Source: Watersipora subatra | Taxonomy: Eukaryota > Bryozoa > Gymnolaemata > Cheilostomatida > Watersiporidae | DNA length: 64,000 nucleotides | Assembly: GCF_963576615.1 (NCBI RefSeq) | Contig: NC_088708.1 | Location: forward strand, 55,043,196-55,107,195 | Direction: 5' to 3' | Shown here: positions 1 to 64,000 of the stretch, piece after piece | Numbering within the stretch: position 1 is the stretch's first letter | How the letters are laid out: every line of letters begins with the position of its first letter | Program-made: the position numbers and the translations under genes | The notes under the pieces: model-generated | The model's input: only the letters and a program-made list of their open reading frames with translations | Told to the model about the DNA's origin: nothing | The model's database searches: none

Positions 1-335
1 TTTGTTGGTCTTTTTATTACTTATATCTGTTTCCAGCTATAGCGATGGAAATCTAGCAATGAAAAATCTGCTTTGCAGAGGATTTGATCTCGGTACCTCT
101 ATAATGAATGATTGTGATTATATTGGTTAAAATACTCGCACTTGGAGCGCTTAGGTTTATTAACCAGCATGATAGATCATTACACGTTAATGTAACATTT
201 ATTAAGCTTTTTTTAAACATGGCTATTATTTTAGTAACGATTGAAACTCATAGTTTGTGCGGTATGTTACTCAAATTCTTTGGGTAGTTATTCTACTACC
301 CATGCAACGCCAGGCATTTGGCTAGTACATATATT
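1..335 (+). repeat. SINE-like dispersed repeat, family 1, copy 1
   Basis: The head (about 30-100) carries a block like ccagctatagcgatggaaat followed by a Ctttgcaga motif, and it recurs near 59725-59790. The tail (about 272-325), with ggtagttattctactaccca and then gcaacgccaggcat, recurs at 39190-39230. A shared head and tail at scattered loci indicate a short interspersed element family. No internal coding capacity is seen. Whether it is tRNA-derived is inference only. Confidence 0.5.
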
Positions 336-364
336 TATCTGGATGTATACGTATAAGAACAATG

Positions 365-560
365 GAAATTTGGGTAGTCTTTGGAGCATTGGGTACAATA
401 ACACCTGTACATCAAATGTTCCTTGCCCAAATACCGCCAACAATCAACACAAGTCGGTGGCGGAAAAGCACGCTATTGGTAAAGACTAAGATCTTGAGAC
501 AAGTAATCAAACACTCAGGTTTTTGGTAGGAGACCCGAGCTTGAGTTAACATCACTACCT
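365..560 (+). mobile_element. Retroelement ORF C-terminal remnant, copy 1
   Basis: In one + frame the stretch reads VVFGALGTITPVHQMFLAQIP and continues to a stop near 532. The motif V-x-GALGT is typical of the extreme C-terminus of some non-LTR retrotransposon polyproteins. Two further copies of the same segment lie head to head at 35943-36560. The piece is a fragment with no upstream reverse transcriptase in frame. Clade not assigned. Confidence 0.45.
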
Positions 561-879
561 ACTCACTAACAGTTGTTTTTAAGTTCAAAGCGTGCAGATG
601 TAAAAAGTATATGTAAGTTCGGATATTTGCATGAATTGCAGAAAGTTTCACAATATTTCTTCTTTTTATTTTCTATCGATAAGATGTTAATATTACAATG
701 AGGAGGTCACCACTTAATATGAATGATTGTGGTGTTAGTCAACACATGGGGTGTCAGCAGTCATTAGCTTCTCTTTGTGAAATATTTTGCAATTTTCTGT
801 CTCTGTTTTGGAAGTTTGCTTCATTGGATTATGCTAAAGGCAAAATAGAACTATGGTCAATCACCCTAAACTGTGTTAA

Positions 880-1650
880 GAAACCAAACCAACTAAAGAG
901 AAAGCATCCTCTTGAAGATGGGTCAGTAGATGGGTCTAACAAACTTACTTTAAATGTTGATAAGACTAATTTCATGTTACTAAAAACCACCAAAGTAAAT
1001 TCCATCTAGCTAACACTCATCCCTTTTTCATTTTCAACAAACCAATTTGTTAGACAGATCACACTAAATTCTTAGGTATTTTCACTGATTCTAATCTCAC
1101 TTGGAAAAACATATCGAATATTTACTAAAACAATTGAGACCTTTATCAGGCTTACTCTACCGCACATCTGAATATTTACCCTGCAAACCTGTGCTTTTAT
1201 TATACAATTCCATGGTTAATTCCAAACTTTCATATTGCATTGAGGCATGGGGCAATGCACCTCCCACCCATCTTACAAATTTAATAACACTTCAAAAACG
1301 CATGATAAGGGCCATTCACAAAAAAACCCCGTCTCACCCACACCAAACCTCTTTTCAAATCATCATCTATACTACCTATCAGTTCACTATACATGTATTC
1401 ATATCGCATTATATACTTTTAGCCCATCAAAAATTTTATTGTAGTTACATCCCTCGCACAATATATCAAACCCGATGCTCAAAATCTGTTTAAATCTTCC
1501 ACAATCTTCTTCCGGCACAGGCCATCGCAGGGGGGATTTTCATAAGGCCACTTTTTGGAACCAACTCCATAAGTCTATTAAAGGCATAGAGAAGGTGGCC
1601 AGTTTTAAGAGAGAACTTAGGTTGCATCTTTTAACAGGTGAATAAAACCG
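880..1650 (+). mobile_element. LINE (non-LTR) reverse transcriptase C-terminal remnant
   Basis: Translated pieces in shifting frames follow the order of a Jockey/CR1-type reverse transcriptase tail. LTLNVDKTNFMLL comes first (near 943-985), then KFLGIFTDSNLTWKN (near 1068-1110), then GLLYRTSEYLPCKPVLLLYN and LSYCIEAWGNA (1101-1493), and finally FWNQLHKSIKGIEKVASFK with a terminal stop near 1645. These are the thumb and C-terminal motifs that follow the catalytic YADD region, which is absent here. In-frame stops and frame changes show it is dead. A short AT-rich stretch after the stop may be its 3' UTR. Confidence 0.75.
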
Positions 1651-2154
1651 ACGACGACAAGCCCAACACCCCGACTAGCTTTGCCATTGCGTATTAAAGG
1701 CTTCATCACTCTTCCAGCTTTTTTTATTTTGCTTAACTAATTTTGTTGATGAAAATAAATCACAAATTGCAAATAGTTATGAGTTATGATAAAATTTGCT
1801 AATTGCCTCGACACTGCTCTCTGGTTATTGGAAATTTTTTTGAACCTAAATTCAAAATTAAGTGATTTTCTACTACCTTATCTTGTTAACTTCTTTTTTA
1901 TCTTATATTGTACTTTAATACTAAATAATATTACACTGGGGCTGTTCTTAATATTAAATATTCTTCTAGCAGGAGTTCATTAAGCTGGTGCACATAATAT
2001 CGAACACTTTTTTTTTCATTTTCAACAATTTACTCTGTAGGTTGATGTTGAAGAAGCTGGTAACCAGACAGAGTTTTGAAACCAAATTTTTCTAACGACT
2101 TGGAGGGAGGCACAGATAATATGTATCTGTTGAAAATTATTGAAACACTTACGC

Positions 2155-2326
2155 AGACTAACACACACGCACACACGCACAAACGCACACACGCACACAT
2201 GCACACATGCACACAAGCATGTGCATAGACATGTGCACATCATGTAGATGTGCACATCCACATGCACACATATACAGACACATGTACACACACATGCACA
2301 CACCACGCACACACGCACACACGCAC

Positions 2327-2362
<36 letters not shown>

Positions 2363-2415
2363 GCACGCACGCACGCATGCACACACACGCACGCACACAA
2401 CACACACACAAGTAT
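2155..2415. repeat. (CA)n / (CACACG)n microsatellite
   Basis: Nearly pure alternating CA with interspersed CG, and a pure CA core at about 2330-2358. Long open frames on both strands, with His/Thr on one and Cys/Val on the other, are products of the repeat and are not genes. Z-DNA-forming potential is expected of such purine-pyrimidine alternation. Confidence 0.95.
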
Positions 2416-2479
2416 AATAATGTGGGTGTTCGCAAGAATAGCTGAAGCTGCAACGACTACCTCCATAAATTAGAGTTGT

Positions 2480-3660
2480 CTATTTTTTCACAAAGCAATG
2501 TCACTCTGTTAGCACACTGAGCAATGAGTTCAAGTAAATATCTGACGATATAGCATATAGAACCACTATCCACTGTAATATCAGCATAAAAAACCTTATT
2601 TTAAACGCCTATCACTCTGGGTAGCAAATCAACTTGAAACATAACGCATAATGCAAATTAAACAGTTTTGCTTTCTCAATCAATTCAACCCATTTTGAAA
2701 ATTGTTTAAATTAACTAGACTAGTTAGTAACTTGGAAGGGATTTTAATTCTAGCTCTAGTTTTTAATGCAAATGATATCTAAAGTAAGGCTTGTGAGCTA
2801 AATACAACCAGATTTAAACGGGGTTTTCTTGTAGCTACCTAGAAGAGTTCTGGTACAATGACATTTTTTCAAAAGATTGAAATTGGTGAAAAAGGCCATT
2901 TATCTTTCATGCACCACAATTTTGTTGACCTATGACCTTTTTTTACCTTTGTGAAGCTTATCAGAAACTGCAATGCATGTGATCAGCCTGCTGTAAGATT
3001 TCAATATCGTTCTACTAATCCTGAATGTTGTAGCTATAGTTTTGAATAAAGTACCCCTAATGCTTCAACCTCCTGCACTTATATATCATAGCTAATTGCT
3101 TGACAGAAACGAAAAATGTTTTGCTTGTTCTGATGGCAAAACATTTATTTATATGCCAAAACCTCCAAACAAATTTACAAATAGGCCTAAATTAACTGTC
3201 AACTTTGCTACTTGATTTAACTGTCACAACTTGCTCCACCCATTAGACAACTTTCATGTTTATTACAAACCAGAAAATAGAATTCAAATGCCTGTTCAAC
3301 ATTAGAGCAAAGGCTTACAACCTTTATCAAACTAGGCTTAGTGTTATATGTCTATGTTTCAAAGTAGAGCATTTTAAAGTATTTAGTGTGTAGGAAAACA
3401 TGTGATTATAAGTTGCTTTGCTTTTTATTCAAGCACTTCAGCTTATGTTGCGCTATCTCTATTCCAATAACTGACATATAATGCATACTGGAGAAAACCC
3501 TAGATGAAGTTGAAGCTTGAAATATGACTACAAAAATTGTTTGCAAAAGCGGCATTGAGACATAATTTAAAAAAAGACATTGTAAACAGAAGACTAACGT
3601 TCAGCAAAAATTAAAATCCTTTTCTTCTAAAGATTTGGAGTTAAGAAAATTAATAATGGA
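2480..3660. other. No gene recognised
   Basis: AT-rich unique sequence with dense stops in all frames. I see no recognisable coding motif or repeat. Confidence 0.5.
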
Positions 3661-3668
3661 GTTATAAT

Positions 3669-4697
3669 GTTAGTTCTGATGTCAGGTCTATAACAGTGTC
3701 AGCTGTGATGTTAGTCTGATGTCAGGTCTATAACAGAGTCAGCTGTGATGTTAGTCTGATGTCAGGTCTATAACAGTGTCAGCTGTGATGTTAGTCTGAT
3801 GTCAGGTCTATAACAGAGTCAGCTGTGATGTTAGTCTGATGTCAGGTCTATAACAGTGTCAGCTGTGATGTTAGTCTGATGTCAGGTCTATAACAGTGTC
3901 AGCTGTGATGTTAGTCTGATTTAAGGTCTATAACAGTGTCAGCTGTGATGTTAGTCTGATGTCAGGTCTATAACAGTGTCAGCTGTAAAGTTAGTCTGAT
4001 GTCAGGTCTATAACAGTGTCAACTGTAATGTTAGTCTGATACCAGGTCTATAACAGTGTCAACTGTAATGTTAGTCTGATGTCAGGTCTATAACAGTGTC
4101 AGCTGTGATGTTAGTCTGATTTCAGGTCTATAACAGTGTCAGCTGTGATGTTAGTCTGATGTCAGGTCTATAACAGTGTCAGCTGTAAAGTTAGTCTGAT
4201 GTCAGGTCTATAACAGTGTCAACTGTAATGTTAGTCTGATACCAGGTCTATAACAGTGTCAGCTGTGATGTTAGTCTGATGTCAGGTCTATAACAGAGTC
4301 AGCTGTGATGTTAGTCTGATGTCAGGTCTATAACAGTGTCAGCTGTGATGTTAGTCTGATGTCAGGTCTATAACAGTGTCAGCTGTGATGTTAGTCTGAT
4401 GTCAGGTCTATAACAGTGTCAGCTGTGATGTTAGTCTGATTTCAGGTCTATAACAGTGTCAGCTGTGATGTTAGTCTGATGTCAGGTCTATAACAGTGTC
4501 AGCTGTAATGTTAGTCTGATGTGGGGTCTATAACAGTGTCAACTGTAATGTTAGTCTGATACCAGGTCTATAACAGTGTCAACTGTAATGCTAGTCTGAT
4601 GTGAGGTCTATAACAGTGTCAACTGTAATGCTAGTCTGATGTGAGGTCTATAACAGTGTCAACTGTAATGCTAGTCTGATGTGAGGTCTATAACAGT
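3669..4697. repeat. 40-bp-period minisatellite, about 25 copies
   Basis: The unit contains ggtctataacagtgtcagct followed by gtgatgttagtctgatgtca. Copies line up exactly every 40 bases from 3681. Variants alternate (agctgtgatg, aactgtaatg, agctgtaaag; gtcagg, accagg, ttcagg, gtgagg), and the last three units share the gtgagg/ctagtc variant, which indicates local unit amplification. Confidence 0.97.
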
Positions 4698-4699
4698 AC

Positions 4700-6085
4700 T
4701 AAACAAACTATTAGTTTATATTCAGTGTAACAAATTCATCAACATGCATACATGTGCAACAGAGTCAGTCTAATATTTGTGACATCGTAAAGAATTATCT
4801 AATCGATAACTTTAGTATTTGTATTTGCTCGTTTTCTGGTGATTGATGGTTCATCATGTTTTCTAAAGGCGAGTTTTACTTATCCAACAGTATTCACGCA
4901 AGATCAAAATCATTTGCTGTTTTCATGAAATAATATAAGGCGCAGTTTTTCAAACTGTGTTGGAAACTGTGGAAGGCTTTTTTTATGGCAGCGCTAGCAT
5001 CTAGCATCCTTACACAATATTCTATTTGATTTTGAGTGTAACCCCGTGTGAGTTATTGAATGCAGCATTCCTCTCATATAGTGATAAATGGCCAAATAAA
5101 CAAAGCATACTCGTATTCTTTGGCTGCGAGCAGCAGTTGAACATTTCTCCAATTGATTATGCCTCCCTTGTCATGGAGCTTGAAGAGACATCAGTCCATA
5201 GATCTCCACAGTGCCATAAAATCCTTGTCATGCTTATTTTCTACTTAAAATATGCAATTGGAGACCATAGTTAAAGAATAGAAGAATTGCACATATATAG
5301 GTGAGAGAGCACAGAGAAGGGGGGGCAAGAAGCTGTAGCGTAGGAGTTTCTGATACCTCTATTATTTAGCCGCATACTCTGTATGATTTCAGTAACAAAC
5401 AACATCGTGTAACAATATATAAACGCTTGATAGTCTGGCATGACTTACAATATATAAATGTTCTATAGTATGACATGGCTTACAATGCTGCCGATGCTGA
5501 CTTTAATGTTTTTAAATAACTAGCCTCAACTTCTACAATTTCGTTTTTCAAGGTATTCTTTAGCAACACTATGTTCTTTCAGCTATTCAGCTTTAAGGAG
5601 TAGCTGTTTTTATAACAGCATACATGCAGGTTTCACATTCCCGGAGCTCCCTTCGCTTATGTTATTGCTTTGGTGATGCGCACATTTTTCAAAACTGTTC
5701 AAAATGAGCAAAAACTATGAAAACTTCCCACTTTATTACTATTATAACCAACCAGGCCACTTAGATTGATACTTACTTTTGAAAATTTTTTAAGTTTTTT
5801 GCTTTTCTTTCATGTTTTAATAACGTTTAAAGATGTAGTGATGTCCCTGTCAAACTTAAACCTCAAAGGTTGTTGTGATTCACTTGTTTTCAGCTAACTA
5901 GTATTGGTTTTTGCAATATTCTCAAGGCTGCTGCAATGTTTAATAATGTCGGCTAAATTCATCTGGAAAATGATTCAACATATTGATAAAAAAATTCAAT
6001 TTCTCTGTAAAATTGCACTAGAGGTGAACACCTTACACTACAATAAAATGCTATACTTGTATATTGGTGGGTACTTCTCATAGCT
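4700..6085. other. No gene recognised
   Basis: Mostly unique sequence. An open frame of about 80 codons at 5026-5274 (+) has no recognised motif and uses a non-ATG start. I do not call it a gene. Confidence 0.4.
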
Positions 6086-6087
6086 CT

Positions 6088-6168
6088 AGTTGGGGCAAGT
6101 TGGGGCAAGTTGGGGCAAGTTGGGCAAGTTGAGGCAAGTTGGGCAAGTTGGGGCAAGTTGGGCAGGTC
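6088..6168. repeat. G-rich decamer array (ttggggcaag)n
   Basis: About eight tandem copies of a 9-10 bp unit ttggg(g)caag. On the + strand, runs of three or four G are separated by about six bases (CAAGTT), which fits the loose consensus for an intramolecular G-quadruplex. Confidence 0.9.
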
Positions 6169-6368
6169 TGCAAGACATATATAATAGAGTTCGATAGCTG
6201 GCAGTATATAAAAAGGTCAATTCAATGACATGTTATAAACTAGAGCACCTTGGAACTTTTCTTCAACACGAATTATACTTTCGTGAACATCACTTGAGTG
6301 CTTCATCCTCAACAATGAATATAGGAGATTCTTGACATGGTTGTAAAGCATGCACAGTAATATATTAT

Positions 6369-6484
6369 TTATAATAGACTTATGTTATATAACTAAGTAA
6401 TGTATAACCTCTGACTATATAACTAGGTAATATATAGCCTCAGTCTACATAGCTCAGTAATGTATAGCCTCAGGCTATGTAACT
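6369..6484. repeat. 30-bp minisatellite, left part
   Basis: Copies of a roughly 30-bp unit containing actcagtaatgtatagcctc and aggctatata. The tagcctcaggcta core is self-complementary. The array resumes at 6952 after a LINE fragment. Confidence 0.85.
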
Positions 6485-6950
6485 CTTGTAAAGCCTTCTA
6501 CGATTCTTTTCAAGGACGGATTATTCCAATACTGTCTTATGCAGCTCCAGCTTGGTGTAGCTGTTTTACAACAATCAAAATACCTACTAGAGAGGCATCA
6601 AAGCCCTGCCTCCGTATCATATACCCATGGATAGAATTCTATAATACTGAGCAGTTGTATATGGCAAACATTGCAGAGCTAAACACCTATCCAGAGGGGA
6701 TGTGTGCAAAATATGCGCTCAAGGTCAAACACACTCCACAACATCATTTAAGCGTCATATCCCTCCTCGCCAGTCCTCCAGACCACACAAGATTGAGTGA
6801 CACATTTGATACGTACTGCCGCACTCTCTGATGAGCAAATAACTATTTTATTCTTTCCTTCATTGACAGCAATCACCTTCATCAATTTATCATAATTTCT
6901 ATGACCTTATAGCCTTTGTGTACTGCTCGTAAATGAAGTTCATATTCATT
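6482..6950 (+). mobile_element. LINE reverse transcriptase C-terminal fragment inserted in minisatellite
   Basis: An open frame to a TGA at 6829-6831 reads FYDSFQGRIIPILSYAAPAW and then CLRIIYPW, the conserved C-terminal region of Jockey/RTE-type non-LTR reverse transcriptases. The protein ends in a normal-looking stop followed by about 120 bp that may be the 3' UTR. The element is 5'-truncated, as is usual for LINE copies. It interrupts the 30-bp array; the pentamer aactc lies on both sides and could be a short target duplication. It differs in sequence from the remnant near 1 kb. Confidence 0.72.
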
Positions 6951-6951
6951 C

Positions 6952-7112
6952 AACTCAGTAACGTATAGCCTCAGTCTATATAACTCAACAATGCATAGCC
7001 GCAGGCTATATAACTCAGTAAGGTACAGCCTCAGGCTATATAACTAAATAATGTATAGCCTCAGGCTATATAACACAGCAATTTATAGCCTGAGGCTCTA
7101 TAACTTTGCAAT
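6952..7112. repeat. 30-bp minisatellite, right part
   Basis: Five further copies of the unit seen at 6369-6484, in the same orientation and phase, so the array is older than the LINE insertion between the two parts. Confidence 0.85.
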
Positions 7113-7119
7113 GTATTTA

Positions 7120-9410
7120 ACATATAAAAAAAGCCAAATTTCAAACTAACTGTTTTTCAAATCCTCCCTAGATGAACAGTGAGGATTGGTTAGTCAGCAG
7201 AGACCCATACCATGCTCTTATCGCCCACTAAGCGCATCCTAAACAAGAATGTCAATGATTAATATCAAGCAAGCATGCAAATCAAAATAGTAAACATGCA
7301 ACTTCCAACTAGTAGGAACATAAGCAATGCAGTATTAATAAAACTCCCCTGTTGGGGGCCGTAGTTGTCCCTGACAATGCATGATGCACTTTGTCAAGTA
7401 GGCTATCTCATTAATTTTAGTGGCTAATTTATAAAGGAAATGTAATGGGAATGGTATCGTTACCAAACTGTTCATCATGTTTGTGTCAGGCGTCTTATTG
7501 GTCAGACGAAAATCATCTTTCGCAAGTACTTTTACCCGAGTGCTAATTTTGTATACTTAGTGCCATCTGGTACTTTCTAAACTATTTAGAACATCTTACT
7601 TGCTCATCGGAATCCATGCTAGAGTTTTATAACAAGTCGCTTAATATAATATACTATAATATGCTATAATACATATGCCTTAAATCGTCTCTAGCCTCGC
7701 AATAGCGGTAACCAGTATAAGTACGATGATTCATTGATTTTCTTTGCGCTTCTTTCGCCAAAAAATTGTAGCTTTTAGTTAGTTTTTCTCAATGCAAGGA
7801 GATCACGTAACATCAACTGCGCCTCCTTTTCCTCATTCTATATTCCTCCCTTAAGCTATTTAAAGACCTCCCTTTGCAAAAATAACATTGTGCCTCCCTC
7901 AGCGTTACTCGTAAAATACCTCAGCCACTCATATTATCAGGTTTTAAATTACAAATTAGTGGGCGATTCATGTTATTTTGGGTAAATTTGGAATTCTGTT
8001 ATTTTTAGTTATGTTAACTTGCTCAGGACCTAGTGCAAAATTTGAATATAATGGCATTTAATTAATGAATGTTTGTGTGCAATTCAGTTTAAGAGAATTT
8101 ATCTTACATCAAGCTTGCGGTGTGTTATTGGTTAATATCATCAACTGATTATAGCCAGTAACTTCTGTGACTAATGGCTTCATTGGTGTTTATGCCTGCC
8201 CATTCTGGTCACTGACGCAAATTGCTGTCTTCTTTCAGCCTGTTCAATAATTTATGAGCATTTGTGGGGAAGAAGTTGTTGTCGTCGGATTGGTTATTAC
8301 CTATTGGAGTTGTCTTCTTTTGTCTGTAATGCGGCTTTAATTTCATTATTAAAAACGTTTTTTTTTAATCACACAGCAAATAATTGATAAATAAAATTGT
8401 CTTGAAAATCAATTGTTCAGACATTTCTCAATGAAGTCGGTCATCTTTTTTTGCAGATTACATAATTCCTCATCTGTTTTTCAATTACTTTATATCAATT
8501 ATGTCGGTTGTTCTCTCACTACTAACATGTGATAAGGTCACGGGGCTCTCAGTACCCCAACCCTAATCCTGCATTACCACTTTCAAGTCTAAGTAAAATA
8601 TGTGATGCGCAATTAGATACACCAATACAAGTACTAGACAAAAGGTTATTTTAAAAACACCGTTGATTCACATATTTCTATACATTTTCACAAAGGTAAT
8701 AAAAATCCTAAAACAATGATTCAAACTTTCAGTTTACTTCAGTATATTTTGAATTGTAAAAACTTACTTACTTTTTTCAAACACCCCCTATACTCACGCA
8801 AGAGATTTAGAGGTAAGAACTAATGATAATACACCTGTGGTGGTTCTTAAAAGGTCTGCAAATCAGTAAACACACAAATTGCGTGCACACCTGACCTGCA
8901 GTTACCGCGAGGTATGCAATAGCCAATATATGCATCGCAGTAGTTTCCTGATGCATATAAGAATTAGCATGCCTTGTTATCACGCCTATTAACTCCACTA
9001 TTTGTGATTCTTTAAAGCACCTTCTGCAAGTGAGATCGAGTCCAATTATTGTCGCATGCCTTATCAATAATTCATCAGACTTCAGTCTGCTGCAGCTCAA
9101 AATAAACAATCAGTTTTAAAATTGTACTAGCATAAATTTTCTGTTTTTTGCTTTTATTGTTTCATGTCTGTGAGAAACTTTCAACATGAAAAACTTAACA
9201 ATTTGTTTATGTTTTATGGTCTTTTAACTGAAAGTTTTGACTTGAGGTCACTATCTCGGTCAAAGCATTTCTAATCCTTTGAACTGTGCATTGTAAAAAT
9301 AAACCTCACTTCATATTTAGAGGAGTCAGTACCTGGGCAACCAAGAGTTAATTTAAAAAGTATTTTTATAAGCTGATGAAATCTGAAGTCAATAAACATT
9401 TACGATTTTT
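7120..9410. other. No gene recognised
   Basis: Unique AT-rich sequence. A 100-codon open frame at 8807-9109 (-) shows no recognised domain and no splice support. Nothing else is supported. Confidence 0.4.
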
Positions 9411-9412
9411 CT

Positions 9413-9805
9413 TATTCACATTATACCTAAACAACACAATATTATACCTAAACAACACAATATTATACGTAAACAACACAATATTATACGTAAACAACAC
9501 AATATTATACGTAAACAACACAGTATTATACCTAAACAACACAGTATTATACCTAAACAACACAATATTATACCTAAACAACACAATATTATACCTAAAA
9601 AACACAATATTATACGTAAACAACACAATATTATACTTAAACAACACAATATTATACGTAAACAACACAGTATTATACCTAAACAACACAATATTATAGG
9701 TAAACAACACAATATTATACCTAAATAACACAATATTACACCTAAACAACACAATATTATACCTAACCAACACAATATTTTACCTAAACAACACAATATT
9801 ATAGC
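9413..9805. repeat. 21-bp-period minisatellite, about 18 copies
   Basis: The unit is tatac(c/g)taaacaacacaat plus at. Because 21 is divisible by three, each reading frame repeats every seven codons, giving LYLNNTI repeats on + and (R/T)YNIVLF and GIILCCL repeats on -. These open frames are repeat artefacts. Confidence 0.95.
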
Positions 9806-9809
9806 TCAC

Positions 9810-10785
9810 GAGGTGCAACTAATAGCTAAATTTATAAAGTATCATTACAGTACACTGGTAATCATACATAACAATCCCAAAGTAGGTCAGTGGGTTTAGC
9901 ACTACAATACAGACGGCTAAAAGGTAGGTAACGGTGTTGTGTATTAGTGTTAATTATGGAAAGCCTGGATCGTTGCAAAGGTCAAGGTATGGTGTGTATT
10001 ATCACTTAGCAGTATTACAATATATCCACTGTGTACTTACTAATATTCTACTGAATACTTACTGTCTACAGTAATAAAAACTATCTTCTGTTACTTGCTT
10101 TATTAGGCTTAGTTTTGGCTTTGAATAGAGCAAATAAGTGGAGAGACAAAAACACTTTTTTATTTTCTATTGTCGAAAACTCAAATTTTTTATTTGATAG
10201 AAAGATTTTTGTTAATTGCTGACAGTTTTTTAATTTTATTCTAATATCAACTACCACTTCTGCTTAGTAATATTTAGTTACTGCTAACACTGTATTAGTT
10301 TTCTATGCATTTCCAATAGTTAGACGCCGGTAGAATTTGGTTTTTAATTATGTATAGATCAAATATATATTAGATTTCCGAACATTGTGTGAAGTCTTAA
10401 ATCTTTTATGAGTTTGTCTCATTGCTTTACCTAAACATCATATACGCTTTTACATTTGTAATGGTTTAAATTAGTTTTTTGTGTTCATCCATTTAGCTGG
10501 TGTTGATACATTTTAAAAAGATGTTGTGCCCGCCAAAATAAGGTGTTGCCTAACAAAATGATACATCATTGATAATTTTATATAAAATTGCATATATTCC
10601 CTAAGTTTTTAAAAAGTTTTTTGATGTCTTCTGCTAAGGTCAACTAAGGTCAACTTGGCAGTCTTTAAATTGGTTTCATTACTTGTTTTCCTAATGTGTT
10701 TTTATGTTTCGCTTTCGCAATAAAAATAAAAACCTTCTCAGTTTGAACATAGTAGTTTAGAAGAATAATCATGTTTTACTCTTTC
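9810..10785. other. No gene recognised
   Basis: AT-rich unique sequence with no coding motif or repeat noted. Confidence 0.4.
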
Positions 10786-10787
10786 AG

Positions 10788-10939
10788 ATGTATTTCCAAA
10801 CCTCGTGACAGGATCACCCGTACACACCAACATTAATCAAGTCAAGAATCTGACTACATGCAATACAGAATTACTGCTTTCTTTACCGAGGACCACTCCG
10901 CAGCCCCAGTATAGACAGATGAATGTGGTTTGTCAGTAA
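10788..10939 (+). CDS. Candidate orphan terminal exon, function unknown
   Basis: A good acceptor (ttttactctttcag, ending at 10787) is followed by a single open frame of about 50 codons to TAA at 10937-10939. The frame starts DVFPNLVTGSPVHTNINQ (first base supplied by the preceding exon) and ends QPQYRQMNVVCQ. Base composition is visibly richer in C than its flanks. The other two frames close early. No upstream exon was found and the product is not recognised, so this may be chance or a transposon relic. Confidence 0.25.
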
Positions 10940-11559
10940 AGAACACAAATAATGAGTTAAAATGTAAAGGAATAGAACTTTTAGATGCTTTAATTTAAGT
11001 ATTAAAGTAGTAACACTTGACTATTATGAAAAAGGGCAGTCTCACCTGATATAATGTTATTGTTTATTGTTCTCATAACTGCATCATTACAGTATTTGTA
11101 AAATCATGGCTTTTTTATCAATTTTGTATCTGAAATATAAAAATATTGGTACTTTTTAAACGTTCATGAAGGGTCAAAAAGGCAGATATATATTTAAAAG
11201 GCATATTTGTATTAGATTACCGGATTCTTTGTCGATAAGGTTTGTTATAGTCAACTTTTATTATAATTTTGTCAATATTTGTTACAATTCAACTTGCTGT
11301 TTCTGCTTTGTTGCCAAAACAAAGGGCAAAAAATATCTACAGTAACAATATTATTATTCTATATTTACAACACATCATTATCTATACATGATTCCTTGCT
11401 AAAATAATGTTCTATTTTAAGTAAACATATTCATTAATTCAAAATCCATATTTTTCAAGGATTATGATTTGTTTGCTGTTGTATAGCAGTCAAAGTTCAA
11501 TCGTTTGAAATGGTAAGATAACTCCATGCAGCACAAAGATCTTTCTTTCGTTCTTCAAG

Positions 11560-11905
11560 GTTTCTTTAAACATTTACAAGGTTAAAGTGAAAACATTTAC
11601 AATTACTTTACAAGTTAATATTACCAGTTTAATGTTAACAGGTTTACAACGACAACATTATTTTTAACAGTTTCAAGATTAATAAAAACATGCAACTAAC
11701 CTTAACAGGTTAATTAACATTAACAAGTTAATGTTAACAAACTTAACAACTTAACAAACTTATGTTAACATTAACAAGTTAATGTTAACAGGTTTACAGT
11801 TACAAAGTTAATTTTAGCATTTACAAGGTTAAAAAGAAAACGTATACAATTAACTTTAACAAGTTAATGCTGGCAAGTTTACAGTTTCAAGGTTTGAAAT
11901 AAAAA
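11560..11905. repeat. Degenerate AT-rich tandem repeat (acaagttaatgttaacaggtt-like)
   Basis: Irregular repetition of aagttaatgttaacaggttt and of ttacagttacaaagttaa blocks over about 340 bp. Period is variable, about 20-30 bp, and copies are strongly diverged. Confidence 0.6.
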
Positions 11906-11909
11906 TATA

Positions 11910-14900
11910 GGTCATAGATTACAAAAAAGTATACCATACAAAAATACCTGCATGTAGATGGTAATATTTCAACACAAAGCTAGTAACTGGATGTTTGTAC
12001 TGTTTGTGCTATGCAAAAAGAGCAGCACCTTCAAGCATGAAACCTGCAGAGTGATGCAAGTCACTGCAGATGCTTGCTGCACGTTTGAAGTAGTCTGTGG
12101 TCTCAGGTGACCTAACATCAACCTCTAAAATTAGATATGTGACCTAATTTATACCCAGAGCATTCAAAAATGAAAAACATGATTAGAAATAGCATATTGC
12201 AGCCACATTACTTCTCTGCTGTTGCCAATACTGTCTAGAGTGTATTTTAATAAATCACAAAAATGTTTTATGTACCCGAACAGATCTTTGAAAATTCAAA
12301 TTCTTGTGCGAACCAAACACTTCAATCAACTTGCAAAGCCTCGCATAGTTTGGTACCTTGTTGTTGATAAGCAGATGCTTAAACCTTGTTGGCTGGTAAA
12401 TTCTTCGCTTCATGCAAATGTTACCCTATCGGCAAATAAGGATGTTCTGTACAGATGAGAATTTCTAATTTCATTATCAGCTGTAGAAATTTCCTTCATC
12501 TGTGCTTCATTTCGTTCAACAAACTTTTAACTGTTTAAAATAGTTTCATGCATCCAACGTCAAAAAGGATCTATGCATATCTAAAAACGGAAACAATTGT
12601 GGTCTACACTTGAAAATATACAAACATCTGAAAGCTTGTGTATCATTTTTGAACATATTTTTAGCTTTTTTCTTAGCTGACATTAGAGAGGAAAAGTGAC
12701 TCGAGCCATCTTGAAAGGAGAAGCAAAGAGCTTCCTGTACAGTTTAACATGATATACATAAAAAATATCAAACCAAAGGTGCAAGCCTCAGGCCCTCACA
12801 CCTTAACTAACTCTTGACGTAATGTCAAATAACAAGCCTGGGAGAAGATATCTATTGGTTGAATTTTAATATTGTCAAGACATTTAGCATATGTCGAAAT
12901 ATTGCCAGACGTCTTATCAGTTTTTTCATCTGCTTGTAACAGGAGTCACATCCTTATAAACTCAGATACAAGCATAACGATTACTCGCTTAAATGTTTGA
13001 AAAGATGTCTGGCATTTTCTGGTTGTTAAACATAGACAATCAGTTGCTTTTAAAGTTGCGAGCCAGAATTGCTTTGGTCGTTTTAAAATATACTCTCATG
13101 TCAAAGCTTGTAATCAAGTTTTGTGTGATATTATATTTTTTCCAGAAGCTTCTAATAGTCTTATTTCCATTAGTTAGTGCAACGATTAATTTTTTTATTA
13201 TCTTATCAGTGTTATGTATTTTTTATTGATAATTTGAGTTATCCGGAAATCATAAGCCAAGTTTAATAGCATTTTAAATCTAGTTACACAATGTCAACAT
13301 CGTTTGAAACTTGTAAAGTTTACCCTGGATCTATGGTTGAACATTTAAAAAATAATCTCAACGGATGTCTCTCTCTTTTACTCCACCACTTCTAACAATC
13401 ATCTAATAAGTGTTGTTGCCGTACTGGCCAGGGTCACTGTATCTGCAACATTTTAGTACATTAATTATAACTGACTGATTCAGGTACACGTACCTAGCTA
13501 TCCCTAGTTTGGCTCCACCTTCACCAAAGAGAACTGGTGGTTAAAGTGCACTAGAGTTTAATGTTTGATGATCGTTGGTGTCAAGGGAGCCCCCAAGTCT
13601 TATAACTCGAGATATCTACATTATTTTTCCTCACTATCGGTAGTGATGACCAACAAGACTAGAGATAATGTTAGGTTTGTTTTTGCAGATATTGCAAAAG
13701 ATATTAGCTTTTAGATGGAAACTAACTAGCTCCTTTTTGTAACAACTCATACTTTTGAGATAAAAAATACGTTAGTCTTATTAAAAATTAATTGTGATGG
13801 TAACATTGTTTAATTGTTTTATAAGATTTTGTTTCTTTTAATTCTTTGCTTATATTAATTGTTTATTAAACACTTCTATAGAGAGTTACAGCATATTTTA
13901 TGAGCAAGCCAGGGCTGTCTTGGGAAAGAAACCAGAAATATATTTACTGCATTAGGGCTCCGACTTGGTACAAAATTCTTAAATATCTTTGGAAGAAAAT
14001 GTATGGCCTGCTATTTCATTCTTTTCTCTGTTTAATTAAGCAACAGAATACCATATAACTTTACTCATACATGGAACTTCTGCACGGTTTTACGAGGTAC
14101 TTCAAGATAACGGAATACCGATGATTTCTCATCTATTTATATGCATATATGTAATAGCAAGAGAAGTAGAGGTCTTGTCTTAAGAAGAAAAGCATTGTTG
14201 GGGTGCTAATGACCAGATATGCATTTCCGTTGGAAATTAGGAGGACATCAGTTTGATTGATTCATTGACATAGCCAAGAATGAAGATGATGTTAATGGTT
14301 ATTTCTACTAGCTCATCAGCATGCTGGTCTTTCATTTGCATGCATACTTGTGATAACCACAGGACGTACACACCAAGTTCATCTTAACTCTATTCAGGTG
14401 GTAAGTAGAACGGACCTAAGCGTATTTTTACTTCAAAACATCAATTATTCAGTAGTTTCAACGTGCCAGATGGTAGAAGATTTTATATTTAGGTAGTTGA
14501 CTTCCTGTGCTAACCATGGATATAATATAATAATTCAGCCTAAACTCTGGATAAGAGTGCGTGGTGGAAAAGGTTTTAGGCTAAAACCATATTATTATGT
14601 GTCTTGTGAACTTTTCCAAGAAATTCAGAAGATCTCATATCTGATTTAGCTTTTTCCTCAATTTGTTTGTTAGTGTTTCCTGTTTCGTAAGCTGGAGAAG
14701 AAAGCTTACATCTGTAGCAAGAAGCACGCAGTTACGATTGGTTGTACCGCATAAATGTAACCAACCATCTCGCCATATATGCTGTAGCATCGCTAAAGCT
14801 AGCTAGCCATTGGTCAACTTACTGTGACATATAAAAGCATTATCCTGTATGTGTTCTAAGGGGATGTCATATTCTTTGTTGTAAAATTCTGGCAATTGTT

Positions 14901-15240
14901 AAGATACGAAACTGTCATGAAAGCACAAGCTTTAAAATGAGTATAGGCCTGTTGAGAAAAAGCTTTTGCAACTATAGAATCTGCTGACTCATTCCTATTA
15001 GTGACTGAGTTATTAGATATTTGCTCTCTAGATGGGCAAATCACATTTCCGATCTACCTGACCATCCATTTCATTCCTACTTTTCCAGAAAAACTACTAC
15101 ATCTCATACCAGACACCAACACCTTGCCAATATACATTATAGAACAGAGTTATGCAAAAAGAGCCTTTTCTCTTAATATACATGATTTATTTTACTATTA
15201 TTTATTTTATTTTTTGTTCCATGATCTAATTTGCTTTAAA
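11910..15240. other. No gene recognised
   Basis: Long unique stretch. Open frames at 12222-12458, 12993-13229 and 15001-15249 (all +) have AT-driven composition and no recognised motif. No splice-consistent exon chain could be built. Confidence 0.35.
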
Positions 15241-15249
15241 CCTCATTGA

Positions 15250-15523
15250 CCAGTGGTAATTAAGTCTATATCTATCTATCTATCTGTCTATATATCTATC
15301 TGTCTATATATCTATCTATATATCTATCTATCCATCCATCTATCTATCTATCTATCTATATATCTATCTATATATCTATATATCTATCTATATATCCATC
15401 TATCCATCTATCCATCTATCCATCTATCCATCTATCCATCTATCCATCTATCCATCTATCCATCTATCCATCTATCCATCTATCCATCTATCCATCTATC
15501 TATCTATATATCTATCTATATAT

Positions 15524-15585
<62 letters not shown>

Positions 15586-15622
15586 ATCTATCTATATATC
15601 TAACTATCTATCCATCTATTTG
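15250..15622. repeat. Compound microsatellite (TCTA)n (TCCA)n (TA)n
   Basis: TATC/TCTA repeats at both ends, an interior block of TCCATCTA (about 15395-15500), and a pure TA run at about 15527-15583. The Ile/Tyr/Ser open frame through it is an artefact. Confidence 0.97.
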
Positions 15623-15629
15623 AAGCACA

Positions 15630-17730
15630 ACATATTATCTTAAATTGACAAATATTCTGATAAAAGCGTTGTTCATTTGTTAGTCATGGTAAAGTGATGG
15701 CTCATTGATTGCGCTTTTTATAGTAATTTTATCATGGCCTCTTTCATAGATTATTGATTTCAGCATATTTCTCAATCGACATGAGAGCCTAGGAAATGAG
15801 CATGCCGATGTTTTGTTTTTCTGGCAGATAAAAATTTTTACTGTGGCAGTTTTTACTGCAAATACAGGAATAACTGTCATTCATCCTGTTTGCAAACACT
15901 CAACCATTTTAAGGCTAACTATATCAAAAACTGTCGTAGATTACATTTTGATTTTCGCAAGAATTTTTAGCCATTTCATACGTAAAGGTGGCAGTTTTTC
16001 TACAACTTCAAAGAATAATTTTAGCCAACAATACACAAAAGCAGCAAAGCTCTAGTTTTAATGTCTTTAATTTCTGATGGCTTGCTCACTTGCGCTGTTA
16101 GCGCAAACGTGAAAGCTCACACAACCAAATATCATATTACGAACAAGCTATAGAGCCAAGGGCCATGGAGTCAACTTAATACTTGGCAAACCCGTGACAC
16201 TAACTGTGAATGAGTTTTCCTTCAATAACTCCATGTTAAAGCGGAATATGTAAATAAGGCGCATCACTACACGAGCCAAACATACAATAGATATATAAGT
16301 ACTGCTCATTCTTCTGCCAAACTACTACCTGATTACCATAAATGGAAAGGAGGTATGCAATTTAATGATGAAGGGTGAGAATAGGCGCAAAATGGCTAGG
16401 CGGATAGAGAGTAACCCTACAGCATAAACAGAAAGATAGGAACAATTAGAAAAAAGCAGAGGAGAGAAGGTGGGGATACGCTTAGCATAGACACCACAAA
16501 ACTATGGTAAAGTGAGACAGGTGTCTCGTCTGTCAAGCAAAAATCACCTTCTACTCATCAATCCTCTGATATATTATACTCAACATCTTAGACTTTGTTA
16601 TGTAGCCTTATACCTATTCATTTGTGTTTGTCTGAGTCGGTGGGATGTATTCACAGTGCTGTGAATGCTATTTGAACTCTCTATGTTAGATGTTTAGCAC
16701 TTTTGTATCATTCTTTTTGGAACTGAGGCGTGTTACTGAAGGCTCATTAGCTATTGTATTGTTAGTATATTAAGCGAAACAGATGACAACTAGCTGGTGT
16801 GTTCAACTTGAGCAGCTCAAATCAGTAGTTTTTACAGCAGTTACTCAAATTTGAGTAGTTCACAAATCGTCAGAGAAATTCATTTGAAAATGGTAGGTGA
16901 AAACCTTTACTCAAAAACAAATTGTTTAACATAATTATTGGAAGTTTTAAACTGATATCTATGCGCAACTATAAATAAGGTACTTCCTGTAAATAGTGTA
17001 ATCAATTTCTTAAAAATATTAGATTCACCTAAAATTTTTGTTGCCGTATCCTATTTAGCTAATTTTGGTGATGTAACTGCGACTGTCATATAGATACACT
17101 CTATTACTTCTACTTAATTATACTGTCAGTGTTGAGTTTTCCATAAATAAAATTGGTGAAATATTATAAATATTATATTTACGTTTACGTATACTAAACC
17201 CAGCAGCGCTAGCTGCACACACTGAAGTTCACTGAAACAGGATGCAGCATTTTCCCAGCAAACAAAGAATTTATTGTTGGCAGGACACATTTCAGTAAGC
17301 ACTGCATGATTTATTGTCGTAAAGTAACATGTTGTTTAATTATTGCTTAATTTAATTGTCAAACATCCGTTTTAAAAACCTAGGTTTTTTGGTTTCCAAT
17401 TTTTGACAAGGTAATTTTATTGTGTTTTCATCTTTTCATTTGTATACTTAGCAAACAGCAAGTAGGTTTATGAGTCTGGCTGGGAGTGTGATTTGGTGCT
17501 ACATAAACGTGGATCAACTCCAGCTCCAAGACAAAAAACTTTATTTTTTATTAATAAGCGCAAGTCTGCGACAGGAAACTACGCAACACTTAAAGTTAGT
17601 AAATTAGCGCAAACATTCACAGAGAAATTAAACGGTTTGTGGCTAATAATGTTTAGAAATAAATATTAACCTAGCCACAAGCCGTAAAATGTCTCTGTGA
17701 TTGTCTATGTTGTTTTACCAACTTTATGGG
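15630..17730. other. No gene recognised
   Basis: Unique AT-rich sequence with short frames on both strands and no recognisable domain. Confidence 0.4.
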
Positions 17731-17734
17731 TTGC

Positions 17735-20245
17735 TTAATATGCTGTATATGTAGTATGTTGTATGTGTAGTAAGCTGTATGTGTAGTATGCTGTATGTGT
17801 AGTATGCTGTATGTGTAGTATGCTGTATGTGTAGTATGATGTATGTGTAGTATGCTGTATGTGTAGTATGCTGTATGTGTAGTATGCTGTATGTGTAGTA
17901 TGCTGTATGTGTAGTATGCTGTATGTGTAGTGTGCTGTATGTGTAGTATGCTGTATGTGTAGTATGCTGTATGTGTAGTATGCTGTATGTGTAGTATGCT
18001 GTATGTGTAGTATGCTGTATGTGTAGTATGCTGTATGTGTAGTATGCTGTATGTGTAGTATGCTGTATGCGTAGTATGCTGTATGTGTAGTATGCTGTAT
18101 GTGTAGTATGCTGTATGTGTAGTATGCTGTATGTGTAGTATGCTGTATGTGTAGTATGCTGTATATGTAGTATGCTGTATGTGTAGTATGCTGTATGTGT
18201 AGTATGCTGTATGTGTAGTATGCTGTATGTGTAGTATGCTGTATGTGTAGTATGATGTATGTGTAGTATGATGTATGTGTAGTATGCTGTATGTATAGTA
18301 TGCTGTATGTGTAGTATGCTGTATGTGTAGTATGATGTATGTGTAGTATGCTGTATGTGTAGTATGCTGTATGTGTAGTATGCTGTATGTGTAGTATGCT
18401 GTATGTGTAGTATGATGTATGTGTAGTATGATGTATGTGTAGTATGCTGTATGTATAGTATGCTGTATGTGTAGTATGCTGTATGTGTAGTATGATGTAT
18501 GTGTAGTATGCTGTATGTGTAGTATGCTGTATGTGTAGTATGCTGTATGTGTAGTATGCTGTATGTGTAGTATGCTGTATGCGTAGTATGCTGTATGTGT
18601 AGTATGCTGTATGTGTAGTATGCTGTATGTGTAGTATGCTGTATGTGTAGTATGCTGTATGTGTAGTATGATGTATGTGTAGTATGCTGTATGTGTAGTA
18701 TGCTGTATGTGTAGTATGATGTATGTGTAGTATGCTGTATGTGTAGTATGCTGTATGTGTAGTATGCTGTATGCGTAGTGTGCTGTATGTGTAGTATGCT
18801 GTATGTGTAGTATGCTGTATGTGTAGTATGCTGTATGTGTAGTATGATGTATGTGTAGTATGCTGTATGTGTAGTATGCTGTATGTGTAGTGTGCTGTAT
18901 GTGTAGTATGCTGTATGTGTAGTATGCTGTATGTGTAGTATGCTGTATGTGTAGTATGCTGTATGCGTAGTATGCTGTATGTGTAGTATGATGTATGTGT
19001 AGTATGCTGTATGTGTAGTATGCTGTATGTGTAGTATGATGTATGTGTAGTATGCTGTATGTGTAGTATGCTGTATGTGTAGTATGCTGTATGTGTAGTA
19101 TGCTGTATGTGTAGTATGCTGTATGTGTAGTATGCTGTATGTGTAGTATGCTGTATGTGTAGTATGCTGTATGCGTAGTATGCTGTATGCGTAGTGTGCT
19201 GTATGCGTAGTGTGCTGTATGTGTAGTATGCTGTATGTGTAGTATGCTGTATGTGTAGTATGATGTATGTGTAGTATGCTGTATGTGTAGTATGCTGTAT
19301 GTGTAGTATGATGTATGTGTAGTATGCTGTATGTGTAGTATGCTGTATGTGTAGTATGATGTATGTGTAGTATGCTGTATGTGTAGTATGATGTATGTGT
19401 AGTATGCTGTATGTGTAGTATGCTGTATGTGTAGTATGCTGTATGCGTAGTGTGCTGTATGTGTAGTATGCTGTATGTGTAGTATGCTGTATGTGTAGTA
19501 TGCTGTATGTGTAGTATGATGTATGTGTAGTATGCTGTATGTGTAGTATGCTGTATGTGTAGTGTGCTGTATGTGTAGTATGCTGTATGTGTAGTATGCT
19601 GTATGTGTAGTATGCTGTATGTGTAGTATGCTGTATGCGTAGTATGCTGTATGTGTAGTATGATGTATGTGTAGTATGCTGTATGTGTAGTATGCTGTAT
19701 GTGTAGTATGATGTATGTGTAGTATGCTGTATGTGTAGTATGCTGTATGTGTAGTATGCTGTATGTGTAGTATGCTGTATGTGTAGTATGCTGTATGTGT
19801 AGTATGCTGTATGTGTAGTATGCTGTATGTGTAGTATGCTGTATGCGTAGTATGCTGTATGCGTAGTGTGCTGTATGCGTAGTGTGCTGTATGTGTAGTA
19901 TGCTGTATGTGTAGTATGCTGTATGTGTAGTATGATGTATGTGTAGTATGCTGTATGTGTAGTATGCTGTATGTGTAGTATGATGTATGTGTAGTATGCT
20001 GTATGTGTAGTATGCTGTATGTGTAGTATGATGTATGTGTAGTATGCTGTATGTGTAGTATGCTGTATGTGTAGTATGCTGTATGTGTAGTATGCTGTAT
20101 GTGTAGTATGCTGTATGTGTAGTATGATGTATGTGTAGTATGCTGTATGTGTAGTATGCTGTATGTGTAGTATGCTGTATGTGTAGTATGCTGTATGTGT
20201 AGTATGATGTATGTGTAGTATGCTGTATGTGTAGTATGCTGTATG
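17735..20245. repeat. 16-bp satellite array with 672-bp higher-order repeat
   Basis: About 157 head-to-tail copies of gtatgtgtagtatgct. Point variants (atgatg for atgctg, gcgtag for gtgtag, gtgtgctg for gtatgctg) recur at a fixed offset of 672 bases, that is 42 monomers: for example 18771 and 19443, 18963 and 19635, 19171 and 19843, 19261 and 19933. Two copies of this higher-order unit fill about 18.70-20.03 kb. A shorter 160-bp duplication lies at about 18240-18470. Long Tyr/Thr/His/Ile frames on the minus strand (over 800 codons) are repeat artefacts, because the unit contains no stop in that direction. Confidence 0.97.
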
Positions 20246-20249
20246 CATA

Positions 20250-21760
20250 TAGTCAACATATAGTCAGTGTATAGTCAACATGTGATCTGCATCCACTTAG
20301 ATTTAAACAGGATGTAGCCAACGTTTGACCAAAATGCAGTCAATCTATAGTCAACTTGTAGCCATGGCAGTGATGCTGCTCTCTGTTTGTTTAGTTCATG
20401 CAGCTGTAATTGCAGCAAAAAGCAGTTTGTCTAGACTAGAAAACATTTACTGCACATTTTAGACATTGGCTAACATGTTCATAGGCTTGTCTCAGTCTTC
20501 TGACCTTTTTGATCGCTAGCAGAGGTGATATTAGATGGAGCAGCTAGTCAAGATATAAAGCACGTAAATCTTGCTACACGAGAATCAGCTCACCTTCCCA
20601 ATTTAAGTGCATTAAGTGAAAACAATGAAAAACTGTCGATTGACAGCCAGCGATGATGATGTAACATGAGAGTAGGTAATATGAGTAACGCTGATAATCG
20701 ATTTGTTACAAAACTGAAGAAGCATTGGTAAAGCATGCGCGTTTATGAATCGACAGCCTCTATATCTCCATAAGATGTCAAGGTGTGTCGCAGATAAAAG
20801 CGATAGTTATTGGGCATGGTAATTCTCCTGAACAACGAATCGAGTTGTAAATACAATATCTCTCTCATCTTTCCTATCAACTTTATTATTTCAACGAGAG
20901 ACAAAGTACCAGTGAAAATCAGATTATGTACACAGAATTATCAATAACTCGTCATCAACCTGTGCTCTATAGCTACAATTTATTTGTTTGTACTACAGCC
21001 TTTGATGTGTCCGGTTTGTCTGATAGCCCTTGATTTATGGTCATCGGTTTGGAGCATTGATTATGCACCCTTGTTGTAAGTGAGTTCATTCTGAGGCTAA
21101 TCAAAAATCAGGGCTTGTCAAAAGAACGTCCACGTGACTAGTGAATGTAATCGTAACTGGCTGCGTTCGAAGCTACTGAGCCGAATTGATAGTATTGTAG
21201 GTTTGAAAGGTAAAGCAACAAGAAGGTAAAAGGAGCTTTACAGCGATATTTATAAAAACCTAAAAGTCAAATACTAATTAGTCAACTCGTGTACACTCGA
21301 GGCGAATGACCCAGAGGGAAAATACATCTTTGCTCTCCCCATTATTACAACTCATCTCATTTCACCCAGGTATGTCGTCGCTCTACAGAACTTCTTTGTA
21401 TAGAAAAAAGCATAAATAGGCTGCTGATTCAGGGTGTCTGGCCGGCAGCATTTTTTAATGGGTTACCTACATTTAAAGTAGACTTTCATCTACTGTACGT
21501 AAGTTTTGAATAAATTGTGGTGGTGCAACTATTTACCGTAATTGTTTATGCAAGATTTGTTATATGAGCCTCACGGCTGCAGCAAATTCTTTTTAATGAA
21601 ACTTTATAATGTATTATTTTTATTTGTAGACATCCTAGACCTATGTAAAACAGATGACATGTTCAAATTAAACTAACGCTAACTTGATGGCGTCCTCTTC
21701 TCTGCTGTAAAGGAAATAAAAGACCATTTTTCCCAGCAATAAGAGCTCCTGCAATACACG
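20250..21760. other. Wnt6 upstream flank, no other gene recognised
   Basis: Unique sequence between the satellite and the Wnt6 start codon. Repeats of tatagtcaaca occur at about 20255-20360. A CTTTGATG (20998-21005), which matches the TCF/LEF core, lies about 0.77 kb upstream of the ATG; one such match is expected by chance in this length. Confidence 0.3.
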
Positions 21761-21767
21761 TAGGATC

Positions 21768-21829
21768 ATGAGAGCAGACTACTCCACTCGTTTCCTTTTT
21801 CTCCTTTTATTCGGAGTTAATCTTCTCAG
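21768..21829 (+). CDS. Wnt6: Wnt6 coding exon 1 (signal peptide)
   Basis: ATG followed by MRADYSTRFLFLLLFGVNLL, then donor ag|gtaatc. The exon ends in phase 2, and its two leftover bases plus the first base of exon 2 make a Ser codon, continuing a hydrophobic run. It is predicted from frame, donor and signal-peptide character, so it is less certain than the homologous exons. Confidence 0.7.
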
Positions 21830-24800
21830 GTAATCCAAAAGCAACATCAACTCAGAGAATTACAGTTTCCTTGTTTCTCAGTCTAACTTATTAAGCACTA
21901 TATAGCATAGCATACCGTATGCTTTTGAGGACTTCTTGTGAGCAAATTAAAGAGTGGCAGAGCGCAATGCGGAAACAACTACCCAGATTCTGTAATTGTT
22001 ATTAAGAGCTCTTGTGTTTCTTGAGACGCAGTTTTTTTCAGAAAAAACAATATCTAATTTATCGAGGTTGTATTAGTTGTCTGCTGCCCTGGATGGGCTG
22101 TAGACCTCCTCGTCGTTTCCAGTTTTGAGATCTTCATTACTCCGTTCTAATATTAACTAGTTGTGAATAATCAATCTTTGTGTGAGGTTTTTGAATCTCA
22201 TCCGTAACTCTCTCTTCTAATGACATAAGATCCACACCTGCGCAACTGAACGGTCATCAGTCAAAGAATCCGTACACTCGGGTATAATTATAGCCGTACA
22301 CAATGCCGTGGTTTCATGCATCTTATGAGCCTAGATACCTTTTCTCTTCTCATGATGTCAGAGTACAGCTCATGGCTGAGTCTTCAAAGATAGAAAATAC
22401 TAGCCCGCTTTCAAAAAATAAATTTGAACTTTTCAAAACATTCGAATAAAGACTTTGCTGATTTCTGATTTGGCTTGTAAAGTCACCATATTATCTACAA
22501 ATCTGATCTGATAATTAAAGCTCAGGAATGACAAAATGGAGATCGCTGTACAGATATCTGTCACACGCTACTTTTAGTTTGGTCATTACTATAGTGGAAC
22601 AAGAGGATAAAATATCCAAGTATGCCATGGTAACCTAGACTGCAGCTTATTTCAAGTGGTGAGAGCGTAGCTCTAGATAATCACTAAGGTCCAACCCAAG
22701 AGCAAACAAATAACTTCATTTTGCCTTGAAGGATGTCGCTAGATGTTCAGACAAAGCGGGCTGCTCATAAACTGGTCAGGTCTTTTCCGGACTCTGCTTA
22801 CATGCTTATGCTTGAGTAAAATAAGGACTTTTAAAAAAATTATAAAATTACTTTATGGAACTAGAATGAGAATCTTTTTTATAACAAAAGCCGTGTCTGT
22901 CCGTCTGTCTGCCTATTAGTCTGTCCTTCGTCTGTTCGAAGCCACACTAAAAGCATTTGGAAAAAAGGTTTCCTCGCATGGGACTTGAACTCAGGTGTGC
23001 CCTTTTGCAAAGTATGCCACTAACTGCACCACTCATCCACCTCACTTAATAGAAGAATGATTGTGTTTATATTTATTACACCTGATGATTTTTCATGGCG
23101 CTCCGCACTGCCAGTATACTAGTAAATATAAAATGTATTCATTGACAGAATTTTATATCTACAAAACCAATTTCAATATTAGCCTTTGCTGACAGGCATT
23201 GGTTTAGTTTACATGCAGGTATTGTTAAATATGAAAACTATCAGCCTCACCAGTTATAAAAGATGTCATTGATATATTTTATACCACTAGTAACTGTTTC
23301 ATGTACTCTAATAGATACGTATGTAAATTTTATAAACTAAAGGAGCATTATTTATGATTTTCGAATGTGAGTGAGGAGTTAACTTTTTAAATATCTTAGC
23401 CTAACTTTGTAATCACTATGAAAAAGTTATGTTCTTGTTACGCTACTTTAAATGCAATATTCGGTCAGCTATTGATATGACATCCAAAATATCCATACTA
23501 AAGTTCACCCAGAAAGAAAGACCACTCAGAAATAAGGACCACCAAGAAATGAGGGGCACCCTTAAATGAGCTATTTGCAAAAAGTTTCAATTCTAACAAA
23601 ACCTCTCGATCAACTAAAACCTTTTGTATGACATTTGGGTTAAATTATAAAGGAAGATTGAAAATGATTATTAAAGGCTTTAATGTTTCCTGTTTGAAAT
23701 TCTGTCATATACTCTGTGGACAACTTACGTTTCTAGGTTGCCTCCTGACTCAACACATATGTATGCATCAGTAGACAACATGGCTACAGTTTAGAGAGCA
23801 TTTGGATCTGTTCTACACTATAGTGTTTAATTAATTGCGAATATTATCGATAGGTCATTGCGCTTCCTTTCAAGCTAAGTTTTTCCATGAATGGCTAGAT
23901 TTTGAGTGCCTAGAAGAATGAGAGATCTGTCAAGATAAATCGTTACGCTAGGATTTGAAATGAGTTTTATATTAAGGTGATCTCACTTTCTATCACAGCG
24001 TTTTTACAAATGTGTAAGTTTTTGCCTTTTTGCTGTTTTTGCTTTCATAATTCGAGAGAACAGAAAAGGTATGAATGTGGGACAACATTGTTGCATTTAT
24101 TGTAACCTTGGATAGATGTTAACATGATGAAGCATTTTCTCACTACATTTCAGCTTGTCTCTTCTCTGTTTTGTCAGCAGTGGTTTGCTGTCGGCCGGTA
24201 GTTACAATCTAGACACGAACGAGGTCTGCCAGAAGAGTCGTAAGGCAAACATGTCCAAAAAGAATCCATGCCGAAAGCAACCCCAACTGAGACGAGAGGT
24301 AGAAATGGGAAAACAGTTAGCCATTGAAACTTGTCAACAGAATTTCGCTGATCATAGATGGAATTGCACCACAACTCATTCATCTTTTCGGCGCATAATG
24401 AAAACAGGTGAGAGATAATACAACACACTTGTGAAGCAAGCAAGGACTAAACATGACATTTTACATGGCTTATCAAAGCTTGAGATATAAGGCTATATAA
24501 AAACCGTGCAGTCTTACATGGCTCTCTATAAACAAAACAATTTTATTTCATGATATAGTCATCATTTTCTTGCGTGGTTTTAGAACAAGTTATTAAATCA
24601 AATAGCCGTTATATCATTCATCTAGAATTAAATCAATCATTTATCTGGGGCAAACTGAATCATTGATTCAGTTTGCAGCAAATATGCTCATTTAGTAGCT
24701 GAAGTAAAAACTAAAAACTGGGCCAGTTAATAATTATATCCTAGCACTGTAGCTGATATTATGATAAGAACTTCACTCCAATATATCATTAGAAATCACA

Positions 24801-27800
24801 ATATTACCCTCATAAACCGAACAATATCCTCTAATTGATTAAAAGCCAAAACCATTGACCTATGAGCCACTGAAAGAGTCTCTATCCATTAAGCAATGTA
24901 TATTCTTGGCCATTTCTTGTTATATTTATCTCAAACATGCCTCTACTTTGGTAAGGCAAGCCGTCCGTCATCTGAAATGTGATGCATACATGTTTAGAGT
25001 CGCGCTATTATACGGTTGCTAAGAGAACTTTACTAGTAACACAAACCTTGTTACAGTTTTTTGTCAATGAGTCATCATTTCATAAGTTCTATGAATCGGA
25101 AGCATATGCTCATCGCAAAATTAAAATTCATTGTTTATTTATGGAGCAAAGATCGCTCTCAACATCGATAAAACAATGATAAGACAATAATTGTGATAGT
25201 ATTAGAAAACTTGTTAAGTGCCAAAGTTATCTTAGATAGCTACTAGCAAATTCTAACAGCCATACAGTCAGACGAGAGTGAAAGCTCGCAACTCTCTGCT
25301 TCCTTTTGATTTGGTGATGAAGAATTGTATAAATATTCATGTAGTCTGATCGTAATGCTAAAATAAGATTGATTGGTGATTTTAAATATAGCTTCTTAGC
25401 AAAGAAAAGTGTAAAATAGATTCTACCAGTTACAGATCTTTGTTTATATGATTAAAGATTAGACACTAAAGGCAGACTGATAGTGCTGGTATATTCGGCA
25501 GATGATCAGAGAGATTCTTTCAAAATAAATGTTTCCTTCTGAGATCTTGAATATTTTTGTTTCTTCTTGTCAGGACATTCAAATCTGTCTTTTTTACAAA
25601 CAAATCAATACTAGAGGATGTAAGAATCATTCCTGTTTCTTGTGTACAGGCAGCAGTTAAAAAACTAATTGACAAAATCCAATGCCTGTCATGGGAATTA
25701 GATGAACCATTTCTTACTTAACCAAGCTTTATATAAGTACAAATGTTTGTTCAAAAGTTACTGTAGGGTTCTAAATAGGACAAAGCATACATCAGAGTAA
25801 GTCTGTTTTACGTGGAAAATGATGTAATCTGTTTATAGCCCAACTGAATGGTTCTTTAATTTTTAACCTTTGTACAATTGACTCAGTGAGTGCCACTTCA
25901 TCTCCCAGGTTTCAAAAATTCTTGTAGTAGTGACAAAAATAGTAGATGTAGACAAGCTTGAAAACCATGGCTACAAATGGCGGCTTTACAGAGTGAATTT
26001 GTCACTGGCGCCACAATCAATATATTTGGCATTAGAGCCAAAGTTGAAAAATTGATTTTTTTTAAACATTCGAAAAGTTTAATTCAGTTTAATCTTTGGA
26101 AATGGCCCTTTTTTTGATGCTATGAGTGTTTTTGTGCTAATTAAAATACTTGGCGAAAAATAATATTGTATTGATACTGAATGTTAGTACTTTATCGATG
26201 CCATCTCAAACGCTTTGTACCAAAAACACAACAATCTGTTTTTGATAAAGCCTGTTAAAAGCTAGACAACAAATATTGCTGGGAGAATAAATCATTTAGT
26301 GCACTGAAAACATTGCATCAGCTAATGGGATGTCTTTAAATCATCAGAAGTACAAGACAAATGAAACTTGAGTTCACAACCAAGTTAAACTTTCTGACTC
26401 ATTTGTGGTAAAATTGGAACTGGCTGGAACTCAAATTTTAACTATAGGTTGTTTATTTCAAAAGCATTCATTAACGAAATACAATCAGTTTTGTTAAAAA
26501 CAGCTTTATAATTATTCAGCATTCTGATATGATTATTAGGCCTAATCAGACGCTGAACTAAGCTTGTTAAGATCAAATAAAATGTCTTCCAAACGGTGGT
26601 TGTAAATTGTCAGTTGGACTATTAATCTGATGAATGAAAGGTTCGCCACCCATGCCAACTGTACACTTGATAAACGATCAACATGTACATCTATTACCTT
26701 TTCACACCTAGCAGTCTCACATCTACTGCCCCGTGAACCCTAATTTCGATGTTTCGCGGTCAGCTCGCAAGTACGGGAAAAAATTAATTATGCATTATAT
26801 TTGCAATGATGAATTAGAAGCCAAAGTTTTGCCCATGCGGTTGGGTTCAGAAGAGACTCTCTCATGATATTTAATCTAGTCACTGCACCCAGTTGTCTTA
26901 ATGGCCGCAGATATACTGTTTGGTAATAAGATTAAGGACTAATGTTCAGCAACAGTCTAGATCTATCAGATAACGATCAGAATACAGTTCTTCACAGCCC
27001 TCCACAATCTTCCTCAACTTTCCACAGTTTCCCCTAGCTGTCCACAGCTCTCCACTGCTCTCCACAGCCTTCCACAAATCTTCACAGATTTCCACAACCC
27101 TCCATAGCCCTCCACAAACCTTCACATACCTCCACAGTCTTACACAGCCCTTCACAGCTCTCTTCAAACCTCTAAGGCTTTCTTAAACTTTCCAAAGCCT
27201 TCCACTGCTTACAAAGAGTTTTTCCATAGTTGGAGCAGGCTTAAAGCGGGCTAGCACTAAAACTGCTTAAGATTTCTTACAAAAGCTCGCCTGCATACCC
27301 TTGCTCAGCCCAACAAGATTCAAGCTAAACTGGGCATGCCAGCATTTTTAATATTTTTCTTAAAAGTATGATAGCCTGTTCTAAAGTGCCTAGTCATCAA
27401 TTGGATGCTTACTGACTTTTCCATTTTTTTATTTTATGTTTGATGTCTGAAAGGCAATGGGTTTTACAGAGCAATTTGTTTTAAACATAATACATGTACT
27501 TTATGTTATGACAACCAGTCAAATATCAAAAGATTTTATGACTATCTTTAAAATACTGCCTGTTATAGTATCAGTACTAAATGTAGCTGTCATAGGACCT
27601 CATACTAAATCATGGCATTACAGTTAAATGATTTGCTAAAATGTTATCTTAAGCCTGGTCTTGAGCTCACTTAAATGCATAAAAGTTTTATTCTTGCAAA
27701 ATCTTAGCTGATAATATTAATTGTGATCACATTATTTAATTCCGCTGTATGATTAAAATAAAAAAAAAATGTCATGAAAATTGGGTCCTTTATTTTTTCA

Positions 27801-30800
27801 ATTGAAAACTAGAATATAGTGTAATATATTAAGAAAAATGAATATTTGTACAGCGCTCAACATTAAAAATATTTCATTATAAGTTCAACGTGTTTTTATG
27901 TTTTCATGCTAAATAACACGTATTTGACACAGCTAATTATCTTTAATTAATTGCGTCAAAAATTTTATTTTGTCAATGATGTAGAAAAATATTCCTGGCA
28001 ACAAAATCTGGGTCACCTTAGTTGTGCGAGCAACCAGAAATTATCAGCCGCGTGCCTTATGTTGTTGTTTGTGAGAATATAAGCTCCTGAGAAAAGATTA
28101 TTTATTTTAAATGCGCAATGTATAATTACTCCTTTGATCTAGTTTTGCGGGAAATACTCGGGTAAAATAAAGTGTTAAATAAATCTTCTTTTCAAAATGG
28201 ATCTAGAAAGATATACATTTTGTTATCATTGGTCTACAATGCTAAAAACAAATTAGACCACGTGACAAAAATAAAAGCGGAATAAAATACAGAGTAGTAA
28301 AATAAAATTACAAACAGTAAAGTAAAATGTAACTATGTTCTGGTTTAAAATAATACTTTATAATAACTAGCTAATGTTTTATGTATTAAGTTAGCGGTTT
28401 ATAGAAATTGTTTTAATTTCTACATTTACTGTTTGTAAACAATATTCTCTACTGATGAAATATGTTGAAACTATTCTGTAGATACTCGAGAAGCTGCTTA
28501 TTTAAATGCAATAACTGCTGCCGGCATCTTATATTCGGTAACTCAAGCCTGCTCCATGGGTGTGCTTTGGCAATGCCACTGCGACAGGACAATACGAGAT
28601 GTTTCAGAAGATGAGATGTGGTCGTGGGGCGGCTGTAGCGATGATATCATTTTCGGATATAACAAATCCAAACAATTTACAAAGACGAAACACATAAGCA
28701 CAGATATCAAAGGGCTAATTCGAAATCACAACAATGAGGCTGGAAGACTGGTAAGTTATTTTGTTAAGGTTTTACACAGATGTTTGAATCAAAAAATTAT
28801 AATAGGATTTAATAGATCTTGTCAATGAATAAAACAAAATTATTATGTAATGAGAACTAAATAGTAAATAAAATATTTTTAGTTTTTATAATTTTTCAAC
28901 AAAATATAAGTAGTTTAGTATTAAAATAAATAGCAAAGTATTGTAAAAAATCTTATAGGGCCTGCCATAAAAAAGTACCAAATGAATAAACAAAAATCGC
29001 AATTAGTGCCAGACAGAGCCGATGTTTGCAATCAGGAAGTTTAATACAGCCACTCATCATATATGAGTGGCTGTATTTAGTATACGCAATATGGCCAAAT
29101 CACTTTTATATATTAACGTGATTTGGCCATACTGCATAATCATATCTACATGAACAGAGGCAACCATTACTTTTGTATAAAAGTTACTACCTTTTTAAAA
29201 TACATATGCATTATTTTTCTCTTCCAAAATCTTACGTTGCTTTTCTTTAACGAAAAACCCAATTCATCATTCATAACTGTTCAGCTCTTATACCTGTTTC
29301 TAAGACTAATAAAGGACCATAGATAGGGTCGATCACTTTATTAAAAAAATTATAACTTTTTATATAATAATATAGTATAAATTTATATTATTAAAAATAT
29401 TTAGGTTAGCTAAGTCATTAACATTCAATCAATAGGGCAGTCTATAGGCTCTCTTTATCATGAACCAATTCTTCATATATCTCTTACCAACCTGCTAGCG
29501 TGTTGCCTGATTCTGTGATTTTGAACTCGATTGAATCCGAGGTATGATTAAATTCTCGCTAATTGGCATCACTGATGTAGGAACGAGCCAGTTCTACCAA
29601 ATTTTGGTTGTCACAATTAAATCCTGATGGCAATTACAAGGGCATCGTCGAATTGTTGGCTGCGTAGTTTTTGAGATTAGTAATTCCCTTTTGTGATTTA
29701 AGAGTTGTCTTGTTAAAAAGGTATTATGAGACTCAAGAGTGATTGGCCAAAGTTTAACTGTTAACACTTTTTAATTATTTGAGTTCTGAACTGTAAGAAT
29801 ATAAAATTATTTCAACAAATAAAAACTATAGGACAATTGTTGTGACAAGGGTTAGAGAACTTCGCATTGCAGAGCCTATCATGACGTTTTTAAACAAATA
29901 CATATATAAACAGAACACTCAGGCATTGCTAGTAATGGTAAAAAATGCCTTCAAAAATGTGTGAGCACTTTTTCAAATCAAAAACTAAAGCTATAGTGTT
30001 ACTTAACATATTTTAAGAAATATTTTAGTGGCGTAGTTTTTACCAGTGCTACATAAATTTGCTTTTTTGTGTGAAAGTCATAGGCTGTTCATATAAAAAC
30101 ACAAATACATAAAACGTTTTTGAAAATTAAACTAATTCAAAACCAGAATGTATTTCCTTTTGCTTTTTTCCCAACACATTATTTTGCAGCCTCAGTGTTG
30201 AGGCAGGTTTAATCATTAATCATGTGATGACACAGAATGTGGAACACTGCATGAGAGCCAAAGTATTTTGTTGATCCAAATACCTCACATCACAAGGTTT
30301 TGTTTCATAAAATTAGGCAAATGAGGTAATATCAAAGGAATACATCACATTGTAACTTGTCGGTTGCCACGTAACAATTAGTTGATTCACAAAAAGCAGT
30401 CATTTGGACTCCCGGTTTTTATTATCACTCGCCATAAAATTACTTCTTTTGTGTCAAACTCGATGTAATCTAGATTAATTATGTTTTCTTCACTTCTATT
30501 AAAAAGTTATTTGTAATCGTCGATGATTTGCCCTAGTCCGTTAATGTTACTAGACGTAACAGATTAAAATTTAGCTGATTAAATTGTTTAAATAAAAAAG
30601 TTGGATTATCAGAAATGCGTATTTCGTTGGAACGAGAAATGTCATTGTGCAAAAAAGCTATTGTCATCAAAGTATGGCTATAAATGGGGATTATAAACTT
30701 AGAATCTAAACCTTCAGCGGCGCTGCTACTTACCTACCTTTCCTTACTGCTACTTAGCGGTAAGTTAAGATAAGGCTGTCTTCCTTAGCTATTCTATCGA

Positions 30801-33800
30801 GCAACACAATTCGATTTTCCAAGAACCGTAATTAATGCAGTGAACTTTATAGAAAAAAACTGAATGAATAAGTAGACGATTTGTTACCTAAGGTCACCGC
30901 TGTCAACTTCTGTCTGGAAAACCGTTTCTTTTGGCCCTTGTAAGGTCTCTAATGAAAATGCTAAGCATACCACTCAGTTCTTCCTCCCTAATTAATCGTT
31001 ATACAATTCGAGATAAGATGAATTGATCTGTAGTTTCAATAAGAAGGACATGAGAATGAATACTTATATAAAGTCTTGATTAGCATATGCAACTGGCTTG
31101 AGTATAGCCATATATTTCACAGATGGCATGCCTAACACCGTTTGTATCCGGCCAAACCCTTGGCAACAAGCAGCAAGCTTAGTCATATATTCTATCTTTT
31201 TTGTCACAAAATCTCGAAAACTTTCATGTCCAAACATAAAAGACCTAGTATTTGTCCTACCAACAACGCTTGTAGCGCGCAACCAGTTGTAGTTAACTTG
31301 CTATGAGTTGTTCTATACAATAAGATTTAAAAACATGATACCAAAAAATTGCTTCCTTTGACCATTTGGATGCAGATAACACCAAAAACACTATCTCAGA
31401 GTGAAATGTTTGAAATATATTCCACGTATTTATTGTCTCTCGTCATATTCTACATTTAGTTGTTGGCGGTAAAATTGATTACATTTTGTAAAACAACAGG
31501 TTTAAACCAAGTAGTATTTCATTGTCTCAAATAAATTACAGAAAAATCATTTTGCATCAGCAGGTCTGGCTATTGATCAGAGATTTTCACATAGCCTGGG
31601 CTTCAGAAGCTGGTACTATCCGCTGTTAGTCCTGAATGTCACAAAGAAACAATAATGCTAGTCAGGCACCACCAAGGCTGCTTGGATTTGCTAAAACCAA
31701 GTTTCATATAAGTCACATCACATGTTGTATTCCATCGTGAAGCTTGTATGCTAAATGTGAAGTTAAAATTGTAAAATAACTTTAAACTCATAAAAACAAT
31801 ATCGAGGAGGTTTGCACTTTTAAGAATTATTGATTCAACAAACAGGTTAGTTGTCTAGTCAGCAGTTATAGTTGACAAGAGATGACAACTAACCTATAGT
31901 TGACAAATGACAGAATAGGGAGAGAAATGACAGCCACGTCAGAGGTAACAGTCGGAAGCACGGTAGCAATAAATTTCACCATATCGCGGCTTTGTTTGCT
32001 CTTTTCCATAATTAATCATTGTAGTCGATCGTAATAAGGCGTCGTGTTCGTCTGATAAGGACTGACAATATTAATATTGATACTTGGCTGGTTGCTGCAG
32101 GCTAAATATTCTCATAGCGAATGCAATTAAACATCTCATAGATAGAGAGAGCAAGCAAATTTTCTAATAGGCGAGTGTCACTTCTCCGTGCATTTTTTAG
32201 TTCCGGAAGGTGGTAAACAGCAAAAAGGAACCAGCCTGATAGATTCTCACTACTCACATGTACATAAGCAGTCAAATACTAACAGCAATCTGTTTGGTTG
32301 CGTAGAATGGTTTTTAAGTGTATAAGGATTCAACTAATAACAGCAATATGTTTGGTAGCATGAGATGGTTTCCAACCTAATGAGCATTCAAATAGTAACA
32401 GTAATAACTGCAATATGTTTGACAGCATGGGGCATAAGTTATTTTGACATGGTTACCTATGCAGGTTTGTCTTTATGGCCACTTGAAACGATTAAACTTC
32501 TCATGTATATCTACATGTATATATTAAGTATAGCTCCATTTAAACTTATATGCTCCAATAATTTCAAATATAGGCTTTATATGATAATTTATTATAATTC
32601 TATTAGGTTTGTGCAAAGAAATATTTGTGTAAATAAATCTTTTTGAAAATTTATCTGCATTGCTATTTAGCATTTATATGAAATATTACATCGTATATAG
32701 CAATTGCAAGAAGGGATTTCGATCTGAAAATGATAAACTTTTAAACTTTTCATCGTTTCAGTACAGCTGAGATGTATCAGCTGATGCTGATGATTATAGT
32801 TTTATTTCACATCTTGCTCTTAATTTTGGTTTAAACTAAAAATCATGGGCATGGTTTACAGATATTCTTTTTTGACATTCACAGATCGAAACAATTAAAC
32901 GGTTGTAGACTGTAGTACATATGGTGTATATATAGTACATATGGTGTATATATAGTACATATGGTCTATATATAGTACATATGGTCTATATATAGTACAT
33001 ATGGCTCTCATACTGTCAATGCATACGCCATGAAAACCTAATATCGCTAAAATATTACTTTTCTAAATAAGGCATAGAAAGTTATCTCTTGGTGATAAGA
33101 AGCTGACATTATCCAACACATACTTAATCAAACTGCTATCAAACTTTCATGGTTTCCAGATGACAAAAATGGTATTTATTAAGAATTCAGAAAGTTTGCT
33201 GATCGAATAGTTAATATTGTTATGTTGGCTATCTTCAAATTCAACTTATCATCAGTAATCATTATATTCCATACTCTTACACAAGAGTGACTGTTTAGAT
33301 ACGTAGTCATTATATTCCACACTCTTGCACAAAAGAGACTGTTTAGATACAGTAGTCATTATACTCCATACTCTTGCACAAGAGAGACTGTTTAGATACG
33401 TAGTCATTATATTCCATACTCTTACACAAAAGAGACTGTTTAGATACAGTAATCATTATACTCCATACTCTTGCACAAGAGAGACTGTTTAGATACGTAG
33501 TCATTATATTCCATACTCTTACACAAAAGAGACTGTTTAGATACAGTAGTCATTATACTCCATACTCTTGCACAAGAGAGACTGTTTAGATACGTAGTCA
33601 TTATATTCCACACTCTTACACAAAAGAGACTGTTTAGATACAGTAGTCATTATACTCCATACTCTTACACAAAAGAGACTGTTTAGATACAGTAGTCATT
33701 ATATTCCATACTCTTACACAAAAGAGACTGTTTAGATACGTAGTCATTATATTCCATACTCTTACACAAAAGAGACTGTTTAGATACGTAGTCATTATAT

Positions 33801-36800
33801 TCCATACTCTTACACAAAAGAGACTGTTTAGATACAGTAGTCATTATACGCCATACTCTTGCACAAGTGAGACTGTTCAGATACGTAGTCATTATATTCC
33901 ATACTCTTACACAAAAGAGACTGTTTAGATACAGTAGTCATTATACTCCATACTCTTGCACAAGAGAGACTGTTTAGATACGTAGTCATTATATTCCATA
34001 CTCTTACACAAAAGAGACTGTTTAGATAAAGTAGTCATTATACTCCATACTCTTGCACAAGAGAGACTGTTTAGATACGTAGTCATTATATTCCATACTC
34101 TTACACAAAAGAGACTGTTTAGATACAGTAGTCATTATACTCCATACTCTTGCACAAGAGAGACTGTTTAGAAAAAGGTTTCTCACCTACTAATGCATAT
34201 TATTTTATACTGAGAGTTTTTGTGGTTAGGTAAAAACTCATTTATCAAATCCACCCCTTCGGTGTCTGCAGAAGATATTTGAGGCACCTGGCTCAATTTA
34301 ATTAACACTTTTAATCATGCTTGTTTTTAATAGAGACAAATATATTTCTGTTAACTACCCTGCCAGTTGAAACTCGTGTCTCCCATAATGCACCCTGCAA
34401 CTATAAAAAATAATATAATGTGTAGATATAGTTTGTATATTAGCCTAAAGAAAATAATAATTTCTTTTGAAAACAGTGTTTACTATAACAAGAGCAGTGT
34501 CCATCCATCTGCCCGGACATGATCTTTATTATAATAAGAGCCATTTGTCTGCCCGAGCATGATCTTCTCATAATAAAAGCCCATTTGAGTGCCCAAAGCC
34601 TCGCTGAGAGGTTGCAAAAGAAATTGCTTGCAATAGGATTCAAACTCCTGACTTTCAGTTTAGTAGACCGACCCTCTCCCACCTGTACAAACTTACCATA
34701 TGTTGAAAAGATTGTGCGGTTAGTTATTTCACTTGACAATCTCTTACGGCGCACCAGATCACCAAAGGACTAGGTTTGATAAAAAGGGACTATATCTACT
34801 GCTGACAAAAAAGAACAGCAATCAAGTTTAACCAATCAAAAGCATAATTGTTAGGGCTATTTAGTTTAGTTGGTCTGGACAAATTACTTGTTGTAACATC
34901 ACAATTTTGTTCCCAACTGAAAAATGGTTTCATAGCTGAGATACTCACACTTGTCTGAAATGACACTAATAGCGTTTTAGTTATAAAAATTGTCAACTTT
35001 TGTTCTCGAGTGAAATGACTAATGTTGTTAAAATGCTAGACTTAAATTTTAAGACATTCCGTCTCAAATAATTTTAGTCAGAAATCTATTTTCTGCGTTT
35101 AATATGTTATTATAGTACAAAGTTGCATGTTGTTTCAGTAATGGGTCTTACCTTTTCTAAAGATGAGCTTACACAAAAGTTTTGTTGATTTTATCAGAAA
35201 GTATCGGTATTTTTTTACCATTTGCGATTGTTTTTGGTGTTTGAGACAGTTTGATGGCCAAGACGTTCTAAAATTAAAATTAATAAAGCTAAACTGCGGT
35301 TAAAATGCTCAAATTAAGCAGAAGTGTGATTATGACGTCTATAGTTGCAGAGACTGACAGAACAGAGACGTGTAAAGCTGTAACTTGAATGCAATAGTCA
35401 ATATCAGCTATCGCAACGCTTGCAACTAATCACATCAATTGGCACACATTTTTCTTCTGAGCATTTTAATTGTGATCAGGTTTTTATCAATTTTACTCTT
35501 GAAACATCCTGGCAGTCAGATCACCTCATACATCAAAACAATCTCAAATCATAAAACATATCGATTGTTAAAAATATGTTAATAAATAAACAGATTATTG
35601 TTAAATACACTATAGTTTTATAAAGAATAATATAGAAAGAGAACTCGATACGCTATGTGTATTGCAAATTTACAATAGCCTATATATAATATATATACTA
35701 TTATTATATGAAATATAAAGAGCACTTGGCTGTTAGTCAATCACTACAAATTTGTTTCAAGAATATCTATATTTTCTAAATATGTAATTATTTTCTCACT
35801 CAATTCAAGTGACTGGTAATGTCTACTCAAACTCTCAGGTCTCTAACTAAAGACCTGGGACTTTCAGCGCTCAACTACAGATCTTAGCCGTTCTTAATAA
35901 CAAGCTTTTGTGCAACTTGCTTGAGTTGATTGTTGCCGGTATTTAAGCAAAGAACATTTGATGTGCGGGTGCTATTGCACCCAATGCTCCATTGACTACT
36001 GGAACTACAGTTATTTCTATATGTCTGCAGCTTCCAATTTTCTTTCCGAGTGGGAGATATTTCTCCACTTTTTTCTTTTCTTTGTTGGCTATATTGTAGT
36101 CTCTGAGTGCTGATGTATCCATTGCAGTAGCCCTTTTGCTCTCCTTGTTCGCCACCGTGATATATGACTGATTTGCCAAGATGTGCTCATCTGTCTAGAT
36201 ACAGATATCAAACCAGTCGCATGTCGTGGTGGTAGACAAGGAGAGCAAGAGAGCTGCTACTATTAATACAGCAGCACTCAAAGACTACAATATAACCAGC
36301 AAAAAAAGGAAAAAGAGAAAAAATATCTCCCACTTGAATAGAGGATTGAAAGGTGCCCGCATATAGTCACAACTGTAATTCCAATAGTCATTGGAGCAAT
36401 GGGTACCTAGCAAGGGAGAGCAATAGCACCTGCACATCAAATGTGGCTTACCCAAATACTGGCAATATTCAACCCAGGTCAGTTGCAGAAAAGCCCGCTA
36501 TTAGTGAGGGCTCAAATTTCCGGTTTTTGGTAGGAAACCCGAGCTCGAGTAAACATTAGCATCCAGTTGGATTAACCGGAGTGAGGAAAAAATTATATGT
36601 ACACCGGCATATATAAATTTGTGGGCGCAAGTAAATGTATATTTAAAAAACTGTTGTATTTATCTGTTGGTTTCTGTTAGCATACTATTTATGCAGGATT
36701 ATTGCCAATGTCTCTGTGTTTATGCAAAGCCTTATTAAAATTTCACTGACACACATACGATTTTATTTGTTTGATAGCTCATCACCCCAGCTTATTATGT

Positions 36801-37358
36801 TGTATAGTCGTTTCGTAAAGCCTTTTGTAGGCAATTGTTGATTGTTTTTGTAAAACATAAGAACTGATTCATGAACAAATTTTTCAGGCAATTACAGAGA
36901 ACATGAAGAAGAGTTGTAAATGTCATGGACTGTCTGGTTCCTGTACTCTCCGAACGTGTTGGCTTAACATGCCTCAATTTTCTGATGTTGGTAAAAGTTT
37001 GCGAGAGAGATATGATGGAGCACCAAAAGTTATCGGTGACAATGATGGTAAAACATTGATACCAGAAAAAGCAACTATAAAGCCACCAACTACACAAGAT
37101 CTGGTTTATACAGAAGAGTCACCAGATTTTTGCGTGCCGAATAAAAAGTATGGCACTAATGGAACAGTCGGAAGGTTCTGCAATGGCACATCCTACAACC
37201 ATTTTGGTACCGATGCGTGTGACATTTTGTGCTGCAACAGAGGTTTTGAGAGAAAAACTTTTGAAATAAAAAAGAAATGCAGCTGCAAATTTGTTTGGTG
37301 CTGTGAAGTGGTATGTGATATTTGCCACGTGAATGTGACAGTACATTTATGTAAATAG
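21768..37358 (+). CDS. Wnt6: Wnt6 secreted signalling ligand (4 coding exons, spliced)
   Basis: Wnt ligands are secreted, palmitoleoylated glycoproteins that bind Frizzled and LRP5/6 at the cell surface. Exons 21768-21829, 24154-24407, 28482-28750 and 36888-37358 join in phases 2, 1 and 0 to give 351 residues, a usual Wnt length. Residues 1 to about 36 form a hydrophobic signal peptide. The mature part has 24 cysteines, the full Wnt set, with HRWNC (residues 88-92), SVTQACSMG, NHNNEAGRL, CHGLSGSC (207-214, acylated Ser211) and a cysteine-dense C-terminal domain ending WCCEVVC. Wnt6 assignment rests on VTQACSMG, CHGLSGSC plus RTCW, VIGDNDGK and EESPDFCVPN. Candidate N-glycosylation sites are NCT, NGT (twice) and NVT. 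It is convergent with Wnt1. No truncation seen. The first exon is inferred. Confidence 0.93.
22870..23115 (+). repeat. SINE-like repeat, family 2, copy in Wnt6 intron 1
   Basis: It begins ttttttataacaaaagccgt with gtctgtctgcc, contains gggacttgaactcag followed by a tRNA-like stretch, and ends near gatgatttttcatggcgctc. A diverged copy with the same order of blocks is at 34515-34785. Resemblance of gggacttgaactc to a reversed tRNA T-arm suggests a tRNA-derived SINE; this is inference. Confidence 0.5.
24154..24407 (+). CDS. Wnt6: Wnt6 coding exon 2
   Basis: Acceptor ctacatttcag and donor aacag|gtgaga. It encodes the end of the signal peptide, NEVCQKSRK, NPCRKQPQL, ETCQQNF and DHRWNCTT, ending in phase 1. 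The spacing of these cysteines matches Wnt N-terminal helices. RWNC is the family signature. Confidence 0.92.
26985..27205. repeat. C/T-rich degenerate minisatellite (tccacagccct)n in Wnt6 intron 2
   Basis: About twenty imperfect copies of an 11-bp-like unit (t)ccacag(c/t)c(t)t. A Trp/Val/Glu-rich open frame on the minus strand (26946-27167) is produced by the repeat. Confidence 0.8.
28482..28750 (+). CDS. Wnt6: Wnt6 coding exon 3
   Basis: Acceptor ctattctgtag and donor ctg|gtaagt. It encodes DTREAAYLNAITAAG, SVTQACSMG, WSWGGCSDDI and RNHNNEAGRL, ending in phase 0. The GGCSDD and HNNEAGR motifs are universal in Wnts. Confidence 0.95.
29042..29134. repeat. Two adjacent inverted repeats in Wnt6 intron 3
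   Basis: The first hairpin (29043-29073) has 13-bp arms, tacagccactcat and its complement, around a 5-base loop. The second (about 29085-29134) has perfect arms tatggccaaatcac and its complement around about 14 bases, with imperfect outward extension. They could be the remains of a small foldback element. Confidence 0.8.
32918..33004. repeat. 20-bp tandem repeat (tatatatagtacatatggt)n
   Basis: Five copies of tagtacatatggtgtatata or its tct variant, period 20 bases by alignment. Lies in Wnt6 intron 3. The catatg within each unit is palindromic. Confidence 0.85.
33256..34172. repeat. 48/49-bp minisatellite with alternating dimer structure, about 19 units
   Basis: Two unit types alternate. Type A has cattatactcc and ctcttgcacaagagagactg and joins with acagta. 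Type B has cattatattcc and ctcttacacaaaagagactg and joins with acgta. Together they make a dimer of about 97 bp. Midway (33650-33850) the alternation breaks, with hybrid units and a run of B units. Lies in Wnt6 intron 3. Confidence 0.95.
34515..34785 (+). repeat. SINE-like repeat, family 2, copy in Wnt6 intron 3
   Basis: It shares with 22870-23115 the ttattataataagagcc and tgtctgccc start, a ggattcaaactcc block, an accgaccctc block and an ending with cacttgacaatctcttacggc plus gcacc. The copies are diverged. No coding function; open frames here on both strands are incidental. Confidence 0.5.
35940..36200 (-). mobile_element. Retroelement ORF C-terminal remnant, copy 2
   Basis: The minus frame (36179 to 35943) reads ANKESKRATAMDTSALRDYN, then KKKVEKYLPLGKKIGSC, then VVPVVNGALGAIAPAHQMFF and a stop. 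The KE..K..KY..L..KI....VPVV.GALG pattern is that of the C-terminal segment of some non-LTR retrotransposon polyproteins. It forms an inverted repeat with the copy at 36206-36560. Confidence 0.55.
36206..36560 (+). mobile_element. Retroelement ORF C-terminal remnant, copy 3
   Basis: This is the same segment as copy 2 in the opposite direction: VVVDKESKRAATINTAALKD, then, after a frame slip and lost codons, TVIPIVIGAMGT and a stop. The downstream part (gtttttggtaggaaacccga) also matches the copy at 365-560. Lies just upstream of Wnt6 exon 4. Confidence 0.55.
36888..37358 (+). CDS. Wnt6: Wnt6 coding exon 4 (terminal)
   Basis: Acceptor aatttttcag. It encodes AITENMKKSCKCHGLSGSC through to VHLCK and a TAG. 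It carries the acylated-serine loop, the linker (KPPTTQDLVYTEESPDFC) and the cysteine-knot-like C-terminal domain (CDILCCNRG, CSCKFVWCC). No clear AATAAA follows within 1 kb, so the 3' end is not placed. Confidence 0.96.
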   Translation, partial: AITENMKKSCKCHGLSGSCTLRTCWLNMPQFSDVGKSLRERYDGAPKVIGDNDGKTLIPEKATIKPPTTQDLVYTEESPDFCVPNKKYGTNGTVGRFCNGTSYNHFGTDACDILCCNRGFERKTFEIKKKCSCKFVWCCEVVCDICHVNVTVHLCK

Positions 37359-38860
37359 ACACAACATTGCGTTGGAATTGTCCGCTCACTCTTCCAAGAA
37401 GACACGTAAAGACTGAGGCTCTCCTTCAACCTACCAAAGAAGACTGAAAGATCTTTGGCCATTATAGTATTATTTTTATTTATTTAAAATATGTGTATTG
37501 GTTTTATAGCTTTGTTTTATATCGGTATTCCAACCAGCATTAATGTTGTGCTGCTGTTTTCTGTCTCCTACTTTGTTGACAAAGCACAATCTCTCTTTGT
37601 GTGCCTTTACATTATCATGTAAACATTTTGTCTGCCACATAACAATCACTTGCCAAGCTTGTCTACTGTTTGGTGTCCACTGTGAAGTGTTAAAACTTAT
37701 GCTGAACAAGTTAACGTTATGCTAGACAGGGTTTCTATGGCAGACATCAAGGATAATTCAATTCTGTATCTATAACGACAGACCTTTGTTACTCCTATCA
37801 AAGCACTTCTGACAGCCGGCTTTTGCAGCCATCATTTAATTGTAGTTTATAATTAATCTGTCGTTTTGCCAAATTTTTGACAGTCCTATATTTCCATATT
37901 GTTTGCTTTGCTGCATCTCTCTCAATTTCTACTCTTGTCAGCATTTATTAGTGTCAGCATTGTTCCACAATATTCATGATGGCTAAAAAAGTGTTTAAAA
38001 TACTTGGTCTATTTTGTCAAAATGGTTCAGTGATAAGCTAGTCATAAACTTGTAGTAGTTGGAATTATCCTTCCTTGCACTTTTACAGCTGATTTATGAT
38101 CTGTTTAGTTGATAAAGAGACACTGTATGATGCAACTTTATTTTATTTTTAACTCACTAAAAAATAATTTTTCTCCTCTTTTCAGCAAATTCTGGCTTTA
38201 TTGAACACCACCCAAAGGTGAAATCGCATGCAATACAATTTGAGCATTTTCATTTCAAATATATGCATGAAACATAATCTCCTAGTTTATTGAGCTTGGA
38301 GATATTTCGGTCAGCTACCCATGAAAAAACCTCTTACTAGTATCATTGACCAGAAAAAAATTTTCTTTTAAATATTTTTTAATTTATTGATGGCTGTTTT
38401 TCAATTTGAGCCGTTCACTTCAGTCCCAAAAAAGCTACACAAAAATTACAAACACTGCAAACATGTTGGATGACTTATACGAGTTGAGTGTGATCATGAA
38501 AATGGAAACAACCATTTTTTCTTGTGTTTTATAATCTTTAATTAATACTAGAAAAAGAATTAATCGGGGAAAGTAAGTTTTTTATAGGCACAGCATATAT
38601 GCCTCAGTCAGCTTAAACATGTGAGATTAGATATTTTCCTATTATCAACAAGTCCTAGACAAGCCTAGACAAGTCCTAGACAACAGCAAAGAAGGTCTGT
38701 AGTGTGAGAGAGTTTGGATTTGCAAAAAGCCTTTCTAAACCAAAAACCAATTTTGTATTATCATAGACATAGTGTTTTAGATTTCTTTACTAATATAACC
38801 TGATAGGATACAAGTTGGTGAAAGTAAAATCTTACAAAACAAGAGTTTATAATTAATTAA
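37359..38860. other. Wnt6 3' flank, no gene recognised
   Basis: Probably includes the Wnt6 3' UTR. Open frames on either strand near 37.5-37.7 kb have no recognised product. Confidence 0.4.
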
Positions 38861-38864
38861 TCTA

Positions 38865-39240
38865 CATAATTATGTATAAATCTCAGTGTCTACCTGTCAT
38901 CTGTCCAGTTATAGCAATTAAGTTTTAGATATGAAAATGTGCTCCACACTAGATTTGAGCTGACACCCTCCGGGTCTGCAGACCTGCGAGCTACCCAATG
39001 ATCTACGCTGTTCTTGTCATCCTATGGTATAGTAGGGAAGAGGTTCATTCAGCGCGTGCGAAAATATTATTGGTCAGCTTGACATTACGCATAACGTAAC
39101 TACGCGTCAAGCTAGCTTAACGGCTGCTATTATAGTAAAGATTTAGACTAGCTTAAATTACTAGCTTACCAGGTAAATCAATCAAATTTTTTGGGTAATT
39201 ATTTTATTACCCGTGCAACGCCGGGCATTCATTTAGTATA
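38865..39240 (+). repeat. SINE-like dispersed repeat, family 1, copy 2
   Basis: The head contains tgtccagttatagcaattaa followed by a tRNA-like stretch with gagctacccaatgatctacg. The tail is gggtaattattttattaccc followed by gtgcaacgccgggcattcat. Head and tail are shared with the copies at 1-335 and 59695-59880. It lies 0.4 kb upstream of the P-like transposon. Confidence 0.6.
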
Positions 39241-39639
39241 ATATAAAATTAATACTTTAGTTATCTCTTTAGTATTTTAATAAACTTGATTCATTTTCTA
39301 CTGGATTTTTTATTTAATAAAAAAAAATTATAGCCGGAGTCGTTTTGGAGTTCATAGACAAAAAACCTAAAATGTAGCTCAATTTCTTATTACAGTCAGT
39401 ACATTAATTTTTTATTGGTGAAAATAGATTAATATGTTTATAGCTTTAGCGAATTTAAAACTCTGATCTTTCCCCAAAGTAACCGACAGAACCATAAGTA
39501 TTTAAGAGTTGTCCCTTCAACAAGCTCTATGAGTTATATATCTATAGTACTTTATTGGCAATAATTTCATTTCACAAATAGAAAGGTTTTTCAAATTAGG
39601 CCATACAACAATAGTAAAACAAAAAAGGGGAAAAAGCAA

Positions 39640-39648
39640 CAGTTAGCC
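39640..39648. repeat. Target-site duplication, left (cagttagcc)
   Basis: Nine bases, cagttagcc, directly abut the left inverted repeat. The identical nine bases lie at 42732-42740 just outside the right inverted repeat. Confidence 0.85.
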
Positions 39649-40159
39649 CATAGACCTATTAACTATACTAGACTGGGCAATCCAATGCATCACGGCTCAG
39701 CATTGTGTCCTACTTAAATAGCCACATTCTTTGCGACGTAACGTCAACGCTTTGTTCGCTTGCAGCTGGTCAGGCAAGCGAGTCATCATTGTTTACATTG
39801 AAAAAATGACAGAGAAAGCTTTGCTGCCACATGTAATTTGACATAACTACTAAAGTACACAAGATATTGGTTTAAAATTTTAGATGCAAAGCTTATACAC
39901 TATGCATTTCCTACCCTGCAAATTTGTAAACATAAAGTTGAATATTTCATATGTAAAGTGCCAGTAAAAATGTATATTGATCTATTAAAAAAATATTGCA
40001 AAATTATCAATGTTGCCCTATGCTATGGGCTAACATGTCAGATAGCTAGGTGTACAAACTGATTTCAAATGCATACACACTGGTAAATGGTACACTGATT
40101 CCAGTCTGCCATGAATATAAATGTTGAGTCTTAGGTGTTATGCAAACAGCATCAGAAAA
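39649..40159 (+). repeat. Left terminal inverted repeat, about 510 bp
   Basis: It is the reverse complement, with scattered mismatches, of about 42234-42731. Matching blocks include gcgacgtaacgtcaacgctt, cttatacactatgcatttcc, catttcaaat-type AT blocks and, at the inner edge, tatgcaaacagcatcagaaa. Confidence 0.92.
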
Positions 40160-40228
40160 TAGGTTTATGTTCACTTTGTTGTTTTGTTCACTTTGCCTAG
40201 TCCAGGCCATAGTTTTAAGTAGGAAGCC

Positions 40229-42180
40229 ATGGAGAGTGGAGCAACTACCAGCACTGGAAATGATTCGAAGGTAAATTTTACTCCAATTATTTTCAAGTGT
40301 GGTTGTGAGAGGTACCTAGATATGAAGAGCAAGAAATCTTGCGGGTTTTTCCGAGATATGCATACAAATAATAGTTTTTTTCCAAAATGTTTTCTTGAAG
40401 TTCATTGCTGGCACTAATATTTGAAAAGTTGCTTCGCACAAAGAGGTGCCAACCACGAAGTAGACGAAGTGTTGCCCATTTCATGAAGTTTTTCACCACC
40501 ATGGCAGGTGGACATAGGCTAGTAAATGAGTATGGTGATGGCTGTGCTATATTTAGAATTGTAGTTAAACCCAACGAAAAGATTTTTACTTTATGATGGT
40601 CTCACAAGAATGCAATTATTTACTGATTATTTTGCAGGACAAAAGTAAAATTTTTTGCTGTGCATTTGGTTGTTCTAATACCCCAGCAAAAGATAATTAA
40701 CTCAGTTTTCACACCTTTTCATCGGAAGAAAAACACCTAGACATATGTAACAAGTGGATAGACGCCGTGAAACGTAAGGACTGGATGCCTTCCAAATACT
40801 CTGCGCTCGGCAGTGATCTCCTGCAGACCTTCTGGTCTGACGATGGCTGCCATGCTAAAGCCTACTGCTGTACCAAGGGTATTTGATTCTCTGCCAAAAT
40901 ATTTACAACCGACTCAACTAAAACATAGCTGACTGTTATGCCGACCAACACTATCTAAATCATCTCCACCAGACCGAGATGAGCCAGTCCTGGAACCTTC
41001 ACTTTGCTATGAAGAGCCAACAGCCGCCAAGCAATCTGAAGAGATCATTCCCGACCCTCTACATAAGCGTACCTCGTACCTTGGAATAGGGAATTAAATT
41101 TTTCAAACATTTCGAGAGGCCAAGTATCTACTTCTGTACAAGCTTGGACAAGAGCATATAGAAACACTGCCCTCAAAGATTCAGGCCAAGGGAGGTTTCA
41201 ACAATAATCCAGATGTCTGTAGCTTCAAATCTGCACTGAAAGCTCGACTAGTGAAAACAGACATCACACCTAGCACGAGTGCTAACTGTCTTGATTGTGA
41301 TAGCCCAGATGGCTCCTGCTCCCTACTTCTCTCATCTAAACGAAGAAAAATTCATGTAGAAAGTGACGATAACTTCCATGATTATTTGGAATCAAGCGAA
41401 CGGCTGGAAATCGATCTGTCAAAATCTGTCTCGGACATAGTGGAGTACATTAGTAGGTAAATACAACCAATTCCTCCAAATTTTCTACAAAACAAGAGAT
41501 CTGGCACACATTGCAGCCTTGCTGCATGTGCTAAACTGCATGACTGCCCATATTGTGGTACATGATTTAGGTATGTACATGTATTTTGGTATTAGCTACT
41601 TTCACTTATTGTTAGTGTATAGAACAGATATACAGGTAGCAGAGTGGCTTGAAATAATACTGCAGCAAATCAGTGAGATGTAGGTAAATTTATTTTACGG
41701 TTGATACATATACTTTTTATAATAATATTAACATATGATATTTATTTAGCAGGTTATGTGGTACGGAGCTTAAAACTCAACTGCAATGATTGCACCAGCT
41801 TTAGAGCCTCCTGTTCAGGTTTACGCACCAGGGATGATGCGACGCTAATCAGTGTAAAAGATAGAGGTGGTCTGTTTACACCTCATCCTGTCATCACAAA
41901 GATATGTCTAGGCTCAGAACAGATCATTTGGCAGTGCGTCAACTTACAAGGAATCACTGCAGACATACACAAGCTGGTAGTCACTAAGACTCTTTTATTG
42001 GTTTTACAAAGCAATTTGCATCAGGAATTTCCATCCTCAAGTCACAGCGCAGCGTTAGTTAAAACTATCACATCCAGATATGTCAGAATAAGAATTCACC
42101 ATGAGGCTACAAAGGTAGCAGCTAACAAGAGTAATCTTAGATCAAAGCTCAGCCGACTGGTCGTCTTTAGTCATGTGTAG
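40229..42180 (+). pseudogene. THAP-domain P-type transposase, degenerate and intron-containing
   Basis: A candidate first exon (40229-40270, MESGATTSTGNDSK, donor gtaaat) joins an acceptor at about 40638 to give DKSKIFCCAFGCSN, the start of a C2CH THAP finger. A TAA interrupts it after AKDN, then LSFHTFSSEEKHLDIC and KDWMPSKYSALGS follow. The expected later Cys and His of the finger appear lost. A mid-piece (41251-41460) ends DIVEYI; an inferred splice (donor gtaggt near 41452, acceptor tatttag near 41748) leads to GYVVRSLKLNCNDC, KDRGGLFTPHPVITKICLGS and RYVRIRIHHEATK, matching the THAP9/P transposase C-terminal region. Probably inactive. Confidence 0.75.
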
Positions 42181-42233
42181 CCTGTCACAATATGTCTAGA
42201 AAAGTGTACCATTTGTCGTTTGTTTTCTACGAT

Positions 42234-42731
42234 TTTTCTGATGCTGTTTGCATAACACTTAAGGCCCAACATTTATGTTCATGGCAACTGCAATTAGTGT
42301 ACCATTTACCAGTGTGTATGCATTTGAAATCAGTTTGTACACCTAGCTATCTGCCATGTTAGCCCATAGCATAGGGCAACATTGATAATTTTGCAATATT
42401 TTTTTAATAGATCAATATACATTTTTACTGGCACTTTACATATGAAATATTCAACTTTATGTTTACAAATTTGCAGGGTAGGAAATGCATAGTGTATAAG
42501 CTTTGCATCTAAAATTTTAAACCAATATCTTGTTTACTTTAGTAGTTATGTCAAATTACATGTAGCAACAACGCTTTCTCTGTCATTTTTTCAATGTAAA
42601 CAATGATGACTCGCTTGCCTGACCAGCTGCAAGTGAACAAAGCGTTGACGTTACGTCGCAAAGAATGTGGCTATTTATGTAGGAAACCGTGGCTTCGCAT
42701 TGCCCAGTCTAGTATAGTTAATAGGTCTATG
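42234..42731 (-). repeat. Right terminal inverted repeat, about 500 bp
   Basis: Mirror image of 39649-40159. A few mismatches cluster near 42690-42700 and at the inner end (ggcaactgcaattag against the left copy's version). Confidence 0.92.
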
Positions 42732-42740
42732 CAGTTAGCC
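42732..42740. repeat. Target-site duplication, right (cagttagcc)
   Basis: Identical to 39640-39648. P-superfamily elements usually make 8-bp duplications, so one of the nine matching bases may be coincidental. Confidence 0.85.
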
Positions 42741-43903
42741 ATAGAAATGGGTTCATAGAAATTCTTTGTTAAAAACTTTAGAGTTATCTATTCCGATTAG
42801 AAGACAACTCTTATGTATCAGTGACAAATGATGAGAAAATTATGATCATAATTGGTCTGTCAATAGTACCAAATGACTGCAACTTGCGGCTTTAAAACTT
42901 TTGTTTTTTTAGCTTGATTTCCAATAAATTATCTGAACAGGTAGATTCTTCTTGTATCGTTTTATAGATAAAAGTAGCTTATGCTGCCTTCTGAGTATGC
43001 TTAGTTATCTATAAAAAGTAAGAGTGAGACGTGATATTCATGGGCCTTTAATTCAAGGAAGTTCTGTATAATAGCGTACCAAGTCAAGAGAAGAAAACTC
43101 CAAAGGCAAGTTTTAATCACAAAAATATAAAAATTTATTGTAGTAACAAAGGTCATACCTCAGAAATCAGGTTGTCATAGAGGTCATAAGTCTTATAGAT
43201 TGCTAGCAGGCTAACACAGCAATGCAGAAAAACAATACAATCAGGAAATAATATCTAGCTAATTTGCCAACTGTAAAAGTCAACTGTGACTAGTCCATCA
43301 AAAGAGAATAACAGGCAATGTTTGCAGCATAAATATATAGCATTAGGCGCAGTTCATGTTACGGCTAGCGTGAAGTAATGCTGCATCCATCTAGAGCATA
43401 TAATATAACCTCGAAAAGTTGATCATTAGAAATAAATAAAATTTACAAATAACAGTGATTTTGAATTATAACATAAGCAAGCAAAGGCCGTGGCATTATG
43501 CAAAAACTTGAAACTATTTACAATGATGGTGTGGAGATTCTACAAGCTATGCAGTCGCAGTTAATGATTATTTCTTGAGTTACTTTTATAAGACTATTCT
43601 GCACAAATGATTTTGAGAAAACGAAACACATTCGCATACAACTGCATATAAAAAAGATAAAGTTAGGCCGTGTATAAGCATCAACACTCTGTCATCCCTA
43701 TATAATGAGTATTATTGTCATGGAATGAGAGAAGACAAATTCAAGTTATCAGGTTGCCAATTATTTTAAAGAGTTGCGCTCTCCCATTCATAGTATAACA
43801 GTGACTATGGCTTTTGCTGGGCACTGGCCCACTCTTTGCTTAGTCACCGGTAAGAAAAGAAGATGATAACACCTGGAAGGATTAATATGAAACGCTATCG
43901 ACA
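42741..43903. other. Wnt1 3' flank
   Basis: Likely contains the Wnt1 3' UTR. On the minus strand an AATAAA at 43139-43134 lies about 765 bases past the stop and is a possible poly(A) signal. No other gene is seen. Confidence 0.3.
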
Positions 43904-44091
43904 TCAGTTGCATATGTGGCGAACCCTTTCCTCTGGGCATACTTGACATTCGACTTCGCAGCACCATTTGAATATACAACTGCATCGCGTTTGGGCTATA
44001 TACTTTTCTGTCCTATAACCTCTTTGACAGCACATGAGACTGCAGCCATCTATACCCAAAGATGTCTCATTACATTCTCTCCCCGATGTTC
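43904..44091 (-). CDS. Wnt1: Wnt1 coding exon 7 (terminal)
   Basis: Acceptor cgtgttattttag. It encodes [47 protein letters not shown] and RHICN with TGA. Joining exon 6 restores NFGGTSGREC, the Wnt1 GTxGRxCN motif. Confidence 0.96.
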
Positions 44092-47000
44092 CTAAAATAA
44101 CACGTATCAAGCGTTATTCGTTTTCAACGGACGGAGTGTGATGGCTGTGTTTTTAGCACTGCTTATTAGGTCAACCTTATGTTAGTAACTTTCTATACAC
44201 AATCAACTTTGAACTCCTGCATTTGTGTACATGGTTTATGGCATCAGTGCAATCAGCTAGCCTGAACATTACTTTTTCGTTATTAAGTATGATAAATAAT
44301 ACATGTTTTAACCTTGGAACAACAATAATTCACCCTACTGCTGAACGTGAAAATTTGTACTAAGCGCTATTTCTAATTTATCACATATTTCCCTTTTTAT
44401 AACGGAAGATAAGACATTTCAAAGTCTAACATATTTCCTAAAAACTCAATTGCGTATTTAATAATATTCAACAGTTTAAATGACTTTGTTACTAGCTAGA
44501 GTGCTTGTCTTTTTTCCTCCCTTTCAAGTGTACGCTATTTTAACCTTGGGTATTTTTACAGACAAATTAAATATTCTACAATGATCACGATGAAGTATTA
44601 CACACCTTGAGAGTGGTCAGGCCAGAATTTTGCCACTAAATACTAAGGTGATGTTCTCTGGAGGTGACCGTGTTTTCCATTTATTAGCTTAAAAACATTG
44701 ATTTTACGAGGCAGAAAATAAAATGTTAAAGTCATTCATGGTTTTTACAGAATTGCCATACAGTTTTATAACACTCTTCTCGATGAACACAAGCTGAAAG
44801 TTTTACGGAATGCAAAAGAGAGCGAATCTCCATTATAAGCACGCAGGCATTTGTCATACTATTACATGTTGCTATAGATTCCAAAAATATTTTAATTAGC
44901 ATTATGAAATTTTCCTACAAAAACATAGATTTATTTCAAAGTTTTATTCCAGAACTTGTTCGTACAGTCTCACAAACATTCACGTTAATCAAAAAAAGAA
45001 CTTTTAGTGCATTTTTATTGCTGTAATAGTGTTTCAACAGGCCATTTTAATACCAAAAATTGACATTAAAAGTACTCTGTAGAGACAGACCATGACTATT
45101 GCTTAATCATCGCTATTATGTAATAAATATGAAAGCCAATAAATTAGGTAATTAACAACCAAATATTGTTTTTGCAATGCATAATCAGCCACAAACCTCC
45201 AAAGTTGTATTTGTTTTCCGACGAAGACGAGCAGAAGTCTGGTGAATCTTCAAAATAGACCATATCTTTTCTCGTCGGAGTTTTATGGCTTTCGTCTACG
45301 GGAATGAAGTTAAATTTGTTCTTCTTACTTTTCTTAGCGTGATTTTCTATAAAATAACGTAATTAGCCTGAGGTTACTAAAGGCTATCCTCACATAAAAT
45401 TATCAATATAAAGAAGACAATTCCATATTTCCAACAGAGCATTTAATATGTGAAAGCTGTAAACTGATGTTATATAAGAATACTACTATTACTAATTATA
45501 ATATACTAATTATTGATGATATATTAAATTGCTTTTCAAGGCTTTATATTTTACTATAAAGTATACATTATACGTTATTTTACACTTTGTTATGAATGAA
45601 GTACACAACATGTATTAGATTTAAATATTGTATAATATTTTATGCTTTAATTTTATATTCAATATTTTGCTTCATTGTTTCACATTTTAAGATAGCATAT
45701 ATAAGCGACGTTATTAGCGCCAAAGAAATAAATCACCCAAACACATGGTCTGAGCCTCGCTTCTTTGCCTAGTGTGCGAGCATTATATGAAGAACCTTGT
45801 CATTCAGAGGGTTACAAAACAAGCAAACCAACCTGGTTTAGCAAGAGCATTGTCGCGTATGCGATTGGAAGATACTGATCTACCGTTGGACGACCGACTA
45901 GGTCGGTTACTGTTGGAAGAAACCTTGTTGGCACCAGAATCCCAGTCATTACCTAAAGCCAAGAGTTTTATACAAACGTTGGGCACACACAAGAACGCAG
46001 CACAGCCACTCAGTACAAAGTTATAATGTTAGTAACCAATAGGCAGCGAGGAGACATAGAGCGCAGTTAATTAAACAACACAAAGTTCTAAAGATATTTG
46101 TCATTGTTTGTAGCCAATTAGAAGGAAAATGAAACGCTTAAACTATATTGTTTTTGACAATTTCTTTCAAACTATGAGTAGAATAAATATAATACAAATG
46201 TGAACGTAAACACAGTTGATCGGTCTAAACAAGTTAGAGCCCTTTTAGGTCGGCATTGCTTGAAAACGTTTCAAGTCTCTTTTAACGCTAACCGCCTTAT
46301 TTTCATTGTTCTCTTTAAGCCATTGTTTTACCTGCAACTAACCTCTACACACAAATAAAAAGGTTGACTGTTGTGAAACATACTAATTGTGAACGAGACA
46401 CTTTGTTGATAGGCGGCACTGGCTTTTATTTCTCAACGGGTCTGCTTCATCAAAGCATTAATAACTTTTAACGTATAGCTATTAACACCTACCCCAGATA
46501 TTCGAGATATTTGAAATTTCTCGCATTATTCGAATGAAATTGAATTATTAAGGCGTAAGACACCGCGGTAGACAAGCATCTGTATGTTAGTAGATTAACG
46601 ATAAGGTTGTGAGTCAGGGAATTGAAGCAGCGAGAAAATGGTGTACCTATAAATAGAGGCAGCAAAGATTAGCATCAACTTACCGGCGTACACTTTGCTT
46701 GCACCATCAAATTTTTCTTTGAGCAGTTCGCCAACCTGCCTGAATGATGGCATTCTCATCCAGCAGGTTCGCATAGTACAGCTGCCTGACATTCCATGGC
46801 ACTTGCACTGCTGTGTCGTTTCACTGACCACATGCTGCAATGCCACAAATATTATCTTAGACAGCTTGCCTTAAGAACAACACGCAGTTGTGCTTGTGTA
46901 TGATATAATAATAAGTAAATATAATAATATGATAATATAATCTATGAGTTTTCATTTAATTTACCTCAATGAAAAACCTTCAAATTAGTTCTAATAGAAG

Positions 47001-50000
47001 ATATGAGCTCAGAGATGTAACGGTTACAAGTTAATTTAAACTTGTTGATTCAATTTAACAAATTAGTGATGAAAGCTTCTGGTGTGAAGATCCACTGACA
47101 GTGAAGCGAGTTCAGACAGGTTTTAAGCGAAATATTTCATCATTTAGCGATTGTAATAATCCATCATCTGTGTATAAGCTCGTCATCTAACAGAATTTCA
47201 TCTCACTAATGGGAGTGGAGGAATGTTCTAGAATGTTTGCGATTGCTACTGGAAAATGATTCAGCCAATACAAGTCTTTAGAGGAAACAAATAAGTACAT
47301 GTTGTTCTACTTAGAACAGCTCCTGTGGTTATACCGACCGAGTGTCATGGCGAATTAGGTAACGATTTTGATTAAGAGTAAATCATATATCACACTTCAG
47401 TTTACTATAACTTGTAGCATTTTTAGAACACTACTAAACTGTTAAAAAGTTGTTATAAGATTGGTAGTAGTTTGGGGGTTTCAAAAAAGAATTGAAAAGC
47501 AAAAACTTTATATTTTCAGGAGTGTTTAGATCACAAGGCTCTTGGCTAAAATGCAGTTAGTTACAAAAGCAGTCTACCTGTCATAAAACGCATACTACTT
47601 ACAAATACCAAATTGGTAGAATAAGTACATAGAGATGATCTATATGATATGGAACCTTGGCATTCATTGACTAACCAACATTACCCAAAATCTAAGAGTT
47701 CAATTGATTGGAGTTCCTATCAAACATGTTGACCATATGATTAAACAATTCCGATAGATTCTACCTTTCTTTCAAACATTTTATTCCAAGCTTAGATCAA
47801 ACACAGATAAAGATGATTGTTTACATTAAAAAAGAAAACATGGCATGACTTTTTGCTCACCCTAGCACCTGTCTCAGAAAACCATCAGAAAGATTAATCC
47901 ATTAGTTTTTTGAAGTATACATAACTATAAAAATGATGATGGCATTATTTATGTATGCAACTCGCTATCCTACTGTTCCATTGTGGAGGAAACTCTGTAT
48001 ATGCCAGAGACAAACACGCCAAGTGGATGGCGAGATGATAGACCAGACAAGATATTTCACCGACACATTAACTGGAGTAAACGAGGGAAAGCAGGTAGAG
48101 ATTTCTCAATGAATCAATAAACAGATTAGATTACAGAGAACAAAGATTAATTAGTGAATGATTGAGTTTATGAAGATACGGGAGTTCTCCGCTAACCCGA
48201 GTCACCGATGTCTCTCTCAAGATAAAAATATTAAAATCTTTTGATGGTTTTAACAAAAATTCTCATTATTCAGTATATACAACCAGACTGACAAATATGG
48301 TGCAAAATTCTCCCGTGTAAGATCAAAGGATTGTCATAGCAACTAATCACCCAAGATTCACACTTTGTCAAAATGTTCAAAATACTTTGGGTTTTTGAAC
48401 GCTTAGAAGGCTGGTCAGAGCCAACAAATGTGACGACGAATGCCCTAAACTGTTCCATGTCGTCCTGTCTCGATTTATTGCTTCAACTTCTGGTGCGATC
48501 ACTAGCTCAAGTACAAGACAGATGTGACCAAACGCCGAACATGAAAACATCCTGTGCGTGTTCAGAGTAAATGTAATTCTCTGTGATATCGTTCGTCAGT
48601 CTTCGCGATGAGAATATTGAGACTGTTGATTTTCAACAATAGACGCCATTGAATGTTGAATCAAGAAAGGCTATCCACTCAGATTACAAAGTTACGAATT
48701 CTCTTAAACTGATTTCATAGAACAAAAGCGGAGTGTGAACATGTGCAACAGGTGAGGGATGATGAGAAGTACACTAGATGACACGAAGATCACTCATACT
48801 GATAATATTATATTAGAGGCAAAATACACACTCGACAAACGGGTGCTATGCCAGCCTCTTTATAGAGATACTCAACTCAAAACACCGATCCTTTAAAATG
48901 AATCTACGGGATGGAACATTTTAGCAGCAACTCAAAAGAAATACCACTGTCTATTGTCATATGTGAATAAAACAGGGATACAGGTGAATAGCATTTGTCG
49001 AAAAGGGATTGCCTTTTGGTTCTTTTGCGGACAAACCAAACTTGCTTAGATTTTCTGTTTCACATTTGCTGTTTTCTCACAGAAAGTTGCTAACTATGTA
49101 GAAATTAATGTTTAAAAAATTGAGCAAAAATCTAACTGTCATACTTTTTTTTTTAGAACACTTTTGTTAGCTTTGGAGACATCAAAAGCGTTATTTTAGC
49201 AATTCATTTTAGAGCTTTATGATTGAATGAATATTAAATTCGTATTTTTAGTACGTGTAAAATAATTATATACAAATATTTGCTTGACAATAATGATCAA
49301 TAGAATTGATTAATAGTGATTGATTATAACATACTATGGATATTTCAGATTGCTCTAAAGGTGTTATAAAAAACTCCATTAAAGTGACTTCAAAGAACTA
49401 ACATTTTTCAAGTTATTAAAAATTACTCAAACAACCTGTTTAAAGATAATAAAATAAATTGAAAGAAAGTCGTCAAATGCTAATAATCTTCATGGCATTC
49501 ACTGTCAGACCAAAGTAAATTATGCAATCATAGTGAGAAACTGGAGAATGATTCAGGTCCAGCAAAGCGTGTTTTTTCCCACCAATTAAAACATTTTTTT
49601 ATGATTCAAATTAAGCTGACGATAAAAACATGTATATTATTTGTTCTGTTTGACAAGACTTCTTCTTAACTTTAAGGTTTTAGGCATAGGAAGCTCAAAC
49701 GCACACACTGCCAAAAATACATGACAAATTACAAAGCGGTTGACAGGTATATACGCAGATAAACTCACCCTGCGCCCTGCCTCGTTGTTCTGTTTGTTGA
49801 CCATGTATCGCAAATCTTCTCCTTGCTCTATAGAGTCTATGAACTGCTTAGAAAATTTATAACCGAATTTAAAATTGTCACTGCATCCACCCCATTTCCA
49901 GTCTTCACCTGTAGGTTGCTCCATTCGATAATCGCATGAGCACGTGTGTATTCGGCCTTCGCTACAAGCTCTCCCCACCGCATGCGCCACGCCTGCTGAC

Positions 50001-51848
50001 GTTATGGCGTAAATGAACGCTGTCTCTCGACAACCTGCAAGTATCGTAACAGTTTTTATACATTAATACTGACTAATACAGTTATGATAGTTCAATACAA
50101 TATAATTGATTGTAATCCTCTTTCTAACAGAATACTCTTCATAAAAGTGAAAATAAAATAAAAGCGAAAAGGTCATCTTTGAACAGCCTTGCGATTGAAA
50201 TAAAAACCTAGTAGCAAAAGGAAACCTATCCCACTGAAATTATAGTCTTGGTAACAACGTCAAGCTGTTTTTTGCCTATGATTTGCCAAAGATTTTAAAA
50301 AGCCGGACAGGAAGTTCTTTGCAAGGGTCAACAATGTCACTAGCGGTCAGGAGACAATGAAATTCTGTATCCATATTTAATGAGCCAATTCACTTTAAAA
50401 CATGTTGTAGCTAACCAGAATTAGGAATATATGCATATTAAATAATTGCTCTTGTTTGGTGAACACCCTATAGCCGGCCATCGCGACTCTATTGTCTTCG
50501 TTAGCTCATAAAATAATGTTGACATGGTGACCAAAATAATCGGCCTGTATTGTTGTTTTCTTTGGCTAAACTGTACTCTCAATATACATGGTAATTATGT
50601 GACAAATGTTTAGAAGCAATTCAGCCTAAAAGTTTTTGTTTCAAATCTACCTTCAGGTGGTCGGTTTTTTGAACTAAAATAACTTGACCATGGTTCAGCG
50701 CTGAATCGTTTAAAGTAATTATCATTGCATTAGCAACTTCAAGAAATCTGATAAGGACGACCATAGATTATATAACTTTATCAAACTTGTCACGGTGATA
50801 AATCTCTGTATAAACATAGTTTAATCTAATTATGACAAAAAACTATTTGTGTAATATAAATCGCATCTGCCTTGCCAACTGGCGACTTAAGTCATTAGAA
50901 ACTGTTATTTTCCAGCCCGTCAGTTACGCATGATAAATATACGAAACATTTTTTGGAACTGGATATCTGTCAAGAGAAATGATGGTTCCAATAGGAATTG
51001 CTATAAATTTTAGCTATCGCTAGTTTCAGCATGTTACAAAGGGCAAACTAATAGGTATCACCAAGTGCTGCCAGCTTTCAGTCTGTTTAATGCTACCTAA
51101 TGAAGTCTCATTTAATTTACAATATTTTAATTTCTGCCGAAATTAGAACACAGAAACTACTCGTATGATACAAACTAACTTACCAATATCAAGAATTCGA
51201 CCAAATATAGAACCACCGATGTTAGCCTCGGTCGTCGAGCAATTCCATCGTCTCGTTCTAAATTGATATTGGCACTCCTTAATAGCTTGAAGCGCTCCCT
51301 GCGCCACCGCTTCCAACGATCCAGAATTCTTCTCTACTAACTTACGCTGTTTTTTTGTTAATTTCTGTGTGTTTACGCTATTATATTCAACTGAGTTGTA
51401 GTCATTCATCATTCCTGATGAAACTTCATTTGTCTCCAAATATGTTTGAGGTGATTGGTAATCCTGTGCCAGAGTCCTGTGAAAAGACAGCGTGATAGCA
51501 AACACCTGTTGATGGGTAACATCAACTTCTAAGCTCAGTATGTAAATTGTTTTAAATTTACATTTCAGATAATGAGATGTACTGGGTACCAGACATTTTT
51601 CTCATTTGATGTCTTTGGTATGAATATTAATGTTATAAGTGCTCAACCAGCAAGAGAGATATACAATAAAAAGGGCAATGTTACATCTTATGTTTGATAA
51701 AACAAGCATAAATTATATATATTTACATACAATATAAGTGTTGCACTTACCACCATCGTGTGCCTCTTAAAATATTTTTGCGTGCGTTTGTAAAACTTTG
51801 CAAAGATACGAGAAGAATAAATATGTTGATGATCGAAAAGTAAACCAT
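43904..51848 (-). CDS. Wnt1: Wnt1 (wingless) secreted signalling ligand (7 coding exons, spliced)
   Basis: Secreted palmitoleoylated morphogen acting through Frizzled and LRP. Exons, 5' to 3' on the minus strand: 51848-51751, 51476-51184, 50034-49769, 46834-46684, 45952-45833, 45346-45197 and 44091-43904. Phases 2, 1, 0, 1, 1, 1 agree at every junction and give 421 residues. Signal peptide at residues 1-22. Diagnostic Wnt1 motifs are [14 protein letters not shown] (99-112), [42 protein letters not shown] (231-238, acylated Ser235) with [14 protein letters not shown], and [12 protein letters not shown]. The mature protein has 23 cysteines, as usual for Wnt1. N-glycosylation candidates are NCST and CNETS. 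It is longer than the human protein because of an Asn/Tyr/Ser-rich N-terminal stretch (23-70) and an extended linker. The first two exon boundaries and exons 5-6 are inferred by phase. Confidence 0.94.
45197..45346 (-). CDS. Wnt1: Wnt1 coding exon 6
   Basis: Acceptor cgttattttatag and a weak donor ggag|gtttgt. It encodes a Lys-rich segment ([20 protein letters not shown]) and then [18 protein letters not shown], the conserved DLVYxExSPxFC motif that opens the Wnt C-terminal domain. Phase 1 on both sides, 150 nt. Too short to stand out as an open frame on its own. Confidence 0.88.
45833..45952 (-). CDS. Wnt1: Wnt1 coding exon 5 (Ser/Asn-rich linker)
   Basis: Acceptor ctcttggctttag and a weak donor ccag|gttggt. 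The 120-nt exon encodes [20 protein letters not shown] and [19 protein letters not shown]. It is symmetric, phase 1 at both ends. Included because it continues the frame of exon 4 as KVYAGND, matches the position of the variable Wnt1 linker, and its end phase fits exon 6. Low-complexity composition limits homology support. Confidence 0.75.
46684..46834 (-). CDS. Wnt1: Wnt1 coding exon 4
   Basis: Acceptor tggcattgcag, donor gccg|gtaagt. It encodes [39 protein letters not shown] and [17 protein letters not shown] with RTCWMR is the Wnt1-specific form of the acyl-serine loop. Confidence 0.96.
49769..50034 (-). CDS. Wnt1: Wnt1 coding exon 3
   Basis: Acceptor gatacttgcag, donor cgcagg|gtgagt. It encodes [53 protein letters not shown] and [10 protein letters not shown]. 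Motif for motif this is the Wnt1 paralogue of Wnt6 exon 3, with identical boundary phases. Confidence 0.96.
51184..51476 (-). CDS. Wnt1: Wnt1 coding exon 2
   Basis: Acceptor ctgtcttttcacag, donor attg|gtaagt. It encodes an Asn/Tyr-rich stretch and then [35 protein letters not shown] and FGRILDI. The open frame runs further upstream without a stop, so the acceptor choice rests on the pyrimidine tract and phase. Confidence 0.9.
51751..51848 (-). CDS. Wnt1: Wnt1 coding exon 1 (signal peptide)
   Basis: ATG then [19 protein letters not shown], a classical signal peptide, followed by a basic stretch and donor tggtg|gtaagt. Its phase-2 end fits the acceptor of exon 2 exactly, restoring a Trp codon. 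Wnt6 has its first intron in the same phase. Confidence 0.78.
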
Positions 51849-51849
51849 A

Positions 51850-54800
51850 ATCACAGTTGTTATAAATTCATCGATATTTCAAAAAAATGAGAATGACCTT
51901 CTTCTCATTCAGCTACTTGTCACGCAAATGCTCTGTTCACTGGTGGTAGGTGCAAGTAAATTATGTTTAAAAGGGTAAATCCAAAACATATTGCACACGA
52001 CAGTAGTAACGTAAGGTCAAGTTCCACTTGAATACATCCAATCACAGACAAGCTCTAACAAATACTCAGCCCGCCCCTAGAGTCATAAGCGTGTGCGATA
52101 TGAAACACACTTATGCCAAAGAAAAGGCATATAAATAAATATTCAATTGCTTTAAGATAAGTGGATTATAGAATTAAATAAAAGGCACCGCTGTTAATGA
52201 AGCGGGCTGCGTTGCAGCCCAGCCTCAATAGTAATGACTCGTTAGAACAAATACTTATCTGATCAATCAGTTCAAACGCGTATGCTTGTCCGACAAAAAG
52301 AAATTCCAATTTCGCTAGAGTGAATTGAAATCAAAGACGGCGCTCGTGTCCCCTCGTGCACTTTGCAGTTCAGAACCCTGGGAGTTGAAGTCAAGAAAAT
52401 GCGTCTGCTTAGCTGAGTCGCTGAATTTCCATTGACTTCAGCAGGTGAAAATATAAACTGCAGGAAAATTGATTGCTCCGATTACCATGTTTTTCCATTT
52501 AATTATGACTAAACAGAGTATTATACAATAGTACTACATTACATGGTAATGAGGTGGGGGCATTAGAATAATGCTAGCTTCACTGCGTATTGCCATGCCT
52601 TCAGAAGCTTACAATTGTTTTTGTTAGATTATACAACAGTAAAACGAAATAAAAATATTTTCTTTTTATCTCATTTGTAGTTTTTTTTCTGTTTTTCTCA
52701 TTTATCTGTTATTTTTTACTGTACTTTTATCTTTTTTTATACTTCTTATCCTTTCTCTTTCCTTCAATTTCTCAGTTTCAACAAAGTGCCTGATTCCGTA
52801 AAGATTGCATGGTTTTCTGTTGGACTGAGTCAGGTTAATAGATTTAGATAATCAGAAGTTAAGTGACTGTTGGGTGTATTTCTTTTGAGACTCCACATAA
52901 TTGATGGCAGCAACAGTATTGAATAGTTCCTGCGGACCAATTTGATTCATAAGCTAGTGGAGCAGGTGCTTTAAATTGCGAGTGTCATGTCCACTTCTGC
53001 CACTGACTCACAAGATTCGCCATCAAAATAAAACTGAATGTTTTTTAAAGATTACTCATGACATGCGGAGGTAAGATTGTTATCTCTACAAACATAACTC
53101 CTTAAAATTCATATTCTCATAAACATATCCCGATTTGCACAGCATATCACGGATGACTAACAAAGTGACGGAAACAAGTTATGTTCATAGTGAGCACTTG
53201 TTTGGGAAAAAAATGTTAGCAACGGAACTGCAAAGTTAATCCTTTCAATAGGGCGCACTGCCTGACGGATAGCTTCGTGCAAGCCTCTAGCGCCTGTCGC
53301 CTGTTTTTAACTGTGAATGACTGAGCTACCGCGTGTGGTCATCAATCAAACCGAGATACCTAGATATCCAACTTGTCACATCTCTCTGGTCACATCATTC
53401 ATCTCTCTACGCCAGCTAGGCTCCTCGACTTCTGTGTCAACCAGCTCCACCGCCAGTGCCTCTGGTATAATCTCGTGGAACAATTAAGAATAGTGAAAAT
53501 TCTAAGTTTGTCAACTCGTAAATGAGAGAGTTTCAATGACCTTCATTAGAAAAGTGGATGTATGATTAATAACCTACTTGACATGGCCATTGCTAGGACA
53601 ATCTTGGCCAAGCTCCTGAAGGCCCGACCACTCCTACTTGAGGGCAACTTTATTTATGCTTGGTCAATGTCTCACAATCCATCAGCCTCCATGCGTAGAA
53701 TTATGCGTGGTGAAGCAATCTGAACAATTCTCACACACATGTGATCCTTATCAGAGATTCCATGTACATCAAGGATTAGCATAATTATGAGAAACCAAAA
53801 TTTTTTGCAAGAAGTTATTTGTAAGCATTTTTATGGCCTTAATTATTATAGCTGAAAATTTCAATTGTTTTAGAGATGCAAGCCACGAAAAGCAAAGGCC
53901 TCGACAAAGAAACTGGTGTTGTACCCAAAAAACTGTTCTTCGCTATTTCTGTGATAAATCTAAGCTTTAAGTTCAGAATTTGATGTAACTATGTTAAGAT
54001 GTAAAACCTTTTAACTGAGTTGAATTTTAGTTGACTTTATATGTGAGTATATCTGAATAATGCTATCCTCAATCGTACACCAAACAGATTCAAAAGGAAA
54101 CAATGACTTGCTGTATAAACTTGCCAAAGATGTTCCAGTGGCTACACTTAGATAATATGTTCTCCTAGAAATCAGCCAATGTTGACTTGAATATGCCGAG
54201 AGAGGAGACACGTCGAGCTTGGACATAAAAGGTGTCCTTAGTGTTTGTGAACACTGACCAAGAGGTGGCTAATTCTGTTTTGGCAAAAATCTTTATTCCC
54301 AGACAACTTCTAGCCGGTGAATCCAAACATAATCAGTATATTCAAAAGCGAACGCTTAAAACTTATATTCGTGGCAACGAAGTCTCATAAACTCCTGGAG
54401 CTGTTATGCATTATGCGGAGCTTTATCTTGGGAACGATCAAATTTATTGTGCAGATTAACAAAGGTGGTGGTTAAATAGATGATTAATGCCAAGATAAAT
54501 TTGTTGTCTCCGTTGTGAATAAACAAAAAAACATATTTTAAAACCATAACTGCTGTACCAAGTTTGATGTCTTATATAAATGAAACAAAGATAGCGTTGA
54601 ATGCCAGAATTACCCAGTATCATGTCCTATATGAAGCGATATGAAATATGAGCAATACAAAATCCTATATTTCATATAGGATATGAAATATCTTATTTCT
54701 TTTAAACCCTTCCGAGAAAAAAAATTAAATACCAACTGACAACGGCATCTATATTGCCCACAAACACAGGAAGTAAAAGGAATGCTCTAATGTTTCCAGA

Positions 54801-55318
54801 CTAAAAGTGAAATTCTTGAATTATGTAAATTATAAACACGGAATTCTCGTATTCCGAAACACCCACAAATAGTACGTGAAAAATTCTATAAAAAAATTGA
54901 CGAACTTACAATACATATAGAAGTTAATTAATAGGAAACAAGTTGCAGCCAAGAAGTGTGATTTAAACAGTAGACTTTCATGCTAATGTAGCAAACCTAG
55001 TTTCACTTGCATTTTAGACCAACAATATTTATCTCAAATGTATCACCTAGTTTGCCCTAAACGTGTGTTTGTTTTACATAAAGTGTGCTTGACCAATTAC
55101 AATTCATGTTATTCCAGTAGCTCTTGCTTTAATGATAATCCATTGCATCATTTATATACAACTTTTTTTTAGTTTGATTTAAGCTATTAACTTAATTGGG
55201 TGTATAGCAATCTAGCTGACTAGCCAAGGCAGCAATAGGTTTGAAATAGTGCTACAAAGTTCCATTAATCAACACTTCTGGTGTAAAAATTAATTATTCA
55301 TATATCTGATTTTAAGAC
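51850..55318. other. Wnt1 upstream flank, no other gene recognised
   Basis: Presumed 5' UTR and promoter. Visible items are ATCAAAG at 52330-52336 (a TCF/LEF-type core), a perfect 7-bp-arm hairpin gggctgcgttgcagccc at 52204-52220, and a T-rich run at about 52670-52760. A 71-codon minus frame at 54011-54226 is not recognised. No TATA box or start site could be placed. Confidence 0.35.
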
Positions 55319-55320
55319 TA

Positions 55321-55725
55321 AAGGTAGGGCCACACGAGACAAAATTCTCACGAAATCGGCGAAATTTGGATGAAACGATTCGTACGAATTGACATTTGGA
55401 CGAATTCGTCCATCGTTGGTTGCGCACGATGAACGAATCCTGAATTGGACAAAACGTCAGAAATTCCTACGAATCGTTGTTTGATTGGTCGGTTGAAAAG
55501 GTTAGTTGAATGTTGAAGGTCGTTTTCTTTGGTTTTTCTGTTTGTACTGAAGCAAATGATTGAAACGGAATCGGCTTCAATTTATCACCGCATTCTGATT
55601 GGCTAGTTGAAAGTTAGTTTCGTACGAATCCGTGGTGGAGAAACTCCGCGTAGCAGGTCAGAAATTTCATACGAATGGAACTTCCCAGATTAGTTGAAAT
55701 TACACGATAAGTGTGGCCCTACCTT
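55321..55725. mobile_element. MITE-like element with 16-bp terminal inverted repeats
   Basis: The left end aaggtagggccacac and the right end gtgtggccctacctt are perfect complements, and TA flanks both. The 405-bp interior is non-coding and contains several palindromes built on ATTCGT/ACGAAT, for example attcgtacgaat near 55378. The structure is that of a non-autonomous DNA transposon. Superfamily not determined; a TA target would suit Tc1/mariner-like transposition, but TA may also be part of the repeat. Confidence 0.75.
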
Positions 55726-55729
55726 TACT

Positions 55730-57290
55730 TGTACGTGTAGTCTCTGTTTCAATTGGCAATTACCTCTTATAATACTGTAGTCTCCAGCTAACACCATAAA
55801 ATATCATTGATTAACTTTACACTCTTACCAAAAATATTTCATTTGAGTCACTAGTAATTTGAGGAAAATATCTACAAATATTTTTGGCACAGTACACCTG
55901 TTAAAGTATGTTGTTATTGTCAACAGAAAGCAATCACACTAAGGGTATCAACACACTCTGTTCATACAGTGTTTTAAATGTAGATTAGCCTTGTTCAGAT
56001 TGGACACAAATGCTGTCACTGGTCACATTGGTCAAGCGGTGAAAATGTTTAACCAAGACAAATATATTATCTTGTCTTTATGCCTATGTTAGTACCACAT
56101 TCCATCAGTTTTGCATTTGAGTAGCCACCAATACGAGCAATGTTTTTAATCTTAACACCCAGAGTACAGCGCTAGCTGAGTACATCAAATGTCTGCCAAG
56201 ACTGGTCTTTGCTCTGATGATTCTTTTAAACTTATCAAGAAAATAAAATCTAAACTGCTACATACAGTAGATCGGCTCAAAGCAATGATGGAATATCATG
56301 GAAAGGTTACATACTACCATGTATTATATTCCTGGCAGTGACAGGATAAACTGTGCTGTATTCTGCAAGTTCTCTAGTTCCTCTGAAGACAGTGTTTCAG
56401 TTTCAACTCCAGACATCCCTCGTCTGTACTAATCCCCCTTGTACTAATACTGACTGGGCCATGACCGGATATTAAAACTTGAGTACGGTACGGCATATTG
56501 AACAGCCTATATTGTCACGCAGATACTCCTAGACTACAACCTGGTACAATATTCGTATACAGTATACACGAGATGGTGAAACATGGTTATACCTGCGAGA
56601 GGGTACAGTATGTTAACAGCAAATCGTGTTAATAATTATTTAAATAGTATTAATAAAATAAGAATAATAAATGAAGATTACAGTACAACACTCTGACGGA
56701 AAACTCACGTACACATCGTATGTCTGGAGAGCCACCTATTGGTCAAAGTTGTCATTTTTCAGGCAGACAGCTGCATCGGACAATCGCCTGGACCACAGCT
56801 GTTGTTCGCATGACCGGAAGTTTGTGGAAATGAAATTCGAAGTAGCAGGGGTCGAACGTACTGCATGAACATCATCCGCAAGCGGATTATGTCAAAACAC
56901 CCGGATCAATGATCTGTTGTATCAGCAAAATATGTTACATATCATTCCTCTGCGCGCTGATGCCCCAGCAGTTCTCATGAGCTGCTTTGCAGATTCACTC
57001 CTCAGCAATGTGTAAAACTAGCAAGGTAATTTATAGTTACGATAAAATCTTGTTCCAGATTTGATTATTTATTCAAACATAATTAAAATTGTACATTGTT
57101 TTAGTTACACACTTGTAGTCTCCACCTGTCATACCTGAGTAGCGTCATGCTCCAAACATTTTCACATGATATAAAGTGATGCTATAATAGGTGAGCCAGC
57201 AATCTTATACCGTAACTATATGATACAAGGTTGTGCTGACCGTCAACCACTAATAGTGCCAAAAATAACCTGCTTGTTCTGGTGTATCCA
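55730..57290. other. No gene recognised
   Basis: Unique sequence. On the minus strand near 56850 a gttcgacccc motif resembles a tRNA B box, but no cloverleaf could be built. An open frame at 56671-56868 (+) is not recognised. Confidence 0.35.
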
Positions 57291-57295
57291 TATAC

Positions 57296-59012
57296 TAGTA
57301 TCTGATACTAGAGATGAACCTGTACACTCATAGCATACACATGTGATACTAGCTGATACCAGAGATGAACCTGTACACTCCTAGCATACACATGTGATAC
57401 TAGCTGATACCAGAGATGAACCTGTACACTCATAGCATACACATGTGATACTAGCTGATACTAGAGATGAACCTGTACACTCCTAGCATACACATGTGAT
57501 ACTAGCTGATACCAGAGATGAACCTGTACACTCATAGCATACACATGTGATACTAGCTGATACTAGAGATGAACTTGTACACTCATAGCATACACATGTG
57601 ATACTAACTGATACTAGAGATGAACCTGTACACTCATAGCATACACATGTGATACTAGCTGATACTAGAGATGAACCTGTACACTCATAGCATACACATG
57701 TGATACTAACTGATACTAGAGATGAACCTGTACACTCCTAGCATACACATGTGATACTAGCTGATACTAGAGATGAACCTGTACAATCATAGCATACGCA
57801 TGTGATACTAGCTGATACCAGAGATGAACCTGTACACTCATAGCATACACATGTGATACTAACTGATACTAGAGATGAACTTGTACACTCATAGCATCCA
57901 CATATGATACTAACTGATACTAGAGATGAACCTGTACACTCATAGCATACACATGTGATACTAACTGATACTAGAGATGAACCTGTACACTCATAGCATA
58001 CACAAGTGATACTAGCTGATACTAGAGATGAACCTGTACACTCATAGCATACACATGTGATACTAACTGATACTAGAGATGAACCTGTACACTCATAGCA
58101 TACACATGTGATACTAACTGATACTAGAGATGAACTTGTACACTCATAGCATCCACATATGATACTAACTGATACTAGAGATGAACCTGTACACTCATAG
58201 CATACACATGTGATACTAACTGATACTAGAGATGAACCTGTACACTCATAGCATACACAAGTGATACTAGCTGATACTAGAGATGAACCTGTACACTCAT
58301 AGCATACACATGTGATACTAACTGATACTAGAGATGAACCTGTACACTCATAGCATACACATGTGATACTAGCTGATACTAGAGATGAACCTGTACACTC
58401 CTAGCATACACATGTGATACTAGCTGATACCAGAGATGAACCTGTACACTCATAGCATACACATGTGATACTAACTGATACTAGAGATGAACCTGTACAC
58501 TCATAGCATACACAAGTGATACTAGCTGATACTAGAGATGAACCTGTACACTCCTAGCATACACATGTGATACTAACTGATACTAGAGATGAACCTGTAC
58601 ACTCATAGCATACACATGTGATACTAGCTGATACTAGAGATGAACCTGTACACTCCTAGCATACACATGTGATACTAGCTGATACTAGAGATGAGCCTGT
58701 ACACTCATAGCCTACACATGTGATACTAGCTGATACCAGAGATGAACCTGTACACTCATAGCATACACAAGTGATACTAGCTGATACTAGAGATGAACCT
58801 GTACACTCATAGCATACACATGTGATACTAGCTGATACTAGAGATGAACTTGTACACTCATAGCATACACATGTGATACTAACTGATACTAGAGATGAAC
58901 CTGTACACTCCTAGCATACACATGTGATACTAGCTGATACCAGAGATGAACCTGTACACTCATAGCATCCACATATGATACTAACTGATACCAGAGATGA
59001 ACCTGTACATTC
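57296..59012. repeat. 51-bp-period minisatellite, about 33 copies
   Basis: The unit contains gatactagctgatactaga, gatgaacctgtacactcata and gcatacacatgt. Successive copies are exactly 51 bases apart. Variant units (catccacatatg, cacaagtg, ctcctagc) recur in blocks, for example about 57843-58030 and 58080-58270, indicating multi-unit duplication. Confidence 0.97.
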
Positions 59013-59019
59013 ATAATGT

Positions 59020-59690
59020 AATTGTACGAAACTTGGTGATACCAAAAGTTAACTAGCATCTATTCTCGAGTCATCCCTTCGATGACCTCACTGCTGCATT
59101 TAAACCTGTGCTTATACAAAAGTTTCATATCTACTTCCTAAACCAATAAATTAGTGTCCATGAGACTACTTGGTGAAACTACTACTTGCTGACTACAAAG
59201 CATTGGCTTTAACTAGATGAAAATAAATTGTGAACACCAAGATTATCCATGCTCTGCAGCAACACCGACCTCCAATTCTTACTCTGAACAGCAATGAACC
59301 AGCATAACACATTGCAAAAATGAATTTCATTGGCTGTTTATACTCATGTTAATTTTGTAAGAAATACAGCAGCACAAACAGCTTTGTCTTCGACATTATT
59401 ATCACAGCATTTAATGATTATTGACAGAGACTCAAACTTTGTCATAATATTATAACCCAATTGATGAGGTTGATAAATTTGTGAGTAGTATTTTCCTTAT
59501 TTGTTTCTTTCGCATGTCCCATAACAATAAAGGTAACAAAAGATACACTTGTGAAGTGTAACCCAATTATGAATATGCATGTAGAGAAATAGCAACACTC
59601 AGAGTTTAAAACAATGTGCATGTATAACAAGAAAATAACAAGAAATATAATAAAAAACAACCAACTTTGAGCGATAGTCTATAAATTGAA
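59020..59690. other. No gene recognised
   Basis: Unique sequence after the array; nothing recognised. Confidence 0.4.
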
Positions 59691-59694
59691 ATAT

Positions 59695-59880
59695 TAGTGT
59701 TTGTCTTTTTGTTTTCATCCGTGTGTCCAGTTATAGCGATTAAAATCTAGCAATCAAAAATCCGCTTTGCAGAAGATTTCAACTCGCGGCATTTAAATCG
59801 CAAGTCTACAAACACACATAACTACTAGGCTACGCCGTTCTTATCATAACCAACACTCTTACATATACTATAGGTATATC
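59695..59880 (+). repeat. SINE-like dispersed repeat, family 1, copy 3 (head)
   Basis: Contains gtgtccagttatagcgatta, aaatctagcaatcaaaaatc and cgctttgcagaagatttcaa, matching copy 1 (30-100) and copy 2 (38915-38945). A possible displaced tail, cacccgggcattcatctggt, is near 60416-60435. Confidence 0.55.
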
Positions 59881-60439
59881 CTTATCGCGATTGCACACGC
59901 TAAATATGCACATTATTATTAATTAATATTACCTTTTACTATTGTTATTTTTTAGAAAATTTTAAAAGATAATTTTTTCACCATTACCGATCAATTTATT
60001 TTGAAATTTTCAAATGTGCCGTTTCAGTTTCAAATGTGCCGTTACACTCCTATTTCCGGTTTCAGTAAATTTGTAAAAGCTAAATGTGTTTCACATGGGC
60101 AATTGTATTGTCTGGAGTAGGAATTGCCTTTACATTCTTTCTCCATTTGGTCAGACAATGACAGTCCGATATCTCATTTTTACATTTGTATTAGTTTCGA
60201 AAGGCGCAAATATTGTCCATCAAAACTTTGAATACGAGTTTCTGCCGCAACAGTAAAATTTTTATACACAGAATTCCACGAACTGACTGCTTATTTTTTC
60301 TCTTGATTCATGTGAACAGCACAAAAACACTTTTCTCCTGATATGAAGTTTAAATGTTAGAATGGTAAAATTGTATATGCTAAATAAAAATAAGTATTCT
60401 GCACAGACCTTTTTTCACCCGGGCATTCATCTGGTTGTT

Positions 60440-61340
60440 TAATAAAGAGAAACTATTTCAGTTTGAGGTAGTTTTCGATATTTATAAATGACTGATAACA
60501 ATTTTGTTAATGTAAACTAGTAGATTCATTGGCTAAGCATGAGGTTGTAAAGAGTCTTCTTGCTAGTGACAAAACCAAGCTGACCCAGTGTAACAGCAAT
60601 GGCTTCACCTAAACGTATCCGTCCTATCCTACATAACATTTCAAAATGAGAATGCAAGAGATGACAAGACATTTTTTTTAATTTGATGACTTCCATCGTG
60701 AAACTTTGTGACTCCCTTACTAAAGAAGCATGCACTCACGCCGCTAAGGTGTTTATGGTTTGAGAGTGCGCATGTTTGTGGCTTTGAAGCAACGGAAATT
60801 AAACTTTTGTAGAAGTTATCTCTTGTAAAGTAGACAATGCTATTAGAATGAGGAGACAATAGACTTGAGATGATATCAAGATGGATGAAAACACGCTCGA
60901 ATGCTAATGGGGTGAGTTGTCCTTAGTCATTGCTCAAATCTGATGCACCGATAGGAGTGATAATGATCAGCCAGTTAACCAGAGAACAATATCAGGAATC
61001 TCTTATACCTCTGCCAGCAGTCGATAAATAAGTCAAGTGAAATGACCGTACTCTATGTGGCAACAATGCTTATTTTTATATATTGGCATACCATTTCTTA
61101 TAAATGCTCTCACACAAAAATATAAAGAGTGTCACTGAGTGACTAGCCGCTCCTATCAGAGAGAGAAGAGAAATTTAGGAAATATTTCAATAGTTCTAGC
61201 AAATGCTAACAGGGGTCCATTAGTATGTCACAGCATCATATACACAAACAAACAGGCAGCTATAGACGCTGGCTAATGTGGCACGGATAGAGACATAGTT
61301 CGAAGAAGATTATTGCTATCCAAATGTCTGGACGATAAAA
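60440..61340. other. No gene recognised
   Basis: Unique sequence downstream of the SDHA terminal exon. Short minus-strand frames at 60526-60859 are unrecognised. Confidence 0.4.
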
Positions 61341-61345
61341 AATAA

Positions 61346-61351
61346 TTTATT
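61346..61351 (-). promoter_or_regulatory. Poly(A) signal AATAAA after SDHA stop
   Basis: On the minus strand AATAAA lies about 15 bases past the TAA of the terminal exon, in a T-rich context. If used, the 3' UTR would be only about 35-45 bases. Confidence 0.55.
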
Positions 61352-61366
61352 ACGTCAAGAAAATAA

Positions 61367-61450
61367 TTAATAGACGCGAAGGACTGGAGGCACCATCTCT
61401 ACATCATCATCTAATGTGCTGTCCACCACAGGTCTGTAGCTGAGGTCAAC
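61367..61450 (-). CDS. SDHA: Succinate dehydrogenase flavoprotein subunit, terminal exon
   Basis: SDHA is the FAD-bearing subunit of mitochondrial complex II, which oxidises succinate to fumarate. Acceptor gttcgtttttag is followed in phase 0 by 27 codons and TAA: VDLSYRPVVDSTLDDD, then VEMVPPVLRVY. This matches the SDHA C-terminal pattern V-x-L-x-Y-R-P-V-x-D-x-T-L, then V-P-P-x-x-R-x-Y at the stop. The human gene's last coding exon also begins at the equivalent Val in phase 0, so the intron position appears conserved. AATAAA follows closely. The preceding exon, expected to carry a HWRKHTLS-like motif, was not found in the window and probably lies beyond 64 kb. An orphan retained exon is the alternative. 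Confidence 0.68.
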   Translation of the reverse strand, partial: VDLSYRPVVDSTLDDDVEMVPPVLRVY

Positions 61451-61459
61451 CTAAAAACG

Positions 61460-64000
61460 AACACAAAAAAGCCAATGCGCAATCGTGTACTTTCCAACTC
61501 TTATACTTATTGGATTAATTATACTATAATTCTTATACAATTCTTAATGCTATCAAACTTATTTCTCTTTAAGTAGACAGACCCAGGCAGTCTATGCAGT
61601 AATATTATATAAAATATCGCTAGAGCTGCAAGGATTGTCTATCCTTTCACCACCAATTTCTTGAGCTCATACTAAAGCATAGTATTCTGATATGACATCT
61701 CTACAAGCTCTAAGAAGTCTTGACAAAATTACTTGCAACTGTCTTTTAAAACACCCATCCATGTTCAACCAGTTGTAGCAGTTTCATCAATACAAAAGAA
61801 GGCCTCTGAAGGCGTAGGCTGTTTTTCGCTTTTAAAACATCTATTTGCATACATCTATTTGCATACATCTATATAATATTTGCATGCCGAGTGAAGGATT
61901 GTTTTAAACGTTCACATTACGTCTCTATACCCTAAAGAAACAGCCCACTAAGAACTGGTTTGTCATACAAATAACACATCAAGTTTATTACATGGTAGAC
62001 TCCATACAATCCTGCATAACCATGCTGATGGCCTTCACAGGAAACTTGGCTTAACATTTTTTTTGTTTCTCTAACATATTAACTACAATGCTTCAGTAAA
62101 ATGTATTTGGATCACTTTGACTAACAATTTAGAAAAGACCAACAAATAATGCTAGTTCGAAAGATTTTGCTGCTAAACTATAATATTTTCAAATGTGTGG
62201 AAACTATGCCAGTCATGCCAAGATAAATAATGAATAACTTTCAAATAATGAATAACTTTTAAATTATTAATAACTTCAATAACTCATTGGTCTCCAAAGA
62301 CTTTCAAGAAAATATGGAAGTCAATGCAACTGTAATGTCAATCCTGTGTCAGTAGCACTTAATGGAGTCTATTCTAGTTCAGTAATCTTGCAGACTCATT
62401 TTGTGTCATCAGCATCACAGTATTCCAACCTAATATCCGACATTACTGAACATCTGACAAATGACCAACCGAAATGATAAGCAAACACAGACATGACAAT
62501 CAGCGATGAGCATTCCTTCCTAACACTCACGGAAAAAGGGTCGTATAACGTGCCAACAAAGAGTGTGTAACGCTGACGATAAATGGAGAAAAAAACTCAT
62601 CTACCTGCTTCAACCATTTGTATAACCAAGAATTCATGCCAAATTGTCCTTAGATGTTTAGACTTGAAAGAATTCCTCCAGTGTGATATATAAGCCGTGT
62701 CACCATATTTATCAAGTATAATGGTGAGATGAAGAGACTCGGTGTGAATGAGTCCGGCCCGTGGAAGACATATATCAAGAGATGAAGATCTTACCATTGT
62801 TTACCATCTAACCGAGTACAATGGTGAAGAGGCCTGAGTAACTGTCGAAACAGTAGAGCTGACACGATTGAGCTGCCAGTTGAATGGTCAAAATAAATTC
62901 TATAAATTTACCTTCTGAAGGTAATCCTTAATTTCACACGGAGATAAGATCAGTTCACTCTGCAGTTGACTACTCGTAATATATTGCTAACCAAAAATAA
63001 AACATTTGACTGTCTCGGAAAACCACTGGCTACATGAACCTGTAGTCATTTTGGAGACATTTTTAAAGTGCATCAACATCTCAAAAACTGTTTGGTCTAT
63101 TTAAGGTTTCACTGGTGTTTCAACAAACTTTTGAAATGAGACTAATTTGGTTCTCATGATTTGTGTATAACTTTCTTCATACCTTACTCAAGCAAAAACA
63201 TCACCAGCATCCGTGACCATCCGGACTCTATAGTAGCGAAATACGAAAACTATTGGGTTGATCAACAACAAAAAGCACTTTTAAAAATTGAATTTCAATC
63301 GTAGTAGCTGCTTATCTTCTTGCCAATTTCGTTAGAAATGCAGCAGCGAAATGAGCATTGTCAGCAACTTCTTTTATCACAGCATTTCATGATTCTCGAC
63401 GGCGGACTGAAAGTTGTTAATGACTTTTGAAATTTTTTTATTTTTGAAAAAAGTTTTTGAAATGTTTTATCACCCCACGGTTGAAGTTAATAATTATATT
63501 AATATGTGTGTGGTATTCTGCGTGTTTGTTCCTTTTGTCTGGCCTGTATGAAAAACCTGACCATTTGACATACACTCGTAAAGAGCAATGAAATTGTGAA
63601 TATGCAGGTGTATAAATTGTAAAAAAGTTGCCAAGATAGTGTTAAGGTTCTCACTACTGTTTGTAAATTGATTCTTCTGTAAAACTTGAAAAGTTAAACA
63701 AACCACAGATCCCTGGTATATATCTGCGAGTTATCTGGAAATGTCAAGACCTTTGATTTGGAGACAAATATCGGCTTTTACAACTTTTTAGGCAACACTA
63801 TAGACATTTGAAGACCTCAACGGAAGAATGATCAATGTCACAATTGCTCAAACATGAGATATAGCCATTTTAAAGTTTAAAACTTGGACATTGATCAGTT
63901 TTGCAAAAAGCTAGTTTATTTTAAGTAGGGATATCCCTAGACTTGGATCATTTTTTGCTGAATATTTGTCACAGAGGCTAAAGTTTTGACCAGAACTATC
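61460..64000. other. Probable last intron of SDHA; no exon confirmed
   Basis: Two minus-strand stretches look exon-like: 62986-62912 (acceptor ttggttag, donor gtaaat, QYITSSQLQSELILSPCEIK) and 62572-62531 (acceptor atcgtcag, donor gtgagt, RYTLFVGTLYDPFS). Both are phase 0, but neither resembles SDHA. Duplicated acatctatttgcat lies near 61840-61870. The rest is unique AT-rich sequence. Confidence 0.3.

Follow-up and report, generated by a model that had tools for sequence, protein, structure and literature searches.

The window, a stretch of 64 kb from the 783.7-Mb genome (239 contigs) that was searched for related copies, contains a P-type element of 3083 bp at positions 39649-42731 (Table 1). 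The tips of this copy read CATAGACCTATT at the left end and AATAGGTCTATG at the right end. Its inverted arms matched in three segments of 401, 53 and 40 nt, with complementarities of 98%, 92% and 93%, respectively, which is far beyond chance, and the pieces together formed an inverted repeat of about 510 bp (511 bp in the left arm and about 498 bp in the right), with a 12-bp indel between the arms at repeat positions 34-59. The exact 9-bp duplication CAGTTAGCC directly abutted the tips CATAG and CTATG; one further occurrence of the 9-bp sequence was found on the plus strand of the window, at 24314. Elsewhere in the window, a 16-bp tandem repeat of about 157 copies (96% match) was observed at 17739-20245, with a strong strand bias (GC skew 0.69 at 18001-20000), and tandem arrays with units of 51, 40 and 97 bp were located at 57302-59015, 3667-4697 and 33253-34172, respectively.

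Table 1. Features of the P-type element and its flanks, in window coordinates.
Feature	Position	Strand	Basis or remark
Left target duplication cagttagcc	39640..39648	.	9 bp, exact in window copy; 8 bp usual in the family
Original 5' tip (positions 1-98 of the repeat), specific to the 5' end	39649..39746	+	First 33 bp identical at both ends
Subterminal motif TCCTACTTAA, from position 60 of the 5' end	39708..39717	+	Motif scan
413-bp extension, inverted copy of 3' subterminal region	39747..40159	+	Missing from the 5' end of four full-length relatives
19-bp filler with GTTCACTTTG	40160..40178	+	GTTCACTTTG recurs in the 5' sequence after the insertion
First exon of what was the transposase gene; ATG start, GT after it	40229..40270	+	By likeness to L051
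Disrupted THAP exon, as far as the core deletion	40638..41072	+	Frame and Pfam comparison
Junction of the core deletion of about 1.55 kb	41072..41076	.	Alignment to L051
Open frame encoding the C-terminal domain of a TNP-like RNase H (PF21789)	41098..41457	+	Pfam
Last exon (GYVVRSL...KDRGGL)	41753..42180	+	THAP9_C match weak in the L051 counterpart
3' arm of about 498 bp, the type that served as source for the extension	42234..42731	-	Arm comparison
3' copy of the subterminal motif, from position 48 off the end	42675..42684	-	12 bp nearer the end than the 5' copy
Right target duplication cagttagcc	42732..42740	.	Exact match to the left one

The only domain of the window copy above the Pfam cut-off was TNP-like_RNaseH_C (PF21789, E 9e-8). 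The THAP match lay below the cut-off (E 0.014), and the THAP exon carried one stop and a loss of frame; the same exon gave a THAP match of 1.4e-17 in the full-length relative L051. Alignment to L051 revealed that the catalytic core was absent from the window copy, the deletion having removed the HTH, the N-terminal part of the RNase H and most of the GTP-binding domain, and the counterparts of D230 and D303 fall inside the deleted part. Repeats of about 500 bp, CATAG tips and a broken coding body of THAP and P type, all reported in the preliminary description, were thus confirmed.

Full-length relatives were identified by comparing matches to the transposase core with matches to the last exon. 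A genome search with the Pfam model of the N-terminal RNase H part yielded 175 matches, deriving from several P-type families, and the best 51 of these were tested for proximity to 53 of 155 last-exon matches (mostly the strongest, with two added by hand and two on contig C78 omitted). Four of the best 51 core matches lay within 6 kb of listed last-exon matches, and these represented four full-length elements of about 4.2 kb with a P transposase core (L051, L052, L053 and L054). One further core match, partial and weaker (C1:15270279), also adjoined a last-exon match (C1:15269956). L051, L052 and L053 were mutually 99.3-99.6% alike over their alignable length, indicating recent spread, while L054, an older copy, was 89.5% like L051 and had stops in its frame. 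The terminal repeats measured 113 and 101 bp in L051 (82% identity, 33 bp perfect) and 128 and 101 bp in L052 (73% identity); self-comparison of L054 yielded a single 30-bp inverted pair. Copies with short inverted repeats, which the preliminary description had named as evidence against its own reading, were therefore present in the genome.

L051 exceeded the Pfam cut-off for THAP, Tnp_P_element HTH, RNaseH_N, GBD and RNaseH_C, i.e. the domain set of the P superfamily, with THAP, a P-type HTH and an RNase H split by a GTP-binding insertion; its last exon showed a weak THAP9_C match under the cut-off (E 0.011). Three frames of L051 matched no MULE model at E values up to 1, and yielded P/THAP families and one chance-level DUF7626. 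L051 could be aligned with the Drosophila P transposase structure 6P5A (E 1.6e-18), with D, D and E in this one full-length copy at the places of D230, D303 and E531, named as catalytic residues in PMC8230255. With the exons joined across three introns, as predicted from GT/AG and the reading frame, 887 residues were open in one of the three young copies; the frame was interrupted in the other two. The genome search for intact copies proposed at the outset hence recovered full-length elements, one of them with an open frame, but these have short repeats and lack the extension. Among the listed matches to the RNase H N-terminal model (PF21787), 17 lay on contig C8 at about 8-19 Mb, 16 of them with internal stops. 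Another P-type family is represented by L055 (C11:38704000-38709000), with nine listed core matches near-equal in score and a reported frame of 611-612 residues (552 residues from stop to stop in L055). The sequences suggest that this family spread recently, and a search for CA...TG tips found no ends of L055 within the 5 kb fetched.

The left arm was searched against the genome, giving 634 first-look candidates, 40 of which, including the window copy, were scored and listed. Twenty loci were fetched, and 14 had both ends; L012, L016, L017, L019, L023 and L025 were left out, their far end being incomplete. The 14 two-ended copies showed exact 8-bp duplications in 12 cases and 8 bp with one mismatch in two. 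Among 10 further copies represented by their ends only, eight had exact 8-bp duplications by script and one by eye (L074/L075), and one was ambiguous (L060/L061). The four full-length elements L051, L052, L053 and L054 likewise had exact 8-bp duplications, the last being read by eye. Excluding the window copy, exact duplications of 8 bp were thus present in 25 of 28 copies, 8 bp with one mismatch in two and an ambiguous duplication in one, while none had 9 bp. Target-site preference, judged from 25 duplications, was weak. The family norm is therefore 8 bp and the window copy the exception: the 9-bp duplication claimed in the preliminary description is exact in this copy, yet it is not a trait of the family. 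An 8-bp duplication, cagttagc, with one extra C at the left junction would explain the 9 bp, because the right flank continues with c and such a C would look like a 9-bp duplication; a true 9-bp cut in the window copy is conceivable, judged from this single copy.

By alignment, the window copy consists of L051 positions 1-98, an insertion of 432 bp, positions 99-1005, the deletion, and positions 2560-4214. The insertion lies in the 5' end and combines an inverted 413-bp copy of 3'-end sequence with a 19-bp filler; the deletion removed about 1.55 kb between L051 positions of about 1005 and 2560. Short direct repeats flank the extension. Since arms and body all aligned to one 4.2-kb element, a chimera of two unrelated elements or a nested insertion, raised in the preliminary description as a possible source of error, was ruled out.

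Both junctions recurred elsewhere in the genome. The extension junction was found at 129 places with up to three mismatches and the deletion junction at 105, while reversed-pattern controls gave no matches for either. For pairing, 100 of the 129 extension and 100 of the 105 deletion places were used. A listed deletion junction followed within 2.5 kb downstream of 64 of the 100 listed extension junctions; the other 36 had none. A listed extension junction was likewise missing for 36 listed deletion junctions out of 100. These 36 deletion junctions include L009, L011 and L019, which are extended copies whose junctions had diverged or were unlisted. The unextended 5' junction, searched in two forms with up to three mismatches, was detected at four places, all of them full-length elements, three with the L051 form and one with a window-like form. 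Not one of the listed extension junctions (100 places) had any of the best 51 core matches within a distance of 6 kb. One copy (L021:3880-6510) had been rearranged further; its left arm runs into 3'-type sequence and its transposase fragment is inverted.

We conclude, with a probability of about 0.88, that the window copy is a non-autonomous, internally deleted member of the P superfamily, and that its long repeats arose when the 3' end was copied in inverted orientation into the 5' end of a founder. This founder would have derived from a short-repeat element of about 4.2 kb, having lost the catalytic core and taken up, inside its 5' end, an inverted 413-bp duplicate of 3' subterminal sequence together with the 19-bp filler. 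Probably, repair or replication switched template at a stretch common to both ends (GTCA..GCTTTGTTCACTT); copying may then have proceeded from the 3' end towards the interior before it returned to the first template, leaving the filler. Template switching around transposons with terminal inverted repeats in animals is discussed in PMC8277862. The founder line would have multiplied to some hundred copies or more, with 8-bp duplications, presumably moved in trans by the transposase of full-length copies.

A close alternative concerns only the route. Ectopic gene conversion between the ends of different copies, which has been proposed by Marzo et al. for the extension of Galileo repeats (PMC3573991), may have placed the extension instead, and the long-repeat copies would be a derived subfamily all the same. 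The two routes have nearly identical end products, which the data barely separate, but the filler with its repeated GTTCACTTTG looks more like the outcome of template switching, and we regard gene conversion as a possible, though less likely, route.

The arms of 15 long-repeat copies, the window copy included, were compared. In the window copy, the outer part of the repeat (positions 1-98) had 7 mismatches in 85 positions and a 12-bp gap, and the inner part 12 in 410; the outer part was more diverged between the arms than the inner part in all 15 copies. It is chiefly this contrast that points to a later duplication of the inner part. A body-region tree of 17 sequences (L018, L021, L022 and L024, with fewer than 1000 aligned bases, were left out) separated 13 long-repeat copies from L051-L053 and L054. 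The tree is unrooted and by itself does not say whether long or short repeats are older, and loss of the extension by deletion, giving the short form, is conceivable. The full-length copies would then have lost 432 bp from a 5' arm with ancestral long repeats, by deletion between the direct repeats around GCTTTGTTCACTT that flank the segment. Such a history predicts the reverse of the divergence observed in the 15 copies; in addition, L051-L053 and L054, about 10% apart, carry the same sequence across the short junction, and the filler fits a copying event. We therefore consider ancestral long repeats improbable. From the unequal repeat divergence, the two short-repeat lineages about 10% apart and the filler, we infer a change from short to long, with the long repeats most likely a derived feature of the core-deleted subfamily.

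The high similarity of the two arms had been taken initially as a sign of recent insertion. Over the 15 copies, mean differences were 0.041 between the arms within a copy, 0.034 between left arms and 0.038 between right arms of different copies, which ruled out arm similarity as an insertion clock. It does not date the insertion because the inner 410 bp or so look to have been duplicated once in the founder and then copied together.

A distinct P-like lineage with long, Mutator-like ends and 9-bp duplications, as suggested in the preliminary description, is scarcely tenable: the window copy shows both features exactly, but 9 bp recurred in none of the 28 other copies (8 bp being exact in 25), full-length copies have short repeats and the domain content is that of the P superfamily. 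A Mutator-like lineage was likewise excluded by the 8-bp norm, the P domains and the failure of the L051 frames to match a MULE model.

The two ends of the element differ in the spacing of a subterminal motif, TCC[T/C]AC[T/A]TAA, whose first base is position 60 at the 5' end and position 48 at the 3' end, giving an offset of 12 bp. The motif TCCTACTTAA resembles the consensus of the 10-bp site of the Drosophila P transposase. Spacing was compared in 15 long-repeat copies and L051-L054, with L016 and L019 left out. The offset of 12 bp was present in 17 of these 19 elements, namely the window copy, 14 other long-repeat copies, L051 and L053; L052 had an offset of 27, due to a 15-bp insertion, and the 5' motif was not found in L054. 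The 10 copies represented by their ends showed an offset of 12 in two cases and of 5 in one, where the repeat was deleted in part, and seven were unreadable at the 5' end. The extension starts at about position 99 and therefore left the offset intact. In the Drosophila P element, the distances separating the 10-bp transposase sites and the 31-bp repeats are 9 and 21 bp, again a difference of 12 bp, and PMC7776569 likens this spacing to the V(D)J recombination signals (12/23). A single offset matching between the present family and Drosophila P could be due to chance. That the offset reflects a superfamily-wide rule for P elements, comparable to the 12/23 rule, and that the extended element outspread its parent through extra transposase-binding sequence, are doubtful propositions.

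The family shares with the Drosophila P element the THAP, the HTH and the RNase H split by a GTP-binding insertion, with D230, D303 and E531 aligned, as well as 8-bp duplications, internally deleted copies and the 12-bp difference between the ends in subterminal-site spacing. Drosophila P is described with 31-bp repeats and a full length of 2.9 kb (PMC7776569), whereas full-length elements here have 4.2 kb, with repeats of about 101-113 bp in L051 and about 510 bp in the deleted subfamily. The zebrafish THAP9 transposon Pdre2 likewise has a CATA tip, 8-bp duplications and internally deleted copies, but differs in its 13-bp terminal and 12-bp subterminal repeats (PMC10983969). P elements and P-MITEs of Anopheles also have 8-bp duplications and derivatives that spread beyond the master; they differ in repeats of 27-31 bp and, for P-MITEs, in central regions unrelated to P (PMC1562414). 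A parallel in repeat structure is Galileo of Drosophila, also a P-superfamily element with long repeats (at least 600 bp), which were lengthened as inverted sequence was recruited within the repeat (PMC3573991), so that both features are already published; its duplications are mostly of 7 bp, some of 8 (PMC4168063). Unlike Galileo as described, all four full-length copies here lack the 5' extension. Within the open-licence literature, no long-repeat P-superfamily case was recognised outside Drosophila, which is a weak negative, and no paper on the P superfamily in molluscs was found. The window copy is accordingly assigned to a non-autonomous subfamily of the P superfamily which is not Galileo, as compared by description, and not a new lineage.

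The present family illustrates a way in which a P-superfamily element can acquire long repeats, most likely by copying of one end onto the other in a deleted founder, and repeat length is for this reason a poor guide to lineage. Copies of the parent type and derived copies coexist in this genome, and their junctions are readable. With its 12-bp offset preserved, the family lends itself to a comparative test of the way in which P transposase brings unequal ends together.
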